From Pseudomonas sp. N3-W (GTDB taxonomy: Bacteria > Pseudomonadota > Gammaproteobacteria > Pseudomonadales > Pseudomonadaceae), in the NCBI RefSeq assembly GCF_024970185.1, contig NZ_CP103965.1:5537001-5601000 (forward strand): DNA of 64,000 bases, written 5' to 3'. Position 1 is the first letter of the stretch. Every line of letters starts with the position of its first letter. The notes under the pieces are model-generated. The model had not been told where the DNA came from. It saw nothing but the letters and a program-made list of their open reading frames with translations, and ran no database searches. The translations under genes and the position numbers were made by a program. Shown here one piece after another: positions 1-64,000 of this stretch.

Positions 1-194
1 GAAAGTATTTCTTCCAGCATATCGATGTCACTAATCATCATGCTGCGTGACCATACCTTGCCCTCCAAGCGTTCTTGAAGGACGACGTGATACCAAGGAT
101 GAGCCAAGTGGCGTTCAAACATCCGCCAGTTCGAATATCCATCCCCAAAAATATTAGGAGCGCCCTCGGCAGCGGTCTCATGACTTCTAAACAT
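1..194 (-). CDS. Partial hypothetical protein, runs off the left edge
   Basis: An open minus-strand frame begins with ATG at 194 behind a GGGAAAG ribosome-binding site and stays open to base 1, giving at least 64 residues. The peptide begins MFRSHETAAEG and contains an aromatic stretch (GDGYSNWRMFERH, then HPWYHVV). It begins about 40 bases after the stop of the gene at 237-644 on the same strand, so the two are probably cotranscribed. I do not recognise the family. It lies on the presumed cargo side of the GMT recombinase genes. Confidence 0.55.
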   Translation of the reverse strand, partial: MFRSHETAAEGAPNIFGDGYSNWRMFERHLAHPWYHVVLQERLEGKVWSRSMMISDIDMLEEIL

Positions 195-236
195 TTCACT
201 TTCCCGTGGATCTACAGACCGCAGTCGCAGACGATA

Positions 237-644
237 TCATCGATAAAGAGACAGTATCGCAGCGAGACTGGCTGACTTTTCGTCGCCGTCACCCTGCAAA
301 ACGTACACAGTGTTTTTGGTTTCAAAGAGAAAGCCATCTTGGAATGAAATGGCCATGGTGCTGCGTACCCAATTTCCGTAATCGAAGCGTCCTCGGCTGT
401 CCAGGATCACTTTTTCGGCGAAAACAAAGAGCGGTAGGTGGCCATGAACGTGGATTTTGGTGAGATCCCCATCGCTCGCTATCGCGCGCACGATCGTCCA
501 CTGCTGGACGATGCAAAAGCCTTTGTTTGGGAAGCGGGTCTGCGCGATTTGAATTAGCGCTTCTTGGCTTTCTCCAGATCCAGAGCGCGACTCTCCAGTG
601 GTGGAGAGGAGCTCGCTGGCTGCTTGGATTTCTTCGAACTCCAT
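237..644 (-). CDS. Hypothetical protein, DUF6957-like
   Basis: The frame encodes 135 residues with a soluble composition. It starts at ATG 644 behind GACGGGAATGAAGC. The C-terminal two thirds (about residues 45-135) has the pattern VILDSRGRF, NWVRSTMAISF, GFLFETKNTVYVL, which I recall from small Pseudomonas proteins annotated DUF6957; that name is from memory and not verified. No catalytic motif, signal peptide or membrane segment is visible. It precedes the partial gene at 1-194 on the same strand. The pair sits in the accessory region left of the recombinase trio, so it may be mobile cargo. Function unknown. Confidence 0.6.
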   Translation of the reverse strand: MEFEEIQAASELLSTTGESRSGSGESQEALIQIAQTRFPNKGFCIVQQWTIVRAIASDGDLTKIHVHGHLPLFVFAEKVILDSRGRFDYGNWVRSTMAISFQDGFLFETKNTVYVLQGDGDEKSASLAAILSLYR

Positions 645-831
645 GCTTCATTCCCGTCAATACATGTCATATGTTTAAACGCATCACCGTCAGGAAGCTC
701 ACGGAAGCAACGCTACCTCGGGCATTGCCTTCTCATGATTAAAGAAGCCGAACGACCCATAACGAGGAGTATATGACGTGTTATGGATCGGCGCAATGTG
801 GCTTTATCCTCTGTTTTGTAGAGGATCATAA

Positions 832-1299
832 ATGTCTCTCAGCGAAGCATTTGCGGTCGTTATCCGGGCCTTGAGACAGAATTCAGGAATGTCCCAGGAC
901 GACCTATCTTTACTTGATCGCTCTTATCTGAGTCGCGTGGAGCGCGGTAAGGGGAACGTTTCGATCGAAATGCTCTTGAAAATTTCAAAAATGCTGGACG
1001 CTGAGCCGACTGTTCTAATGCTCCTAACAACTTCTTTGCTTTCTGAGGAGGCGACAGATGTGGCGTTGGAGCGGATCTCGAGGAAGCTAGAGACGCTGAA
1101 AGAGACTGGTGTGATCGAGCTGATCTCCAGCGGCGGTAGGCCACGCCAACATGGGCGACCTTCCAACCTCGCTGCAAGTGAAAGACTAAAACTTGCTCCA
1201 CAGCTGAAGCAAAAAGGCCTATCTAATTCAGAGATAGCTCGAGAATTGGACGTTTCTAAGTCAACGGTACAACGGCATCTAGCCAAGGCTCCTCATTAA
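832..1299 (+). CDS. XRE-family regulator with C-terminal resolvase-type HTH
   Basis: The protein has 155 residues and two DNA-binding regions. Residues about 5-65 form a Cro/CI-type helix-turn-helix (IRALRQNSGMSQDDL, then DRSYLSRVERGKGNVS), with the usual R-x-E-x-G turn. Residues about 105-150 match the resolvase/Hin-type HTH (GRPSNLAASERLKLA, then GLSNSEIARELDVSKSTV). The middle looks helical. ATG 832 follows a purine-rich GTAGAGGATCATAA. Many XRE regulators in Pseudomonas islands have this two-part plan; they usually act as autoregulators or control neighbouring cargo. The gene is divergent from the small genes at 1-644, and the gap at 645-831 could hold a shared control region. Target unknown. 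Confidence 0.8.
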   Translation: MSLSEAFAVVIRALRQNSGMSQDDLSLLDRSYLSRVERGKGNVSIEMLLKISKMLDAEPTVLMLLTTSLLSEEATDVALERISRKLETLKETGVIELISSGGRPRQHGRPSNLAASERLKLAPQLKQKGLSNSEIARELDVSKSTVQRHLAKAPH

Positions 1300-1490
1300 T
1301 GGTAATCGCTAAAATTACCAATATGATGATCTACCTCTCAGGCACGCTTCCTCTCCACTTGACCTCTTCACTGAGCTCTCAATCCACAGTGCATGCAGGA
1401 TGGCGATCACACACTTATTGAACCGGGAACTACCGAGCAAAACGATTTCTGGACATAAGGCGCATCATTTTCTTTAAAGTCAGTTTGTGG

Positions 1491-1646
1491 GTGGGCAAAG
1501 AGCTGAAAAAGAGGCCTCCGGGCAAGCCTGTCAATACCAAGAATGCCGATGCAGTGAGAGAGCTGAAAGCTTTAGGATTGAGTCAGTCAGAGGTAGCACA
1601 CAAGCTCGGATTGGCTAGATCAACTGTACGTCGGTATTGGCAGTGA
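1491..1646 (+). CDS. Small resolvase-type HTH protein or gene remnant
   Basis: A short plus-strand frame with a possible GTG start encodes 51 residues. Its last 40 (GKPVNTKNADAV, then GLSQSEVAHKLGLARSTVRR) align with the C-terminal HTH of the XRE protein 200 bases upstream. The GRP/GKP lead, the spacing and the S-EVA-KL-ARSTV recognition helix are all kept. It has no N-terminal XRE domain, and the frame is also open upstream of the GTG. It is either a miniature DNA-binding protein or the surviving tail of a duplicated regulator or resolvase. The rest of 1300-1721 shows no other gene. Confidence 0.35.
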   Translation: MGKELKKRPPGKPVNTKNADAVRELKALGLSQSEVAHKLGLARSTVRRYWQ

Positions 1647-1721
1647 ACCCCGTACGGCTGAGTACACATAAGCGTCTACAGTAAGACACCATCAACCTCC
1701 TGATAATAGAGGGGGTTATGT

Positions 1722-1968
1722 TCAGGTGATTAACATCTCGCCGAGACCAACCTGCCGACCAAATGCCTTCGGCGGCAGCGCGACCGCTTGTTTCACTGCA
1801 TCAATGTCCCCAACCAGAATCACCTGAACCTCTGCCCGTGAGGTGGCCGTGTAAATGAAGGTGCGATCCAGCACCCGCGATTTACGTATCGGCACAATCA
1901 CTCGCCGGAACTGGCTACCTTGGCCTTTGTGAACGGTGATCGCATACCCGTTGTCCGCTGGCCATGGG
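1722..1968 (-). pseudogene. C-terminal remnant of a RecD-like (UvrD_C_2) helicase
   Basis: The minus-strand frame carries the terminal helicase motifs of RecD/RecD2-type superfamily 1B enzymes: YAITVHKGQGSQF (motif V region) and DRTFIYTATSRAEVQ (motif VI), then the normal C-terminal tail and a stop. Only about 80 residues remain; the Walker A and B motifs and everything upstream are missing. The homologous frame begins within a few bases of the gmtX stop at 1969, so the helicase was cut at, or fused to, the edge of the recombinase trio. It has no start codon or ribosome-binding site of its own outside gmtX and is unlikely to function. Confidence 0.65.
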
Positions 1969-2631
1969 TCAGATTTCCTTGAGAACCTTCTTAATGGCAT
2001 TCACGTAGCCATGTTTGTAGATTTCGCGCATGTTTTCGTCCTTGACCTGGCCGGCTGCGCTGACAGTCCATTCCCGGTACTCAAAAAACTTGTCCGCAAT
2101 AGCCGCCTTCAGCGCTTCGACCTCCATGTCATTGAGGCTTGGTGCCTGCACGAGTTGTACAGCACCGCTTTCAACGGGCAGCTCGACTCGCTGTACGGGT
2201 CGCCTGTCGACAATTAGTTCGCTGTTCGCTTTGAGGGTATTAAGCTCATTACGAAAGCGGTTACGCTCGGCAATGATCTGACCAAAGATGGCTCGCATTG
2301 CGGGATCTGAGAGGCGCTCAAGCAGCTCGTAATCCTTCGGAACCCGGTTACCCTTGGCTAGCGGGTTGATAGGGGCTTTCATTGAAGCGCCTGCCTGAGC
2401 AGCCCATGCTTCGATGAGCTGCCGAAACACAAGTCCTGTTTTATTGCGAATGGTCTGGGCGCTAGGGCCTCCCTTTTGAGCCGAGAGGCGCGCAATTTCT
2501 GCTATCGAGAAATTCCGATCACCTGCTGCGTGCTGAACCTTCAGCACGGCATTTAGAACGCTTAGTGACTTCGCCTGTCGGGTTGAGGCTTGCGATTTGA
2601 GGTCTTCAAAGATCGCCTGAGCGTCGATCAT
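1969..2631 (-). CDS. gmtX: Gamma-mobile-trio protein GmtX
   Basis: This is a 220-residue soluble protein. Residues about 25-75 hold a helix-turn-helix-like segment (FSIAEIARLSAQKGGPSAQT, then IRNKTGLVFRQLIEAWAAQAG) that is characteristic of the GmtX family as I know it. A charged helical segment follows (LLERLSDPAMRAIFGQIIAERNR-type), and the tail has an EYREW motif. ATG 2631 overlaps the gmtZ stop by four bases (ATGA), so translation is coupled. Its role in GMT transposition is not known; a DNA-binding accessory or target-selection factor is my inference. Its stop falls at the junction with the truncated RecD-like helicase. Confidence 0.8.
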   Translation of the reverse strand: MIDAQAIFEDLKSQASTRQAKSLSVLNAVLKVQHAAGDRNFSIAEIARLSAQKGGPSAQTIRNKTGLVFRQLIEAWAAQAGASMKAPINPLAKGNRVPKDYELLERLSDPAMRAIFGQIIAERNRFRNELNTLKANSELIVDRRPVQRVELPVESGAVQLVQAPSLNDMEVEALKAAIADKFFEYREWTVSAAGQVKDENMREIYKHGYVNAIKKVLKEI

Positions 2632-5243
2632 GGCCTGACCTCCAAGGTGGGTTTCGATGATGTGGAGATCAGCTCAGACAATTTGATTACCGGGCCCTGA
2701 TACATCTCTTCTAGGGCCTTGATGCCTTCGGGAAGCAACTTCATGTGTCGCCCGGTTTCTAGCGCCCCAGAGATGTAGGTGAAGCCTTCTAGCTGATCGT
2801 TTGGCGATGCTTTGCGTGCCATTGCTCGCATCATGGCATTGCCGGCAATCAGCTGCATGTGCTCGTCCATCTGCATGAAAAGCGGCGCGTAGCCATTGCG
2901 CATCAGAACGTTATTAAGGACTCGTGAGCGCTTTTCGATGGCCGGCGTCTTGCGGACGTCATCAGCTAGGTCAGGATAGAGCTCTGCGTCTTCACAGATT
3001 TGGGCCAATTGCAGAAGCTCTGAACTGACTTCAATGAGGCTGATCGGCTGATGAATGTCCTGCAAGCTGCCGACAGCCACGAGCTTGGTGGAGTTGTCGC
3101 CTTCGGCGCGGCCTTCTTCAATTGCAATTAGGCGAGCGATCAATTGAAAGGTAGCAATCATGTCTTTGGCATATTGATCGGCGAGGACAATTTGCTTCTC
3201 ATAGCGCCGTTCCGCCTCTTGCAATTCATGCAGCTGTAGAAACGGGCGACCCTCTTCCGTTGCCAGATAACGAGCATCAAGCAACACGTCTCGTACCGTC
3301 TCGTGCTCAACAGCCAGGTTGGCGGCCATTGATGCTTTATAGCTCTGGTTATTGAACTGTGCTCGTAACGCATCCAGATACCGTGCGTCGGTAGCAAGCC
3401 AGCGGCAACGAGTGCAATTTTCTGGGCCATTAGGCACCGGGCCAAATACCGCCCCCCCGGACGAAGTTAAGAGTTCACCGCCATTCCAGCAGCCGCCAAC
3501 ACTCCCCATTTCATTCGACCTAGCGGAGTTGCCACCGACCAGGCAAATGCCAACATGGCGATGCTCCCAACCAACTGGATTTCGGTTCGCGAGGGCAGCC
3601 TCCAGAGATTGCTCGTCACGATAGGCAACCTTGCTCTTTATCTGCCGCATGTCCGCATCGCGCAGGTAGGTGCGCAAGCTGTCTGCTTGCGCTGCCTCAA
3701 CTCTGAGAGTCGCCTCATCCAGCGCCTGAGTCATCTTGGCGGGGGTCGGCTTGATGTAGTAGAGCGTCATAATCAGTCGCGAATGCCCGGCAAGGAGTTT
3801 GGATAGTGCTGCCGCCGGAACTTGGCCATCCATTGCAAAACAGGTTAGTAAGGACACGCGAAGGCTGTGCAGGGGGAACTCAGTAGCTGTCTTTTGGAGG
3901 GTATAACCCTCTCCGTAGTCCTTCACAAACCGAAGTCTAGTGCCGTCACTGAGGGTCTGCCCACGTGATGCCACTCGGTCTTCCAGGGTAAAAAGGAGCC
4001 GATACCACAGATTATCAACACTAGTTCTCGAGATAGGTTTTAAACGATTCTTTGCGTTTGCTCTGCCATCGCGGAACAAGAAACAGATGGCCCCCATATC
4101 GCGCTTTTGCTGCTCCGATTTGGCAAAGCCAAAATGCTTGACCTCTAATTCTGTGCATGGCGTTGGGTGATCGATGGGATTGTATTTCTCCTGCCAGTTC
4201 CGCAGCTTTTCTAACCAGTGCAATACTTCGGCATGCTGCCAAGGGATGGTATAGCCACGCTCGCGCTCGTCTTTGTTCTGATCAGCGGTTTTATTGGTGT
4301 TAACGAAAAGACCTGTCATAACTTCGCCGGTATCAGGGCTTTGAATACGACGGAATATCCCACGGCTCCAAGGGTTTTTTTCGCTACCATTTTTAAATGA
4401 GTGGCGCTGATTGATTGTCCATCCACCTTTTTCGTACCGCCAGGTATCAGCTTCACCTGAGTCGAGAAAGCGAACCTGGTAGGTGCGTAGCGGAAGGTGC
4501 AGTTTGACCAATAGTGTCATCGCGCCAACGGGCGACCAGAGTTCGTGAATTTGGACTTGCTTAGGCTTTTTATTAACCCTGCGCAACACGGTACGCACCC
4601 GCCAGACACAATCGGGATCGTTAGGATCTATCAGCAAAGGATCGACCTCGAACCAGTCGCCGCTTTTTATTGCAGATAGACCATTGACTCGATTTTGTCC
4701 GCTAGCCAGATGTGCCCAATTCCAGTCTCTGAAATTGCCAAAAGGTCGAGGGCATAGGATCTGTCGTAATTCCTTGATGTACGCATACGGCAGCGGGTTA
4801 TGCACTGACTCTGTATGATCAGCACCTCTTTTGCTGATCTTTTGAAATGGGTTATGCACCAACGGCATCATCTGGCCTTCATCGTTTGGTTCGGAGAAGT
4901 GCTCAGTAATCACCCAGTTGATTAGGTTAAAAATATCATTATTTTTTCGAGTGGCTGATACTTGATGAGGGTCAAAAGCTAAGCTTTCAAGACTTGGCAG
5001 CAAGCGTTGTCTGCCTGCTTGAAACAAAGAAGCGGGTTGATGTCCATTAGGTATTTTTCGCAGATAATTCAATGCAAAGATACTCATTGAATTCAGCTTG
5101 GTATTAATGCCTTGCTGCTGAGTCTTCAACCAACCTGAAAAAAACGCTCGCCATTCTTCCCATTGCTCTCCATGGTCTCGCGTTAGCCAGGAAAAAGTCA
5201 TATCGCTGGCGCGACCATTTTGTTTGCGGTTGCTCGTCCCCAT
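2628..5243 (-). CDS. gmtZ: Gamma-mobile-trio integrase GmtZ
   Basis: The 871-residue protein shows a degenerate tyrosine-recombinase core at about residues 400-520: HSLRVSLLTCFAMDG gives the H-x-x-R box and LLAGHSRLIMTLYYIKP gives the late His and the presumed nucleophile Tyr. A C-terminal third of about 300 residues contains four cysteines (GIC, GGC, then CTRC), which could form a zinc-binding site. Such a long second recombinase is the hallmark of the trio. ATG 5243 follows GGGAAG at good spacing, two bases after the gmtY stop; a GTG at 5249 that overlaps the gmtY stop is the alternative. It presumably acts with GmtY in excision and integration of the island. Confidence 0.8.
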   Translation of the reverse strand: MGTSNRKQNGRASDMTFSWLTRDHGEQWEEWRAFFSGWLKTQQQGINTKLNSMSIFALNYLRKIPNGHQPASLFQAGRQRLLPSLESLAFDPHQVSATRKNNDIFNLINWVITEHFSEPNDEGQMMPLVHNPFQKISKRGADHTESVHNPLPYAYIKELRQILCPRPFGNFRDWNWAHLASGQNRVNGLSAIKSGDWFEVDPLLIDPNDPDCVWRVRTVLRRVNKKPKQVQIHELWSPVGAMTLLVKLHLPLRTYQVRFLDSGEADTWRYEKGGWTINQRHSFKNGSEKNPWSRGIFRRIQSPDTGEVMTGLFVNTNKTADQNKDERERGYTIPWQHAEVLHWLEKLRNWQEKYNPIDHPTPCTELEVKHFGFAKSEQQKRDMGAICFLFRDGRANAKNRLKPISRTSVDNLWYRLLFTLEDRVASRGQTLSDGTRLRFVKDYGEGYTLQKTATEFPLHSLRVSLLTCFAMDGQVPAAALSKLLAGHSRLIMTLYYIKPTPAKMTQALDEATLRVEAAQADSLRTYLRDADMRQIKSKVAYRDEQSLEAALANRNPVGWEHRHVGICLVGGNSARSNEMGSVGGCWNGGELLTSSGGAVFGPVPNGPENCTRCRWLATDARYLDALRAQFNNQSYKASMAANLAVEHETVRDVLLDARYLATEEGRPFLQLHELQEAERRYEKQIVLADQYAKDMIATFQLIARLIAIEEGRAEGDNSTKLVAVGSLQDIHQPISLIEVSSELLQLAQICEDAELYPDLADDVRKTPAIEKRSRVLNNVLMRNGYAPLFMQMDEHMQLIAGNAMMRAMARKASPNDQLEGFTYISGALETGRHMKLLPEGIKALEEMYQGPVIKLSELISTSSKPTLEVRP

Positions 5244-5245
5244 GA

Positions 5246-6712
5246 TCACATCTTCCCGAGTCTGGCGTTTGGCCCCGATAGCAGACCTTGTGGATCAATG
5301 TCTTCGAATCCTGTCTTCATCAGCTCATCCCAATTGCTGAGGTTCTGAACCAGCCGGCTATCTGTTGGATTTTCATCTAGGCGCTTACTCGCCTGATTCA
5401 GTGCTTGGTTCACATCAGCTATTCCGGGAGCCGTGTAGACGGCCTGGGACTCTAGTGATGAGTGGTGCAAAGCTTTCTTGCGTATCAGCGGATCAACACC
5501 TGCCCGAGTTAATCTTCGGCCAAAGGCATGGCGATGGCTGTGTGGCGAGCGTCCCTCAGCTTTGGAGGTGCTTTGACCAATGCGAGCCATCGCAGCTGCG
5601 TAGTTCTTGTTGAACGCATTCAGCGTGTAGGGTTGACCCAGATAGTCCTGTTCATAGGAAACGAATGCATAAGGGTGATGGCGGTCGATGCTCGCGAGGT
5701 AAAACAGATGCTCTTTCCAGAGTTTCAGGAACAATCGACCAAAGTCAGACGGAAACCAGTGCAACTGGATGTAGTAGTCTCTGTGATCATGCATTCGGAC
5801 TTTCCAGCCAACAGCTTTGGTGCCCCTAAACTTGTTACGCGGAGCAAGGGCATGGTTTTCTCTTAGGTATGCGGAGCGACTAGTCTTCCCTGTACGACTT
5901 TTCCAGTTATCCGGCGCCTTACCGTCTTCGGGATGGTAGACACGAACCAGCGCCTTTTTCGGGTCGTGCGGGTCATGGAGCACATCCTGTACCCACAGAT
6001 GCAAAGGCTCGCTTTCGCGCAAGCCTGCGCCATGCATCATCATCGTGATGAGCTGGTCGCGAACAGCGCAGCGGCGATCCTGTGCGCCGCCTACCCCCTC
6101 CAAATAGAATCGTTCGAATAATCGCTCGGGAAAGGCAATGGCATCATCTTCGGTCTTGCTCAGCCTGCGCCTACCCCTGACATTGCGCGCATTTCGGACG
6201 GTTTCGCTGACCGTTTTGTCCTTGATGTGACCGAGGAAATCATTCTGGTTGCGGCGATACCAAGCGGCATAATTCAGGCGCTGGTCGTAGCTGTTAGCGG
6301 TCACTAGGGGGTTCATGTGCTGACCGCCCTCATGGTCAGCCAAGTAATCGGTCAGCCCCTTGAGGGCATTGAGATGTCGATTGGCCATGCGGGTACTGGC
6401 TGGTATCCAGTAAAGGCCTGACGGATCAAGGCCGTCATCGCCAACGGTACCGGTAAAAAGACGGGACGCGAATGTCTGAAAGAGCGTGGCGGGATCTGAA
6501 AAGTTTTGCTGATTGGCCTCCATGTACTCAAGCAGCATCTTCGTCGCGATGACGACATTGTGTTGCCAGGCAAGACTGCGCCCAGTTGTTTTGTTCAGCA
6601 GGTAGCCCAAAAGAGGCAGGACAACTCCTTTCTCGGTCAGGAGGACTGGAATTTCACTCCGATACCCCGAGTCGTCGACCACGACCTTTGCATATGCATC
6701 CACTGCCGGCAT
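5246..6712 (-). CDS. gmtY: Gamma-mobile-trio tyrosine recombinase GmtY
   Basis: This 488-residue tyrosine site-specific recombinase has a complete catalytic set in order: Arg in HGAGLRESE (about residue 232), the H-S-H-R box (about 391-394), a His pair in ALHHSSLESQ (about 416) and the Tyr in AVYTAP (about 426). The N-terminal 200 residues should hold the core-binding domain. I place the start at ATG 6712, behind GAGGA seven bases upstream. The longer frame beginning at TTG 6769 would place the start codon inside a clear -35 box. It leads the gmtY-gmtZ-gmtX operon. Confidence 0.8.
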   Translation of the reverse strand: MPAVDAYAKVVVDDSGYRSEIPVLLTEKGVVLPLLGYLLNKTTGRSLAWQHNVVIATKMLLEYMEANQQNFSDPATLFQTFASRLFTGTVGDDGLDPSGLYWIPASTRMANRHLNALKGLTDYLADHEGGQHMNPLVTANSYDQRLNYAAWYRRNQNDFLGHIKDKTVSETVRNARNVRGRRRLSKTEDDAIAFPERLFERFYLEGVGGAQDRRCAVRDQLITMMMHGAGLRESEPLHLWVQDVLHDPHDPKKALVRVYHPEDGKAPDNWKSRTGKTSRSAYLRENHALAPRNKFRGTKAVGWKVRMHDHRDYYIQLHWFPSDFGRLFLKLWKEHLFYLASIDRHHPYAFVSYEQDYLGQPYTLNAFNKNYAAAMARIGQSTSKAEGRSPHSHRHAFGRRLTRAGVDPLIRKKALHHSSLESQAVYTAPGIADVNQALNQASKRLDENPTDSRLVQNLSNWDELMKTGFEDIDPQGLLSGPNARLGKM

Positions 6713-6740
6713 TAAGCGATCCTCGCCATAAAGTCCATTT

Positions 6741-6769
6741 AGTATTGTTGGTACATTTAGAGCTGTCAA
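6741..6769 (-). promoter_or_regulatory. Sigma70-type promoter for gmtYZX
   Basis: On the minus strand TTGACA (6764-6769) is followed by a 17-base spacer and AATACT (6741-6746), a four-of-six match to TATAAT. Transcription would start about 20-25 bases before the gmtY ATG at 6712. The spacer contains ATGTACCAA, which recurs in the same orientation at 6824-6832 upstream. Confidence 0.55.
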
Positions 6770-6787
6770 ATACGATAATTTCGTTGC

Positions 6788-6816
6788 AAAAAATAGCCCT
6801 CAAATCGAGGGCTATT
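6788..6816 (-). terminator. Rho-independent terminator after sspB
   Basis: A perfect 10-base-pair stem (6792-6801 with 6807-6816, five-base loop) is followed on the minus strand by a run of six T. It lies 56 bases past the sspB stop and just upstream of the gmtY promoter, so it insulates the recombinase genes from sspAB transcription. Confidence 0.8.
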
Positions 6817-6871
6817 AACAGTTTTGGTACATCCGTTTGCGCTGCAAAGAACTTTCGGATCGCCTTTTTTA

Positions 6872-7285
6872 TTACTTCACCACTTTCAAACTCGGTCGAC
6901 CGCTGGGACGCGGCGGCTCGCTATCGGGTGGCGGAAGATCATCATCCGGCTCAATCTCTTCCTCGTCCTCAAGGGGCGACTCCAGATCGAACACCATGCC
7001 CTGACCGTTCTCCCGGGCGTAAATGCCCAGGATCGAGGCGATAGGCACGTACAGGGTGTGCGGTACGCCACCGAAACGCCCTTCGAAGCTGACGGCTTCG
7101 TTGTCCATGTGCAAATGACGCACGGCTTGCGGCGAAACGTTCAGCACAATCTGTCCGTCACTGGCAAAACCTTGCGGCACCTGCACCGACGGATACTCGG
7201 AATTGACCAGCATGTGCGGGGTGCAATCGTTATCAACAATCCACTCGTAGAGCGCGCGGACCAGATAAGGTCGACTGGAGTTCAT
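6872..7285 (-). CDS. sspB: ClpXP protease specificity-enhancing factor SspB
   Basis: SspB is the adaptor that binds ssrA-tagged proteins from stalled ribosomes and delivers them to ClpXP. The 137 residues show the plan of the family: an N-terminal substrate-binding fold (SSRPYLVRALYEWI, VSPQAVRHLHMDNEAV, SFEGRFGG), an acidic flexible linker (about residues 105-120) and the short ClpX-docking tail ending PSLKVVK. It follows sspA by 16 bases on the same strand. The start at 7285 is preceded by a GGAG-type site. The gene marks the core-genome edge of the mobile island. Confidence 0.95.
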   Translation of the reverse strand: MNSSRPYLVRALYEWIVDNDCTPHMLVNSEYPSVQVPQGFASDGQIVLNVSPQAVRHLHMDNEAVSFEGRFGGVPHTLYVPIASILGIYARENGQGMVFDLESPLEDEEEIEPDDDLPPPDSEPPRPSGRPSLKVVK

Positions 7286-7301
7286 AGCGGCTCCTTAAGC
7301 C

Positions 7302-7919
7302 TTAGCGCATATCGCGTTCGACACCAGACAGGCTCGCCTGGAATGCCTCACGCGCAAACGAGCGCTCCATGTAATCAAGCAGCGGCTTGGCAGGCCGCGG
7401 CAGTTCTATACCCAGAATCGGCAAACGCCAGAGTATTGGCAATAGGCAGCAATCCACCAGACTTTGTTCCTCACTGAGGAAAAACGGCTTGTCGGCAAAC
7501 AACGGCGACACGCCAGTCAGGCTTTCGCGCAGCTCTTTACGGGCTACGACACGGGCAGCTTCCTTGGACTTGGGATCCAGGATCAGATCAACAAGGCCAC
7601 ACCAGTCGCGCTGAATACGATGAATCAGCAGACGGCTGTTGGCACGCGCCACAGGATAAACCGGCAGTAACGGCGGGTGCGGGTAACGCTCATCCAGATA
7701 TTCCATCACCACGGTCGACTCCCACAACGCCAGGTCACGATCGACCAGGGTGGGCAGGCTGCCGTAAGGGTTCACTTCGATCAGTTTAGGCGGCTGGCGA
7801 CCAGCTTCCACATAAATGATCTCGGCGCTGACACCCTTCTCTGCAAGTACGATACGTACCCGGTGGGAATAGTGGTCGGCGGGGTCGGAGTAACAGGCCA
7901 ACCGATTGGTCACGCCCAT
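7302..7919 (-). CDS. sspA: Stringent starvation protein A
   Basis: This RNA-polymerase-associated regulator has a glutathione-S-transferase fold. The 205 residues contain the thioredoxin-like N-terminal half ([17 protein letters not shown], then [20 protein letters not shown]) and an all-helical C-terminal half (about residues 85-205). SspA proteins act through RNA polymerase in stationary phase and under acid stress and are not known as GST enzymes. The gene lies upstream of sspB in the usual proteobacterial order and downstream of petC, separated by a large hairpin element. Confidence 0.93.
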
Positions 7920-7964
7920 GGCGATCCTCCTCGCTTGTAGAAATTATCGGGAGCGGAAAAACGA

Positions 7965-8038
7965 GCGCGCCCAGAGAGCGCCTCCTGTAACGCCTGGATG
8001 ACCAGACCCGTTACTCTCGGAGGCACCCTTGGGCGCGC
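7965..8038. repeat. Multi-tier palindrome between petC and sspA
   Basis: Four nested inverted segments lie in order: GCGCGCCCA with TGGGCGCGC, GCCTCC with GGAGGC, GTAAC with GTTAC, and CTGG with CCAG around an ATGA loop. The whole would fold into one interrupted hairpin of about 74 bases. It could be a terminator or attenuator after petC, an mRNA processing site or a short palindromic mobile repeat. There is no adjacent T-run, so a simple intrinsic terminator is not obvious. Confidence 0.6.
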
Positions 8039-8067
8039 GCGATTAACAGCAGTTGCTTAAAGCTTTA

Positions 8068-8847
8068 TCAATGCACATCTTTCCAGTATTCGCGCTTGAG
8101 CAGGTAGGCGAATACGAAGAAGAACGCCAGGTACAGCAATACATACGTACCAATGCGTTGATGCTGCAGCTTAACCGGGTTAGCCGAGTAAGCGAGGAAG
8201 GTTACCAGATTCTTCACCTTCTCATCGAATTGCTCTTCGGTCAGGCTGCCGGATTTCGGCACGATGGTCAGTTGATCGCACGCTTCATGTGTCAGCGGCG
8301 TACCCGTCAGCGGGTCATATTGCTTCTTGCCGTCTTCGACAATCTGCACTTGCTTGCAACCCACCACCTGACGACCTTGCAGGCCAACCAGCACGTTTGG
8401 CATACCAACGTTCGGGAAGACCTTGTTGTTCACACCCCAAGGGCGTGCAGGATCTTCGTAGAACGAACGCAGATAACCGTAGAGCCAGTCGGTGCCACGA
8501 ACGCGAGCCACCAGGGTCAAGTCCGGCGGTGCCGCACCAAACCAGTTCTTGGCGTCTGCCGGCTGCATGCCGATGCTCATGTGATCGCCGATCTTGGCGC
8601 CGGTGAACACCAGGTTGCTCAGCATCAGATCGTGGGGAATACCCAGATCGTCGGCCACGCGTTCATAGCGCTGGAACTTAGCGCTGTGGCAGCCCATGCA
8701 GTAGTTGGCGAATGTCCGCGCACCGTCCTGCATAGCCGCTTTATCGGAAACGTCGATGTCGACCTTTTCCAGCTCGGGACCGTGTTCGGCCGCAAAGGAG
8801 AACACAGGCAGAGCAGCAAGAATCAATACAGCAAATAGCTTTTTCAT
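8068..8847 (-). CDS. petC: Ubiquinol-cytochrome c reductase, cytochrome c1
   Basis: This is the haem-c subunit of the bc1 complex, which passes electrons from the Rieske centre to soluble cytochrome c. The 259 residues begin with a cleavable signal (KKLFAVLILAALPVFSFAAEHG). The haem-binding CMGCH lies at about residues 51-55, and an axial-ligand Met region (NVGMPNVLVG) is visible. A C-terminal membrane anchor (TYVLLYLAFFFVFAYLLKREYW) ends the protein. The start at 8847 touches the petB stop, the usual tight petABC spacing. Confidence 0.95.
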   Translation of the reverse strand: MKKLFAVLILAALPVFSFAAEHGPELEKVDIDVSDKAAMQDGARTFANYCMGCHSAKFQRYERVADDLGIPHDLMLSNLVFTGAKIGDHMSIGMQPADAKNWFGAAPPDLTLVARVRGTDWLYGYLRSFYEDPARPWGVNNKVFPNVGMPNVLVGLQGRQVVGCKQVQIVEDGKKQYDPLTGTPLTHEACDQLTIVPKSGSLTEEQFDEKVKNLVTFLAYSANPVKLQHQRIGTYVLLYLAFFFVFAYLLKREYWKDVH

Positions 8848-10061
8848 CAGCCAGTCACCCTTTCCGGAACCGGTTTGGTCTTCTCGAGCCTGGTGTAGAA
8901 CGGCATCAGAATGAAGTAGGCGAAGTACAGGAAGGTGCAGACCTGCGACACCAGCGTCCGCTCAGGGGTTGGCGCCAATACGCCCAGCACGCCCAGAATC
9001 ACGAACGAAATGCAGAACACCCAGAGCCAGATTTTGCTCATCCAACCCTTGTAGCGCATGGATTTGACCGGACTGCGGTCAAGCCACGGCAGGACGAACA
9101 GCACCGCGATGGCAGCGCCCATGGCGATAACGCCCATGAGTTTGTCCGGGATCGCCCGCAAAATGGCGTAGAACGGCGTGAAGTACCAGACCGGCGCGAT
9201 GTGTTCCGGGGTCTTGAAGGCGTTCGCTACTTCGAAGTTAGGCTTCTCGAGGAAGTAACCACCCATTTCCGGGAAGAAGAACACGATCGAACAGAAGATG
9301 AACAGGAACACCACCACACCGACGATATCTTTCACGGTGTAGTACGGGTGGAAGGCAATGCCGTCCAGCGGTACGCCGTTTTCGTCTTTGTGTTTCTTGA
9401 TGTCGACGCCGTCCGGGTTGTTCGAACCGACTTCATGCAGCGCCAGAACGTGCAGCACCACCAGGCCGAGAATCACGATCGGCAAGGCAACCACATGCAA
9501 GGCGAAGAAGCGGTTCAGGGTAATACCGGAAATCAGGTAGTCACCACGGATCCACTGGGTCAGGTCGTTACCGATGACCGGGATCGCACCGAACAGCGAG
9601 ATGATCACCTGGGCACCCCAGTAGGACATCTGGCCCCACGGCAGCAGATAACCCATGAAGGCCTCTGCCATCAGCGCGAGGTAGATCAGCATGCCGAACA
9701 CCCACACCAGCTCACGCGGCTTCTGGTACGAACCGTAGAGCAAGCCACGGAACATGTGCAGATAGACCACGATGAAGAACGCCGAGGCGCCGGTGGAGTG
9801 CAGCAGGCGCAGGATCGAGCCGTACTCGACGTCGCGCATGATGTATTCGACGGAAGCAAAGGCTTCTTCCGCCGACGGGGTGTAGCTCATGGTCAGCCAG
9901 ACACCGGTGACGATCTGGTTGACCAGAACGAGCAGCGCCAGGGAGCCAAAGAAATAGAAGAAGTTGAAGTTCTTCGGAGCGTAATACTTGCTGAGATGGT
10001 CTTCCCACATTTTGGTGGCGGGAAAGCGCGCATCAACCCAATCCATGAACTTGCTCATCAC
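8847..10061 (-). CDS. petB: Ubiquinol-cytochrome c reductase, cytochrome b
   Basis: This is the central membrane subunit of the bc1 complex, with two b haems and the Qo and Qi sites. The 404 residues carry the expected features: a haem-binding helix around LLHSTGASAFFIVVYLHMFR, GYLLPWGQMSYWGAQV, the second haem-binding helix RFFALHVVALPIVILGLVVLH, and the Qo-site PEWY region in variant form (PVWYFTPFYAILRA). About eight or nine membrane helices are evident. It overlaps the petA stop by four bases and petC by one. Confidence 0.95.
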   Translation of the reverse strand: MMSKFMDWVDARFPATKMWEDHLSKYYAPKNFNFFYFFGSLALLVLVNQIVTGVWLTMSYTPSAEEAFASVEYIMRDVEYGSILRLLHSTGASAFFIVVYLHMFRGLLYGSYQKPRELVWVFGMLIYLALMAEAFMGYLLPWGQMSYWGAQVIISLFGAIPVIGNDLTQWIRGDYLISGITLNRFFALHVVALPIVILGLVVLHVLALHEVGSNNPDGVDIKKHKDENGVPLDGIAFHPYYTVKDIVGVVVFLFIFCSIVFFFPEMGGYFLEKPNFEVANAFKTPEHIAPVWYFTPFYAILRAIPDKLMGVIAMGAAIAVLFVLPWLDRSPVKSMRYKGWMSKIWLWVFCISFVILGVLGVLAPTPERTLVSQVCTFLYFAYFILMPFYTRLEKTKPVPERVTG

Positions 10062-10651
10062 GCTTTCTCCGTATCGACGCCGATGACAATAATCGCATCG
10101 GTCTCATAGGAATGCGGGGGAACCGGCAGATTCAAAGGCGCAGGTTGCGACTTGTAGACGCGGCCAGCCAGGTCGTAATGGGAGCCGTGGCAAGGACAGA
10201 AATAGCCGCCTACCCACTTCGGACCAAGGTCCGCAGGCGCCACTTCCGGCCGAAAAGTCGGCGAGCAGCCCAGGTGCGTACAGATACCGATCAGCAGCAG
10301 AATTTCTGGCTTGATCGAACGCGTTTCCGGGTCGACATACGTTGGTTGCGTGGAGTTCTTGGAGTCCGGATCGGAGAGCTGGTCTTCGATCTTTTTCAGA
10401 TTTCCCAGGATTTCCTCGGTACGGCGGACAATGAATACCGGCTGACCGCGCCACTCAGCAATCATCTGCTGTCCTGGCTCAATCTTGCTGACATTCACTT
10501 TCACCGGTGCACCTGCGGCTTTCGCCTTGGCACTGGGAAACCATGACCCCACGAACGGGACCGCAGCCCCCACCGCTCCTGCAGCACCCACCACGGATGT
10601 GGCTGCTACCAAGAAGCGACGCCGGCCTGCATTCACGCCGTCATTGCTCAT
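10058..10651 (-). CDS. petA: Ubiquinol-cytochrome c reductase, Rieske iron-sulfur subunit
   Basis: The 197-residue Rieske protein has a Tat-type N-terminus (RRRFLVAATS) and one membrane helix. The [2Fe-2S] ligands are in CTHLGCSP and CPCHGSHYD, and the tail PVPPHSY is typical. It heads petABC; transcription should start in 10652-10860, upstream and away from the rpsI terminator. The complex oxidises ubiquinol and pumps protons during respiration. Confidence 0.95.
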   Translation of the reverse strand: MSNDGVNAGRRRFLVAATSVVGAAGAVGAAVPFVGSWFPSAKAKAAGAPVKVNVSKIEPGQQMIAEWRGQPVFIVRRTEEILGNLKKIEDQLSDPDSKNSTQPTYVDPETRSIKPEILLLIGICTHLGCSPTFRPEVAPADLGPKWVGGYFCPCHGSHYDLAGRVYKSQPAPLNLPVPPHSYETDAIIVIGVDTEKA

Positions 10652-10861
10652 TCAGTCCTCTCCCATCAGCTTTGTGGCCTGTTAAATCAGGCATCTACTA
10701 AATAAAACTTTGTACTTATAAAAATTTTGCCGAATGGTAATGAAAAGCCCCAATCCTGACAAGGTAATTACCCAAGGGCTCCACTGCCAAGCCTTGCAGT
10801 ATAGGGGCTCTACGGATGTGGCAAGTTGTCACAGAGCAATTCTTCAGCAAATCGCGCCCAT

Positions 10862-10904
10862 AAAAAAACGCCCAGCTCCGCGAGGAGGCTGGGCGTTCTT
10901 TTTG
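10862..10904 (-). terminator. Terminator after rpsI
   Basis: A nine-pair GC-rich stem (ACGCCCAGC with GCTGGGCGT) is flanked by an A-run on the left and a T-run on the right. It reads as a terminator on both strands and lies just after the rpsI stop, protecting the petA promoter region. Confidence 0.85.
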
Positions 10905-10918
10905 AACGCGAAAGCGAA

Positions 10919-11311
10919 TTAACGCTTCGAGTACTGCGGACGCTTACGCGCTTTACGCAGACCGACTTTCTTACGTTCAACTTCACGAGCATCGCGAGTC
11001 ACGAAGCCAGCTTTGCGCAGAGCGCCACGCAGGGTTTCGTCGTACTGCATCAGAGCGCGAGTGATACCGTGGCGGATTGCGCCAGCTTGACCACTTACAC
11101 CGCCACCGATAACGGTGACGTAGATGTCGAACTTTTCAACTGTCTCGGTCAGTTCCAGCGGCTGACGAACTACCATGCGGGCAGTTTCGCGGCCGAAGAA
11201 GTTTTCCAGAGTGCGGTTGTTGATCGAGATGTTACCAGTGCCCGGACGCAGGAAAACGCGTGCGGTTGCGGTCTTGCGACGGCCAGTGCCGTAATTTTGA
11301 GTCGCCGACAT
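10919..11311 (-). CDS. rpsI: 30S ribosomal protein S9
   Basis: The 130-residue small-subunit protein begins [20 protein letters not shown] and ends in the basic tail [12 protein letters not shown], which reaches the P-site tRNA in the ribosome. Length and sequence are typical. It is the second gene of the conserved rplM-rpsI operon, with a 14-base gap. Confidence 0.98.
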
Positions 11312-11325
11312 AATGAACTATTCCG

Positions 11326-11754
11326 TTAAAACTTCAGTTCTTGGGGCTGCTGAGCAGTATGAGGGTGTACAGCGCCCGCATAGACTTTCAGCTTACGATA
11401 CATGTCGCGACCCAGCGGGTTCTTAGGCAGCATGCCTTTGACCGCAGTCTCGATCACGCGCTCAGGGGCTTTAGCGATCAGCTTTTCGAAGTTGATCGAC
11501 TTGATGCCGCCCGGGAAACCGGAGTGGGAGTAGTAGATCTTGTCGGTGGTTTTAGCACCAGTTACACGAATCTGCTCGGCATTGATAACGACGATGTAGT
11601 CGCCGGTGTCAACGTGAGGAGTGTACTCAGCTTTATGCTTGCCACGCAGACGGCTCGCGATTTCGGTGGCCAGACGACCCAGGGTCTGACCTGCAGCGTC
11701 GACGACAAACCAGTCGCGCTGTACTGTTTCCGGTTTAGCAGTAAAAGTTTTCAT
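11326..11754 (-). CDS. rplM: 50S ribosomal protein L13
   Basis: The 142-residue early-assembly large-subunit protein has the standard N-terminus ([20 protein letters not shown]) and the family patterns [16 protein letters not shown] and [19 protein letters not shown]. It leads the rplM-rpsI operon. The 5' region at 11755-11940 should contain the promoter; I saw no well-defined leader structure. Confidence 0.98.
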
Positions 11755-11999
11755 TCTTTATAGCCTCAGGGGCCGCCCTGTAAATTAGACGGCGGATCTT
11801 ACTGAATAGTGCGTACTTTGACAAGTCAAAGGCAGCCGGATACAGACGCTTTCGGGGGCTCGGGTCGGCGCGTCCGTTCAACGGCAAGATTCTTCGGCGG
11901 CGGCGCATCACTTCCACTGCAGAAAGAGGTGCGCAATTATGCAGATTGCGAAAAATATTTCAACCTGCTTTTATGATTGTTTTGCCCAAGGAGCACCCG

Positions 12000-13040
12000 A
12001 TGGACTATCGCCAGCTAGGCCGTACCGATCTGAACGTGAGCGCAATCTGCCTCGGAACCATGACCTGGGGTGAGCAAAACAGCGAAGCTGAAGCCTTCGC
12101 CCAGATTGAACGGGCCAAGAGTGCCGGGATCAATTTCATCGACACCGCCGAGATGTATCCGGTGCCGCCAAAAGCCGAAACCTATGCCACCACCGAGCGC
12201 TACATCGGCAATTATTTCAAAAGTCGCGGCGACCGCGCCGACTGGATCCTGGCGAGCAAGATCGCCGGCCCCGGCAACACCATCGACTACATCCGCGACA
12301 AGAATCTGAAGCATAACCGTGAGCACATCGTGCAGGCCGTGGACGCCAGCCTCAAGCGCTTGCAGACCGACTACATCGATCTTTACCAGCTGCACTGGCC
12401 GGAACGCAGCACCAATTTCTTCGGCCAACTGGGCTACAAGCACAAGAGCGAAGTCAACCTGACGCCACTGGAAGATACCCTCGAAGCACTGGACGAACAG
12501 GTCAAGGCCGGGAAGATCCGACACATCGGCCTGTCCAACGAAACGCCATGGGGCACCATGCGTTTCCTGGCCATCGCCGAAGCCCGTGGCTGGCCGCGCG
12601 CGGTGTCGATCCAGAACCCGTACAACCTGCTCAACCGCAGCTTCGAAGTCGGCCTGGCGGAAATTGCCATTCGCGAACAGTGCGGTTTGCTGGCCTATTC
12701 GCCACTGGCGTTCGGTTTTCTTTCCGGCAAGTACGAAGGTGGCGCGCGCCCGCCGAAGGGTCGCCTGAGCCTCTACAGCCGCTTCAGCCGCTATTTCAAT
12801 GCACAGTCGGAAGCCGCCTGCAGCCGCTACGTGGCGCTGGCTCGTGAACACGGTCTGGACCCAGCGCAGATGGCGTTGGCGTTTGTAACGCAGCAACCGT
12901 TCGTGACCAGCAACATCATCGGCGCGACGACTCTTGAGCAACTGGACAGCAATATCGCCAGTTTCGACCTGAAACTTTCCGACGAAGTGCTGGAAGGAAT
13001 TGAGGCGATTCACAAGGATCATCCGAACCCTGCGCCTTGA
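12000..13040 (+). CDS. tas: NADP(H)-dependent aldo-keto reductase, Tas-like
   Basis: The 346-residue (alpha/beta)8-barrel aldo-keto reductase resembles E. coli Tas closely in length and sequence (LGTMTWGEQNSEAEA, FIDTAEMYPVPP, IQNPYNLLNRSFEVGLAE). The catalytic tetrad is visible as Asp and Tyr in FIDTAEMY, Lys in ASKIAG and His in YQLHWPE. ATG 12000 follows AAGGAG at ideal spacing; an upstream in-frame ATG lacks such a site. The physiological substrate is not known. Monocistronic, with a REP doublet after the stop. Confidence 0.88.
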   Translation: MDYRQLGRTDLNVSAICLGTMTWGEQNSEAEAFAQIERAKSAGINFIDTAEMYPVPPKAETYATTERYIGNYFKSRGDRADWILASKIAGPGNTIDYIRDKNLKHNREHIVQAVDASLKRLQTDYIDLYQLHWPERSTNFFGQLGYKHKSEVNLTPLEDTLEALDEQVKAGKIRHIGLSNETPWGTMRFLAIAEARGWPRAVSIQNPYNLLNRSFEVGLAEIAIREQCGLLAYSPLAFGFLSGKYEGGARPPKGRLSLYSRFSRYFNAQSEAACSRYVALAREHGLDPAQMALAFVTQQPFVTSNIIGATTLEQLDSNIASFDLKLSDEVLEGIEAIHKDHPNPAP

Positions 13041-13056
13041 TCGACCTTTAGATCCA

Positions 13057-13121
13057 TTCGCGAGCAGGCTCGCTCCCACAGAGGACTCACTTGGCCTGTG
13101 GGAGCGGGCTTGCTCGCGAAG
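13057..13121. repeat. REP doublet, family A
   Basis: Two inverted copies of the Pseudomonas palindrome GCGAGCAGGCTCGCTCCC face each other across a 16-base spacer, between the convergent tas and acyl-CoA dehydrogenase genes. This is the REPIN arrangement. Confidence 0.9.
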
Positions 13122-13143
13122 GCGCCCGCCCGGTCACCGCCAT

Positions 13144-14280
13144 TTACAGCGAGCGCGCAATAATCTCCTTCATGATTTCATTGGTCCCCGCATAGATCCG
13201 CTGCACCCGCGCATCCGCCCACGCCCGCGCGACCGGATATTCCCACATGAAGCCGTAACCGCCATGCAACTGCACGCACTCGTCGAGCACCTTGCATTGC
13301 AGGTCCGTCCCCCAATACTTGGCCATCGCCGCCGTCGGCACATCCAGCTTGCCTTGCAGATGCAACTCCAGGCAGCGATCAACGAAAACCCGGCCTATCT
13401 GAATTTCGGTGGCCATTTCCGCCAGCTTGAAACGGGTATTCTGGAAGTCGGCAATCGCCTTGCCGAACGCCTTGCGCTCGCGGGTGTAATCGAGCGTCCA
13501 CTGCAACGCCGCCTCGGCTGACGCGAGACCACCGATAGCAACCGTCAGTCGCTCCTGCGGCAGTTCCTGCATCAGATAAGCGAAGCCCGCCCCCGCCTGC
13601 CCCAACAGATTTTCTTTCGGCACCCGCACATCCTGAAAGAACAACTCGGACGTGTCCTGAGCTTTCATCCCGACCTTCTCCAGGCGCTTGCCCTTGGCGA
13701 ACCCCGGCGTATTGGCCTCCACCAGAAACAGGCTGGTGCCCTTGGCGCCGGCCTTCGGATCAGTCTTGGCCACCACAATCACCAGGTCAGCCAGAAAGCC
13801 GTTGGTGATGAACGTTTTCGAGCCATTGATCACGTACTCGTCGCCATCCAGCACGGCGGTGGTTTTCACCCCTTGCAGATCAGAACCGGCACCCGGCTCG
13901 GTCATGGCAATCGCCGTGACCATCTCCCCGGATACCAGTTTCGGCAGGTATTTGTGTTTCAACGCTTCACTGCCGTAATGCAGGATGTATGGCGCGACAA
14001 TATCCGAATGCAGCGAAAAGCCGATGCCCGTCAGGCCGAGCCGACCCACCTCTTCGATCACCACCGCGCTGTAGAGAAAGTCCGCTCCCAGCCCGCCATA
14101 TTCTTCCGGCAAGTGCGAGCAGAGCATCCCCGCCTCCCCTGCCTTGTTCCAGAGTTTGCGGTCGATGTAGCCTTGTTTCTCCCATTGCCCATGGAACGGC
14201 ACGGCCTCTTTTTCGAGGAACGTTCGCACGCTGTCGCGAAACAATTCGTGGTCGGAACTGAACAAGGTTCTGGGAATCAT
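13144..14280 (-). CDS. Acyl-CoA dehydrogenase family protein
   Basis: This FAD-dependent enzyme should oxidise an acyl-CoA at the alpha-beta bond and pass electrons to ETF. The 378 residues have the three family domains: an N-terminal helical domain, a middle beta domain with AIAMTEPGAGSDLQGVKTTA (signature 1), and a C-terminal helical domain with QLHGGYGFMWEYPVAR (signature 2). The catalytic base is probably the Glu in YAGTNEIMKEII. The substrate cannot be read from sequence; the closest types act on medium-, branched- or long-chain acyl-CoA. The gene is divergent from the GlxA-type regulator at 14425, which may control it. Confidence 0.9.
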   Translation of the reverse strand: MIPRTLFSSDHELFRDSVRTFLEKEAVPFHGQWEKQGYIDRKLWNKAGEAGMLCSHLPEEYGGLGADFLYSAVVIEEVGRLGLTGIGFSLHSDIVAPYILHYGSEALKHKYLPKLVSGEMVTAIAMTEPGAGSDLQGVKTTAVLDGDEYVINGSKTFITNGFLADLVIVVAKTDPKAGAKGTSLFLVEANTPGFAKGKRLEKVGMKAQDTSELFFQDVRVPKENLLGQAGAGFAYLMQELPQERLTVAIGGLASAEAALQWTLDYTRERKAFGKAIADFQNTRFKLAEMATEIQIGRVFVDRCLELHLQGKLDVPTAAMAKYWGTDLQCKVLDECVQLHGGYGFMWEYPVARAWADARVQRIYAGTNEIMKEIIARSL

Positions 14281-14424
14281 GCGGCACCTGTCATTATTGT
14301 TAGCCGGATCGAACCTTAGAGACTAAGCCTCACGTCCGGTACAGGACACTGGACACATGCGACAAAAAATAAGACGATCCAGCCGTCTGGTGACCACTTT
14401 CCCCTATAAGAATAAAGTTGAATT

Positions 14425-15420
14425 ATGTCTAACCAAGTCTCCACGCCCTTACGGCGCGTCAGCATCCTGGCCATTGACCGGGTTTTCGCTTCCACCCTCA
14501 TGCAAGCCAAGGATTTCTTCCATCTGGCCAGCCTGCGTTACGGCAAACAGCTGGGCCACGGCCTGACACCCGCGTTCGAAACACGCCTGGTCAGTCCCGA
14601 TGGCAAATCGGTGAACAGCTTCAGCGATGTGATCATGCCGGTGGACGGCGGGCTGGAAAATGCCGATATCATTATCCTCCCGGCCTTCTGGGACGATTTC
14701 GACACACTATGCAAACGTTATCCACAGGTGCTGCCGTGGCTGCGCGAGCAACACGCTCGCGGCGCGGTACTGTGCGGCGAAGCCACCGGGGTGTTCTGGC
14801 TGGCCGAGGCCGGGCTGCTCAACGGCAAGGAAGCGACCACCTACTGGCGCTTCTTCAACGCCTTTGCCGAACGCTTCCCACAGGTGCAGCTCAATCAGGA
14901 CAAGCACCTGACCGACGCCGACAACCTGTATTGCGCCGGCGGCACCACGTCGGCGTGCGACCTTTATATCTACCTGATCGAGCGTTTCTGCGGCGCCAAC
15001 GTGGCCCAGGCCGTGGCCCGCGACATTCTCTATGAAGTGCAGCGCAGCTATGCGCCGGGGCGGATCGGTTTTGGCGGGCAGAAGCTGCATCAGGACGTGA
15101 TCATCCTGCAAATCCAGCACTGGCTCGAAGAACACTTCGCCGACAAATTCCGTTTCGAAGACGTCGCTCGCGAACACGGCATGAGCATCCGCAACTTCAT
15201 GCGTCGCTTCCAGACGGCAACCGGCGACAAGCCGCTGCATTACCTGCAACGCCTGCGCATCGAAACCGCCAAGGGCCTGCTGTCCGGCAGCCGCAAGAGC
15301 ATCAAGACCATCAGCTATGAAGTGGGGTATGACGATGCGAGCTTCTTCGCACGGCTGTTCCGCCAGCACACTGAACTGTCACCCAATCAGTATCGGCAGC
15401 AGTTTCAGCAGGCTGCATAG
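14425..15420 (+). CDS. GlxA-family AraC-type transcriptional regulator
   Basis: The 331-residue regulator has an N-terminal DJ-1/PfpI-like domain (about residues 10-190; the cysteine-containing elbow AVLCGEATGVFWLAEAGLL is visible). An AraC DNA-binding domain follows (about 225-330) with two HTH motifs, FEDVAREHGMSIRNFMRRFQ and ISYEVGYDDASFFARLFRQH. Members include regulators of quaternary-amine and arginine catabolism; this one has no assigned effector. It is divergent from the acyl-CoA dehydrogenase and lies 220 bases upstream of the amino-acid oxidase cluster, so either could be its target. Confidence 0.88.
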   Translation: MSNQVSTPLRRVSILAIDRVFASTLMQAKDFFHLASLRYGKQLGHGLTPAFETRLVSPDGKSVNSFSDVIMPVDGGLENADIIILPAFWDDFDTLCKRYPQVLPWLREQHARGAVLCGEATGVFWLAEAGLLNGKEATTYWRFFNAFAERFPQVQLNQDKHLTDADNLYCAGGTTSACDLYIYLIERFCGANVAQAVARDILYEVQRSYAPGRIGFGGQKLHQDVIILQIQHWLEEHFADKFRFEDVAREHGMSIRNFMRRFQTATGDKPLHYLQRLRIETAKGLLSGSRKSIKTISYEVGYDDASFFARLFRQHTELSPNQYRQQFQQAA

Positions 15421-15446
15421 GCTTTAAAGCCCAACACACATCAAAA

Positions 15447-15468
15447 TGTGGGGGGCTTGCTCGCGAAA
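15447..15468. repeat. Single degenerate REP, family A
   Basis: One half-element related to the GCTTGCTCGCGAAAG arm lies just after the GlxA-type regulator gene, between it and the amino-acid oxidase cluster. The rest of 15421-15642 shows no gene. Confidence 0.6.
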
Positions 15469-15642
15469 GCGGTTGTTCATTCGGCGTTAATGTTGACTGA
15501 GACTCCGCTTTCACGAGCCAGCCTGCATTTTCCTACGCACAAAACTGAATACAGAGCGTCAGGGCGTCGATTCCGCTGACATACAGCCCCTCTGAAAAAC
15601 ACCAGCATCTTTCCCTGTAATCAACATCAGGGAAGATCAACA

Positions 15643-17589
15643 GTGACCATCGGATCAAGCTACAACTACCCATCATCTGTTTCCAGCAAGGCCGATCGAT
15701 CCAAGCGTTCGACTGAAAACAAATGGGCACCTCGCTTTCCAAATCCGCCCGACTTGTGCTTCGACTATCGTGCGCTGGTTGAACAGGAAAACGGCATCGC
15801 CAAAGCAACTGACCCACACCACAAAATCTGCATTATTGGTGCTGGCGTCACCGGGCTGACTGCCGCCAGAGAACTGTTCCGTTGCGGATTTACTCACGTC
15901 ACTTTAATTGAACAATCCAGACGTATAGGCGGCAGGCACCTGACCGTTGCAGGAAGCCCGAACTCGACGATGAGCCACACACCGTTTGAAATGGGCGCCA
16001 TGCGAATGCCCTTCTTCAACCGGGCGGACGAATCACCCACTGAAGGTCGGTCGCTGATGGCTTACTACGCCAAGACGTTTGACCTGGCGTTTTCAGATTT
16101 TGCCAATCCCGCAAGCCCTTGGGTTACCTCGACCGGTATCTATCTGCGCGAGGGCAGCATCGGCGGCGGGTCGACTCCACAGATGCTGATCTGGAAAAAC
16201 GAAGACGGCCAGACACCGCCTCCCGGCAACGAGCTGCAAAGGGTTTACATCAAGTGGAAAGCCTTTGCTGATCGCATGACACGGCAAGTCGCTGGTGTCT
16301 ATGCCACCCAGAAATGGGAGGCCATGTGGGCCGCTATCGTTGAAAAATACGAGAGCGTTTCGTTTCGCGACCTGGTTAGCATGCCTGCTCTGCAGATATG
16401 GGATGAAAGCTCACCTGGTGATTTTGGCGGAATGGGAATGTCCGCTGAGGAGTCGTCCATTTTCTACGCCATTGGCATCGGTGACGGTAGCTGGGGCGCT
16501 TTTTATGATGTCTGCTCTCTCTACCCCCTGCGTACGGCCATTTTCGGATTCAGCAGCCAGCTGCAACTTATCCATGGCCGAGTGGACTCAAAAGGCGACC
16601 CGCTGGATTCACCACACCTGCACAGCGAAGACATTTTTGACTCGAAGGGAATAAGTTTCGCCAAGCCTCGATACATGGGACTCGCTGCGCTGGACGAATA
16701 CCTGATGTTCATGAAAATCGATGAAACAGGGCAGTCTTTCTACAAACACTGTCAGGAAAGAAACAACGGTTTGCTTACGGACTCCTCCGTTACAAAACTG
16801 GAAAAATTGACCCATCAGAAGACACGCGTCCACTTCAACTGGAAACATAGCCGACCCGAGCTAGCTCAGGAGCAATTTGATGACTTTGACTCGGTCATCA
16901 TGACTCTGCCCTCATGGCTGATCGAAACCCAAATCGACCTTGTAAACTTCACGCCACAGATGTTGCCGTTTGAGACGATCAACGCCTATAAAACAGCTCA
17001 CTGGGAAACCAGCTGCAAAGTCTTCGCGCCGTTAAAAAAATCATTCCTGTCGAAAATCAGCAAAATCCCGCAAGTCATCGTGACTGACAGCTTCATCCAC
17101 GATGTCTACACCTACCGCTACAACGATAACTACAGCTATGACTGCATCCTTTTAAGTTACACATGGGAGGATGACGCGACCAAACTCGCCTCATTCACCG
17201 ACAAAGAACTGGTGAATAAATGCGCGAGGGAGCTGGATCGGATCCTCATGAACTGCGCCAATATCCAGGAGAAAATCTCTCCCTACATAGGCCTTGACCA
17301 AGCAGTGGTTCAACGCTGGATGACTGATAAAAATGCGCTGGGGTGTGCAAAGTTATACCGACCCGGTACCTACTACGACGCCGTAGGCTTGATGAAGTAC
17401 AACCGGGAATTCGCGCATGTTTCAGGCCTGTATCTTTCCGGCGAGTCCTTTTCAGTTGACGCCGGCTGGACCGAGCCTTGCTTTCGGGGCGCAATCGATG
17501 CGGTCATCCACATCTGCAACAAAACTGCCGCGACCTTCCATGGCGGTTTTTCCATGGGCGACTATCCGCACTACAACGTACGAAACTAA
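15643..17589 (+). CDS. FAD-dependent L-amino-acid oxidase / 2-monooxygenase-like flavoprotein
   Basis: This is a 648-residue flavin amine oxidase-family protein. The Rossmann dinucleotide fold is at residues 62-98 (ICIIGAGVTGLTAA, then E90 and RRIGGRH), and the C-terminal FAD segment reads YLSGESFSVDAGWTEPCFRGA. Length and architecture fit the L-Phe/L-Arg/L-Lys oxidase or 2-monooxygenase group rather than small monoamine oxidases. Such monooxygenases convert an amino acid to the amide shortened by one carbon. The gene for a nitrilase-type amidase follows, the expected partner. Start GTG 15643 follows CAGGGAAG. The substrate is not known. Confidence 0.78.
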   Translation: MTIGSSYNYPSSVSSKADRSKRSTENKWAPRFPNPPDLCFDYRALVEQENGIAKATDPHHKICIIGAGVTGLTAARELFRCGFTHVTLIEQSRRIGGRHLTVAGSPNSTMSHTPFEMGAMRMPFFNRADESPTEGRSLMAYYAKTFDLAFSDFANPASPWVTSTGIYLREGSIGGGSTPQMLIWKNEDGQTPPPGNELQRVYIKWKAFADRMTRQVAGVYATQKWEAMWAAIVEKYESVSFRDLVSMPALQIWDESSPGDFGGMGMSAEESSIFYAIGIGDGSWGAFYDVCSLYPLRTAIFGFSSQLQLIHGRVDSKGDPLDSPHLHSEDIFDSKGISFAKPRYMGLAALDEYLMFMKIDETGQSFYKHCQERNNGLLTDSSVTKLEKLTHQKTRVHFNWKHSRPELAQEQFDDFDSVIMTLPSWLIETQIDLVNFTPQMLPFETINAYKTAHWETSCKVFAPLKKSFLSKISKIPQVIVTDSFIHDVYTYRYNDNYSYDCILLSYTWEDDATKLASFTDKELVNKCARELDRILMNCANIQEKISPYIGLDQAVVQRWMTDKNALGCAKLYRPGTYYDAVGLMKYNREFAHVSGLYLSGESFSVDAGWTEPCFRGAIDAVIHICNKTAATFHGGFSMGDYPHYNVRN

Positions 17590-17786
17590 GCACTCCCCCG
17601 ACACAGAGCCATGGTGGCATGCATTGGCGCTGTCTTTTCCCACTCATCCAAACGTCCCGCTCTTTCCATCTTGGGATCCGGACTACAGCCTAAAAGGAAG
17701 CGTCTGACTTACGCGCGCTTACCGAATCGACTCTTATAAATGCGCAATTAAACAGCGTGAATAACAATAAAAAGAGGTCATCGGGA

Positions 17787-18674
17787 ATGAGTGAATCAAC
17801 AAGTCCTGTTCGTGTAGCCGTCGTGCAATTCGATCCTCAGGTCGGCACGCACAATTGTTCAAACAATCGGTGTCATGGTCTGGAGTTGGCCCAACACGCA
17901 GTAGACGGAGGTGCCAACCTCATTGTGCTGCCAGAGTTATGCAGCACCGGATATTTCTTCAGCAATCGGCAGGATGCCTTCGACCATTCCGAGACGGTGC
18001 CCGGAGGTCCAACGGTGCAAAGCTGGCTGGACTTCGCATCCCGGCACAAGGTGTATCTGGTAGCTGGCCTGACCGAGCGCGACGAAATGCGCCTTTTCAA
18101 TACTGCCGTGCTGGTAGGGCCGGACGGGTTTATAGGCAAGTATCGCAAAGCCCATTTGTGGAACCTGGAAAAACTCTGGTTCACACCAGGTGATATGGGC
18201 TTCCCGGTTTTTGAAACGCCCATAGGACGCATCGGCTTGCTGATCTGCTGGGATATCTGGTTTCCGGAAGTACCAAGAATTCTTGGCCAGCAAGGCGCGG
18301 ACATCATTTGCAGTTTGAACAACTGGGTATGGACGCCGCCGCCCCTGTTCGATGAAGCCGGCAAATGCATGGCCTCCTACCTGACGATGACGGCTGCTCA
18401 CGTTAACAACGTGTTTATTGCCGCCGCCAGTCGAATCGGCGAAGAACGAGGTGCTCGTTACCTCGGCTGCTCACTGATTGCCGGAACCAATGGATGGCCG
18501 ATTGGCCACGTGGCGTCAGCGGACCAGCAGGAAATCCTGTTCGCCGACATAGACCTGACCAGTTCCCGTAGCGCTCCGATCTGGAACAATTTGAACGATC
18601 TGCACCGTGATCGTCGAGCCGATCTCTACGATCAAATGCTCGGTTACACCCAGCATCCTTCTCTGCCGCGCTGA
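17787..18674 (+). CDS. Nitrilase-superfamily amidohydrolase (carbon-nitrogen hydrolase)
   Basis: The 295-residue enzyme has the Glu-Lys-Cys catalytic triad: Glu in IVLPELCSTGYF, Lys in GKYRKAHLW and Cys in GLLICWDIWFPE. It most resembles amidases and N-carbamoyl or omega-amide hydrolases, since the active-site context (ICWD) is amidase-like. Next to an amino-acid oxidase or monooxygenase it should hydrolyse the amide product to an acid and ammonia, as DavA follows DavB in lysine breakdown. ATG 17787 follows TCGGGA; an in-frame GTG ten codons earlier is less likely. Confidence 0.85.
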   Translation: MSESTSPVRVAVVQFDPQVGTHNCSNNRCHGLELAQHAVDGGANLIVLPELCSTGYFFSNRQDAFDHSETVPGGPTVQSWLDFASRHKVYLVAGLTERDEMRLFNTAVLVGPDGFIGKYRKAHLWNLEKLWFTPGDMGFPVFETPIGRIGLLICWDIWFPEVPRILGQQGADIICSLNNWVWTPPPLFDEAGKCMASYLTMTAAHVNNVFIAAASRIGEERGARYLGCSLIAGTNGWPIGHVASADQQEILFADIDLTSSRSAPIWNNLNDLHRDRRADLYDQMLGYTQHPSLPR

Positions 18675-18689
18675 TCACGGGGCCCACTC

Positions 18690-19898
18690 ATGGAAATCCA
18701 AACCGAAAAGGTTCGGCTGGCCCCGCCTGCCAGATACAAACTCGATACTGCAATCATTCTGCTGATGATCAGCACGATTGTGTTGGTTATCTGGCTTTCA
18801 CTCACCCAACGCTCCACATGGTCGGCCTTTTGGCCAGACTACAGTCACATGGTGTCGAACCTGCCAGATCCTGCCGCCTGGTTGCGTTGGGTACTTGGAG
18901 ATATCAGCGAGGTCGCCTTCTATAAACACGAGTTCGCCTCAATCGGACTGTTGGCGGGAGCCTACCTGGCCTACTGGGCTAATCGAACTGGAAAGCGTTG
19001 GCAAGGCTTTGCCATTTCATATGGCAGCGGGCTTTGGCCGTGGCTGATCACCAGTTCTCTGATTGGCCTGCTTCTGAGCAATCTGCTGTGGGGCTGGACA
19101 GTCACCGCTACCAGTTGGCAACCCACATTTGCAGCGTTCGTCTCGCTACCTGCGGCGATGGTGCTGATGTTCGGAGGCGGCTGGAAGGTCACGATCAACG
19201 GCGCAATCATGGGGGCCGTGCTGGTAACACCCATGTGTTTGCTGATTGTGAACTACGTCTGCAATCCCATGGGACTGCCCGTCGTGATCGGTAATGTCTC
19301 AGGGATGGCGGTCGCCAGCGTCTTGGCTTTTGTGCTTTGTCGCTACGTGCCGAGCCTGACGCAGTCCGCCATACCCAAAGCTCCATCCGAATCACCCGTT
19401 GCACCGGCCAGCAAAAAAGCTCCCGACTATGGATTCATCTGGAGTCTGCGACGGGTCTTGGCGGACTTTTCGGAAGCGCCGTTCTTTGGCAATGAGCTGG
19501 CGAGTATCGGACTGATACTGGGTGCCTTGCTGGCGTTCACCCTGAACCCCATGAGTCCCGCCTACGGCTCCGGGTTGCTGCCGCAACTGATCGGTGCGCA
19601 GGCGCTGACTTCAGCGATAGGGGTGGTGATCTGGCGCCGACAATGGATACAGCACGGATGGTACCCAACGTACGTTCCATTAGTGTCCGTCGTACCGGCG
19701 GCGATTTTGACCTATGGCGGCAGCTGGCAAGTCATCGGCTCCAGCGCGCTGCTGGGCGCACTTATTGCGCCCCCATTGGCTCGCGCAATTGCCCAAAAAC
19801 TACCTGCCTGGATGCACGCCTACATCGGTAACGTCATTTCCATGGCCATCAGCACTTTGGTGATCATTCCGCTGATCGGGCTTCTGATCAGCGAGTAA
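18690..19898 (+). CDS. Unrecognised integral membrane protein with internal duplication
   Basis: The 402-residue protein has about ten hydrophobic helices. The two halves resemble each other: W(L/S)RWVLGDISEVAFYKHEFA and SLRRVLADFSEAPFFGNELA, each followed by SIGLLAG or SIGLILG, then AYGSGLLP or SYGSGLWP, then a pattern resembling GWTVTATSWQPTFAAFVSLP and GWYPTYVPLVSVVP, and finally GGGWKVTINGA or GGSWQVIGSSA. The halves join through a hydrophilic linker near residue 230. Such two-fold repeats are typical of transporters, so a role in moving the substrate or product of the neighbouring enzymes is likely. I cannot name the family. It starts 16 bases after the amidase stop. Confidence 0.7.
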   Translation: MEIQTEKVRLAPPARYKLDTAIILLMISTIVLVIWLSLTQRSTWSAFWPDYSHMVSNLPDPAAWLRWVLGDISEVAFYKHEFASIGLLAGAYLAYWANRTGKRWQGFAISYGSGLWPWLITSSLIGLLLSNLLWGWTVTATSWQPTFAAFVSLPAAMVLMFGGGWKVTINGAIMGAVLVTPMCLLIVNYVCNPMGLPVVIGNVSGMAVASVLAFVLCRYVPSLTQSAIPKAPSESPVAPASKKAPDYGFIWSLRRVLADFSEAPFFGNELASIGLILGALLAFTLNPMSPAYGSGLLPQLIGAQALTSAIGVVIWRRQWIQHGWYPTYVPLVSVVPAAILTYGGSWQVIGSSALLGALIAPPLARAIAQKLPAWMHAYIGNVISMAISTLVIIPLIGLLISE

Positions 19899-19916
19899 CC
19901 GGCCAATCAGCCTTCA

Positions 19917-19947
19917 ACCCATTGGCTGTACCAATGGGTACGGCCTT
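19917..19947 (+). terminator. Hairpin with T-run inside the amino-acid cluster
   Basis: A perfect nine-pair stem (ACCCATTGG with CCAATGGGT, five-base loop) at 19917-19939 is followed by ACGGCC and a run of seven T. It lies between the membrane-protein gene and the asparaginase gene and could end the upstream transcript or attenuate readthrough. Confidence 0.6.
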
Positions 19948-19978
19948 TTTTTACACAATGAATCGAACGAGGCCTGAG

Positions 19979-20968
19979 ATGAACCTCCCCAAACTTGCGA
20001 TTGCGGCGCTCGGCGGCACCATGAGCATGCAAGCCACGCATGCCGGTGAAGGCGTGATTCCGACAGTCAGTGGCGAAACCCTGCTGAGCGCAGTACCTGA
20101 GCTGTCGAAAATGGCAAGGGTGGCCGTTGAAACGCTTGGGCTGATGCCAAGCGCATCCTTGAATTTCGAGTTTTTGCTGAGTGTTCTTTCGTGGGCGAAA
20201 TGTCAGGTTGAGCAAGGTGCGATTGGCGTAATCATCACTCAGGGCACGGATACGCTGGAGGAAACGGCCACATTGTTTGACTACCTGTGGGATCAGGACG
20301 AACCACTGATCCTGACCGGCGCCATGCGTTCAGCAGCACAGGCCGGCGCTGATGGTCCGGCGAATCTGCTGGACGCAGGTCGCGTCGCCCTGGCTGAAAA
20401 AAGCCGCAACCGGGGCGTGCAGGTTGTCATGAACGGGCAGATTCATCAGGCAAAAGCCGTTCGCAAAACCGATTCTTTGGCATTGCAGGCATTCTCCTCC
20501 CCTATCGTCGGCCCCGTGGGCATGCTGCTGGAGGGAACGGTGCACTATCTTCGCGAGCCGTCCCAACGAACGCTTTTGCCCTTGCCACACATGACGACAC
20601 AAAACATCGCCATGCTTGAGGTCTCCCTGTCTGCCGACACCTTGATGCTGGAAAACATCCTGGAACTGGGCTACGACGGGCTGGTCATTGCTGGTTTCGG
20701 TGCGGGGCATGTGTCAGAGAGCTGGGTTGCCGTCATTGAAAAAATTGCCAAGGTGATCCCCGTGCTCATTGCAACCCGGACGGGATCCGGAGCTACTGCT
20801 CGGGGTTCCTACGGTTTCATCGGTAGTGAGATGGATCTGACAAGAAAAGGTGCCTTGATGGCCGGTTTTCTCTGTCCGCGCAAAGCCCGGATACTGCTTT
20901 GGCTGCTCATTGGCTGCGAGCGACAGGGCGAGCTAGCGAGTCATCTCAACAATGATATTCATCGGTAG
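19979..20968 (+). CDS. Asparaginase-family amidohydrolase
   Basis: The 329-residue L-asparaginase-type enzyme carries the family motifs: AALGGTMSM near the N-terminus (first catalytic Thr), IITQGTDTLEETATL (second Thr-Asp pair), ADGPANLLDAG and the Lys-lacking late region ATRTGSGATARGSYGFIG. It has no signal peptide, so it is probably cytoplasmic. Substrate could be asparagine, glutamine or another amide; the cluster suggests an amide made by the upstream oxidase, which is inference. ATG 19979 follows GAACGAGG; an upstream ATG at 19958 is possible. Confidence 0.82.
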   Translation: MNLPKLAIAALGGTMSMQATHAGEGVIPTVSGETLLSAVPELSKMARVAVETLGLMPSASLNFEFLLSVLSWAKCQVEQGAIGVIITQGTDTLEETATLFDYLWDQDEPLILTGAMRSAAQAGADGPANLLDAGRVALAEKSRNRGVQVVMNGQIHQAKAVRKTDSLALQAFSSPIVGPVGMLLEGTVHYLREPSQRTLLPLPHMTTQNIAMLEVSLSADTLMLENILELGYDGLVIAGFGAGHVSESWVAVIEKIAKVIPVLIATRTGSGATARGSYGFIGSEMDLTRKGALMAGFLCPRKARILLWLLIGCERQGELASHLNNDIHR

Positions 20969-21098
20969 GAGCGACGAAAAATGCGCCTGCTGGCTAATGC
21001 CATGCTGCGAGACGGCACCGAATGGCGGTGACGAATGGTAGGGGCAAGACAGTTGCTCCCACAGGGTTTGTGGCGATTCAGTAAGATTTTCAGTGCAC

Positions 21099-21130
21099 AA
21101 AAAAGGCCTGCATCTGCAGGCCCTTTTTTA
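21099..21130 (-). terminator. Bidirectional terminator between asparaginase and zapE genes
   Basis: The palindrome GGCCTGCATCTGCAGGCC is flanked by six A on the left and seven T on the right. It serves the minus-strand zapE and may also end the plus-strand cluster. Confidence 0.8.
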
Positions 21131-21144
21131 TCCTCCGAATCGCC

Positions 21145-22239
21145 CTAAGGCTTGTGCGCCCGGGACAGGAATTCGTGCGATTGCATCTCCAGCAGACGGC
21201 TGAGCGTGCGCTGGAACTCGAAATTCAGGCGACCACCGGTATACAAGTCTTTGAGTTCGACTTCAGCAGAGATGATCAGCTTCACGTTGCGGTCGTAGAA
21301 CTCGTCGACCATGTTGATAAAGCGTCGGGCGATGTCGTCGGTGGTGACGCTCATCTGCTCGACACCGCTGAGCAACACGGCGTGGAAGATCTTGCCCAGT
21401 TCGATGTAGTCGTTCTGGCTGCGCGGGCCGTCGCACAATTCGCGGAAGTCGAACCAGGCCACGTCATCGCAGGTGCGTACGGCACGGATTTCGCGGTTCT
21501 CGATCATCAGCACGTCGTTTTCGACCGCTTGCGTGCACTCAGGCGTCAGGGCGCGGAAGCTTTTGCGCAGGCTTTCCTGGGACGCTTCGTCGAGCGGAAA
21601 GTGGAACAGTTCCGCTTGTTCGAGGTGACGCAGGCGGTAATCGACGCCGCTGTCGACGTTGACGATGTCAGTGTTCTGCTTGATCAGCGCAATCGCCGGC
21701 AGGAAGCGCGCACGTTGCAGACCGTCCTTGTACAGGCCGTCCGGCACGATGTTGGAGGTTGCCACCAGGGTCACGCCGTTCTTGAACAGCTCTTCCATCA
21801 GTGTGCCGAGGATCATCGCGTCGGTGATGTCGGAGACGAAGAACTCATCGAAGCAGATCACCCGTGACTCATCGGAAAAACGCTTGGCGATGACGGTCAA
21901 CGGGTTTTTCTCGCCGTTGAGGGTCTTCATTTCTTCGTGCACGCGCTTCATGAAGCGGTGGAAGTGCGTCCGGGTCTTTTCCTTGAACGGCAGCGCTTCG
22001 AAGAAGGTATCGACCAGATAAGTCTTGCCGCGACCCACGCCGCCCCAGAAGTACAGGCCCTTGACCGGCGCTTGCGCTTTCTTGCCAAACAGTTTGCCGA
22101 GCAGGCCCGGCTTGTTCTGCGAAGCCGCGACCAGATCGTCGTACAGGCGCTGCAAATGACGCACCGCAGTTTCCTGGGCGGCGTCATGGAAGAACTCCGG
22201 GCGTTTCAGATCAGCTTGATATCGTTCTAGGGGCGTCAT
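21145..22239 (-). CDS. zapE: Cell division protein ZapE (AFG1-like ATPase)
   Basis: This 364-residue AAA-type ATPase acts at the division site; in E. coli it binds FtsZ and destabilises the ring under stress. The Walker A is GGVGRGKTYLVD at about residue 70, the Walker B is VICFDEFFVSDITDAM, and the sensor region TLVATSNIVPDGLYKDGLQR follows. The N-terminus TPLERYQADL is standard for the family. It is monocistronic, ending in a strong terminator. Confidence 0.93.
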   Translation of the reverse strand: MTPLERYQADLKRPEFFHDAAQETAVRHLQRLYDDLVAASQNKPGLLGKLFGKKAQAPVKGLYFWGGVGRGKTYLVDTFFEALPFKEKTRTHFHRFMKRVHEEMKTLNGEKNPLTVIAKRFSDESRVICFDEFFVSDITDAMILGTLMEELFKNGVTLVATSNIVPDGLYKDGLQRARFLPAIALIKQNTDIVNVDSGVDYRLRHLEQAELFHFPLDEASQESLRKSFRALTPECTQAVENDVLMIENREIRAVRTCDDVAWFDFRELCDGPRSQNDYIELGKIFHAVLLSGVEQMSVTTDDIARRFINMVDEFYDRNVKLIISAEVELKDLYTGGRLNFEFQRTLSRLLEMQSHEFLSRAHKP

Positions 22240-22329
22240 AATTCGTTAGCAAGGCAACAAAAACGGGCGGCCACTGTAGCGACGGCCCGTGAGAATGGCA
22301 ATCAGCCCTTGGTCGGGCCGAGCCGTTAT

Positions 22330-23685
22330 TTATTCCTGAACCGGTGTCAGGGCTACACGCAGCGCGTCGATGGCAACGTCACGAGCAGCGCTGTCAGCGA
22401 AAGCAGGGCTATCGGCGATGCACTCGCCTTGCAGCCACACGCTGAAGCTCAGGTCTTCGCTGCGCACGTCCAGCGGCTGGCCGGCTTGCAATTGCTTGGT
22501 CACCTGGCCTGCCGCTTTACCGTCGGCGAAGTGGCGCGAGAGCAGCAGTTGTTCACCGTCGGCCGACAGCAGGCGGAAACGGAAACTGCCGTCGTCTTCA
22601 CGGAAGCTGACAAAGCGCGCGGCTTTGGCGGCTTTTTTCTTGGTGGTCGCGGCGACTTGTACCTGATTGACGAAAGAGCGCAGGCCGACCGCTTCACGCA
22701 GCTCGTTGAGGAACGGTGTTGCCACGGAACGGGCCTTTTTCGCACCGGTCTGCAAGATGTCTTCGAGGTCTGCCGGGCGTTCGATCAACTGGTGATAGCG
22801 ATCACGGGACTCGCCCAACTCGCTGTCGAGCAACTGGAACAGGCGGTTTTTCGCTTCACCCCAGCCCAGGCCCTGCAACAGTTCGCTGCGGAACTCGTCG
22901 GACTGCGCCGGGGTGGCGAAGGCCTGGAACAGGGTGAACAGGTGCGAATTGTCCGGATCCTTGGCTTCGCCCGGTGCACGAGAGTCGGTGACGATCCGCG
23001 AAATCGCGTCCTTCATTTCTTTGGCGCTGCTGAACAACGGGATGGTGTTGTCGTAGCTTTTCGACATCTTGCGACCGTCGAGACCCGGCAGCGTCGCAAC
23101 GCTTTCTTCGATCAATGCCTCGGGCATGGTGAAGAACTCTTTGCCCTGGCCAAACAGATGGTTGAAACGCTGACCGATGTCACGAGCCATTTCCACATGC
23201 TGGATCTGGTCACGACCGACCGGCACCTTGTGCGCGTTGAACATCAGGATGTCCGCCGCCATCAGCACCGGGTAGCTGTACAAGCCCATGGTGATGCCGG
23301 CATCCGGGTCTTCGCCGGTCTCGACGTTCTTGTCCACCGAAGCCTTGTAGGCGTGGGCGCGGTTGAGCAGGCCCTTGGCGGCGACGCAGGTCAGCAGCCA
23401 GGTCAGCTCGGGGATTTCCGGGATGTCGGACTGGCGATAGAAGGTCACACGGTCCACATCCAGGCCACCGGCCAGCCAGGTCGCGGCAATTTCCAGACGC
23501 GAGCGCTGAATGCGCAGCGGGTCATCGCATTTGATCAGGGCGTGGTAGTCGGCCAGGAAGTAGAACGAATCGGCATTGCTGTCACGGCTGGCAATGATCG
23601 CCGGCCGGATGGCGCCAGCGTAGTTGCCCAGGTGCGGCGTGCCGGTGGTGGTGATGCCGGTGAGAATACGGGTACGAGTCGTCAT
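22330..23685 (-). CDS. trpS: Tryptophan-tRNA ligase
   Basis: This class I aminoacyl-tRNA synthetase charges tRNA-Trp. The 451 residues show the HIGH-like motif TPHLGNYAGAI and the KMSKS loop GRKMSKSYDN. About 110 residues follow the catalytic core (from about residue 340; WLQGECIADSPAFAD near the end), so it is longer than the roughly 330-residue E. coli enzyme, as usual in pseudomonads. I chose ATG 23685 over a TTG eight codons upstream. The stop of the adjacent hydrolase gene lies 25 bases upstream, suggesting cotranscription. Confidence 0.95.
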   Translation of the reverse strand: MTTRTRILTGITTTGTPHLGNYAGAIRPAIIASRDSNADSFYFLADYHALIKCDDPLRIQRSRLEIAATWLAGGLDVDRVTFYRQSDIPEIPELTWLLTCVAAKGLLNRAHAYKASVDKNVETGEDPDAGITMGLYSYPVLMAADILMFNAHKVPVGRDQIQHVEMARDIGQRFNHLFGQGKEFFTMPEALIEESVATLPGLDGRKMSKSYDNTIPLFSSAKEMKDAISRIVTDSRAPGEAKDPDNSHLFTLFQAFATPAQSDEFRSELLQGLGWGEAKNRLFQLLDSELGESRDRYHQLIERPADLEDILQTGAKKARSVATPFLNELREAVGLRSFVNQVQVAATTKKKAAKAARFVSFREDDGSFRFRLLSADGEQLLLSRHFADGKAAGQVTKQLQAGQPLDVRSEDLSFSVWLQGECIADSPAFADSAARDVAIDALRVALTPVQE

Positions 23686-23709
23686 GGGTAATCGCTTGTC
23701 AGACTGCAA

Positions 23710-24339
23710 TCAATTCGAAAGACGCGGCAGGATCAGATCCTTGAGATCGGTCAGCTTGCCATGAAAAAAGTGTCCGCATTCTGCCACTTTCAGCAGCTCA
23801 TGGGGACGTTCGAGCTTGTCGGACCATTGGTAGACCAGCTGCGGATCGATGACTTCGTCGGTTTCCGGCTGGATCAGGGTCAGCTTACCGTGTTGCGGCA
23901 GTTGATCATGATCACCCAGGCGCATGACTGCAGGCGCGACCATGAACAAGTGCTTGAGCTGTTCGCCCTTGGCTTCCAGGCGGCCGCCGAGACTTGCTGC
24001 AACAAAACCGCCGAAGGAGAAACCAAACAGCGTCAGCGGCAATTCGGGGTGCCTTGCCCGCAACCATTGGGCGGCTGCCTGAGCATCATCGACTTCGCCA
24101 GTGCCCATGTCGTGGGTGCCTTCGCTGGCGCCGACACCGCGGTAGTTGAAACGCAAGGTAATCAACCCGGCGTCGCGAGCAGTACGCTGCAAGGTCGATA
24201 CGACTTTGTTGAGCATGGTCCCGCCCTGCACCGGGTTGGGGTGGCAAATCAGCGCCAGACCGCGGGGCTGCTCGTTGTCCAGGTACAAAGCTTCCAGTTG
24301 GCCGACCGGGCCATCAATCACTACAGGGGTTTCGCGCAT
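23710..24339 (-). CDS. Alpha/beta hydrolase
   Basis: The 209-residue single-domain hydrolase has the nucleophile elbow LFGFSFGGF (Ser) at about residue 100, an oxyanion region near CHPNPVQGGTM, the acid in PETDEVIDPQ and the His in ECGHFFHGKL. It resembles the short dienelactone-hydrolase-like esterases (OsmC-neighbour or YtpA types), with no assigned substrate. ATG 24339 was chosen over a TTG two codons upstream. It sits directly upstream of trpS on the same strand. Confidence 0.85.
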   Translation of the reverse strand: MRETPVVIDGPVGQLEALYLDNEQPRGLALICHPNPVQGGTMLNKVVSTLQRTARDAGLITLRFNYRGVGASEGTHDMGTGEVDDAQAAAQWLRARHPELPLTLFGFSFGGFVAASLGGRLEAKGEQLKHLFMVAPAVMRLGDHDQLPQHGKLTLIQPETDEVIDPQLVYQWSDKLERPHELLKVAECGHFFHGKLTDLKDLILPRLSN

Positions 24340-24483
24340 AAGCAAGGAAGGAACTCCGTGACCTCAAATCGGGTCGACTCGTCTAGCAAATTGTCTGTGC
24401 CAATCTATTGCGAGTGAATCGCGGTATACAGCGCAGGTTCGAGCCGTTAACGTAAAGCAAAGCCGTTTATAGAGGAAGGACTC

Positions 24484-24918
24484 GTGGAACACTCGCTCTT
24501 AGTTTGGTTGTTGCCGACTCTTGCCCTGGTTGTGGGTGTCGCCGTTGGTTTCCTGATCGCTCGCCTGGTGCCGAATGCCGCGCCTAACCGCACGCAACGT
24601 CAGCTGGACGACATTCAGGAACGTTTCGACAGTTATCAGAATGAAGTGGTGACCCACTTCAACAGCACTGCAACGCTGGTCAAGAAACTGACTGCCAGCT
24701 ATCAGGAAGTGCAGGATCATCTCGCCGAGGGTGCCAATCGCCTGGCCCTGGATGAGCAGACTCGCCAACGCCTGCTGGCCGCCCTGCATGCCGACGCAGC
24801 CGTTGCCCCACGCGAACGCCTGACACCACCACGCAATCAGGAGCCACCACGCGATTACGCGCCAAAAGCCCCAAACGCCCCGGGCATGCTTGATGAGCAG
24901 TATGGTTTGAAGAAGTAA
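24484..24918 (+). CDS. zapG: YhcB/ZapG family inner-membrane protein (DUF1043)
   Basis: The 144-residue protein has an N-terminal membrane helix (LLVWLLPTLALVVGVAVGFLIARL) followed by a cytoplasmic coiled coil (QLDDIQERFDSYQNEV, then SYQEVQDHLAEGANRLALDE) and a proline-rich tail. This is the plan of YhcB, which links cell division, envelope growth and shape. The start is GTG 24484 behind GAGGAAGG. It is divergent from the alpha/beta hydrolase and has its own terminator. Confidence 0.88.
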   Translation: MEHSLLVWLLPTLALVVGVAVGFLIARLVPNAAPNRTQRQLDDIQERFDSYQNEVVTHFNSTATLVKKLTASYQEVQDHLAEGANRLALDEQTRQRLLAALHADAAVAPRERLTPPRNQEPPRDYAPKAPNAPGMLDEQYGLKK

Positions 24919-24937
24919 TCAGGTTTCGCGCGATACC

Positions 24938-24975
24938 AAAAGCCCTCGGATGAGTGATCGTCCGGGGGCTTTTTC
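24938..24975 (+). terminator. Terminator after zapG
   Basis: An AGCCCTCGGA stem pairs with TCCGGGGGCT (one G-T pair) and is followed by TTTTT. A truncated REP arm lies at about 25003-25016, between this and the next terminator. Confidence 0.8.
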
Positions 24976-25035
24976 ATGTCCGGGATTTTCTTCGCCTATT
25001 AGGCCTGCTCGCGAAGGGGCCCGCACAGACAACAC

Positions 25036-25074
25036 AAAAAAAACCGCCCGATCTGCTGAGAATCGTGCGGTTTT
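25036..25074 (-). terminator. Terminator after the OmpA-family lipoprotein gene
   Basis: The stem AACCGCCCGAT with ATCGTGCGGTT (one mismatch) is preceded on the plus strand by a run of eight A, which forms the T-run on the minus strand. Confidence 0.8.
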
Positions 25075-25100
25075 CCTAAACCTGGGGTTCAGTCAGGCTG

Positions 25101-25880
25101 TTACGGGTACTGCTGGTATTGCTGACCTTGTTGCTGATACTGCTGCACCGGCTGGCCTTGCTGCTGGTACTGCTGTTGAACCGGCTGACCCGGTTGTTGA
25201 TATTGCTGACCCGGAATCGCCTTCAGATTGACCTCAACCCGGCGGTTCTGCGCCCGGCCATTGACGTCGCCGTTGCTGGCAATCGGGTTATCCGGCCCGG
25301 CACCGACCGCGGAAAGATTCGCACCGCTGACACCCTGCGACGTCAGATAGGTCGCAACGCTCTGGGCGCGACGTTGGGACAGGTCCATGTTATGCGCGCG
25401 GCTGCCGGTGCTGTCGGTGTAGCCGACGATCTCGATCTGGTTTTGGCTGAACTCACGAAGCGAGCCTGCCAGGTTGTTCAGTGGCTGATAGAAACTTGGA
25501 GCGATGTTCGCCGAATCGGTGGCGAAGGTGATGTTGCCCGGCATGATCAACTTGATCTGATCGCCCTGACGCTGCACCTCGACGCCCGTATTGGCCATGC
25601 TGGCGCGCAGTTTTTTCTCTTGCTGATCGGCGTAATAACCGTAACCGGCAGCGGAGGCGCCCACTACCGCAGCGCCAATCAACGCGCCCTTGCCACGGTT
25701 GTTGTGGTCGATGGCCGCACCGGCCAGTGCACCAGCCAATGCGCCAAGGCCGCCGTACTTGGCGGTCTTGCTCACGCCGGAATCAGCCTGACCCTGATTG
25801 TCATAAGGATTGGGTGAAGCGCACCCGGCCAGCATGGCCACAGCGGTAGCAACAATAATCAAACGAGGCGTGGTGAACAT
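25101..25880 (-). CDS. OmpA-family lipoprotein (YiaD-like) with Gln-rich tail
   Basis: The 259-residue envelope protein has a lipoprotein signal (IIVATAVAMLAGC, lipobox LAGC). A glycine-zipper segment of alternating G and A (about residues 40-85, GALAGALAGAAIDH and ALIGAAVVGASAAGYGYYAD) may insert into a membrane. An OmpA peptidoglycan-binding domain follows (about 110-220: FATDSANIAP, EIVGYTDSTGS, NMDLSQRRAQSVATYL, NRRVEV). The last 40 residues are a tandem repeat of Gln, Tyr, Pro and Gly (GQPVQQQYQQQ) that is not part of the fold. Confidence 0.9.
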   Translation of the reverse strand: MFTTPRLIIVATAVAMLAGCASPNPYDNQGQADSGVSKTAKYGGLGALAGALAGAAIDHNNRGKGALIGAAVVGASAAGYGYYADQQEKKLRASMANTGVEVQRQGDQIKLIMPGNITFATDSANIAPSFYQPLNNLAGSLREFSQNQIEIVGYTDSTGSRAHNMDLSQRRAQSVATYLTSQGVSGANLSAVGAGPDNPIASNGDVNGRAQNRRVEVNLKAIPGQQYQQPGQPVQQQYQQQGQPVQQYQQQGQQYQQYP

Positions 25881-25981
25881 GAAGAGCTCCTACTTTCGCA
25901 TTCTGTGGTGCAACGGACGTTGGCAATGGACCTTTGCGGGCGTTGGATCATCAAAAACAACAATAATTCAATCGCTGACCA

Positions 25982-26623
25982 TCATGCTCTGACAAAAGGG
26001 TTTTCGCGCATTTCATCGCCCAGACAAGTATCCGGGCCATGCCCGGTGACCACGGTTGCTTCTTCGTCGAGGGTATACAAGCGCTGCTTGATCGACCGCA
26101 CAATCGTGGCCTGATCGCCACCCCACAGATCCGTGCGCCCTACACCGCGACGAAACAACGTATCACCGGCAATCAGCAGCTTAGCCTCTGCAAACCAAAA
26201 GCTCATGGAACCTGGCGTATGACCCGGCGTGTGAATGGCCACGCCACAGCCGCAGGCCAGTTCCTCATCGTCCGCCAGCCAGCGATCCGGGGCCGGAACA
26301 GGTGTGTACGGCACACCGAACATCTGGCATTGCATCTCCAGGTTGTCCCAGAGGAACTGATCTTCTTTGTGCAGGTGCAAGGTCGCGCCGGTTTTCTCCT
26401 TCAATTGACCGGAAGCCAGGAAGTGATCCAGATGCGCGTGGGTGTGGATAATGCTGACCACCTTCAGCCCCAAGGCGTCGAGGCGCGCGAGGATCAGCTC
26501 GTGATTACCGCCCGGATCGACGACGATCGCTTTTTTGGTGATGGGATCGCCGATGATGGTGCAGTTGCACTGGAGCGGGCCGACGGGAAAAGTTTCGCGG
26601 ATGAGAGCGGATTGCGGGGACAT
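25982..26623 (-). CDS. Metallo-beta-lactamase-fold hydrolase (glyoxalase II-like)
   Basis: The 213-residue MBL-fold enzyme has the metal-binding motif HTHAHLDHF at about residues 56-64. Further metal ligands are the His in IHTPGHTPGSMSF, the Asp in LLIAGDTLF and the His in VVTGHGPDT. It is the short YcbL type of hydroxyacylglutathione hydrolase-like protein; the true substrate is unproven. ATG 26623 gives the family N-terminus (SPQSALIRETFPVGPLQCN); ATG 26680 would add 19 atypical residues. Confidence 0.87.
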   Translation of the reverse strand: MSPQSALIRETFPVGPLQCNCTIIGDPITKKAIVVDPGGNHELILARLDALGLKVVSIIHTHAHLDHFLASGQLKEKTGATLHLHKEDQFLWDNLEMQCQMFGVPYTPVPAPDRWLADDEELACGCGVAIHTPGHTPGSMSFWFAEAKLLIAGDTLFRRGVGRTDLWGGDQATIVRSIKQRLYTLDEEATVVTGHGPDTCLGDEMRENPFVRA

Positions 26624-26708
26624 TGGGCGTGCTCGAAAAACAGGGATGGACAATTCTGGCACAAATCCATCCCTTGCCATTTACGCTCATGTGCACAATG
26701 AAAAGACG

Positions 26709-29447
26709 TCAGCCCAATACCCCCAACTCTTTCGCTCGCGCCACTGCCTGTGTCCGTCGTTCAACGCCAAGCTTGCTGTTGATATGGCTGGCATGGGTCT
26801 TGACCGTGTGCAACGAAATGAACAGCTGATCGCTGATTTCCTGATTCGAACAGCCTTGGGCGATCAAGCGCAGCACTGCCAGTTCTCGCGTGCTGAGGTG
26901 TTCAGCTCCGACAGGCGACTCCAGTATCGGGCGCGGGGTAATGGCTGGAAGTTGCTCTAAAAGACTTTGCGCTACGGGCGTCGATACGCCCTGCTGGAGT
27001 TGCGCCCGCAACCAGTCCGGGTGTGCCGCCAGCAGTGTATCGAAGGGTTGCAGCACACCACCGGCCGCAACCTCCAACGCCTGTGCCAATGCTTTACGCG
27101 CTTCGGGCTCACGGCCACCGGCCAGCAACAACGTCACTTTCTGCGCCAGCGCCATCACGCTCAACATCTGCCGGCCCGTTTGCTGGCCATGCTCCAGCAA
27201 CGTATTCAAACGCCCCTCCGCCCGCATCGGTTGCCCTTGAATCACCTCCAACAACGCCTGCTGTAGTTCGATGTGCAGCGGCAGTTGCGGATGAAATTCT
27301 GGTGGCGCGGCCGGACGTTCGCCGTTGTAGGTCTGGCCCAGCCGCGCCAGCCAGGCTTCGGCCAGATCGATGCGCCCCTGGGCCAGCCAGAGTTCGCATT
27401 TGACCAGGGTAATCATCGCCAGGTAGTAGATCGGCGGAACATCCCAGATGTGCATCAGCCGCTCGGCTTCGGCCAGTTCGGCGAAGGCTCTGGCAAACTC
27501 GCCAGTGCTGCCCTCAATCCTCGCAATCACACAGTGGCCGATCAGCACGCTGATATCGCGACAGGCCCGTGCTTCGGACAATCCGGCTTGCAACCGCAAT
27601 CTTGCCGCCTGAGGCTGCAAGCGCATCGACAGCAAGAATCCTTCGTACAGGATCAGCCGCGCCCGTACCGCATAGAGACGTTGCGGCGACAAACCCTGCA
27701 AACGTTGCAGCCCCTGACGGACCTCATCCAGTGAACGTAGAATTTCCCCTCGGGCTTGCAACACCCGAGCGCGGTCGTAGTGAGCCAGCGCCTCGAACAA
27801 AGGATTACCGACGCGCTGGGCCAGTTCCAGGGAGTCTCTGTTCAAGCCCCGCGCACGCCACAAGTCGCCATCGGCAATCGCCAGGTTGGACAAGGTCGAC
27901 AGGCACATCAGACGCTGGCCGTAACGCTTGGCCGGCAGGCTTTCCAGCGCCTCGGTGCAGTACCGCAGCGTCAGTTCCCGATGGCCGCGTCCGCGAGCGA
28001 TGATGCCGCTCAGGGCCAGCCATTGGGCGAGCATGGATTTTTGCGCGGTGGCCGATGGCGCCGGCAGGAAGCGACTCAAGTGATTGGCCAGCTCTTCGGC
28101 GGCGTCCAGCTGACAGGCCAGCCCCAGCGCCCAGCTGTACAACACAATCAGTCGAGGTGTGCTGATCAGCAGGCTGTCGGGCAGGTCCATTTTCCAGCGC
28201 AGCAGCATCCCGATGTTCTGCTCAGCCAGCAGTTGTTCTTCAGAGAGGTTCTGTACCAGGTTGGCGGCAACGTCCAGATGCCCGGCACGCAATGCTTGTT
28301 CTACCGCCTCGTCGAGCAAGCCCTGGCCGTTGAACCAGCGACAGGCGCGCAGGTGCAGACTGGCCGCCGGCACGATCGCCTTTGTGGTCGGCCGGGTGCG
28401 CAGCAAATCGGAAAAGAGATGGTGATAGCGATACCAGTGACCCTGCTCATCCAGCGGCACCAGAAATACCTGGTGCGCCAGCAGGAAGCGCAGGATCTCC
28501 GCACTGTCATGAGCCTCGCGCACGGCGTCGCACAACTCGCTGCAAAAACGTTCCTGAGACGCTGTATCGTAGAGGAAGGCCTGCACCTCGGCGGGCAGGC
28601 AGTCGATGACTTCTTCCAGCAGATAGTCGCGAATCAACCCTTCCCCGCCGTTCAGCGATTGCGCCAGCACACCATCAGTGCCCGCCTCCGACGCTGCCAG
28701 CAGCCAGAAGCGCAAACCGGCGACCCAGCCTTCGCTACGCTGGATCAGGTTTTCCAGCGCCTCGCCACGCAACGAGCTGCTGTGCCGGTCAAGCAGGCTC
28801 AGGGCTTCGTCGTGGGTCAGGCGAAGATCTTGTTCATGCAGTTCGAGCAGTTGCCGCGACAACCGAAGGCGGGCCAGGTGCCAGTCGGGACGCTGCCGGC
28901 TGGTGACCATGACCAGCAGGCCGTCGGGCAGGTGATTGAGGAAGAATTGTAGGCAACGATCCAGCACCGGACCTTGGGCCAAATGGTAATCGTCGAGTAC
29001 CAGCAGCAACGGAGTGCTGACAGAAAGATGCACGGCCAGTTCATCGAGCAGCCCGTCCAGCCACTCTTCGAAGGCAAATGGTTGATGACGCTGCCGCATT
29101 TTCAACAGGCCGAGGGCCTGGCTGCCCAATTGCGGGAAATAGTCCTGCAAGCCTTCGAGCAGCCGTTCAAGGAATCGCCCCGGATCATTGTCCCGTGGGC
29201 TCAATCCCAGCCACAGGCTTTGCCAGTGATCCGGCAGGCCCTGACAGAACTCCACTGCCAGCGAACTCTTGCCGAACCCTGCCGGAGCACTCACCAGCAA
29301 TAGCCGGCCACTGAGCCCGGCACTCAGGCGCTCGCACAAACGAGGCCGCAGTACGTGGCCGTCAGGCAACGGCGGGCGAAAAAAACGCCCGTCCACTGTT
29401 GCGACGCTAATACGTGCAGGACCCGCAATCGGGGACAGATCAGTCAT
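26709..29447 (-). CDS. MalT-like LuxR-family ATP-dependent regulator (LAL type)
   Basis: The 912-residue regulator has an N-terminal STAND-type NTPase (Walker A SAPAGFGKSSLAVEF at about residue 55; LLLVLDDYHLAQG as Walker B). A long helical TPR-like region covers about residues 350-830, and a C-terminal LuxR HTH (STRELAVLRLIAQGCSNQEI, then FISLHTVKTHASHINSKL) ends it. Proteins of this type respond to a small ligand; the DUF1329-DUF1302-acyl-CoA ligase genes directly upstream on the same strand suggest a lipid or aromatic-alcohol signal, as in similar Pseudomonas loci. The gap between them carries a terminator and REPs. Confidence 0.9.
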   Translation of the reverse strand: MTDLSPIAGPARISVATVDGRFFRPPLPDGHVLRPRLCERLSAGLSGRLLLVSAPAGFGKSSLAVEFCQGLPDHWQSLWLGLSPRDNDPGRFLERLLEGLQDYFPQLGSQALGLLKMRQRHQPFAFEEWLDGLLDELAVHLSVSTPLLLVLDDYHLAQGPVLDRCLQFFLNHLPDGLLVMVTSRQRPDWHLARLRLSRQLLELHEQDLRLTHDEALSLLDRHSSSLRGEALENLIQRSEGWVAGLRFWLLAASEAGTDGVLAQSLNGGEGLIRDYLLEEVIDCLPAEVQAFLYDTASQERFCSELCDAVREAHDSAEILRFLLAHQVFLVPLDEQGHWYRYHHLFSDLLRTRPTTKAIVPAASLHLRACRWFNGQGLLDEAVEQALRAGHLDVAANLVQNLSEEQLLAEQNIGMLLRWKMDLPDSLLISTPRLIVLYSWALGLACQLDAAEELANHLSRFLPAPSATAQKSMLAQWLALSGIIARGRGHRELTLRYCTEALESLPAKRYGQRLMCLSTLSNLAIADGDLWRARGLNRDSLELAQRVGNPLFEALAHYDRARVLQARGEILRSLDEVRQGLQRLQGLSPQRLYAVRARLILYEGFLLSMRLQPQAARLRLQAGLSEARACRDISVLIGHCVIARIEGSTGEFARAFAELAEAERLMHIWDVPPIYYLAMITLVKCELWLAQGRIDLAEAWLARLGQTYNGERPAAPPEFHPQLPLHIELQQALLEVIQGQPMRAEGRLNTLLEHGQQTGRQMLSVMALAQKVTLLLAGGREPEARKALAQALEVAAGGVLQPFDTLLAAHPDWLRAQLQQGVSTPVAQSLLEQLPAITPRPILESPVGAEHLSTRELAVLRLIAQGCSNQEISDQLFISLHTVKTHASHINSKLGVERRTQAVARAKELGVLG

Positions 29448-29610
29448 GGCCGGCTCTTGTTTGAATGGCTGTTGGCGGCGTTGCAGATGTCCGCAGACTA
29501 GCGGTAAACGAAGAGGGTTTGAAGGTTATTGCTACAAATGGCTACAAAAAGACTACCAGCAGATGTATCAACTCAATGTTGGGTTTCAACCGGTGGACCG
29601 TGTTGCCCTC

Positions 29611-29696
29611 TTCGCGAGCAAGCCCGCTCCCACAGGAGAAAGCGTTCCTCCATACGAATACGGTCAAATGTGCGAGCGAGCCTGCTCGCGAAGAGG
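29611..29696. repeat. REP doublet, family A
   Basis: Inverted arms related to TTCGCGAGCAAGCCCGCTCC and GCGAGCGAGCCTGCTCGCG flank about 35 bases upstream of the MalT-like regulator gene. The remainder of 29448-29786 holds only this and the following terminator. Confidence 0.88.
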
Positions 29697-29728
29697 CCAT
29701 CAGAACCACCGAATATCTCAAGCCGCAC

Positions 29729-29763
29729 AAAAAAACGCCCCGAACCAGTCGGGGCGTTTTTCG
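29729..29763 (-). terminator. Terminator after the DUF1329 gene
   Basis: An AAACGCCCCGA stem pairs with TCGGGGCGTTT around a five-base loop, with an A-run before and a T-run after; it would stop minus-strand transcription of the DUF1302-DUF1329 pair. Confidence 0.85.
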
Positions 29764-29786
29764 AGGATGCGGCCTCTGGTTACAGC

Positions 29787-31151
29787 TTAGCGAATGCCAT
29801 CCTGACCCAGGTTGCCCGGCTGGAATTCACTTTTGGTGGCAGAAAAGCCGAAGTCATAGGCCTGTTTCTCTTCGTTCTTCATGCCCAGTGCCAGGTAGCG
29901 GCCCGATTGCAGGTCGTACAGCACTTCCAACGCGTACCACGGCACTTGCTTGTCGTAGTAGTCCTCGGCATGCGCCTCTGCCACACGCCACAACTGACCG
30001 CGACCGTCGTAGTGGTCGATGACCGCTGCTTGCCAAGTATCTTCGTCGATGAAGAAGTCACGCTTGGCGTAGATGTGACGCTGGCCTTCCTTCAAAGTCG
30101 CCACCACATGCCAGACGCGACGCAACTCGTAACGAGTCAGGTCCTGGTTGATATGGCCGGCCTTGATGATGTCGGTGTACTTGAGGTTCGGCGAGTCGAT
30201 CTTGTAGCTGTCGGAGGCAATGTACATCTCTTTCTTGCCTTCGAGTTTCCAGTCATAGCGATCCGGCGCACCGTTGTACATGTCCAGGTTGTCGGATGTA
30301 CGCAGGCCATCCGCTGCGGTTCCCGGACCGTCATAGGACACTTGCGGTGCCTGACGCACACGGCGCTGGCCAGTGGCGTATACCCAGGCCTTGCGTGGCT
30401 CCTTCACTTGGTCGAGCGTTTCGTGCACCAGCAACACAGTACCTGCCAGACGGGCCGGCGCGGTCACTTTCTGTTTGAAGTAAAACAGGATATTGCCCGG
30501 ATTTTTCGGGTCGTAGTCCTTCATCTTGTCGCGGAACACGAACTGGTCCTGGAAATACACCAGGCTGAACGAGCCGTTCGTCTGTGGTGTCGCCTGAGTC
30601 ACAAGACGGGTCACGCTGCCACCGCGATAGCGGGTGATGTGGTTCCAGATGACTTCCAGACCGCTTTTCGGAATCGGGAACGGTACAGCGGTTTCGAAGT
30701 TTTCCAGACCGTTGCCACCGGCGACCAGGTTGGTCGTCGTGGCATTTCTCCTGATGGCGGCGAACACGTCATCCGGCACGGTGGAACCGCGATGGGACGG
30801 GTAGACCGGCATCTTGAAGGTGTCCGGGTAGCGCTTGAACATTGCGTACTGGCCCGGAGCAAGCTTGTCCTTATATTGCTCGACGTTTTGTGCCGTGATG
30901 GTGAACAGCGGCTTTTCGCTGCCGTACGGATCGGACAGGAAGCCTCGACTGTCGACTGTGCCGGCATTTTTTGCCAGTGGTTTCCAGGCCGGGATCGAGC
31001 CGTCGGCGTTACCCGCCATTTCGGCCCCCATCGGCGTCAGGCTTTTGCCCAGCTTGTCGGCTTCGGCAGCAGGGACCGCCGCCATGACACCACTGGCCAG
31101 CAGCGAAAGCCCCAGAACACCGGCGTGGAACAGACTCTTTGTTATTTTCAT
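29787..31151 (-). CDS. DUF1329 domain-containing exported protein
   Basis: The 454-residue secreted protein has a Sec signal (LFHAGVLGLSLLASGVMAAVP). The rest is the DUF1329 domain, with typical stretches EADKLGKSLTPMGAEMAGNA, NGSFSLVYFQDQFVFRDKM and YIASDSYKIDSPNLKYTDII. These proteins are LolA/LolB-like in fold and are nearly always encoded beside DUF1302 proteins, often with RND/MMPL exporters or acyl-CoA enzymes. A role in moving a lipid-like compound between membranes is generally suggested. Here no MMPL gene is adjacent. Confidence 0.88.
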   Translation of the reverse strand: MKITKSLFHAGVLGLSLLASGVMAAVPAAEADKLGKSLTPMGAEMAGNADGSIPAWKPLAKNAGTVDSRGFLSDPYGSEKPLFTITAQNVEQYKDKLAPGQYAMFKRYPDTFKMPVYPSHRGSTVPDDVFAAIRRNATTTNLVAGGNGLENFETAVPFPIPKSGLEVIWNHITRYRGGSVTRLVTQATPQTNGSFSLVYFQDQFVFRDKMKDYDPKNPGNILFYFKQKVTAPARLAGTVLLVHETLDQVKEPRKAWVYATGQRRVRQAPQVSYDGPGTAADGLRTSDNLDMYNGAPDRYDWKLEGKKEMYIASDSYKIDSPNLKYTDIIKAGHINQDLTRYELRRVWHVVATLKEGQRHIYAKRDFFIDEDTWQAAVIDHYDGRGQLWRVAEAHAEDYYDKQVPWYALEVLYDLQSGRYLALGMKNEEKQAYDFGFSATKSEFQPGNLGQDGIR

Positions 31152-31179
31152 ATGTGTGTTCGTCCTGAAAAAACTGTGC

Positions 31180-33069
31180 TTAGAAGTTCACGCCAACGCT
31201 GAGGGCAACGAAATCGCGATCATCCACCGTGCTGTAGCTACCACCAAAGAAGTTGGTGTAGTTCAGGCTCGCTGTGTAGGTGTTCTGATACTCGGCATCA
31301 AGCCCAAGGCTGATTGCCTTGCGACCTTCTTCGAAGTTACCGCCAGGACCTGGGGAGTAACCCTTGACGTCATGGGACCAGGCCACGTTCGGCTTCAGGT
31401 TCACGCCGGCAAAGACGTCGCTGTAATCCCAGATGGCACGACCGCGATAACCCCAGGAAGTGGCTGTGGTGAAACCGTCGTTGTTGCAGTTGCTGCTTTG
31501 GTTGCTGGTTGATGCACCCGCCCCGGCACCTGCGATGGTGGACGCGTTGAGGATTTGCGAGCAGGTGTTAAGGCCGCCGGTGGAAGGCAGTTCACCCGGG
31601 CCGAAGACCGGGTCGCGACCGTAACGAGCGTCGGACTTGCTTTCCAGGCCGCCGACGTGGGTCACACCGACCTCACCGACCAGGGTCAGACGGTTGGCGC
31701 CCATGACCTGATCGAAGAAGTGCGTCAGGGTGGTCTGGAGCTGGGTGATTTCCTTGCGGTTATAGCCGTGCAGGTCCTGACCCGGAACGCCGCTGAGGAT
31801 CGAGGCGTTGGTCAGCGCACCGCCCAACGGGCGCACACCGGCGAACAGGATATCGGTGGAGTTCAACTGCACCGGCGCGTTCGGCCGGTAGCTGACCTCA
31901 CCGCTCCACGCCGTACCGGTAGGCAGGGTGGTGGAGAAGCTCAGGCCGTACAGGCGAATGTCTTCAGGATATTCGATGAAATACTCGGAGTTACCCGCCA
32001 CCACCAAAGGCCCCAGCGCCTGGAACGGGCCTGGGAGCGCCTTGACACCGTTATAGACCGACTGTGGCGCGCCCGTGGCACTGAAGATCGGCGCACGGCT
32101 GTGGTAGTTCATGAAGTAGGCACCGAATTCGGTGGCCAGCGGATCGAACATGTACTTGGCGGAAACACCCCACTGCCCGCTGTCTCGTGCGTTGCGGTTA
32201 GGGGCTCGGCGTACCAGGACGCCTTCGTCGTTGACGTCGACATTGGCAGCGGCCAATGGGCCGAGCGCCACGGCTGGAATCGTCGACTGCTTGTTCAGTA
32301 CCCGCAGGTTATCGTCGCAACCGGTGGTCACAATGTCCGGCTGCGAGAAGAACGTGCCGCAGTTGTCGGTCACGGTCTTTTGCCAGTCAAGCTGATAGAA
32401 GCCCTCGGCGGACAGGTTTTCGGTCAGGCTTTGGGACACGTAGAACATGTTGACCGGGATCAGGCCTTCCTTGATCTCGGCACCCGGACGGCGGAATGCA
32501 GATACGTCGATGGGATTGATCGAGTTGATGCCGCCGCCGATGAAAGTACTCTCGCCCCAGTTCACCACCTGCTTGCCCAGACGCACCGAACCCGGCTCAT
32601 CGGCAATGGAGTAGTTGTGGTAAACGAAGGCGTCGAGGATCTGGCCACCCGAAGACTTGGCGGCTTCATCGCGGTGATCGTTGCTGACGTTCTTGAAGTC
32701 CAGGTCCTGGTTCTGCAGCGCGAAGTCGTACCAGTATTTGCCCCGTACGAAGACACCGGTGTCGCCGTATTTCAACTCAAGGTCATGGATACCCTTGAAG
32801 ATCTTCGAGAAGGCTTCCCCGCTCTTGAAGTTCAAGTGACCGTCATCGGAGGTCTGGGACAGGCCCTTGCCACCGTTGTTGACGCCAATGAGGTCCTTGT
32901 TCGGCTGCTGGGTCGAAATACTCATGCCCAGGGAGAGCGAAGAATCGAACTGACCTTCTATTTCACCGATGTTGAAACTGACGCCGAATGCAGGCCCGGC
33001 GAGCGTAGAGGCGAGACTGACTGCCAGAGGCAGTTTTGCCCGGCGCCAGAACTTGTTTACTGATGTCAT
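31180..33069 (-). CDS. DUF1302 domain-containing outer-membrane protein
   Basis: The 629-residue protein begins with a signal peptide (AKLPLAVSLASTLAGPAFGVS), followed by alternating beta-strand-like sequence and an aromatic final segment (VALSVGVNF), as in an outer-membrane barrel. DUF1302 proteins resemble FadL-like or porin barrels and are thought to take part in lipid or hydrophobic substrate passage. I placed the start at ATG 33069, behind GGAGTAGCG; the frame is open for 34 more codons upstream but those lack a site and a signal. It is upstream of the DUF1329 gene, 28 bases apart. Confidence 0.88.
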   Translation of the reverse strand: MTSVNKFWRRAKLPLAVSLASTLAGPAFGVSFNIGEIEGQFDSSLSLGMSISTQQPNKDLIGVNNGGKGLSQTSDDGHLNFKSGEAFSKIFKGIHDLELKYGDTGVFVRGKYWYDFALQNQDLDFKNVSNDHRDEAAKSSGGQILDAFVYHNYSIADEPGSVRLGKQVVNWGESTFIGGGINSINPIDVSAFRRPGAEIKEGLIPVNMFYVSQSLTENLSAEGFYQLDWQKTVTDNCGTFFSQPDIVTTGCDDNLRVLNKQSTIPAVALGPLAAANVDVNDEGVLVRRAPNRNARDSGQWGVSAKYMFDPLATEFGAYFMNYHSRAPIFSATGAPQSVYNGVKALPGPFQALGPLVVAGNSEYFIEYPEDIRLYGLSFSTTLPTGTAWSGEVSYRPNAPVQLNSTDILFAGVRPLGGALTNASILSGVPGQDLHGYNRKEITQLQTTLTHFFDQVMGANRLTLVGEVGVTHVGGLESKSDARYGRDPVFGPGELPSTGGLNTCSQILNASTIAGAGAGASTSNQSSNCNNDGFTTATSWGYRGRAIWDYSDVFAGVNLKPNVAWSHDVKGYSPGPGGNFEEGRKAISLGLDAEYQNTYTASLNYTNFFGGSYSTVDDRDFVALSVGVNF

Positions 33070-33415
33070 CGACGCTACTCCATGTGCATTATTGTTATGG
33101 CATTGAGCACTTTTAAAAACGCTGAGGGTGACCGGAAGCCAAGGCGTCCCGAATTCACTCCAAAGTTGCATCGCCCCGTTTTGTGCGTTTGCCCCGTTCT
33201 TAAAAATCCTTGACGGACTATAGCCAGCAGGTAGTACGACTTGATCCCTCTAAAGTGTGATTTGCAGCTGCCGGCCACTCTGGAACAGTCCTTTCGCCAG
33301 TCCGACACATGTCGGCACGGCAAGGATGGCTGAAAATTCGAATTTCACAAGCCAAGCGCTTGCTTGGTGGGGCTGGCGTGTCCTGCCGGGCACGCCAGTG
33401 AACATCGGGGAGCGC
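33070..33415. other. Intergenic region upstream of the DUF1302 gene
   Basis: No gene is seen here. A palindrome CCAAGCGCTTGCTTGG lies at about 33350-33365 after the acyl-CoA ligase stop and may form a weak hairpin, without a T-run. The rest should hold the promoter for the DUF1302-DUF1329 pair. Confidence 0.4.
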
Positions 33416-35098
33416 TTAAAGCGTCGAGAGGAAGGTGCTGTTGTTGGCCTGCCATTCGGTGATGTCGAGGCGGATACGCTTCTTGTCGAGTTTGCCGACG
33501 CTGGTCTTGGGAATTTCCGTAACAAGGGCGATCTGGCTCGGGATCGCCCACTTGCTCAGGTGCCCCAATTCGACGAACGGCTTGAGGTGTTCCTTCAGCT
33601 CCCTGGCCCCGATCTCATAGCCCTCGCGGATCACCAGCAAGGCAAACGGGCGCTCGCCCCACTGCGGATCGGCGATGCCTACCACTGCTACTTCGCGTAC
33701 CGCGACGTGCCTGCTGATCAGGTCTTCCAGGTCCAGGGACGAGATCCACTCGCCGCCGGTCTTGATCACGTCCTTGATCCGGTCACGGATGTCGATCACG
33801 CCCATGCTGTCGAGCGTCGCCACGTCGCCGGTGTGCAACCAGCCGCCAGCCCAGAGCTCGGCGCCTTTGAGTGGTTCGTTGAAATAGCCTTCGGTGAGCC
33901 ACGGTGCACGCAGTACCAGCTCGCCCTGGGTCTCGCCATCGGCGGGCAGGAAGTTGCCCTCGCCATCGACAATCGCCGCCTCTACCAAAGGTCCCGGCAC
34001 ACCGGCCTTGATCCGGTAAGTGGTGCGTTCGTCTTCGGTGCCGGCCATCAACTCGTCATTGAGGTGCGCGCAAGACACCAGCGGCCCGGTTTCCGACATG
34101 CCGTAGGCGGCGGTCAGCTGGATGCCCCTGGCCTTGGCCGTTTCGTAGAGCGTGCGGTTCAGCGCACTGCCGCCAATGACGATTTTCCAGCCGCCAAAGT
34201 CGGTGCCCTGAGCCGCCTTGGTGTTGAGCAGCATTTGCAGGATGGTCGGTACACAATGAGAAAAGGTGACCTTCTCCTTGCGCCACAACTCCACCAGGAA
34301 TTCCGGGTCGTAGCGACCGGGGTAAACCTGTTTGAGCCCGAGCATCGTCGCCACATACGGCAGGCCCCACGCGTGCACATGGAACATCGGCGTGATCGGC
34401 ATATAGACATCGTTGGTGCCCAGCAGCCGCACGCTATCGATGGAGCCCATGATCGTCGCCACGCCCATGGTGTGCAGCACCAGTTGGCGGTGGGTGAAGT
34501 ACACGCCTTTGGGGTTGCCGGTGGTGCCGGTGGTGTAGAACGTGGTGGCGACGGAGTTTTCGTCGAAGTCCTGGAAGTCGTACTGCGGGCTCGCGGCGGC
34601 CAGCAGTTGCTCATACTCGCCGACCAGATTCGGCAGATCAGCGGTCTTGTCCGGCAGATCGGTCAGCAGCAGGGTTTTCTCGACGGTGGTCAGGTGCCCG
34701 GCAATCGCTTGATAAAGGCCCACGAACTCGCTGTTGACCAGCACGAAGCGGTCCTCGGCGTGGTTCATGGTGTAGAGAATCTGTTCCGGCGACAGGCGCA
34801 CGTTAATGGTGTGAATCACCGCGCCGATCATCGGGATGGCAAACATGCATTCCAGGTAGCGATGGCTGTCCCAGTCCATCACCGCCACGGTATCGCCCGC
34901 CTTGACCCCGGCCGCCGTCAGTACGTTGGCCAGCCGCGCGACACGCTCGATCAAGGTCGGATAGCTGTAGCGCAACTGGTCGCGGTAGATGATCTCGCGG
35001 GTTTTTTCGTAACGAGCGCCGGACATCAGCAGTCGTTTAATCAGCAGCGGATACTGGTAGGCGCCTTCGGCGGGCGGAATAACGCGAGTCTGCAACAT
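33416..35098 (-). CDS. Fatty acid-CoA ligase (AlkK-like)
   Basis: The 560-residue adenylate-forming enzyme activates a carboxylic acid to its CoA ester through an acyl-AMP intermediate. The AMP-binding P-loop TTGTTGNPKGVYFTHRQ lies at about residues 185-200, then MFHVHAWGLPY, the A5 motif YGMSETGP, A7 GWLHTGDVA, A8 RIKDVIKTGGEWISSLDLE and the catalytic Lys near the end in PKTSVGKLDKK. The length fits the medium-chain AlkK subgroup. It lies upstream of, and on the same strand as, the DUF1302-DUF1329 genes and their MalT-like regulator. Chain-length preference cannot be told. Confidence 0.9.
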   Translation of the reverse strand: MLQTRVIPPAEGAYQYPLLIKRLLMSGARYEKTREIIYRDQLRYSYPTLIERVARLANVLTAAGVKAGDTVAVMDWDSHRYLECMFAIPMIGAVIHTINVRLSPEQILYTMNHAEDRFVLVNSEFVGLYQAIAGHLTTVEKTLLLTDLPDKTADLPNLVGEYEQLLAAASPQYDFQDFDENSVATTFYTTGTTGNPKGVYFTHRQLVLHTMGVATIMGSIDSVRLLGTNDVYMPITPMFHVHAWGLPYVATMLGLKQVYPGRYDPEFLVELWRKEKVTFSHCVPTILQMLLNTKAAQGTDFGGWKIVIGGSALNRTLYETAKARGIQLTAAYGMSETGPLVSCAHLNDELMAGTEDERTTYRIKAGVPGPLVEAAIVDGEGNFLPADGETQGELVLRAPWLTEGYFNEPLKGAELWAGGWLHTGDVATLDSMGVIDIRDRIKDVIKTGGEWISSLDLEDLISRHVAVREVAVVGIADPQWGERPFALLVIREGYEIGARELKEHLKPFVELGHLSKWAIPSQIALVTEIPKTSVGKLDKKRIRLDITEWQANNSTFLSTL

Positions 35099-35245
35099 AA
35101 GAATCCCTTTTCTGACTGCACGGTGTTGGCTGTAGAGGTAAGCACTCTAGAGCCCTTATACCCTAGCCAAATCAGTCAAAGGAATGATTTGCAGAGCCGT
35201 ACAAATGCTAGCTTTGCGCCAGCATTTTCCGGTTTTCCTCCATGA

Positions 35246-35400
35246 TCAGGCGATCTGTCCTACAGCAGTCTCGGACGGTGTCCGTGGGAAAACCAGTGCT
35301 GCCACGAAGGTCAACGCCCCAAACCCCGCCAATATCAGGTAAAGCCCTACAAAACCTTGGCGCGGTTCGACGAATGAAATCAGCGGAATCGCTGTCGCGC
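35246..35400 (-). pseudogene. Remnant of an MFS-type transporter C-terminus
   Basis: The minus-strand frame ending at 35246 encodes a C-terminal membrane helix with MFS character (FVGLYLILAGFGALTFVAAL) and a polar tail. Homology-like sequence stops near 35400, where the frame turns into non-protein sequence. From about 35395 the plus strand holds another hydrophobic stretch (GWAVIALGAASMFVVRGL) that ends without a proper frame. The two look like the joined scraps of two decayed transporter genes. The region 35099-35573 holds no intact gene. Confidence 0.4.
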
Positions 35401-35573
35401 TGGCATTCGGCCTGGCGTATGTGGACGGCTGGGCGGTGATTGCGCTGGGGGCGGCCTCCATGTTCGTGGTGCGAGGGTTGCCAATTTCGTCGCGCCGCAA
35501 TGGCAATCCCTCAAAAGATCGCAGCCTGCGGCAGCCCCTGCGGGTTTGCGTCGTCCGGCAGGGCGGTGTTTTA

Positions 35574-36203
35574 TCAATGCATCTCGGTGAACGCGAGTTT
35601 CACGCCGATGGCGATCAGCACAGCCCCCATGGTGCGGTCGAACCAGTGGCCCATGCGAGCAAAACCGGACCGAACGCGCTGCTGGCTGAACAGCATCGCC
35701 ACCAGGCAGAACCAGCCAGCGGTGGCAACCGCCAGGTAAATCCCGTAACCGGCCTGCACTGCCAGCGGCGTGTGCGGATTGATCACCACGGTGAACAGCG
35801 ACAGGAAAAACAGCGTGGCTTTCGGGTTCAGGCCGTTGGTGACGAAGCCCGAGGTGAACGCGCCGCGAGCAGTGCGCTCGCCCACTTCCTTGTGCAAATC
35901 GTCGGCGACCGGTTTCGCTGGCTGCGCGCGCAAGGCCTTGAAGCCGATGTACAGCAGGTAAGCAGCGGCGGCCCATTTCAAGGCATTGAACAGCACGATC
36001 GACTGCGACACGATCAGACCGATGCCCAGCAGCGAATAACCGACGTGCAGGAAAATCGCCGTGCCGACACCCAGCGCCGTCCACGTGCCGGCGCGACGAC
36101 CGTGGGTCACGCTCTCACGCACCACGACCGCAAAGTCCGGGCCGGGGCTGGCCACGGCGAGCAGGTGAATCAGCGCAACGGTCAAAAATTCTGTCCAGTA
36201 CAT
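35574..36203 (-). CDS. LysE-family amino acid exporter
   Basis: The 209-residue protein has about six membrane helices. The LysE/RhtB family signature is clear: VASPGPDFAVVVRESVTHG near residue 20, then LYIGFKALRAQ, and a mid-chain GFVTNGLNPKATLFFLSLF. It should export an amino acid or derivative (threonine/homoserine-like or cationic), the precise substrate being unknown. It is monocistronic; a family B REP doublet follows upstream at 36260-36391. Confidence 0.88.
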   Translation of the reverse strand: MYWTEFLTVALIHLLAVASPGPDFAVVVRESVTHGRRAGTWTALGVGTAIFLHVGYSLLGIGLIVSQSIVLFNALKWAAAAYLLYIGFKALRAQPAKPVADDLHKEVGERTARGAFTSGFVTNGLNPKATLFFLSLFTVVINPHTPLAVQAGYGIYLAVATAGWFCLVAMLFSQQRVRSGFARMGHWFDRTMGAVLIAIGVKLAFTEMH

Positions 36204-36259
36204 GGAGGCTCCTCTGGGGTGGCTTGGTGAATAAATAATTCTGAAGCGAACTCAGTCTC

Positions 36260-36391
36260 TGTGGCGAGGGAGCTTGCTCCCGCTGGCCGCGAAGCGGCCC
36301 CAATTCAGGCAACCGCATCTTGTCGGTCAGACCGATTCATCCGGTTTACGACCGCTTCGCAGCCGAGCGGGAGCAAGCTCCCTCGCCACAG
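36260..36391. repeat. REP doublet, family B
   Basis: Inverted arms of GTGGCGAGGGAGCTTGCTCC lie at both ends of a 132-base unit whose interior also carries short inverted segments (GCCGCGAAGCGGC and ACCGCTTCGCAGCC). It separates the divergent LysE and hydroxyacid dehydrogenase genes. Confidence 0.88.
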
Positions 36392-36487
36392 GTTTATGCG
36401 TCAGCCTTGCTTGATGCGTAACCATTTGTTTCATCTGGTAGGCTCGGCAGATTACGCCTTCAGTTCATTGCACAAAAGGTACAGTTG

Positions 36488-37453
36488 ATGACGAACACTC
36501 GCCGCGCCGTTTTCCTCGACCATCCGTCCCTGGACCTGGGCGACCTCGACCTCACGCCGTTGCGCGAATGCTTCAGCGACCTGCAACTGTTTGCCCAGAC
36601 CACGCCGGACCAAGTGATCGACCACCTCAAGGGCGCCACCGTCGCCATCAGCAACAAGATTCTGATCGATGCCGCCGCCATGGCCGCCAGCCCTGAATTG
36701 AAACTGATCCTGATCACCGCCACCGGCACCAACAACGTCGACCTGGCCGCCGCCCGCGCCCACGGGATCACGGTCTGCAACTGCCAGGGTTATGGCACGC
36801 CGTCGGTGGCCCAGCACACGATCATGCTGCTGCTGAATCTGGCCACGCGCCTGGCCGATTATCAGAAAGCCGTCGGCGAAGGTCGCTGGCAGCAGGCCAG
36901 ACAATTCTGTCTGCTGGACTACCCGATTGTTGAGCTGGAAGGCAAAACCCTCGGCCTGCTGGGTCACGGCGAACTGGGCGGTGCGGTGGCGCGGCTGGCC
37001 GAGGCATTCGGCATGCGCGTGCTGCTGGGGCAGATTCCGGGCCGCCCTGCCCGGCCGGATCGCTTGCCACTCGATGAGCTGCTGCCACAAATCGACGCCC
37101 TGACCCTGCACTGCCCGCTCAATGAACACACCCGTCATTTCATTGGTGCACAGCAACTGGCCTCGATGAAACCCGGCGCCTTCGTGGTCAACACCGCTCG
37201 TGGCGGTTTGATTGATGAACAGGCTTTGGCCGACGCCTTGCGCAACGGCCATCTGGGCGGCGCTGCCACTGACGTTCTGAGCGTCGAGCCGCCGACCGCC
37301 GGCAATCCCTTGCTGGCCGATGATATTCCACGGTTGATCGTCACACCGCACAACGCCTGGGGCAGTCGCGAAGCACGGCAGCGGATCGTGGGTCAATTGA
37401 GCGAAAACGCCCAGGCGTTCTTCAGCGGTACAGCGCTGCGGGTCGTCAGTTGA
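36488..37453 (+). CDS. D-2-hydroxyacid dehydrogenase
   Basis: The 321-residue NAD-dependent enzyme has the Rossmann motif TLGLLGHGELGGAVARLAEA at about residue 148, the signature CPLNEHTRHFIGAQQL, the catalytic Arg near ARGGLIDE, the Glu in LSVEPP and the His in TPHNAWGS. It is closest to the glycerate/hydroxypyruvate-reductase-like group of 2-hydroxyacid dehydrogenases. ATG 36488 was chosen over the TTG immediately before it; the ribosome-binding site AAAGG is adequate. It is followed at 33 bases by rsmC. Confidence 0.88.
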   Translation: MTNTRRAVFLDHPSLDLGDLDLTPLRECFSDLQLFAQTTPDQVIDHLKGATVAISNKILIDAAAMAASPELKLILITATGTNNVDLAAARAHGITVCNCQGYGTPSVAQHTIMLLLNLATRLADYQKAVGEGRWQQARQFCLLDYPIVELEGKTLGLLGHGELGGAVARLAEAFGMRVLLGQIPGRPARPDRLPLDELLPQIDALTLHCPLNEHTRHFIGAQQLASMKPGAFVVNTARGGLIDEQALADALRNGHLGGAATDVLSVEPPTAGNPLLADDIPRLIVTPHNAWGSREARQRIVGQLSENAQAFFSGTALRVVS

Positions 37454-37486
37454 TAAACTGCGGCACTTTTTTTCAAGGAGCAGAGT

Positions 37487-38485
37487 ATGGATCCGCGCAG
37501 TGAAGTACTGCTTCGTCAGCCCGAGTTGTTTCAGGGTCCGGTATTGCTGGCCGGGTTGCCCGCCGATGATCTGCTCGGTCGTCTGCCCGATGCCCATGGC
37601 TGGTGCTGGCATGCCGGCGATCAAGCGGCGCTGGATGCGCGTTTCGCCGAGCGCAGCCACTTTGGCGTCAACGTGCCCGAGCGTGAATTCGATACCGCCG
37701 TGGTGTTCCTGCCCAAATCCAAGGACCTCACCGACTACATCCTCAACGCCGTTGCCTCGCGCCTGGCGGGCCGCGAAGTGTATCTGGTCGGGGAAAAACG
37801 CAGCGGCATCGAAGGCGCCGCCAAGCAACTGACCCCGTTCGGCAAACCGCGCAAGCTCGACAGCGCCCGGCATTGCCAGTTGTGGCAGGTCACTGTGGCT
37901 GAAGCGCCACAAGCCAAATCCCTGGAAAGCCTGGCGCAGACTTATGAATTGCCATTGGCCGAAGGACCGTTGAAAGTCATCAGCCTGCCGGGCGTCTTCA
38001 GCCACGGACGCCTGGATCGCGGCAGCGCCTTGCTGCTGGAGCACCTGGACAAATTGCCAAGCGGCCACTTGCTGGACTTCGGGTGTGGTGCCGGTGTGCT
38101 GGGCGCGGCGGTCAAACGTCGTTACCCGCACAATCAGGTGACCTTGCTCGACGTCGACGCGTTTGCCGCCGCCAGCAGCCGCCTGACATTGGCGGCCAAC
38201 GGTCTGGAAGCGGATGTGATCACCGGTGACGGGATCGATGCGGCGCCTATGGGTCTGAGCGCGATTCTGAGCAATCCACCGTTCCATGTCGGGGTTCACA
38301 CCGATTATTTTGCCACCGAGAATTTGCTGCGAAAAGCGGCGAAACATCTGAAAAACGGCGGCGAACTGCGCCTGGTGGCGAACAGCTTCCTGAAATATCA
38401 ACCGTTGATCGAGGAGCATCTGGGAGTCTGTGCGATCAAGGCCGAAGGACAGGGTTTCAGGATTTACCGGGCCAAACGCGGCTGA
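37487..38485 (+). CDS. rsmC: 16S rRNA (guanine1207-N2)-methyltransferase RsmC
   Basis: The 332-residue enzyme has a degenerate N-terminal methyltransferase-like domain (about residues 1-165) and a functional C-terminal domain. The C-terminal one shows the SAM site [16 protein letters not shown], the acidic LLDVDAFA and the catalytic NPPFH. It methylates N2 of G1207 in the small subunit. ATG 37487 follows CAAGGAGCAG. It may be cotranscribed with the dehydrogenase upstream; the following gene has its own riboswitch leader. Confidence 0.92.
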
Positions 38486-38524
38486 AACCTCTTTTAAAAA
38501 AGAGGCTTGCTCTATCCGATTTGC

Positions 38525-38735
38525 CTAGGCAGAATCCGCTCCGTCCTAGGGGAGTAGTCTCCCACGAGCGCCATGCTCGTCCGGCATACGTCAACATACT
38601 TGGTCCTCAGACCATGGCGTATGCGGCCCAAGCGTCCACACAGATGGATCGCTGGGTTTGACAAGACCTATGACACGAACACCTTACCCGGGGCGGGGAG
38701 GCTGTACGTGTCATAGCCGTGTCGACCCGCCCCTT
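38525..38735 (+). promoter_or_regulatory. yybP-ykoY manganese riboswitch
   Basis: The leader of the TMEM165-type gene contains the hallmark segments of the Mn2+-sensing yybP-ykoY class: CCTAGGGGAGTAG at about 38547-38559, and the paired arms CATACGTCAACATACTTGG with CCATGGCGTATG at about 38585-38625. Downstream lie TATGACACG and CGTGTCATA (about 38668-38715), which pair as a putative expression platform close to the start codon. High Mn2+ should release translation or transcription of the exporter gene. Confidence 0.88.
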
Positions 38736-38747
38736 AGGAAAACCCTG

Positions 38748-39332
38748 ATGCTGGATTCTCTACTCGTTCCCACCGCTATCGTTGCCTTGGCCGAAATCGG
38801 CGACAAGACGCAACTGCTCGCCCTCATTCTCGCCGCGCGCTTTCGCAAACCCTGGCCAATTATCGCCGGTATCGTCGTCGCGACCCTGGCCAACCATGCG
38901 GCAGCCGGCGCGGTAGGCGCCTGGTTCGGCAGCCTGGTGTCGGATGCGGCACTGCACTGGATCCTCGCCGCCAGCTTCACTGCCACCGCCTTGTGGACGC
39001 TGGTGCCGGACAAGATGGACGACGACGAAGCCAGCACCGCGCGCAAATTCGGGCCGTTCCTGACCACGCTGATCGCCTTCTTCCTGGCCGAGATGGGTGA
39101 CAAGACCCAGGTCGCCACGGTGATGCTCGCGGCGCAATACCCGGAACTGTGGCTGGTGATTATCGGCACGACTGCCGGCATGCTGATTGCCAACGTACCG
39201 GTGGTGCTGGCCGGCAACTTTGCCGCCGATAAACTGCCACTGACGTTGATCCGTCGTCTGGCGGCTGCGGCGTTCTTTGTGCTGGCGATTGTTGCGGTGT
39301 ACAAGGCGATGCAGACCAGCGGGTGGGTTTGA
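38748..39332 (+). CDS. TMEM165/GDT1 family manganese exporter (MneA-like)
   Basis: The 194-residue membrane protein has about six helices. The two inverted family motifs are clear: ALAEIGDKTQLLALIL at about residue 12 and FLAEMGDKTQVATVML at about 108, each the E-x-G-D-K-T/S signature of cation/proton exchangers. Behind a manganese riboswitch it almost certainly exports Mn2+. ATG 38748 follows TTAGGAAAACCCTG and begins LDSLLVPTAIV; the frame is open for 30 codons upstream but those cross the riboswitch. Not cotranscribed with its neighbours. Confidence 0.92.
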   Translation: MLDSLLVPTAIVALAEIGDKTQLLALILAARFRKPWPIIAGIVVATLANHAAAGAVGAWFGSLVSDAALHWILAASFTATALWTLVPDKMDDDEASTARKFGPFLTTLIAFFLAEMGDKTQVATVMLAAQYPELWLVIIGTTAGMLIANVPVVLAGNFAADKLPLTLIRRLAAAAFFVLAIVAVYKAMQTSGWV

Positions 39333-39362
39333 CGCGGTAGGTCGATAGACCGCGTTATCGTT

Positions 39363-39457
39363 CTTCGCGAGCAGGCTCGCTCCCACATCAGATCTTTGGT
39401 GCACACAATCTGTGAGCAATGGAGATCCCGTGTGGGAGCGAGCCTGCTCGCGAAGGG
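39363..39457. repeat. REP doublet, family A
   Basis: Near-perfect inverted copies of the GCGAGCAGGCTCGCTCCC arm lie 45 bases apart, upstream of the chemoreceptor gene. The remaining part of 39333-39649 shows no gene and may hold the chemoreceptor promoter. Confidence 0.9.
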
Positions 39458-39649
39458 CACCTCAGCCTCGACGCATAACCCTCAGAAATTCGCTGCCTTC
39501 AATGCTCAGTCAAGGCATGGGCAGGCTCCCCCCTGATCCATTTGCGACACAGGCCAGTCAAAAACAGTCAATTCGCTCCACTGCGCTCATGGCGACCCAG
39601 CCACCGGCCGATACAGCACTGCAGACGTCCTCTTGCGTGCGGAGCACCC

Positions 39650-41791
39650 ATGAAATTCAAGTCGATCCAGTTTTCCGTGGCAGCCCTTGCCGGTGCCATC
39701 GTTCTTAGCGTCGTCGCGGCGCTGGTGCTGTACGCGTTGTTCTCCGGGGCGCGGACGCAAGAGATGGTCCAGGAACGCACCCAGGCGCAATTCGAGCAAG
39801 TCATCGAACAACGCCTGACATCCCTGGCACAAACCCAGGTCAGCCAGATCCAGCGCGAGCTCGAAGCGCCGTTGTTGATCGCTGGCGGTCTGGTGCGGGT
39901 CAACGAACTGATCGGCACGCCGGGGGCCGACGGCCAACCGCAGTTGAGCCTCAGCCGTGAGCAATTGATCAACCTGATCAAGGAAAACGTCGCCCGCAAC
40001 CCGAAAATTCTCGGCACCTACATCGGCTGGGAAAAAAACGCACTGGACCACAACGATGCGGCCTACGTGGACAGCAAAGTCGTCGGCATCGACGCCAGCA
40101 ACGGGCGCTTCCTGCCATGGTGGTTCCGTAACGAAGACGGCAGCCTGGGCCTGGACAAGCTCGCAGACGTCGATGACCAGAAAGTCCTGTCCACCGGCGT
40201 GCGCGCCAGCGAGTACTACCTGTGCTCCAAGGAAAACAAAAAATCCTGCGTGATCGATCCCGCACCCTACAAGGTCGGCGACAAGATCGTCATGCTCGCC
40301 TCCTTTATTGAACCGATCATGCTCAACGGCGCCTTTCAGGGCATCGTCGGCGCCGACCTGTCGGTGAACTTCATCCAGGACATGCTGCTGGGCGCCAACC
40401 AGAAACTGTACGGCGGCGCTGGCGTCATGGCGCTGGTCGGCAGTAACGGCCGGATCGTCGCCTACACCAAAGACCCGAGCAAATTCGGCGAGAAGGTCAG
40501 CGACATTCTCGACAGCCAGCAAATCGCCAACATGGCCAACATCAAGCGCGGCGAAGTCACTTATACCGTCGACAAGGCCAACGACCGTATCGAGTTGTAC
40601 CTGCCGTTCGGCATCGGTCAGACCGATGCGCGCTGGACACTGATGCTGCAACTGCCGCTTAACGCGGTGATGGCCGACCTGCAAAAACTCCAGGGCGACC
40701 TCGACAAGCAGCGCAAATCCGACACCTTCGGCATGGCCATGGTCGGCTTGTTGATCGCCGGTATCGGCTTGCTGGTGATCTGGCTGGTCGGTCACGGCAT
40801 TGCCCGTCCGCTCAAGCAAATGGTGGCGATGCTCGACGACATCGCCCAGGGCGAAGGCGATCTGACCCGCCGCCTGACCAGCGACCGCGTGGACGAACTG
40901 GGCTCGATTGCCAAAGGCTTCAACACGTTCCTGGCCAAGTTGCAGGCGATGATTACCCAGGTGGTGACGTCGGTGCAGAGTGTCAGCGATTCCTCGGAAC
41001 ACACCGCCGACATCGCCATTCGCACCAACATCGGCGTTCACAAACAAATGGCCGAGATCGATCAGGTGGCCACGGCGGTGCATGAAATGACCGCCACCGC
41101 CCAGGACGTGGCGCGCAACGCAACGTCGGCGGCGCAGGCGGCCAGCCATGCCGATCAGGCAGCGGCGCAAGGCATGCAGATTGTGCGCGACACCTCGAAC
41201 TCGATTGGCGTGCTGGCGCTGGAAATCGGCAAGGCGGTGAGCGTGGTGCAGGCTCTGGCGAAAGACAGCGAGAACATCAACGCCATCCTGACCGCTATTC
41301 GCGGCATTGCCGAGCAGACCAATCTGTTGGCCCTGAACGCGGCCATCGAAGCGGCACGGGCCGGTGAGCAGGGTCGCGGGTTTGCGGTAGTGGCCGATGA
41401 AGTTCGCAACCTGGCGCAGAAAACCCAGAAGGCGACTGAAGAAATCCAGGCCATGATCCAGCAACTGCAACAAGGCACCCGCGACGTGGTGCGGGTAATG
41501 GAAGACAGCCAGAACCGTACCGACGAAAGCGTGCAACACGCAGCCAAGGCGGCCGAGGCACTGGAGACCATCACCAAGGCAGTGTCGGTGATCAACGACA
41601 TGAACACCCAGATCGCCAGCGCCGCAGAGGAACAGAGCGCGGTGGCCGACGACATTAACCGTAACGTGATCAACATCGGGCAAGTGGCCAATGAAGTGGC
41701 CGGCGGGGCGGATGAATCGAGTGCGGCCAGTGCGGACCTGACCAAATTGGCGGAACAGCAGCGGCGGTTGATCAATCAGTTCAAGGTTTGA
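39650..41791 (+). CDS. Methyl-accepting chemotaxis protein (dCACHE sensor)
   Basis: The 713-residue chemoreceptor has an N-terminal transmembrane helix ([22 protein letters not shown]) and a periplasmic double-CACHE region (about residues 40-330), with a ligand-pocket-like segment [17 protein letters not shown] second helix ([20 protein letters not shown]) follows, then HAMP and the signalling domain with the hairpin tip [20 protein letters not shown]. Sequence and plan fit the PctA/PctB/TlpQ-like amino-acid or amine receptors; the ligand is not known. ATG 39650 follows GGAGCACCC. Confidence 0.9.
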
Positions 41792-41802
41792 TTCGAAGGC
41801 CC

Positions 41803-41826
41803 CTTCGCGAGCAGGCTCGCGAAGAG
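41803..41826. repeat. Compact REP, family A
   Basis: A single palindrome CTTCGCGAGCAGGCTCGCGA between two convergent genes; a minimal hairpin of the A family without the outer arm. Confidence 0.8.
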
Positions 41827-41836
41827 GCCGGAACAC

Positions 41837-42460
41837 TCAACCGGGAGTAAGACACTCCGGCCCATTGAGCTTGGGGTCATTCACCAGATTGGCCAGCACT
41901 CGCTCGCGCAACGCGGCGGGTTCACTGGCCAGCAATCCCTGCAACACATGCAACGGCGTCTCGGGATCAAGCCAGGCCGCCTGCCCCGCTTCATCCAGAA
42001 TCAACGGTCGACGCTGACTCGCCGCCGGCTGCGTGATCACCGCCGTGCTCAGCCACACCTGCTCCTGCACCGGATACGCTTCCCAGATGGCCGCAAAGAA
42101 CAGCGACGAGCCCTCCCCCGGCGTCAGCCAGTACGGACGTTTGCGTGTGGTACCGCGCCATTCATAAAAGCCATTGGCCGGCAGCAGGCAACGCCGCTCG
42201 CGCAGGGCCTGGCGAAACATCGGCTGCTCGGCAACGGTTTCGGCCCTGGCATGAGCAGGAGTACGGGACAGGTCAGTGAGCCACGGCGGCGTCAGCCCCC
42301 AGCGGGCGCGGGCCAGTTCGCGCTGGCCCTCTGCACCTGCACGCAGCATCAACACCGAATCGTTGGGGGAAATATTCCACTGGGCCTGCTGGTCGGCGGG
42401 GAAGCCAGGCAGGGCCGCGAAGGCGGGGTTCCAGCGAAACAGGGCATAACGTCCACACAT
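41837..42460 (-). CDS. SOS-response-associated HMCES/YedK-type protein, variant active site
   Basis: This 207-residue SRAP-family protein would cap abasic sites in single-stranded DNA by a thiazolidine link through Cys2 (MCGRYAL) after Met removal. The glutamate motif NGFYEWRG is present. Two positions differ from the classical YedK set: the NARAET motif reads HARAET, and the usual H-x-R-M-P site reads SQRRPLIL, so the Asn and the His are replaced. Overall length and order remain normal. Similar variants occur in Pseudomonas; function may be altered. The convergent chemoreceptor gene ends nearby. Confidence 0.85.
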   Translation of the reverse strand: MCGRYALFRWNPAFAALPGFPADQQAQWNISPNDSVLMLRAGAEGQRELARARWGLTPPWLTDLSRTPAHARAETVAEQPMFRQALRERRCLLPANGFYEWRGTTRKRPYWLTPGEGSSLFFAAIWEAYPVQEQVWLSTAVITQPAASQRRPLILDEAGQAAWLDPETPLHVLQGLLASEPAALRERVLANLVNDPKLNGPECLTPG

Positions 42461-42495
42461 GGGGCAACACGACTCTTGATCAAACGAACGTCAGC

Positions 42496-42756
42496 CTAAC
42501 AGACCAGCGTGCCGGGGAAGCTCTCGGGTGTGTCATCGGACAGCGGCAGCGCGGCATTGTACGCGGTGATCAGCTCCCGGGCGTATTCGGCCTGATCGTT
42601 GTCCACCGCCAGGCCCAGCAGGCCGAAGATCGGCAATTCGCCAGTGCCGCCGAGCAAATCACGCCCCACCAGATGCGCCTTGATGCCTTCGCTGGCGAGC
42701 ATGCTTTGCAGCAATTCACCTTCCATCAGGTTTTCCGGCTCGTAGATTCGCTGCAT
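42496..42756 (-). CDS. DUF2007 domain-containing protein (putative signal transducer)
   Basis: The 86-residue soluble protein has the family plan: IYEPENLMEGELLQSMLASE, then AHLVGRDLLGG, GLLGLAVDNDQAEYA. It adopts a GlnB-like fold by family knowledge, function unproven. ATG 42756 follows AAGGGGCGCGCC; longer in-frame starts lack a site. It is followed by SRAP/HMCES gene on the same strand. Confidence 0.85.
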   Translation of the reverse strand: MQRIYEPENLMEGELLQSMLASEGIKAHLVGRDLLGGTGELPIFGLLGLAVDNDQAEYARELITAYNAALPLSDDTPESFPGTLVC

Positions 42757-42767
42757 GGCGCGCCCCT

Positions 42768-42950
42768 TCATTCGTTTTCGCTGTGAACTTCGAGCATCCA
42801 TTCGTGACCGTCGGTTTGCAGCGTGAAACGGATCGGCCGGCAACACACCGGGCAGTCCTCGATGTATTGCTGATCACCGCCGGACAAGTCCAGTACGGCT
42901 TCGGCCTCTTCACCACAATACGGACATTCGTAGCGCTCGGTTTCCAGCAT
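42768..42950 (-). CDS. CPXCG motif-containing cysteine-rich protein
   Basis: The 60-residue protein has two zinc-ribbon halves: YECPYCGEE at residues 8-16 and EDCPVCCRPI at about 31-40, then an acidic tail (MLEVHSENE). It is a small zinc-binding protein of unknown function, well conserved in gammaproteobacteria. ATG 42950 follows GGGAGACCGCG. The downstream DUF2007 gene lies 11 bases away. Confidence 0.88.
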   Translation of the reverse strand: MLETERYECPYCGEEAEAVLDLSGGDQQYIEDCPVCCRPIRFTLQTDGHEWMLEVHSENE

Positions 42951-43088
42951 CGCGGTCTCCCAGGTGACTTGTGCGTATAATCGCCGGTCTATTTGCAGGG
43001 CTATTTTTGTCTGTCTACTTTTCAGACCGTGCCCCGTTGGTTTTCGATCAAAACCTTTACTTACCCTAGCCGTTTCTAACAAGAGAGC

Positions 43089-44255
43089 ATGATGGGCGAA
43101 TTCGATGCCATCCGACCTTACGACGACAGCGAAGTCCCAGCGGTGCTGGCACGGCTGCTCGGCGACAAGGCGTTTCTAGATATCCTCACCCACTTCCGCT
43201 TCCCGCGTTTTGCCGGTGCATTCGGCTGGATGCTCAAACCTCTTATAGCTCATCGGCTGCGCCGTGAGTTCGCCGGCGTCAACTCGGTGGCCACATTGCA
43301 GGACAAGGTCGAGGTTTACGTCGACCACACCATCGAGCGCGCCACCGACGGCGTCACCTACACCGGCGTCGAGCAGTTCAAATCCGGCAGCGCCTACCTG
43401 TTCATCGCCAACCACCGCGACATCGTGATGGACCCGGCCTTCGTCAACTACGCTGTGTACCACGCCGGCCTGCCGACCCCGCGCATCGCCATCGGTGACA
43501 ACCTGCTGCAAAAGCCTTTCGTCAGCGATTTGATGCGCCTGAACAAGAGCTTCATCGTGCACCGTTCGATCACCGGTCGTCGGGAGAAAATGGCCGCGTA
43601 TCAGTTGCTGTCCGCGTACATCAACCACTCGATTCGCAACGATTGCGCCTCGATCTGGATCGCCCAGGCCGAAGGCCGGGCCAAGGACGGCGACGACCGC
43701 ACCGAGTCGGCGATCCTCAAGATGTTCCATATGAGCCGCAAGGACGAGCCGTTCGGCGAAGTCATTCAGTCGCTGAACGTCACCCCGGTGTCGATCAGCT
43801 ACGAATACGACCCCTGCGATCAGGCCAAGGCCCGCGAGCTGTTCATCCGCGACACGACGGGCACCTACACCAAGGCGCCGGGCGAAGATGACGTGAGCAT
43901 CGCCAAGGGCATCACTGGCTACAAGGGCCGGGTGCATGTGAACTTTGCCACGCCCATCACCGAGCTGTTCGAGGATACCAAGCTGTTGGCGATCGAGATG
44001 GACCGGCAGATCCTCGGTGGTTATCGCCTGTTCCCGGTGCATTACCTGGCGTACGCGCAGTGGGCTGGCGCTGATCCGCAATTGCAGGTGCCGAAAGCTG
44101 CCGAGGTGTTCCCGGCGGATGAGTTGGCGAAAGCCCAGGAAGAATGGCAACGCCGACTGGATGCGTGCCCCGCGGAGCACCGCCCGTTCCTGGTGCTGCA
44201 ATATGCGACGCCGGTGCGTAATCAATACCGGGTGAAGGCGGGGTTGGCATTGTAA
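43089..44255 (+). CDS. 1-acyl-sn-glycerol-3-phosphate acyltransferase-like protein
   Basis: The 388-residue acyltransferase-family protein has the catalytic H-x4-D box in FIANHRDIVMDPAFV at about residue 115, and the downstream blocks GDNLLQKPFV, NKSFIVHRS and IWIAQAEGRAKDGDD (the substrate-binding E-G-x-R-type motif). Its long C-terminal extension (about 130 residues) distinguishes it from PlsC. It may acylate a phospholipid precursor; the true acceptor is unknown. ATG 43089 follows AAGAGAG. Upstream lies the divergent CPXCG gene. Confidence 0.85.
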   Translation: MMGEFDAIRPYDDSEVPAVLARLLGDKAFLDILTHFRFPRFAGAFGWMLKPLIAHRLRREFAGVNSVATLQDKVEVYVDHTIERATDGVTYTGVEQFKSGSAYLFIANHRDIVMDPAFVNYAVYHAGLPTPRIAIGDNLLQKPFVSDLMRLNKSFIVHRSITGRREKMAAYQLLSAYINHSIRNDCASIWIAQAEGRAKDGDDRTESAILKMFHMSRKDEPFGEVIQSLNVTPVSISYEYDPCDQAKARELFIRDTTGTYTKAPGEDDVSIAKGITGYKGRVHVNFATPITELFEDTKLLAIEMDRQILGGYRLFPVHYLAYAQWAGADPQLQVPKAAEVFPADELAKAQEEWQRRLDACPAEHRPFLVLQYATPVRNQYRVKAGLAL

Positions 44256-44273
44256 GCGGTTTCAAACGGCGCC

Positions 44274-44308
44274 CCTGTGGCGAGGGGGCTCGTCGGATCG
44301 CCACAGGC
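44274..44308. repeat. Short REP-like palindrome, family B
   Basis: CCTGTGGCGAGGGGGCTCGT is followed closely by the inverse GATCGCCACAGG; it is a compressed version of the B-family palindrome after the acyltransferase gene. Confidence 0.7.
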
Positions 44309-44337
44309 TCGCGCTGATCACAACGCCTGCGTCAAAC

Positions 44338-44616
44338 TCAAAACCGGGTGCTGGCCCACGATACGATCAGCGCCACACCCAGGCAGGCGAAACCGAAGCG
44401 GTAGAAAAAGCGGTTCATGCGCAGCGTCGCCCAATCCAGGATCGGCTCCTGATTGGGGCTGCTCTGGCGTTGCGCGGCCAGACTGGCCTGCGCGCGTTGT
44501 TCGCGACGGCGGGTGGCGTGCAGCAACCAACTGCCCGGGAAGGCCAGCAGCAAGGCCAGCAGGTTGATCAACTTGGCAGGATGGTTGGTAAACAGCGAAA
44601 TCAAATGCAACGACAT
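44338..44616 (-). CDS. Small membrane protein, conserved hypothetical
   Basis: The 92-residue protein has two hydrophobic segments, LINLLALLLAFPGSWLLHA (about residues 15-33) and FGFACLGVALIVSW (about 73-88), separated by a basic, Gln-rich loop. ATG 44616 follows CCGAGGTCCGTG. I do not recognise a named family. It is isolated between the acyltransferase and the next small gene. Confidence 0.6.
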   Translation of the reverse strand: MSLHLISLFTNHPAKLINLLALLLAFPGSWLLHATRRREQRAQASLAAQRQSSPNQEPILDWATLRMNRFFYRFGFACLGVALIVSWASTRF

Positions 44617-44810
44617 CACGGACCTCGGGGAAATCAGGTGTGGCGGACGCCGAACCAACGACCGCGGCGCGGATTCTACCGAAAGCCTGCCCCCCTGCCC
44701 TCCCCTTTGCGACAAATAACCAACCACTCGACGAATGACGGCCCTGTGTCACGGCATCGTCATCTGAATACGCCAGCCTGTCGCCCCTCCAAACCCAGAC
44801 AGAGCCACCC

Positions 44811-45017
44811 ATGCTGCACGCCGAAAACCAGGACCGCCTTTACCTCATTGCCCCAAGCGAGGAACAACAGAACCTTGTTGGCAGCCTTGCCTTCAACGTT
44901 CAGGACCGCCACTGGCTGGTGTATTGCGCATTGGGCGGGCATCAGCATGCCGACTTGCCGGAGACGGACTGGCTGACAGGCGTGAGTGTGCTGGATTTTT
45001 ATTCGCAAGCTGCCTGA
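44811..45017 (+). CDS. Conserved small hypothetical protein
   Basis: The 68-residue soluble protein (HAENQDRLYLIAPSEEQQNL, then a Trp-rich middle HWLVYCALGGHQHADLPETD) has no membrane segment. Codon use is typical for the chromosome. The start is ATG 44811 behind AGAGCCACCC. Function unknown. Confidence 0.6.
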   Translation: MLHAENQDRLYLIAPSEEQQNLVGSLAFNVQDRHWLVYCALGGHQHADLPETDWLTGVSVLDFYSQAA

Positions 45018-45034
45018 CACGCCGCGCATCCCCC

Positions 45035-45126
45035 CTGTGGGAGCGAGCTTGCTCGCGATGGGGATGCAGCATTCAAAGGTTATGTCGCCTGACACTCCGC
45101 CTTCGCGAGCAGGCTCGCCCCCACAG
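45035..45126. repeat. REP doublet, family A
   Basis: Inverted arms CTGTGGGAGCGAGCTTGCTC and CTTCGCGAGCAGGCTCGCCC lie about 40 bases apart after the small hypothetical gene. Confidence 0.88.
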
Positions 45127-45159
45127 TTGATCGGTGTATCTCTGCCATCGGCGAGCATG

Positions 45160-45196
45160 AAAAAGCCCGGGGCCATTTCTGGCGCCGGGCTTTTTT
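45160..45196 (-). terminator. Terminator after the YajG-like lipoprotein gene
   Basis: An A-run, GCCCGG and GGCCATTTCTGGC, then GCCGGGC and TTTTTT form a strong bidirectional hairpin directly after the lipoprotein stop on the minus strand. Confidence 0.82.
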
Positions 45197-45211
45197 GAAT
45201 CAAGGGAACGC

Positions 45212-45796
45212 TTATTCGCCGAGCATCTGACCCACGGTCGGGTCCTTGAACACGCGAGTCAACGCGTCGCTCAACACATCGCTGACCAGCTTGGTGTTGG
45301 TTTCCTGGTTCGGCGCCATGCCGAAACGCTGGTTCTGGGACGCGCCGTAACGCCCGCTGTAACGACGATTGCCGTTCTGCACATCAGAGCGGAATGTGGC
45401 ACCAATGGTCGCTTCGGTCACGTAGACGCTGTCTTTAGGCGACTGGTATTGCAGCTCCGACAGGGTCACCGTCAGTTGCGGCGCATTCATGCCATTGGAC
45501 ACCGGGGTGAAGCCCAACAAGCGCACGGCGGCTTCGGCCTGAGCCTGCAACTTCGGCAGGATCTGTGCGCCCTGCACGGTGATGGCGCTGGTCTCCGGGT
45601 ACAGACCGCCACGGGTGCCCAGCGTTGGCGACGGGCGACCGTCCACCACACGAACCACCACTTGCTGGCCATGGCCAACTGCGGCGAGCTGAGTGGTCAG
45701 CTTCGGTTCCGGGCTCAGTTGTTGCGGGCTGTTGGCACAGCCGACGAGGGTCAAACTGGTCACAGTGATCAAACCGAACAACAGGCGTTGCAACAT
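45212..45796 (-). CDS. YajG-family lipoprotein
   Basis: The 194-residue predicted lipoprotein has a signal ending in TLVGCANS (lipobox LVGC). The mature part is typical of the YajG/LPP20-like family: QVVVRVVDGRPSPTLGTRGG, AEAAVRLLGF, QLTVTLSELQY and a C-terminal SDVLSDALTRVFKDPT. It should be attached to the inner leaflet of the outer membrane; function unknown. ATG 45796 follows GGAGAGAAGCGC; the upstream 18 in-frame codons lack a site. Confidence 0.85.
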   Translation of the reverse strand: MLQRLLFGLITVTSLTLVGCANSPQQLSPEPKLTTQLAAVGHGQQVVVRVVDGRPSPTLGTRGGLYPETSAITVQGAQILPKLQAQAEAAVRLLGFTPVSNGMNAPQLTVTLSELQYQSPKDSVYVTEATIGATFRSDVQNGNRRYSGRYGASQNQRFGMAPNQETNTKLVSDVLSDALTRVFKDPTVGQMLGE

Positions 45797-45987
45797 GCGC
45801 TTCTCTCCAGAATCAGGCACAAACAGGCCCGCAGTATAGCTGTGCGCCACTGTGGCTAACTAGCGCCCAGCAATGATTAGCAAAATCTCCGAAAAACCGG
45901 CGCCGTCACATTTCCGTCACGCGCCATACACATTCACGTCACGGCCAACTGGCAACCTTCACCTCAGTCCCCTACAGGTACTTTGCC

Positions 45988-46221
45988 ATGCGTTATCTGA
46001 TCTCGCTGTTCGCGCCACGCCCGCTGCATCGCAGCTTTGCCCTGCTCGACCGCAACGGCCACTGCCAGGCTTTCAAGCAGTGCAGCCTGCAACCCATGGG
46101 CGATGGCTGGGTCGAAATCGAGGAAATTCGCCTTAACTGGCTGCACCAACCCTTGCCCGCCAGCGCCCTTGTCGTGCAGCGTCAAGCACGCCCACGCGCA
46201 CAACAACTGTTGGCCTCCTGA
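45988..46221 (+). CDS. Conserved small hypothetical protein
   Basis: The 77-residue protein (RYLISLFAPRPLHRSFALLD, then GWVEIEEIRLNWLHQPLPAS) is basic with one hydrophobic N-terminal patch. I do not recognise a family. The start is ATG 45988 with a weak upstream site (CTACAGGTACTTTGCC). It lies between the divergent YajG-type gene and the mqo leader. Confidence 0.55.
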   Translation: MRYLISLFAPRPLHRSFALLDRNGHCQAFKQCSLQPMGDGWVEIEEIRLNWLHQPLPASALVVQRQARPRAQQLLAS

Positions 46222-46962
46222 CCGCACGCCTAATAAAAGTCATTAAACACGACCATTTCCCTGCGTTTCTTAGATACAATCTCCCCCCGATTATAAGGAC
46301 GTCTCCTGATCGGGCCTCGCAGCATCGTCAAAGCACTAGCCTTTGACACCCGTACCGCCCACAGAGAGCCGCCCACACAGATCGAGTGAAGCTGGCGCGC
46401 TTGCGGTTTTTCCTTTGCAAACCACCACCTTTTCGCGAATCTGCAGAGCTGTCATTACGCTCGGTCACTGAGCTGTTTGCCCGTTTTTGCCTGCCATGTC
46501 ACCCATGTCGGCAATCCAACCGGGCACGGTGCCAGGCTGGGACAGCCCTTTTTTGAGGTTCACGTCTTCAAAAGAGCGTGAAAAAAACGGGTTTTCACAA
46601 CTTCACAAGAGTGTGGCGAGCAAATGAATAGTTTTGCGTCTGAACATGCACCATTAGCGTCTGGAACAGCCCAACGACACAGGACCGGATACGCCTCGAA
46701 TACCGGAGCCTGAAGCCTGTCCGCTACGGATTTGGTTGCACAAACGGATGTCTCGGCCATAAGTCGAATTGCCTCCCGCGCGCTGAAGTGAGTTCATATG
46801 GCTCATAGGCCCGGCAGGTAGCGTCCGTCGAAGTTGCGATAAATTGCGAAGATTCGGACATGGCGTTCCTGGCCATGGGTACCTGGGGCATCACTGACAC
46901 GCCCCGTCACTCCTGGCAGCCATGCCGACAATTTGGTGCTGCAGATTTTGGAGACGCGTTAA
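46222..46962 (+). promoter_or_regulatory. Long upstream region and possible leader RNA of mqo
   Basis: No gene is seen in 741 bases. A good -10 box TACAAT lies at 46275-46280. It is directly followed by a two-tier hairpin (CCCGAT with ATCGGG at 46286-46314, enclosing AGGA with TCCT), as at the start of a structured transcript. More GC-rich inverted segments follow. The mqo start codon is about 650 bases further on, behind TTTTGGAGACGCG. This could be an unusually long 5' leader or a separate small RNA; no known family was recognised. Confidence 0.45.
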
Positions 46963-48471
46963 ATGGCGCATAACGAAGCAGTCGACGTAGTTCTGGTTGG
47001 GGCCGGCATCATGAGTGCCACCCTTGCCGTACTGCTCAAAGAGCTCGACCCCGCGATCAAGCTGGAAGTCGTCGAGCTGATGGATTCCGGTGCCGCGGAG
47101 AGTTCCAACCCGTGGAACAACGCCGGCACCGGTCACGCCGGGCTGTGTGAGCTCAACTACACGCCGCAGGCCGCCGACGGCACCGTCGATATCAAGAAAG
47201 CCGTGCACATCAACACCCAGTTCGAGGTGTCGAAGCAGTTCTGGTCGTACCTGACCCAGAAGGGCACCTTCGGTTCGTGCAAATCCTTCATCAGCCCAGT
47301 GCCGCACCTGAGCTTCGTGCAAGGCGACAAAGGCGTGTCCTTCCTCAAGGATCGCTTCAACGTGCTGAGCAAGCACCACGCCTTCTCGGACATGGAATAC
47401 ACCGAAGACAAGGCCACTATGGCCGAGTGGATGCCGCTGATGATGCCGGGCCGTCCTGCCGACGAAGTCATTGCCGCCACCCGGGTGATGAACGGCACCG
47501 ACGTCAACTTCGGCGCTCTGACCAATCAGTTGCTCAAGCACCTGACCAGCGCACCCGACACCCAGGTCAAGTACTGCAAGCGCGTGACCGGCCTCAAGCG
47601 TAATGGCAGCGGCTGGACCGTCAGCATCAAGGACGTCAACAGCGGCAACAGCCGTGAAGTCGATGCCAAATTCGTCTTCCTCGGCGCCGGCGGTGCGGCG
47701 TTGCCGTTGCTGCAAGCATCGGGCATCGAAGAGAGCAAAGGTTTCGGCGGCTTCCCGATCAGCGGCCAGTGGCTGCGTTGCGACAACCCGGAAGTGGTCA
47801 AGCACCACCAGGCCAAGGTCTACAGCCAGGCTGCCGTGGGCTCGCCACCGATGTCCGTGCCGCACCTGGACACCCGCGTGGTCGATGGCAAGAAATCCCT
47901 GCTGTTCGGGCCATACGCCGGTTTCACCACCAAATTCCTCAAGCACGGTTCGTTCATGGACCTGCCAATGTCGGTTCGCGCCGGCAACATCGGCCCGATG
48001 CTGGCCGTGGCAAAAAACAACATGGACCTGACCAAGTACCTGGTCAGCGAAGTGATGCAGTCGATGGAACAGCGTCTGGAATCCCTGCGTCGCTTCTACC
48101 CGCAAGCGAAAGCCGAGGACTGGCGCCTGGAAGTGGCCGGCCAACGGGTGCAGATCATCAAGAAAGACCCGAAAAAGGGCGGTGTGCTGCAATTTGGCAC
48201 CGAACTGGTCTCGGCCAAGGACGGATCTCTTGCTGCACTGCTCGGCGCCTCGCCAGGCGCTTCGGTGACCGTTTCGATCATGCTGGAACTGATCGAAAAA
48301 TGCTTCCCGAACAAAGCGTCCGGTGAATGGGCTGCCAAACTGGCGGAGATTTTCCCGGCTCGCGAGAAAGTCCTGGAAACCGACGCAGCGCTGTATCGCA
48401 AGATCAACGCGCACAACAACGTCGCGCTGGAACTGGTTGAAGCCAGTAACGAGACCGAAAGCTACGCCTGA
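46963..48471 (+). CDS. mqo: Malate:quinone oxidoreductase
   Basis: This is the FAD-dependent membrane-associated enzyme that oxidises malate to oxaloacetate and reduces the quinone pool, replacing or backing up soluble malate dehydrogenase in pseudomonads. The 502 residues begin with [19 protein letters not shown] (FAD-binding). Family blocks [37 protein letters not shown] and [15 protein letters not shown] are present. The start is ATG 46963 behind GGAGACGCG. It has its own terminator. Confidence 0.95.
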
Positions 48472-48482
48472 TTCGGCCCCAC

Positions 48483-48522
48483 AAAAAACGCCCCGCTCTC
48501 ATTGAGAACGGGGCGTTTTTTT
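48483..48522 (+). terminator. Terminator after mqo
   Basis: AACGCCCCG with CGGGGCGTT and an inner TCTC/GAGA pair, flanked by A-run and T-run; perfect intrinsic terminator 12 bases past the mqo stop. Confidence 0.9.
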
Positions 48523-48548
48523 ATGGGCGATGAAACAATTCTTGCCAT

Positions 48549-48661
48549 TGTGGCGAGGGAGCTTGCGCCCGCTTGAGTGCGCAGCGCTCACAAAACCTCC
48601 GCTGCTCGCACAATTCCGGGGCCGCTACGCAGCCCAGCGGGAGCAAGCTCCCTCGCCACAA
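48549..48661. repeat. REPIN, family B, full-length copy
   Basis: Inverted arms (GTGGCGAGGGAGCTTGC and GCAAGCTCCCTCGCCACA) enclose about 75 bases. The interior (CTTGAGTGCGCAGCGCTCAC, then GGGGCCGCT, then CCCAGCGGG) is shared with the copy at 52267-52379. A run of ten G follows within 15 bases. Confidence 0.9.
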
Positions 48662-48698
48662 CTGCGGGGGGGGGGCTCTCAAATCTCGAGTCCCGGGG

Positions 48699-48986
48699 TT
48701 AACCGCGAGCCTTGTCGATCAACTCGATGTACTCGGCCGCATTACGCTGATCCTTGATCAGGGCGACAAAGTCATTGCCGTGCTCATCCTGGCCATCAAC
48801 GTCATACCCGGCCTCGACGAAGAACGTCAGAAACCGCTCGAAGTCATCGATACGCAGGCCACGATAAGCCTTGATCAGTTTGTGCAGCGACGGCGAAGTG
48901 GCGTCGACCGGCTCGAAGTCGAGGAACAATTTGATCTGCACATCGCCGATCTCGTCACCAATCAGTTGCTTCTTATCTTTACGCAT
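48699..48986 (-). CDS. PA4642-family protein
   Basis: The 95-residue soluble protein (RKDKKQLIGDEIGDVQIKLF, then FERFLTFFVEAGYDVDGQDE and EYIELIDKARG) is conserved in pseudomonads. In P. aeruginosa the homologue PA4642 lies near mqoB (PA4640), hpt, upp and uraA as here, so gene order supports the call. It has a YPEB-like mixed alpha fold by composition only; function unknown. Confidence 0.85.
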   Translation of the reverse strand: MRKDKKQLIGDEIGDVQIKLFLDFEPVDATSPSLHKLIKAYRGLRIDDFERFLTFFVEAGYDVDGQDEHGNDFVALIKDQRNAAEYIELIDKARG

Positions 48987-49136
48987 TGCCGACTCCAGCT
49001 CGCAGACATTTCACGGGCGGGCAGTTTACCCCTGCGCGAGCGTCAGGCTCAACGCGCACGCACGGTGCGCTGCAGCCACAGGCAGGCTGAGGTTGCAGGG
49101 TTGCCCTACAACATAGAATCTCCCACAGGGCAAACA

Positions 49137-49610
49137 TCAATCGAACTGCGCGAGCATCCACGCCTGATACTCGGCCACGCCGGCCTCGCCTTCGCGTGGC
49201 GCCCAGTGAGCCAGCTCACCTTCACCGACCGGGCGATAAGGGCCGGACTTGCACTCGAACATCAAGCTGTCCGCCTCCAGCACCACCAAGCCGTGATAGA
49301 CACCCGCAGGAAGGTCCACGCCCAGGCAATCGCCCCCGGCCTGCAGCACGCGCTTATCGGTGACCTGACCTGACTCGTCAAAAATCAACACACCGAGACG
49401 GCCCCGCAGCACCAGCAGGGTTTCGGCCTTGTCGTCGCTCAAGTGCCGATGAGGCGGGATGTAGGTGTTCGGCTGCAACCCCACCGCCATTCGGTGGCAG
49501 GGTTCTTCCATCTGGTGGAAGTTGTGATGCTGCCGGCCACGAGGGCTGCCTGCAGCTTTCTCGGCCAATTCGGTGAACAGGGTTTGATCCAGAAAGCTCG
49601 GCGTGGCCAT
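49137..49610 (-). CDS. WbuC-family cupin metalloprotein
   Basis: The 157-residue protein has the cupin core at about residues 45-125, with metal-ligand-type motifs YIPPHRHLSDDKAETLLVLRG and the trailing GVYHGLVVLE. WbuC proteins are named from O-antigen loci, but this copy sits in a nucleotide-salvage neighbourhood, so its substrate is open. The start at 49610 lies three bases from the hpt stop, so it is probably cotranscribed with hpt. Confidence 0.82.
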   Translation of the reverse strand: MATPSFLDQTLFTELAEKAAGSPRGRQHHNFHQMEEPCHRMAVGLQPNTYIPPHRHLSDDKAETLLVLRGRLGVLIFDESGQVTDKRVLQAGGDCLGVDLPAGVYHGLVVLEADSLMFECKSGPYRPVGEGELAHWAPREGEAGVAEYQAWMLAQFD

Positions 49611-49612
49611 GA

Positions 49613-50170
49613 TTACATTCCTTTGACAGCAAAAATCCCGTTGGCGTTACGCCAGTATCCTTTGTAGTCCATACCGTAGCCGAAGATGTAGCGGTCGATG
49701 CACGGCAGACCGACGAAATCGGCTTTGAGGTCCGGACGCGCCTTGCGGTCGTGGTCCTTGTCGATCAGCACGGCGGTGTGCACTTTACGTGCGCCGGCAT
49801 GTTTGCAGTAGTCAATGATCGCGCCCAGGGTGTGGCCTTCGTCGAGGATGTCGTCGATGATCAGCACGTCACGGTCGAGGAACGACACTTCCGGCTTGGC
49901 TTTCCAGAACAGGTCGCCACCGCTGGTTTCGTTGCGATAACGGGTGGCGTGCAGGTAGGACGCTTCCAGCGGGAAGTGCAAATGGGTGAGCAGCTTGCCG
50001 GAGAAAATCAGGCCGCCGTTCATCACGCAGAAGACCACCGGGTTGGTGTCCGCCAGTTGTTCGTTGATTTGTGCACCGACGCGGGCGATGGCCGCTTCGA
50101 CTTCAGCTTCGGTGTACAGGCAGTCAGCCTCTCGCATGATTTGACGGATATGCTCGAGATCAGCGGACAT
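49613..50170 (-). CDS. hpt: Hypoxanthine-guanine phosphoribosyltransferase
   Basis: This purine salvage enzyme joins hypoxanthine or guanine to PRPP. The 185 residues include the PRPP-binding loop LIIDDILDEGHTLGA at about residue 100 and FVGLPCIDRYIFGYGMDYKG at the base-binding end. ATG 50170 follows CTGGAGAGCGCC, giving SADLEHIRQIMREADCL; an upstream start lacks a good site. It is divergent from upp, sharing the control region at 50171-50333. Confidence 0.93.
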   Translation of the reverse strand: MSADLEHIRQIMREADCLYTEAEVEAAIARVGAQINEQLADTNPVVFCVMNGGLIFSGKLLTHLHFPLEASYLHATRYRNETSGGDLFWKAKPEVSFLDRDVLIIDDILDEGHTLGAIIDYCKHAGARKVHTAVLIDKDHDRKARPDLKADFVGLPCIDRYIFGYGMDYKGYWRNANGIFAVKGM

Positions 50171-50333
50171 GGCGCTCTCCAGGGGGACGGATTCGGGAAA
50201 AGCGGGCAAAGGTACGCATCCCGCTCGGTCAGATCAAGCCTTTGTGGACTAACGTACAGCATGTCTATAGGACAACACCCTCGGATAGATTAATCTAGGC
50301 CGCTTTTTTTGCCCGCCGCCGGAGCCTTTCCCC

Positions 50334-50972
50334 ATGCCCATCCAAGAGATCCGCCACCCGCTGATCCGTCATAAACTTGGCCTTATGCGCCGCGCAGACA
50401 TCAGCACCAAGAATTTCCGTGAGCTCGCTCAGGAAGTCGGTGCCCTGCTGACCTACGAAGCCACCAAAGACCTGCCGCTTGAGACCTACGATATCGAAGG
50501 TTGGTGCGGCACCGTGTCGGTGGAGAAAATCGCTGGCAAGAAAATTACCGTGGTGCCGATCCTGCGTGCCGGTATCGGCATGCTCGAAGGCGTACTGAGC
50601 CTGATCCCGGGCGCCAAAGTCAGCGCCGTGGGCGTGGCTCGTAACGAAGAAACGTTGCAAGCCCACACCTACCTGGAAAAACTGGTTCCGGAAATCAATG
50701 AACGCCTGGCCATGATCATCGACCCGATGCTCGCCACCGGCAGTTCCATGGTTGCCACCATCGACCTGCTGAAAAAAGCCGGTTGCCGCGACATCCGCGC
50801 CATGGTGCTGGTCGCAGCCCCGGAAGGCATTGCCGCTGTAGAGAAAGCGCACCCGGACGTGAAAATCTACACCGCGTCCATCGATGAACGACTCAACGAA
50901 CACGGTTACATCATCCCAGGCCTGGGCGACGCCGGAGACAAGATCTTCGGCACCAAGCAGAAGGACGCGTGA
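50334..50972 (+). CDS. upp: Uracil phosphoribosyltransferase
   Basis: The 212-residue pyrimidine salvage enzyme converts uracil and PRPP to UMP. It carries the PRPP motif [20 protein letters not shown] and the C-terminal uracil-binding segment [20 protein letters not shown]. The start [20 protein letters not shown] is standard. It lies two bases upstream of uraA, forming the usual upp-uraA operon. Confidence 0.97.
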
Positions 50973-50974
50973 CC

Positions 50975-52249
50975 ATGCAGGATGAGTTCAACGATCCGCT
51001 CTGGCGCACGGTGCTGTCCGGCGCCCAGATGCTGTTCGTGGCGTTTGGCGCCCTGGTGTTGATGCCACTGATTACCGGCCTCGACCCGAACGTGGCGCTG
51101 TTCACCGCAGGTCTTGGGACGATTTTGTTCCAGATCGTTACCGGGCGTCAGGTGCCGGTGTTCCTGGCGTCGAGCTTTGCCTTTATCACTCCGATCATCC
51201 TCGCCAAGGGCCAGTTCGGCCTCGCGGCGACCATGGGCGGCGTGATGGCGGCGGGTTTCGTCTACACCTTCATGGGGCTTGCGGTGAAGATCAAGGGCAC
51301 CGGTTTTATCGACCGGATGCTGCCACCCGTGGTGATCGGGCCTGTGATCATCTCCATCGGCCTGGCCATGGCGCCGATTGCCGCCAACATGGCGATGGGC
51401 AAGGCCGGCGACGGCTCCGAGCTGATTCATTACCAGACCGCGATGCTGATCTCGATGCCGGCGCTGCTGACCACCCTGATCGTGGCCGTGTTCGGCAAAG
51501 GCATTTTCCGCCTGGTGCCGATCATCTCCGGCGTGCTGGTAGGGTTTGGCATGGCGTTCTATTTCGGTGTCGTCGATACCGCGAAGATTGCCGCCGCCCC
51601 ATGGTTTGCGATACCGCACTTCACCGCGCCGGAATTCAACTGGCAGGCAATTCTGTTCATCGTTCCGGTCGCACTGGCCCCGGCCATCGAGCATATCGGC
51701 GGGGTGATTGCCGTGGGCAGCGTGACCGGTCGCGATTACCTGAAAAAGCCCGGCCTGCACCGCACCCTGCTCGGCGATGGCATTGCCACCACCGCTGCCG
51801 GCCTGTTCGGCGGCCCGCCCAACACCACGTACGCCGAAGTCACTGGCGCGGTGATGCTGACCAAGAACTACAACCCGAAAATCATGACCTGGGCGGCGAT
51901 CTTTGCCATCAGCCTCGCGTTTGTCGGCAAGTTCGGCGCGCTGCTGCAAAGCATTCCGGTGCCGGTAATGGGCGGGATTCTGTGCCTGTTGTTCGGTTCG
52001 ATTGCGGCCGTGGGGATGAACACGCTGATCCGCCACAAGATCGATCTGGGCGAGGCGCGCAATCTGGTGATTGTGTCGGTGACCCTGGTGTTCGGGATCG
52101 GCGGTGTGCTGATCGGCACCGGCACCGGACCTGACGACTTCGGCCTCAAAGGCATCGCGCTGTGTGCGGTGGTGGCGATTGTGCTGAACCTGTTGCTGCC
52201 GGGCAATGATGGCTGGAAGCACAAGAAGGCGGATGATCCGCTGCTTTAA
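50975..52249 (+). CDS. uraA: Uracil permease (NCS2 family)
   Basis: The 424-residue uracil:proton symporter has about 14 membrane segments. The NCS2 signature is seen as VALAPAIEHIGGVIAVGSVTG (about residue 235) and the core loop GLFGGPPNTTYAEVTGAV. ATG 50975 follows AAGGACGCGTGACC, three bases after the upp stop; a GTG at 50969 that overlaps upp is the alternative. It supplies uracil for Upp. Confidence 0.95.
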   Translation: MQDEFNDPLWRTVLSGAQMLFVAFGALVLMPLITGLDPNVALFTAGLGTILFQIVTGRQVPVFLASSFAFITPIILAKGQFGLAATMGGVMAAGFVYTFMGLAVKIKGTGFIDRMLPPVVIGPVIISIGLAMAPIAANMAMGKAGDGSELIHYQTAMLISMPALLTTLIVAVFGKGIFRLVPIISGVLVGFGMAFYFGVVDTAKIAAAPWFAIPHFTAPEFNWQAILFIVPVALAPAIEHIGGVIAVGSVTGRDYLKKPGLHRTLLGDGIATTAAGLFGGPPNTTYAEVTGAVMLTKNYNPKIMTWAAIFAISLAFVGKFGALLQSIPVPVMGGILCLLFGSIAAVGMNTLIRHKIDLGEARNLVIVSVTLVFGIGGVLIGTGTGPDDFGLKGIALCAVVAIVLNLLLPGNDGWKHKKADDPLL

Positions 52250-52266
52250 GGTGGTACACGACACAT

Positions 52267-52379
52267 TGTGGCGAGGGAGCTTGCTCCCGCTTGAGTGCGC
52301 AGCACTCACAAAATCTTCATTGATTGCAAGAATTTTGGGGCCGCTTCGCGACCCAGCGGGAGCAAGCTCCCTCGCCACA
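52267..52379. repeat. REPIN, family B, full-length copy
   Basis: Inverted arms of GTGGCGAGGGAGCTTGCTCC enclose an interior very similar to the copy at 48549-48661, including CTTGAGTGCGCAG, the CTCACAAAA tract and CCCAGCGGGAG. It lies between the convergent uraA and hemH. Confidence 0.92.
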
Positions 52380-52382
52380 TTT

Positions 52383-53408
52383 CTACAGCGCCAACGGCGC
52401 CCTTTCACACAGCGTGTTCAACGCCCTCGCCCACTGCGGATCATCGTTGAGGCACGGCACCAGCACCAACTCCTCGCCCCCCGCCTCGCGGAACTGCTCC
52501 AGCCCGCGATCGCCGATCTCTTCCAGCGTCTCGATGCAATCAGCGACGAACGCCGGGCACATCACCAGAATCTTCTTCACTCCGCTTTTGGCCAACTCAT
52601 CGAGGCGTGCCTCGGTATAGGGTTCGATCCACTTGGCACGACCCAGTCGCGACTGGAACGACACGGACCATTTGCCATCCGCCAGGCCCATGCGCCTGGC
52701 AAACTCGGACGCAGTGCGCAGGCATTGTGCGCGATAACAGGTGGCCAACACCGCCGCGGAGGCATTCTTGCAGCAGTCCTCGTTCTTGAAACAATGCTGG
52801 CCCGTCGGATCGAGCTTGGTCAGGTGCCGTTCCGGCAGACCATGGAAGCTCAGCAGCAGATGATCGTGTGGCTGCTCCAGATACGGCCTGGCACTGGCCA
52901 CCAGCGCATCGAGGTATTCCGGTTGATCGTAGAACGGCTGAAGAATCGAGAACTGCACATCCAGTTTTTTCTCCCGCACCACACGCTTGGCCTCTTCGAT
53001 CACCGTGGTCACGGTGCTGTCGGCAAACTGTGGATACAGCGGCGCAAGGGTGACTCTCTTGTGACCCTGGGCAACCAGTTGCAACAACTTCGACTCAATG
53101 GAGGGTTCGCCATAACGCATCGCCAGTTCCACCGGACCATGGGTCCACTGGGCGGTCATGGCCTGCTGCAGACGTTTGCTCAGCACCACCAGCGGCGAAC
53201 CTTCTTCCCACCAGATCGAAGCGTAGGCGTGAGCTGACTGCTCCGGGCGCTTGATCAGGATCAGCGACACCAGCAAGCGCCGCACCGGCCACGGCAGGTC
53301 AATCACGTACGGGTCCATCAGAAATTGATTGAGGTAGCTGCGCACATCCGCCACCGAAGTGGAAGCAGGTGAGCCCAGGTTGACCAGAAGCAACGCGTGA
53401 TCGGTCAT
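52383..53408 (-). CDS. hemH: Ferrochelatase
   Basis: The last enzyme of haem synthesis inserts Fe2+ into protoporphyrin IX. The 341 residues show the family pattern [11 protein letters not shown] at the N-terminus, [12 protein letters not shown] (active-site His), [10 protein letters not shown] and [20 protein letters not shown] (the conserved Glu). ATG 53408 was chosen. The start lies 13 bases from the stop of the TIGR01777 gene, so they are probably cotranscribed. Its position next to light-response genes may reflect porphyrin phototoxicity, which is inference. Confidence 0.95.
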
Positions 53409-53421
53409 GCAACGTCCTATT

Positions 53422-54324
53422 TCAAAGGCGGCTGGACAGATCGTCCAAAGCCGCGCGCAAATCAGTGAACTGGAAAGTGAAACCCGCCGCCAGCAAGCGC
53501 GCCGGTATGGCCCGCTGGCCGCCCAGCAATAACAACGACAACTCGCCCAGACCGACCTTGAGTGCGAAGGCCGGCATCGGCATGAATGCCGGGCGGTGCA
53601 GCACGCTGCCCAGCGTTTTGGCAAATTCGCGATTGCGCACCGGGGTCGGCGCGCAGGCATTATATGGACCGGCGGCTTCATTGCGATGCAGAAGAAAATC
53701 AATCAGGGCGATTTGATCCTTGATATGAATCCACGGCATCCACTGCCGACCGTTGCCCATCGGGCCACCCAGCCCCAGTTTGAACGCCAGCAACAGCCGC
53801 GACAAAAAGCCGCCTTCAGCCGACAGCACCAACCCGGTACGCAGCAGGATCACCCGCACGCCCAAGGCTTCGGCACGCTGGGCGGTCTCCTCCCAGGCGA
53901 TGCTCAACTGACTGGCGAAATCATCGACAACCGGCGGCGAATCCTCGGTCAACTCGCGCTCACCGCCATCGCCATACCAGCCGACAGCGGAGCCAGAGAT
54001 CAGCACCTGCGGTTTGTGATCGCGACTTTCCAGCCAGGTCAGCAAGGTTTCAGTCAACGTGATCCGGCTGCTCCACAGCAACCCCTTGCGCTTGTGGGTC
54101 CAGAGCCGATCGGCAATCGGCGCGCCTGCGAGGTTGATCACGGCATCTACCGGCTCTTGACCAATGTCCTCAAGTCGGCCAATACCGCGCACTTGAGCGC
54201 CACAAATCTTCGCGACTTTTGCAGGCTGTCGGCTCCAGACCGTGAGCCGATGACCCTGGCTTGACCAGTGCCGGCAGAGCTGACGTCCTATCAAACCAGT
54301 ACCGCCGGTCAGCAATATGTGCAT
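53422..54324 (-). CDS. TIGR01777-family NAD-dependent epimerase-like oxidoreductase
   Basis: The 300-residue SDR-extended protein begins [19 protein letters not shown] (NADP-binding). The family blocks [41 protein letters not shown] and [20 protein letters not shown] are present, close to E. coli YfcH. The TIGR01777 family appears in light-regulated and cell-division settings, with no fixed function. It is divergent from the flavoprotein at 54521, with a LitR-type operator between. Confidence 0.9.
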
Positions 54325-54445
54325 GACATCTTCCTCGCGTGGCGTTTTACCCGGATCACTAGTCTATTTTTATAAGCAGGGATCTTTCGTATCGAGCAGG
54401 TTCTATGTTTAACAATAGGCCAAGCTGTCAGAACGATAACGCTAA

Positions 54446-55719
<1,274 letters not shown>

Positions 55720-55755
55720 CCCCACCCTGTGGGAGCCTGTGGCGCATTCAAAACC

Positions 55756-55779
55756 TATACAATTAATTTGACTTGTACA
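55756..55779. promoter_or_regulatory. LitR/PplR1-type operator 1 of the DUF523-phrB operon
   Basis: TATACA at 55756-55761 and TGTACA at 55774-55779 are separated by exactly 12 bases, a perfect match to the T(G/A)TACA-N12-TGTA(C/T)A consensus. The right half overlaps the -35 region TTGACT of the promoter at 55768-55795. Confidence 0.75.
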
Positions 55780-55795
55780 CCTTTGAATCTATGAT
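55768..55795 (+). promoter_or_regulatory. Sigma70-type promoter of the DUF523-phrB operon
   Basis: TTGACT (55768-55773), 16 bases, TATGAT (55790-55795); start expected near 55802, about 50 bases before ATG 55853. Operator 1 overlaps the -35 box and operator 2 lies just downstream of the start point, a classic repressor arrangement. Confidence 0.6.
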
Positions 55796-55805
55796 GAACC
55801 CATGT

Positions 55806-55829
55806 TGTACAGAATCAATATTCTGTACA
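55806..55829. promoter_or_regulatory. LitR/PplR1-type operator 2 of the DUF523-phrB operon
   Basis: TGTACA at 55806-55811 and TGTACA at 55824-55829, again with exactly 12 bases between, and an imperfectly palindromic spacer GAATCAATATTC. It sits in the predicted initial transcribed region, centred about 48 bases from operator 1. Confidence 0.78.
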
Positions 55830-55852
55830 GGTTTAGATTCGAGGTGGTTCCG

Positions 55853-56812
55853 ATGGCCGATTCCCACGCGAAACCGAAAATCGCCATCAGCGCCTGCCTG
55901 ATGGGTGTCGAAGTGCGCTACAACGGTGGGCACAAGGAATCCCGACTGTGCAGCCGCACCCTCACTGATTACTTCGAATTCGTTCCCGTGTGCCCGGAAG
56001 TCGCCATCGGCCTGGGCATTCCCCGTGAGCCGATCCGGCTGGTGGGCGACCCTGATCACCCGCAAGCCGTTGGCACGGTCCATCCCGACGCCAACGTCAC
56101 CCTGCCCCTGGCCGAATACGGCGAGAAGATGGCCGGTGAACTGGGTGATATCTGCGGCTACATCTTCATGCAGCAATCGCCCTCCTGCGGCCTGCATCGG
56201 GTCAAGGTCTATCACGTCAACGGTGCGCCAGTGAATGGCGGCGGGCGTGGCATCTACGCCCAGGCATTCTGCGAACGGCACCCCGACCTGCCGGTGGAAG
56301 AAGACGGCCGCCTCAATGATCCGGTGCTGCGCGAGAACTTCCTCACGCGCGTTTTCGCCTACAGCGCCTGGCAGCAATTGCGCCAGGAAGGCCTCAGTCG
56401 TCGCGGCCTTATCGACTTTCACTCGCGCTACAAATACCTGCTGATGGCCCACAACCCGGTGCAGTACAAAACCCTGGGCAATCTGTTGGGCAACATGGGC
56501 AAGACCGATCCCGAAGTCATTGGCCCGCGCTATTTCAGCGAGCTGATGGTGGCTCTGAAAAAATGCGCCACCCGCCGCACCCACAGCAACGTCCTGCAAC
56601 ACATCAGCGGCTACCTCAAACAGGCAATCAGCCCTGAAGACAAACAGGAAGTGCAGCACGTCATCGGCCAGTATCGCCACGGTATCGTGCCGCTGGTGGT
56701 GCCGTTGACACTGCTCAAGCACCACTTTCGCCAACACCCGGATCCGTACATTGCGCAGCAGGTTTACCTGCAGCCCCACCCGGAAAACCTCAGCCTGCGA
56801 AACGCGATTTAA
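55853..56812 (+). CDS. DUF523 and DUF1722 domain-containing protein (YbgA-like fusion)
   Basis: The 319-residue fusion has DUF523 at about residues 8-155 (KIAISACLMGVEVRYNGGHK, then IFMQQSPSCGLHRVKVY with conserved Cys) and DUF1722 at about 195-310 (YKYLLMAHNPVQYKTLGNLL, then YLKQAISPEDKQEVQHVIGQ). The C-terminal domain is found in E. coli YbgA, next to phr in that genome too. Function is unknown; a link to light or DNA repair is inferred from context. ATG 55853 follows CGAGGTGGTTCCG. Confidence 0.88.
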   Translation: MADSHAKPKIAISACLMGVEVRYNGGHKESRLCSRTLTDYFEFVPVCPEVAIGLGIPREPIRLVGDPDHPQAVGTVHPDANVTLPLAEYGEKMAGELGDICGYIFMQQSPSCGLHRVKVYHVNGAPVNGGGRGIYAQAFCERHPDLPVEEDGRLNDPVLRENFLTRVFAYSAWQQLRQEGLSRRGLIDFHSRYKYLLMAHNPVQYKTLGNLLGNMGKTDPEVIGPRYFSELMVALKKCATRRTHSNVLQHISGYLKQAISPEDKQEVQHVIGQYRHGIVPLVVPLTLLKHHFRQHPDPYIAQQVYLQPHPENLSLRNAI

Positions 56813-57754
56813 ATGAAAAACTCCCCCGACAGCAGCGCCGGTGAAGACCTCGGCGACGACTTCAAAAAAGCGCTGGACGAAGGCTGGCTGCCGATACGTG
56901 AAGTGGCGCGCCAGACCGGCGTCAACGCCATCACGCTGCGTGCCTGGGAACGGCGTTATGGTCTGATCGTGCCCCAGCGCACACCCAAGGGCCATCGGCT
57001 GTTCTCGGCCGAGCACGTGCAACGCATTCTTACCATTCTGACCTGGCTCAATCGCGGCGTGGCCGTCAGCCAGGTCAAGCAGTTGCTCGAGACTCCACAG
57101 ACCCTGACGGAGCCTGCGCAAAACGACTGGCACGTGCTGCGCCAGACATTGCTGCAAGCCGTCACCCTGCTGACTGAGCGCACCCTCGACGACACCGTCA
57201 ACCAGGCCATGTCGCTGTACCCGCCGCGCACGTTATGCGAACAACTGCTAATGCCATTGCTCGCCGAACTTGAGCAGCGCTGGCAAGGCCAGTTCGGCGC
57301 GCAGATGGAGCGAGTGTTCTTTTATTCCTGGTTGCGCAGCAAATTCGGCGCGCGCATCTACCATAACAATCGCCAATTGCGCGGTGCGCCGCTGCTGTTG
57401 ATCAATCATTCGGATCTGCCCCTGGAACCTCACCTGTGGCTCACCGCCTGGCTGATCAGCAGCGCCGATTGCCCGGTCGAAGTTTTCGATTGGCCACTGC
57501 CAGCCGGGGAACTGGCGTTGGCGGTCGATCACCTGCAAGCCCGGGGCATCGTGCTGTATTCCAGCAAAGCCATGAACCTGACCCAGTTGCCGAAACTGTT
57601 GAGCGGTATTCGTTGCGCAAAAATGATTGTCGGACCAACGGTATGCATCCACCACGCCGAGTTGTCCGTAAGAACTACCGAGATCGCTGATTTGTCCCTG
57701 GCCGAAGATCCTTTGTCGGCGCATCAGGAACTGGTCCGGCGCGGGCTCATTTAA
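56813..57754 (+). CDS. MerR-family LitR/PplR1-type light-response regulator
   Basis: The 313-residue regulator has an N-terminal MerR HTH (about residues 25-95: WLPIREVARQTGVNAITLRA, then WERRYGLIVPQRTPKGHRLF) and a C-terminal CarH-like domain with a helical bundle and Rossmann-like cap. The cap lacks the D-x-H-x-x-G cobalamin-binding motif of B12 photoreceptors. This is the class II LitR type, such as PplR1 of P. putida, which needs a separate short LOV protein as light sensor. No such LOV gene was found in this window. It begins directly after the DUF1722 stop. Confidence 0.85.
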   Translation: MKNSPDSSAGEDLGDDFKKALDEGWLPIREVARQTGVNAITLRAWERRYGLIVPQRTPKGHRLFSAEHVQRILTILTWLNRGVAVSQVKQLLETPQTLTEPAQNDWHVLRQTLLQAVTLLTERTLDDTVNQAMSLYPPRTLCEQLLMPLLAELEQRWQGQFGAQMERVFFYSWLRSKFGARIYHNNRQLRGAPLLLINHSDLPLEPHLWLTAWLISSADCPVEVFDWPLPAGELALAVDHLQARGIVLYSSKAMNLTQLPKLLSGIRCAKMIVGPTVCIHHAELSVRTTEIADLSLAEDPLSAHQELVRRGLI

Positions 57755-57775
57755 ATGTCTTTCGCGGAAACCACC

Positions 57776-59221
57776 ATGCAACTGATCTGGCTGCGCAGCG
57801 ATTTGCGCCTACATGACAACACCGCCCTCTCGGCCGCCGCCGCGTGCGGCCCGACGGTAGCAGTGTATCTACTGAGCCCGGCGCAGTGGCTGGAACACGA
57901 TGATGCTCCCTGCAAAGTGGATTTCTGGCTGCGCAACCTCAACGAACTGCGCCACGCCCTGGGCGAATTGAACATTCCCTTGCTCATCCGCCATGCGCCA
58001 CGCTGGGACGAAGCGCCGGCAGTGCTGCTGGAGCTGTGCCAGCAATTGAACGTCGACACTGTGCACGTCAACGAGGAATACGGCATTCACGAAACCCGTC
58101 GCGACGCGGCGGTGGCTCAGGCATTACACACTCAGGGCATCGATTTCCACCGTTACCTCGATCAACTGCTGTTCAAGCCAGGCACCGTACTGACGCGGAC
58201 CGGCACTTACTTTCAGGTCTTCAGCCAGTTCCGCAAGGTCTGCTACGAGCGCCTGCATCGTTCGCTGCCAAGCCTGGTGAACGCACCCGGCGTGCAGGCG
58301 TCGTTGAACATCGACAGCGACAAAATCCCGTCAAGCGTCGACGGCTTCGAAACGCCGACCGAACGTCTGCGCGCCCTCTGGCCGGCGGGTGAAGCCGAAG
58401 CCCGGCGCCGCCTCGACAGCTTTGCCGATGCACAGATCGACTACTACAAAAGCGAGCGCGATTTCCCGGCCAAACCCGGCACCAGCCAGCTCTCGGCCTA
58501 TCTGGCAGCGGGCGTGATTTCCCCGCGCCAGTGCCTGCACGCCGCGCTGCAATCCAATCAGGGCGAGTTCGAAAGCGGCAAGGTGGGCGCCGTTACCTGG
58601 ATCAACGAGCTGCTGTGGCGCGAGTTCTACAAACACATCCTGGTCGGCTACCCGCGTGTCTCCCGCCACCGCGCGTTCCGCCCGGAAACCGAAGCCCTGG
58701 CCTGGCGTGATGCGCCGGATGAACTCGCCGCATGGCAGCAAGCGCGCACCGGGCTGCCGATTATCGACGCGGCCATGCGCCAGCTACTTGAAACCGGCTG
58801 GATGCACAATCGCCTGCGCATGGTGGTGGCGATGTTCCTGACCAAGAACCTGCTGATCGACTGGCGCGAAGGCGAACGCTTTTTCATGCGCCACCTGATC
58901 GACGGCGATCTGGCGGCGAACAACGGTGGCTGGCAGTGGAGCTCGTCCACCGGCACCGACTCGGCACCGTACTTCCGTATTTTCAACCCACTCAGTCAAT
59001 CGGAAAAATTCGATGCCGAGGGGCTGTTCATCAAGCACTGGCTGCCGGAACTGGCGGGGCTGAACAAGAAGGATGTGCACAACCCGGCCAACCTCGGCGG
59101 CCTGTTTGGCGTTGCGGACTACCCCTCGCCGATCGTCAATCTCAGTACGTCACGTACACGGGCCCTGGCTGCGTTCAAGGACCTGCCTTCGCGTCAGGCA
59201 GCCGGAGGCGATCATGAGTGA
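57776..59221 (+). CDS. phrB: Deoxyribodipyrimidine photolyase
   Basis: The 481-residue CPD photolyase uses light to split cyclobutane pyrimidine dimers. It has the N-terminal antenna-binding domain (QLIWLRSDLRLHDNTAL, then VHVNEEYGIHE) and the FAD domain with WINELLWREFYKHILVGYPR, the electron-transfer Trp region, and NRLRMVVAMFLTKNLLIDWR, NGGWQWSSSTGTDSAPYFRI. ATG 57776 gives the usual N-terminus; ATG 57755 directly after the regulator stop adds seven residues. It is followed by an overlapping NTF2-like gene. Confidence 0.93.
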   Translation: MQLIWLRSDLRLHDNTALSAAAACGPTVAVYLLSPAQWLEHDDAPCKVDFWLRNLNELRHALGELNIPLLIRHAPRWDEAPAVLLELCQQLNVDTVHVNEEYGIHETRRDAAVAQALHTQGIDFHRYLDQLLFKPGTVLTRTGTYFQVFSQFRKVCYERLHRSLPSLVNAPGVQASLNIDSDKIPSSVDGFETPTERLRALWPAGEAEARRRLDSFADAQIDYYKSERDFPAKPGTSQLSAYLAAGVISPRQCLHAALQSNQGEFESGKVGAVTWINELLWREFYKHILVGYPRVSRHRAFRPETEALAWRDAPDELAAWQQARTGLPIIDAAMRQLLETGWMHNRLRMVVAMFLTKNLLIDWREGERFFMRHLIDGDLAANNGGWQWSSSTGTDSAPYFRIFNPLSQSEKFDAEGLFIKHWLPELAGLNKKDVHNPANLGGLFGVADYPSPIVNLSTSRTRALAAFKDLPSRQAAGGDHE

Positions 59222-59636
59222 TTTCCTGCGCGGCTTTGCCCGACAGTTCGCCGAGCTGGACAAGGACAACCTGCAACGTCTCGACGCGTTGTACAGCGTT
59301 GATGTGGCGTTCACCGATCCGCTGCACGAAGTGCACGGGCTGGCGAATTTGCGCAGTTACTTTGCCGGGCTCTACGCAAATGTCAGCGAGCTGCGCTTCG
59401 ACTTTCACGGCTTCGACCAAATCGGCGAAGGCGAAGGTTATCTGCGCTGGGTCATGAGTTACCGCCATCCGCGCCTGGCGGGCGGCAAGCTGATCCGGGT
59501 GGACGGCTGTTCGCACCTGCTCTGGCACGACAAGGTATATCGCCACCGGGACTACTTCGACGCCGGGGCGCTGCTGTATGAACATCTACCCGTATTGGGC
59601 AGGGCGATTGCCTGGCTGAAAAGGAGAATGGGATGA
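59214..59636 (+). CDS. NTF2-like / SnoaL-type protein
   Basis: The 140-residue protein has a cone-shaped NTF2-like fold: FLRGFARQFAELDKDNLQRL, then YSVDVAFTDPLHEVHGL, FHGFDQIGEGEGYLRWVM, HLLWHDKVYRHRDYFD. ATG 59214 follows CCGGAGGCGATC and overlaps the photolyase stop by eight bases; its stop overlaps the SDR start. It probably binds a small hydrophobic ligand or acts as an isomerase; precise role unknown. Confidence 0.85.
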   Translation: MSDFLRGFARQFAELDKDNLQRLDALYSVDVAFTDPLHEVHGLANLRSYFAGLYANVSELRFDFHGFDQIGEGEGYLRWVMSYRHPRLAGGKLIRVDGCSHLLWHDKVYRHRDYFDAGALLYEHLPVLGRAIAWLKRRMG

Positions 59637-60415
59637 GTTTGACACCTGCACGTCGGTATTGGCTGACGGGCGCCAGCAGCGGCATTGGCGCCGCGCTTGC
59701 CGAAGAAATCCTTAAAACCGGGGCTCATCTGGCGGTCAGTTCACGCTCGGTGGCACCGCTCAAAGTCCTGGCGCAACGCTATCCGGGGCAAGTGCTGGTC
59801 GTGGCCGGCGACTTGACCAACAGCCAGCGCGTGCGGGAAATCGGCGAACAGATCGCCGAAGACTGGGGCTCACTGGACACCGTCATCCTCAACGCCGGCA
59901 CCTGCGAATACGTCGATGCCAAGCAGTTCGACGCCTCGATTATCGAGCACGTGGTGCGCACCAACCTGCTCGCCAGCAGTTATTGCATCGAAGCCGCCCT
60001 GCCCTTGCTGCGCGCCGGCACTGCGCCGCACCTGATCGGCGTCGCCAGCTCGGTGACGTACCTGCCACTGCCACGGGCCGAAGCCTATGGCGCCTCGAAG
60101 GCCGGCATGCGTTACCTGTTCGAATCGCTGCGCATTGATCTGGCGCCCGAAGGCATTGAAGTGACCGTGGTCAGCCCCGGTTTCGTTGACACCCCGCTGA
60201 CCGCCAAAAACGATTTCCCCATGCCCCTGAGCTGGCCAGCAGACAAAGCCGCTCGGCACATTTTCGCCAAACTGCAAGACCGTCCTCTGGAAATCGCCTT
60301 CCCGGGGCTGTTCATGGCCGCCCTCTGGCCGCTGTCGAAAATGCCCAACCGGGTGAAACTGGCGATCGGCAAGCGCATGGTGCGCCGCAGTCCGCCGATC
60401 AAGGACACCCCGTGA
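59633..60415 (+). CDS. Short-chain dehydrogenase/reductase
   Basis: The 260-residue SDR has the cofactor loop LTGASSGIGAALAEEILKTG (G-x3-G-x-G), DTVILNAG and the catalytic Ser-Tyr-Lys set (GVASSVTYLPLPRAEAYGAS with Y-x3-K in YGASKAG). It probably acts on a lipid-like or fatty substrate, as the downstream genes are also lipid-related. ATG 59633 overlaps the NTF2-like stop. Its own stop overlaps the next GTG start. Confidence 0.9.
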   Translation: MSLTPARRYWLTGASSGIGAALAEEILKTGAHLAVSSRSVAPLKVLAQRYPGQVLVVAGDLTNSQRVREIGEQIAEDWGSLDTVILNAGTCEYVDAKQFDASIIEHVVRTNLLASSYCIEAALPLLRAGTAPHLIGVASSVTYLPLPRAEAYGASKAGMRYLFESLRIDLAPEGIEVTVVSPGFVDTPLTAKNDFPMPLSWPADKAARHIFAKLQDRPLEIAFPGLFMAALWPLSKMPNRVKLAIGKRMVRRSPPIKDTP

Positions 60416-61659
60416 ACATCGCCATTATCGGCAGCGGGATCTCCGGGCTGACCAGCGCCTGGCTGCTCAATCGTCAGCACCAGATCACCCTGTTCGAGGC
60501 CAGCGACTGGGTCGGCGGCCACACCCATACCGTCGAGGTGACGGTCGATGGCCAGAGCTACGCGGTGGACACTGGCTTCATTGTGTTCAACGACTGGACC
60601 TACCCGAATTTCATCCGCCTGCTGGGCCAGCTCGGCGTGGGATTCAAACCCACCGAAATGAGTTTCTCGGTGACCGATCCGGACTCGGGCCTGGAATACA
60701 ACGGCAACAACCTCAACAGCCTGTTTGCCCAGCGCCGTAACCTGCTGTCGCCGGGGTTCTGGGGCATGCTGCGCGACATCCTGCGCTTCAACAAAGAGGC
60801 GCTGCGTGATCTTGAAGAACAACGGATCGCCGCCGACACCACCCTCGATGAATACCTGACGGCCAACCGCTACGGCGAACGCTTCATCCTGCATTACATC
60901 GTGCCCATGGGCGCGGCGATCTGGTCGATGTCGATGGCTGACATGCTCGGTTTCCCGCTGCAATTTTTCGTGCGGTTTTTCAAGAATCACGGCTTGCTGT
61001 CCGTCAGTAATCGCCCGCAGTGGTGCGTGATCGAAGGCGGATCGAGTGCCTACGTGGCGCCGCTGATCGCCTCCTTCAAGGACAAGATCCGCCTCAACTG
61101 CCCGGTGACACGGGTCGAGCGCGATGCCGAGGGCGTGGTTATCCACAGCACCGCCGGCAGCGAGCGTTTCGACAAAGTAGTGTTCGCCTGCCACAGCGAT
61201 CAGGCCCTGAAACTGCTGGCCAGACCGAGCAGCGCCGAACAATCGATCCTCGGCGCCCTGCCCTACGCCGACAACGAAGTGGTGTTGCACACCGACACTC
61301 GCCTGTTGCCGGAACGCAAGTTGGCCTGGGCCAGCTGGAATTACCGCCTCGGTGGCGCCGGACACACGTTGGCCGCCGTCACCTATGACATGAACATCCT
61401 GCAAGGCATCCAGAGCGACGCCACTTTCTGCGTCAGCCTCAACCAGAGCGCCGGCATCAGCCCGTTCAAAGTGCTCGCCAAATACACCTATGCCCATCCG
61501 CAATACAGCCTCGCAGCGGTGGCAGCGCAAGCACGCTGGGAAGAGCTGGACGGCGCGCATCACACGTATTATTGCGGCGCCTACTGGGCCAACGGCTTTC
61601 ATGAAGACGGCGTGGTCAGTGCCTTGCGCGTGGCCCGCTCGTTCGGTGAAACGCTGTGA
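60412..61659 (+). CDS. FAD/NAD(P)-binding amine-oxidase-like oxidoreductase
   Basis: The 415-residue flavoprotein begins NIAIIGSGISGLTSAWLLNR (FAD Rossmann fold), then GGHTHTVEVTVDGQSYAVDT. The C-terminal substrate/FAD segment is AHHTYYCGAYWANGFHEDGV. Enzymes of this group accompany DUF1365 and cyclopropane synthase genes in many bacteria and probably desaturate or modify a lipid. It starts at GTG 60412, overlapping the SDR stop by four bases (GTGA). Confidence 0.88.
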   Translation: MNIAIIGSGISGLTSAWLLNRQHQITLFEASDWVGGHTHTVEVTVDGQSYAVDTGFIVFNDWTYPNFIRLLGQLGVGFKPTEMSFSVTDPDSGLEYNGNNLNSLFAQRRNLLSPGFWGMLRDILRFNKEALRDLEEQRIAADTTLDEYLTANRYGERFILHYIVPMGAAIWSMSMADMLGFPLQFFVRFFKNHGLLSVSNRPQWCVIEGGSSAYVAPLIASFKDKIRLNCPVTRVERDAEGVVIHSTAGSERFDKVVFACHSDQALKLLARPSSAEQSILGALPYADNEVVLHTDTRLLPERKLAWASWNYRLGGAGHTLAAVTYDMNILQGIQSDATFCVSLNQSAGISPFKVLAKYTYAHPQYSLAAVAAQARWEELDGAHHTYYCGAYWANGFHEDGVVSALRVARSFGETL

Positions 61660-62471
61660 ACAGCGCCCTCTATGGCGGCTGGATCGCCCATCGGCGGTTC
61701 GCCCCGCGCCGCCATGAATTCCGCTACCGGATCGGGTTGCTGTATCTGGATCTCGACGAGCAGGAAGCGGTACTGGGTTTATCGCCGCTGTCGGGCAACA
61801 GCCGTTTTGCGCCATTTTCATTTCGTGAAACGGACTACCTGAAAGCGCTGACCGGCACCGGCATGCGCCTGATCGACGCGGTGCGCCAGCAAGTGGCGCA
61901 AGCCATCGGCCACGCGCCTCAAGGTTCGATCTGTCTGCTGACCCAGGCCCGCAGCTGGGGCCTGTCGTTCAACCCGGTGAGTTTTTTCTACTGCCACGAG
62001 GCGGACGGCCAGTTGGCAGCGATTCTCTGCGAAGTGACCAACACTCCGTGGCGCGAGCGTTATCACTATGTACTGCCCGCCAAAGCCCCGGCAGACCTGC
62101 ATGACTTGCACCAGCATTTCGCCGTGGCCAAGGCGTTTCATGTCTCGCCGTTTCTGCCGCGAGACCTTGAGTACCGCATGAGCTTCAGCCCCGCCGCGCA
62201 AAAACTCGGGGTGCACATGGCGGACTGGCAGGGCGAACAGAAGCTGTTCGACGCCACGCTGAGCCTGCAACGCGAACCACTGAATCGCAAAAGCCTGCAC
62301 CGTTATCTGCGGCGCTTTCCGTGGATGACTGCGAAAACCTGCCTGGCGATCTACTGGCAGGCCATCCGCCTGTTACTCAAGCGCGCTCCTATTTTTGCTC
62401 ATCAGGCTGCCGACGGCAGCTTTCAAACCGCCATCGTCCCTCCAAAGGATCGCCGCCATGAAATCCTCTAG
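61656..62471 (+). CDS. DUF1365 domain-containing protein
   Basis: The 271-residue protein has the DUF1365 blocks GWIAHRRFAPRRHEFRYRI, LTQARSWGLSFNPVSFFYCH, EVTNTPWRERYHYVL and FHVSPFLPRDLEYRMSFSP. It starts at GTG 61656, overlapping the flavoprotein stop by four bases. DUF1365 genes are linked to cyclopropane- and furan-fatty-acid synthesis and to light- or singlet-oxygen-responsive operons, so a role in lipid modification is likely but unproven here. Confidence 0.9.
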   Translation: MNSALYGGWIAHRRFAPRRHEFRYRIGLLYLDLDEQEAVLGLSPLSGNSRFAPFSFRETDYLKALTGTGMRLIDAVRQQVAQAIGHAPQGSICLLTQARSWGLSFNPVSFFYCHEADGQLAAILCEVTNTPWRERYHYVLPAKAPADLHDLHQHFAVAKAFHVSPFLPRDLEYRMSFSPAAQKLGVHMADWQGEQKLFDATLSLQREPLNRKSLHRYLRRFPWMTAKTCLAIYWQAIRLLLKRAPIFAHQAADGSFQTAIVPPKDRRHEIL

Positions 62472-63729
62472 TGTTACGGCCAAGGCCAACCTGACAAGCA
62501 CCAACGGCCTGACGGGATCACTGCTGCGTCGTGGCGTGTTGCGGCAACTGGCGCACCTCAAACATGGGCAACTGGTGCTGGTCGAGGACGGTGAACGGCA
62601 TGTGTTCGGCACCACCGGCAGTCATCTGCTGGGCGAGATTCATATCCTCGACGCTGCGGCCTGGGGACTGGTGGCCAGCGGCGGTTCGATCGGTGCCGGC
62701 GAGGCGTTCATCCACGGCTACTGGAGTTCGCCGGACCTGACGGCGGTGGTCCGGGTGTTCGTCAGCAATCTGGAGGTGCTGGATGCGCTGGAAGGTGGCC
62801 TGGCCAAACTGAGCCGGCCGTTGGTGCAGGGCCTGCACTGGCTCAATCGCAATACGCGCAAAGGCTCGCAGAAAAACATCGCGGCTCATTACGACCTGGG
62901 CAATGACCTGTTCGAGCAGTTTCTCGACCCAACGATGATGTACTCGGCCGCGCAGTTCCTCAGCCCCGAGGACAGCCTGGAACAGGCGCAACTGAACAAA
63001 CTGGAGCGGATCTGTCAGAAACTGGCGCTGAAGCCGGACGATCACCTGCTGGAAATCGGCACGGGCTGGGGCAGCATGGCGCTGTACGCGGCGCAGCATT
63101 ACGGCTGCAAAGTCACCACCACCACGCTGTCCAAAGAGCAGTTCGCCTTTACCGCCAAACGTATCGAAGCGCTCGGCCTGCACGATCAGGTGACGCTGTT
63201 GCTGGAGGATTATCGCGACCTCACCGGGCAGTACGACAAACTGGTGTCTATCGAGATGATCGAAGCAGTCGGCCATCACTTCCTGCCGACCTATTTCAAG
63301 CAGTGTGCGCACCTGCTCAAAAGCAACGGCCTGATGCTGTTGCAGGCGATTACCATCCGCGAGCAGCGTTACGAACAAGCGAAAAACAACGTCGATTTCA
63401 TCCAGCGTTACATCTTCCCCGGCGGCGCCCTGCCTAGTGTGCAGAAGATGCTGGACATCGTCAGCCGCGACACCGACATGAACCTGCTGCACATGGAAGA
63501 CTTCGGCCTGCACTACGCCAGGACATTGCGGTTGTGGCACGAGAATTTTCGCCGCGCCCACGGGCGTCTCACCGAATTGGGCTACGACGATTATTTCCTG
63601 CGGCTGTGGGAGTTTTACCTGTGCTACTGCGAAGGCGGCTTTCTGGAGCGCACCATTGGCACCGCGCAATTGCTGCTGGCCAAACCGTCGGCGATGCCGG
63701 CGCCGCTGCTGGGCCGTTTCGATGCTTGA
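62458..63729 (+). CDS. cfa: Cyclopropane-fatty-acyl-phospholipid synthase
   Basis: The 423-residue SAM-dependent methyltransferase adds a methylene bridge to unsaturated membrane lipids. The SAM-binding motif DHLLEIGTGWGSMALYAAQHYG is at about residue 195. The conserved YSAAQFLSPEDSLEQAQLNK and FIQRYIFPGGALPS are family typical. ATG 62458 overlaps the DUF1365 stop by 14 bases. It is longer at the N-terminus than E. coli Cfa and belongs to the light-inducible CfaB type. In this operon it may act on the same lipids as the flavoprotein. Confidence 0.92.
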   Translation: MKSSSVTAKANLTSTNGLTGSLLRRGVLRQLAHLKHGQLVLVEDGERHVFGTTGSHLLGEIHILDAAAWGLVASGGSIGAGEAFIHGYWSSPDLTAVVRVFVSNLEVLDALEGGLAKLSRPLVQGLHWLNRNTRKGSQKNIAAHYDLGNDLFEQFLDPTMMYSAAQFLSPEDSLEQAQLNKLERICQKLALKPDDHLLEIGTGWGSMALYAAQHYGCKVTTTTLSKEQFAFTAKRIEALGLHDQVTLLLEDYRDLTGQYDKLVSIEMIEAVGHHFLPTYFKQCAHLLKSNGLMLLQAITIREQRYEQAKNNVDFIQRYIFPGGALPSVQKMLDIVSRDTDMNLLHMEDFGLHYARTLRLWHENFRRAHGRLTELGYDDYFLRLWEFYLCYCEGGFLERTIGTAQLLLAKPSAMPAPLLGRFDA

Positions 63730-64000
63730 ACGCCTGGCAAACGCCGCGCTGTTTCAGCTCGGCTGGTTTGCCTGCGTCATGGGCGGTGACAGTCTGTGGC
63801 TGCTGGTGGCGTTGGCCGCGTTGGTCCTGCATCTGCTGTGGATAAGTAGTTGGGCTCAGGAAGGCCGGTTGATCCTCAGTGTCGTGGTGCTCGGCACGGT
63901 GGTGGATAGCGTGCTGCGCTGGTCAGGGGTATTTGAGTTCAGGGATCAGTCGCCGCTGATTCCGCTGTGGTTGATGTTGCTTTGGGCGCTGCTGGCGACG
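63722..64000 (+). CDS. DUF2878 domain-containing membrane protein, partial
   Basis: The frame starts at ATG 63722, overlapping the cfa stop by eight bases, and runs off the right edge after about 93 residues. It shows three hydrophobic helices (FQLGWFACVMGGDSLWLLVA, LILSVVVLGTVVDSVL and PLIPLWLMLLWALLAT). The order DUF1365-cfa-DUF2878 is common in Pseudomonas, and DUF2878 proteins are small inner-membrane proteins of unknown function. Confidence 0.85.
   Translation, partial: MLERLANAALFQLGWFACVMGGDSLWLLVALAALVLHLLWISSWAQEGRLILSVVVLGTVVDSVLRWSGVFEFRDQSPLIPLWLMLLWALLAT

What the first reader, a model, noticed from the sequence alone, without database searches (positions are those of the whole stretch)
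1969..6769. Gamma-mobile-trio module parked beside sspB; the cargo end is off the window
Three coupled recombinase-trio genes (sizes, overlaps, catalytic motifs) match gmtY-gmtZ-gmtX. GMT islands are known to carry anti-phage systems and toxin effectors as cargo beyond gmtX. The visible cargo side holds only small unknown genes and HTH proteins, so the most interesting genes may lie left of base 1.
Basis: partly seen in the sequence, partly recalled or inferred. Interest (0 to 1): 0.72.

Follow-up and report, generated by a model that had tools for sequence, protein, structure and literature searches.

The report
Island that splits transcription terminators
A mobile DNA island carrying predicted phage-defence genes sits exactly in the loop of the hairpin that ends transcription beside the gene sspB, relatives of the island sit in the loops of other such hairpins, so its recombinases likely recognise the hairpin rather than a fixed sequence, and the island carries terminator hairpins of its own that would replace the one it breaks.

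Summary
The cargo lies left of base 1: type I restriction, Lamassu-like genes, a defence-type kinase, an Ec67-type retron, IS66. In 29 relatives whose locus I read, the trio is absent here.

The new result is where the island sits: in the loop of the Rho-independent terminator shared by the two host genes, its two stem arms now 31.8 kb apart. The same holds for all 11 islands whose two ends I located (Pseudomonas, Vibrio, IncC and IncHI2 plasmids); a twelfth is shown by one end plus its empty site. Arms differ from site to site. One terminator was hit in opposite orientations in two species. At the four sites where it can be judged, the gmtY end keeps the target's loop and the cargo end carries other bases. 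Just inside the ends lies the island's own inward-facing terminator (24 of 28 ends; controls below 1%).

I propose hairpin-directed insertion with terminator replacement; fold recognition and function are inferred. Seven of 23 members of the clade are unresolved, and distant GMT clades seem to differ. I could not read the original GMT paper.

The parts
6857..6873 (-). right-hand half of the split host terminator (AATAAAAAAGGCGATCC read on the - strand); overlaps the last two bases of the sspB stop codon. Its other half is at contig 5512002-5512018, left of the window
   Evidence: coordinates printed for the right side are one too high
6853..6856 (-). GAAA (TTTC on +): bases between stem arm and island core at the gmtY end, likely the old terminator loop
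   Evidence: TTTC is the loop in relative L019, but GGTT, found at the cargo end, is the loop in relative L017, so ambiguous at this site
6832..6852 (-). gmtY-end core of the island (GTTCTTTGCAGCG...GTAC motif); imperfect inverted repeat of the cargo-end core at 5512023 onward (GCTCTTAACAGCAC)
6784..6816 (-). island-borne terminator facing inward (AATAGCCCTC-GAT-TTGAGGGCTATT then T-run), placed to stop transcripts arriving from sspB
6741..6769 (-). promoter-like TTGACA-17-AATACT just inside that terminator, upstream of gmtY
   Evidence: consensus match only
5246..6715 (-). gmtY, tyrosine recombinase (likely start ATG 6715; ORF open to 6769)
2628..5249 (-). gmtZ, large integrase with tyrosine-recombinase residues H461, R464, H489, Y498
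1969..2631 (-). gmtX
1731..1952 (-). last 74 residues of a RecD2-like helicase that follows gmtX and a VPA1267-like gene in sister islands G082 and G204; here the VPA1267-like gene and the rest of the helicase are gone
832..1299 (+). cargo: HTH protein (HTH_3)
1485..1646 (+). cargo: short HTH ORF
237..644 (-). cargo: DUF6957 protein
6872..7285 (-). sspB, host gene whose terminator was split; its reading frame is intact

Best explanation
A 31.8-kb gamma-mobile-trio island, carrying genes predicted to defend against phages, sits exactly in the loop of the Rho-independent terminator shared by the BON-domain gene and sspB, and its recombinases likely choose their targets by the hairpin's palindrome rather than by a fixed sequence. 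Shown: both stem arms, split and 31.8 kb apart; intact hairpins at the same place in relatives without the island; the same anatomy at the other islands of this GmtY clade whose ends could be located, with unrelated arm sequences; the target's loop bases left at the gmtY end and other bases at the cargo end in the four sites where this can be judged; an inward-facing terminator of the island's own just inside nearly every end. Inferred: GmtY and GmtZ, two tyrosine recombinases, likely with GmtX, join a circular form to the centre of the palindrome with an asymmetric exchange of about 6 bp, as in SE and Tn554 elements; the palindrome would be read either as an extruded hairpin or as two half-sites around the 6-bp centre; the end terminators would take over the job of the split one and keep host transcripts out of gmtY. 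In this way an island could insert without breaking a gene and without causing read-through.
For: Empty sites: intact hairpin abutting sspB in 17 of 29 relatives by a fixed rule (sequences). Both arms split in 11 of 11 islands whose two ends were located: G000, G309, G082, G276, G089, IncC plasmid, IncHI2 plasmid with contiguous stems 17, 11, 14, 13, 11, 9, 9 bp (mismatched pairings mean 1.55, max 5; random pairs with 8 bp or more 67 of 140,000); Vibrio alginolyticus, Providencia, pKAZ2 with 11, 11, 12 bp, looked for after the rule was formed; G204 by eye on two contigs. Empty sites elsewhere: G089 in two relatives with both flanks aligned, G082 in one with one flank aligned, IncC, IncHI2, and G493 in four relatives. 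Opposite orientation in one terminator: G000 and G204. Nearly identical GmtY copies at four different arms: L073, L098, L100, L101. Target loop at the gmtY end: G082, G089, IncC, IncHI2. Inward terminators 22 of 24 ends plus 2 of 4 further ends; 3 of 28 face outward; interior windows 2 of 420, shuffled ends 3 of 420. A head-to-tail joint, gmtY end - CGAAG - cargo end, in E. coli plasmid pPEC414_4. Catalytic residues intact; nearest solved structures are XerA/XerC-like, Tn1549 Int, XerD, Cre, XerH, IntI4.
Against: No experiment: mobility and fold recognition are not shown. 7 of 23 rows of the clade are unresolved, and the outward sequences of Photobacterium damselae (L102) and of the neighbouring Acinetobacter ursingii branch (L111) do not look like terminators. 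A fixed half-terminator rule flags 12 of 18 gmtY-end flanks (background 2.4-3.6%) and misses three proven sites. At this very site the loop rule is ambiguous. G309 and G276 have no clean empty site among 24 relatives each. Cargo ends of Providencia and pKAZ2, and gmtY ends of IncHI2 and pKAZ2, show no inward terminator by the fixed rule. Registers of the first seven stems were set by eye.
Confidence: 0.8

Rival explanations
1. The recombinases bind ordinary double-stranded DNA: two half-sites of loose sequence (G+C-rich block flanked by an A/T tract) around a 6-bp centre, as XerH binds a palindromic dif site; the hairpin never folds.
For: All arms end in a G+C block and nearly all in a T-run; tyrosine recombinases normally act on inverted half-sites; palindromic difH is bound by XerH, a fold relative of GmtY.
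Against: Arms share little sequence (GGATCGCC, GGAGGTC, GGTCGCGG, GCCGGGGC, GGGCGC, GCTGGCC, GCAAGCTC, GGAGGGC), while pairing is kept in each.
Confidence: 0.35
2. Insertion is nearly random and only insertions in harmless spots such as terminators survive.
For: Terminators are dispensable places between genes.
Against: Selection for harmless sites does not put 12 of 12 insertions at the centre of a hairpin to within a base; intergenic DNA outside hairpins is far commoner.
Confidence: 0.04
3. The inverted arms are the island's own terminal repeats, carried along, and not host terminators.
For: They lie at both ends, inverted, like terminal repeats.
Against: The same hairpins stand intact in genomes without the island, and differ between islands with nearly identical GmtY.
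Confidence: 0.02

Closest known systems
Gamma-mobile-trio (GMT) islands (Mahata et al. 2024, doi 10.1038/s41564-024-01840-5; not held; known here from NCBIfam models, from a description in PMC12039261 passages, and recall)
   Same: Trio genes, border position, defence cargo, scattered presence.
   Different: I found no statement of a terminator-loop target in the texts I could search; the original paper itself I could not read.
Strand-biased circularizing integrative elements (SE) and Tn554 (PMC10214605, PMC5991714: passages)
   Same: Two or more tyrosine recombinases, imperfect inverted repeats at the ends, a 6-bp footprint in which the target's central bases stay at the recombinase-gene end and the carried spacer goes to the other end.
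   Different: SE has four core genes (intA, tfp, intB, srap); the bcp insertion site of Tn6283 was reported to lack inverted repeats (PMC5991714), whereas here the target is a terminator palindrome.
IS1272 (PMC5678879: passages)
   Same: Targets inverted repeats of any sequence.
   Different: It replaces the stem-loop; here the stem is split and both arms kept. Its transposase is not a tyrosine recombinase (DDE type, recalled).
Group IIC introns (PMC7923331: passages)
   Different: A ribozyme retroelement that inserts after the stem-loop of a terminator.
Tn916 terminator T1 (PMC11658703: abstract and outline)
   Same: A terminator near one element end shown to insulate element genes from a host promoter.
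   Different: Here at both ends, together with splitting of a host terminator; function not tested.

Membership tests
Gamma-mobile-trio island | GmtY above curated cut-off | tested here: met
   541.1 bits vs 340
Gamma-mobile-trio island | GmtZ above curated cut-off | tested here: met
   1009.9 bits vs 600
Gamma-mobile-trio island | GmtX above curated cut-off | tested here: met
   233.4 bits vs 40
Gamma-mobile-trio island | trio at an island border, gmtY outermost, absent from relatives at that place | tested here: met
   junction 141 bases upstream of the likely gmtY start; 0 of 29 relatives' loci hold the trio
Gamma-mobile-trio island | cargo with anti-phage genes | tested here: met
   PADLOC and NCBIfam matches; protective function not tested
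Gamma-mobile-trio island | active mobility | not testable with these tools
   indirect only: different sites for nearly identical GmtY, head-to-tail joint
SE element | four core genes intA-tfp-intB-srap | not tested
   no Tfp or Srap sequence was compared; the trio has three genes, in sister islands followed by a VPA1267-like gene
SE element / Tn554 | 6-bp footprint, target centre kept at the recombinase-gene end | tested here: inconclusive
   target loop at the gmtY end in 4 of 4 sites that can be judged; spacer length 5-7 by reading

The most novel reading that the evidence does not exclude
A clade of tyrosine-recombinase islands has a target defined by shape: the loop of any intrinsic terminator. 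Each insertion trades the host's single terminator for two inward-facing ones carried by the island, so that a defence island can land almost anywhere in gammaproteobacterial genomes and plasmids, in either orientation, without breaking a gene or causing read-through.
Probability: 0.6. Interest if true: 0.87.

Novelty: new variant of a known kind. Interest (0 to 1): 0.75.

Why it matters
Tyrosine-recombinase islands mostly go to a fixed sequence, often a tRNA gene (recalled). A target that is a hairpin found after hundreds of genes would explain how one recombinase serves many hosts and replicons, gives an exact rule for finding both ends of GMT islands and hence the limits of their defence cargo, and gives a simple test of whether a tyrosine recombinase other than the integron's can read a folded site. 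The terminator exchange, if real, is a way for a mobile element to pay for the host function that it destroys.

Tried and rejected
The 54-bp repeat between contig 5512161 and window 1716-1770 was first taken as an attachment-site repeat; it is a helicase-tail remnant and lies inside the true ends. No tRNA lies in the window. A blind screen for split arms over 29 islands with cargo-side sequence (one search was the same script with a wrong BLAST flag and gave nothing) ranked the true pair first in 4 of the 7 islands where it was already known, and hits were about as many as in shuffled flanks, so its lack of clear hits in the 20 more distant islands is weak evidence. Two distant islands (L050, L058) interrupt a gene that reads as greB by eye; they are not in terminators. 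P. mandelii (L097) could not be resolved: its record begins at the island end. G587's contig ends before its cargo end. A scan of genome contigs gave 3 relatives, the same loci as three found otherwise; viral contigs gave none with the protein, and 3 pattern matches that are not island ends. A class-wide search of 369 genomes found only G000 at E 1e-100. Rfam found nothing at E 0.1 in the island and flanks. The GmtZ model is poor (mean pLDDT 60.6) and was not searched. Five small cargo proteins have no Pfam match. Literature: none of the listed papers whose passages I read reports GMT insertion in terminators; the word 'terminator' has 0 hits in PMC12039261, PMC1464126, PMC5991714, PMC5678879 and PMC9345347. 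Three duplicate loci (L080, L088, L091) were left out of the tree.

Full report
Setting. The window is bases 5537001-5601000 of a single 6.67-Mb contig. The three proteins pass the curated models for GmtY, GmtZ and GmtX. GmtY keeps R251, K323, H410, R413 and Y445 in all 35 aligned relatives, and GmtZ keeps H461, R464, H489 and Y498 in all 11. By profile both match tyrosine recombinases of known structure (XerA/XerC-like, Tn1549 Int). The GmtY model (mean pLDDT 80) matches Cre, Tn1549 Int, XerH and IntI4 (modest TM-scores).

Cargo. Reading left of the window, the island runs from 5512019 to 5543856 (window 6856), 31,838 bases. It holds HsdM, HsdS and HsdR (885.6, 288.7 and 512.3 bits in PADLOC), a Lamassu-like set LmuA, LmuC, LmuB (209.6, 33.5, 477.8 bits; Pfam CTD7, MC3, DUF3732 of ABC-3C systems), a protein kinase (best PADLOC matches mad6 and PD-T4-6), and a retron reverse transcriptase with a Toprim-type model match (749.4 bits; NCBIfam retron Ec67 family 726.7 bits, cut-off 450). 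NCBIfam has no match for LmuA or LmuB. An IS66 and an rve-type transposase are present. The trio is followed by a VPA1267-like gene and a RecD2-like helicase in sisters G082 and G204; here only the last 74 helicase residues remain. Sister islands carry other cargo: BovA in G276, a RelA/SpoT-domain protein in G089, PifA-like, GajA and a retron III-A phosphoribosyltransferase in G309 (10 proteins scanned).

The insertion site. A comparison of the two ends showed AATAAAAAAGGCGATCC at the left end and its inverted copy at the right end. In relatives the two lie back to back as AAAAAAGGCGATCC-NNNN-GGATCGCCTTTTTT, a two-way terminator between the BON-domain gene and sspB. sspB loci were returned for 29 of the 57 other genomes that matched. 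By a fixed rule 17 of the 29 have a terminator hairpin abutting sspB, and 0 of 29 have a GmtY-like frame in the 1.5-kb flank. The island is therefore in the loop, with one stem arm on each side.

Generality. GmtY is over the cut-off in 28 of 398 genomes of the genus. In the closest three (78-86% identity) the gmtY end abuts another half-terminator. With cargo-side sequence the other half was found at the cargo end in G204, G309, G082, G276 and G089. G204 (Pseudomonas akapageensis by its record, L069) carries its island in the same BON/sspB terminator in the opposite orientation; its two ends are on two contigs and its closing base pair is mismatched. G587's contig ended too early. An IncC and an IncHI2 plasmid gave the same picture. 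After the rule was formed I looked for the cargo ends in Vibrio alginolyticus, Providencia and pKAZ2: in 3 of 3 the end motif is followed by the matching half. This makes 11 islands with both arms, and G493 from its gmtY end plus intact hairpins in four relatives: 12 insertions in 11 terminators. Contiguous stems are 17, 11, 14, 13, 11, 9 and 9 bp (IncHI2 after correcting its register) against a mean of 1.55 and a maximum of 5 for mismatched pairings, and 11, 11 and 12 bp for the last three, these maximised over 99 registers each. The first seven registers were set by eye.

Empty sites. G089: two relatives (L190, L191) with both flanks aligned at 88-90%. G082: one relative (L150), gmtY-side flank only. 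G276: none clean among 24. G309: its flank is a repeat-rich sequence and gave no clean site among 24. The IncC and IncHI2 hairpins are intact in other plasmids with the same flanking genes.

Which bases stay. The gmtY end keeps the target loop (TTTA at G082, AACCAGT at G089, ATTTA at IncC, AAGTA at IncHI2), while the cargo end has other bases. At the window's own site the bases are TTTC at the gmtY end and GGTT at the cargo end; both occur as loops in relatives (L019, L017), so this site does not decide. Plasmid pPEC414_4 holds a gmtY end joined to a cargo end through CGAAG, as a circle or a tandem would. This is the asymmetric footprint described for SE and Tn554 elements (PMC10214605, passages).

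End terminators. A fixed rule finds an inward-facing terminator within 170 bases of 22 of 24 ends and of 2 of 4 further ends, 24 of 28 in all; outward-facing ones at 3 of 28. Controls: 2 of 420 interior windows, 3 of 420 shuffled ends. One positive (G493) was scored on a weaker hairpin at the very end. They start about 40 bases (63 in G276 and G089) inside the gmtY end and about 84-124 bases inside the cargo end. A TTGACA-type promoter match follows in several, so gmtY would be shielded from host transcripts. A terminator of this kind insulates Tn916 (PMC11658703, abstract).

Clade. In a GmtY tree of 58 rows all 12 proven islands and the 4 known from the gmtY end only lie on one side of a 99/98 branch, with 28 rows. 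They fall in two subclades of 19 and 4 rows; the other 7 of these 23 are unresolved (two are one decayed plasmid copy, one is cut by an IS, one by the record's end). L073, L098, L100 and L101, almost identical in GmtY, sit at four different arms. Outside these subclades I saw no terminator site, but the screen was insensitive.

Verdict. The GMT assignment and defence cargo are of a known kind. The terminator-loop target with terminator replacement is, as far as the searchable texts go, not described; Mahata et al. 2024 could not be read.

Noticed in passing
window 1716-1770 and contig 5512161-5512214: A 54-bp, 87% direct repeat of a helicase tail lies just after gmtX and again near the cargo end, so the cargo may have entered by an exchange at the helicase gene.
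   Followed up: partly
L112 (E. coli plasmid pPEC414_4), upstream of the truncated gmtY: A gmtY end joined head to tail to a cargo end through the five bases CGAAG, as in a circular intermediate or a tandem.
   Followed up: partly
L050 and L058 (G239, G274): Two islands of a distant GMT clade interrupt what reads as the greB gene at the same place, which suggests another target rule in that clade.
   Followed up: no
L116 (G309 island): A sister island in another terminator carries a PifA-like NTPase, GajA and a retron III-A phosphoribosyltransferase.
   Followed up: partly
contig 5535340-5537194 and window 237-644: A row of small ORFs on the - strand; only the last has a Pfam match (DUF6957), four have none.
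   Followed up: partly
GmtZ residues 569-616 (window 2628-5249): Invariant cysteines C569, C587, C612, C615 suggest a metal-binding module after the catalytic domain.
   Followed up: no
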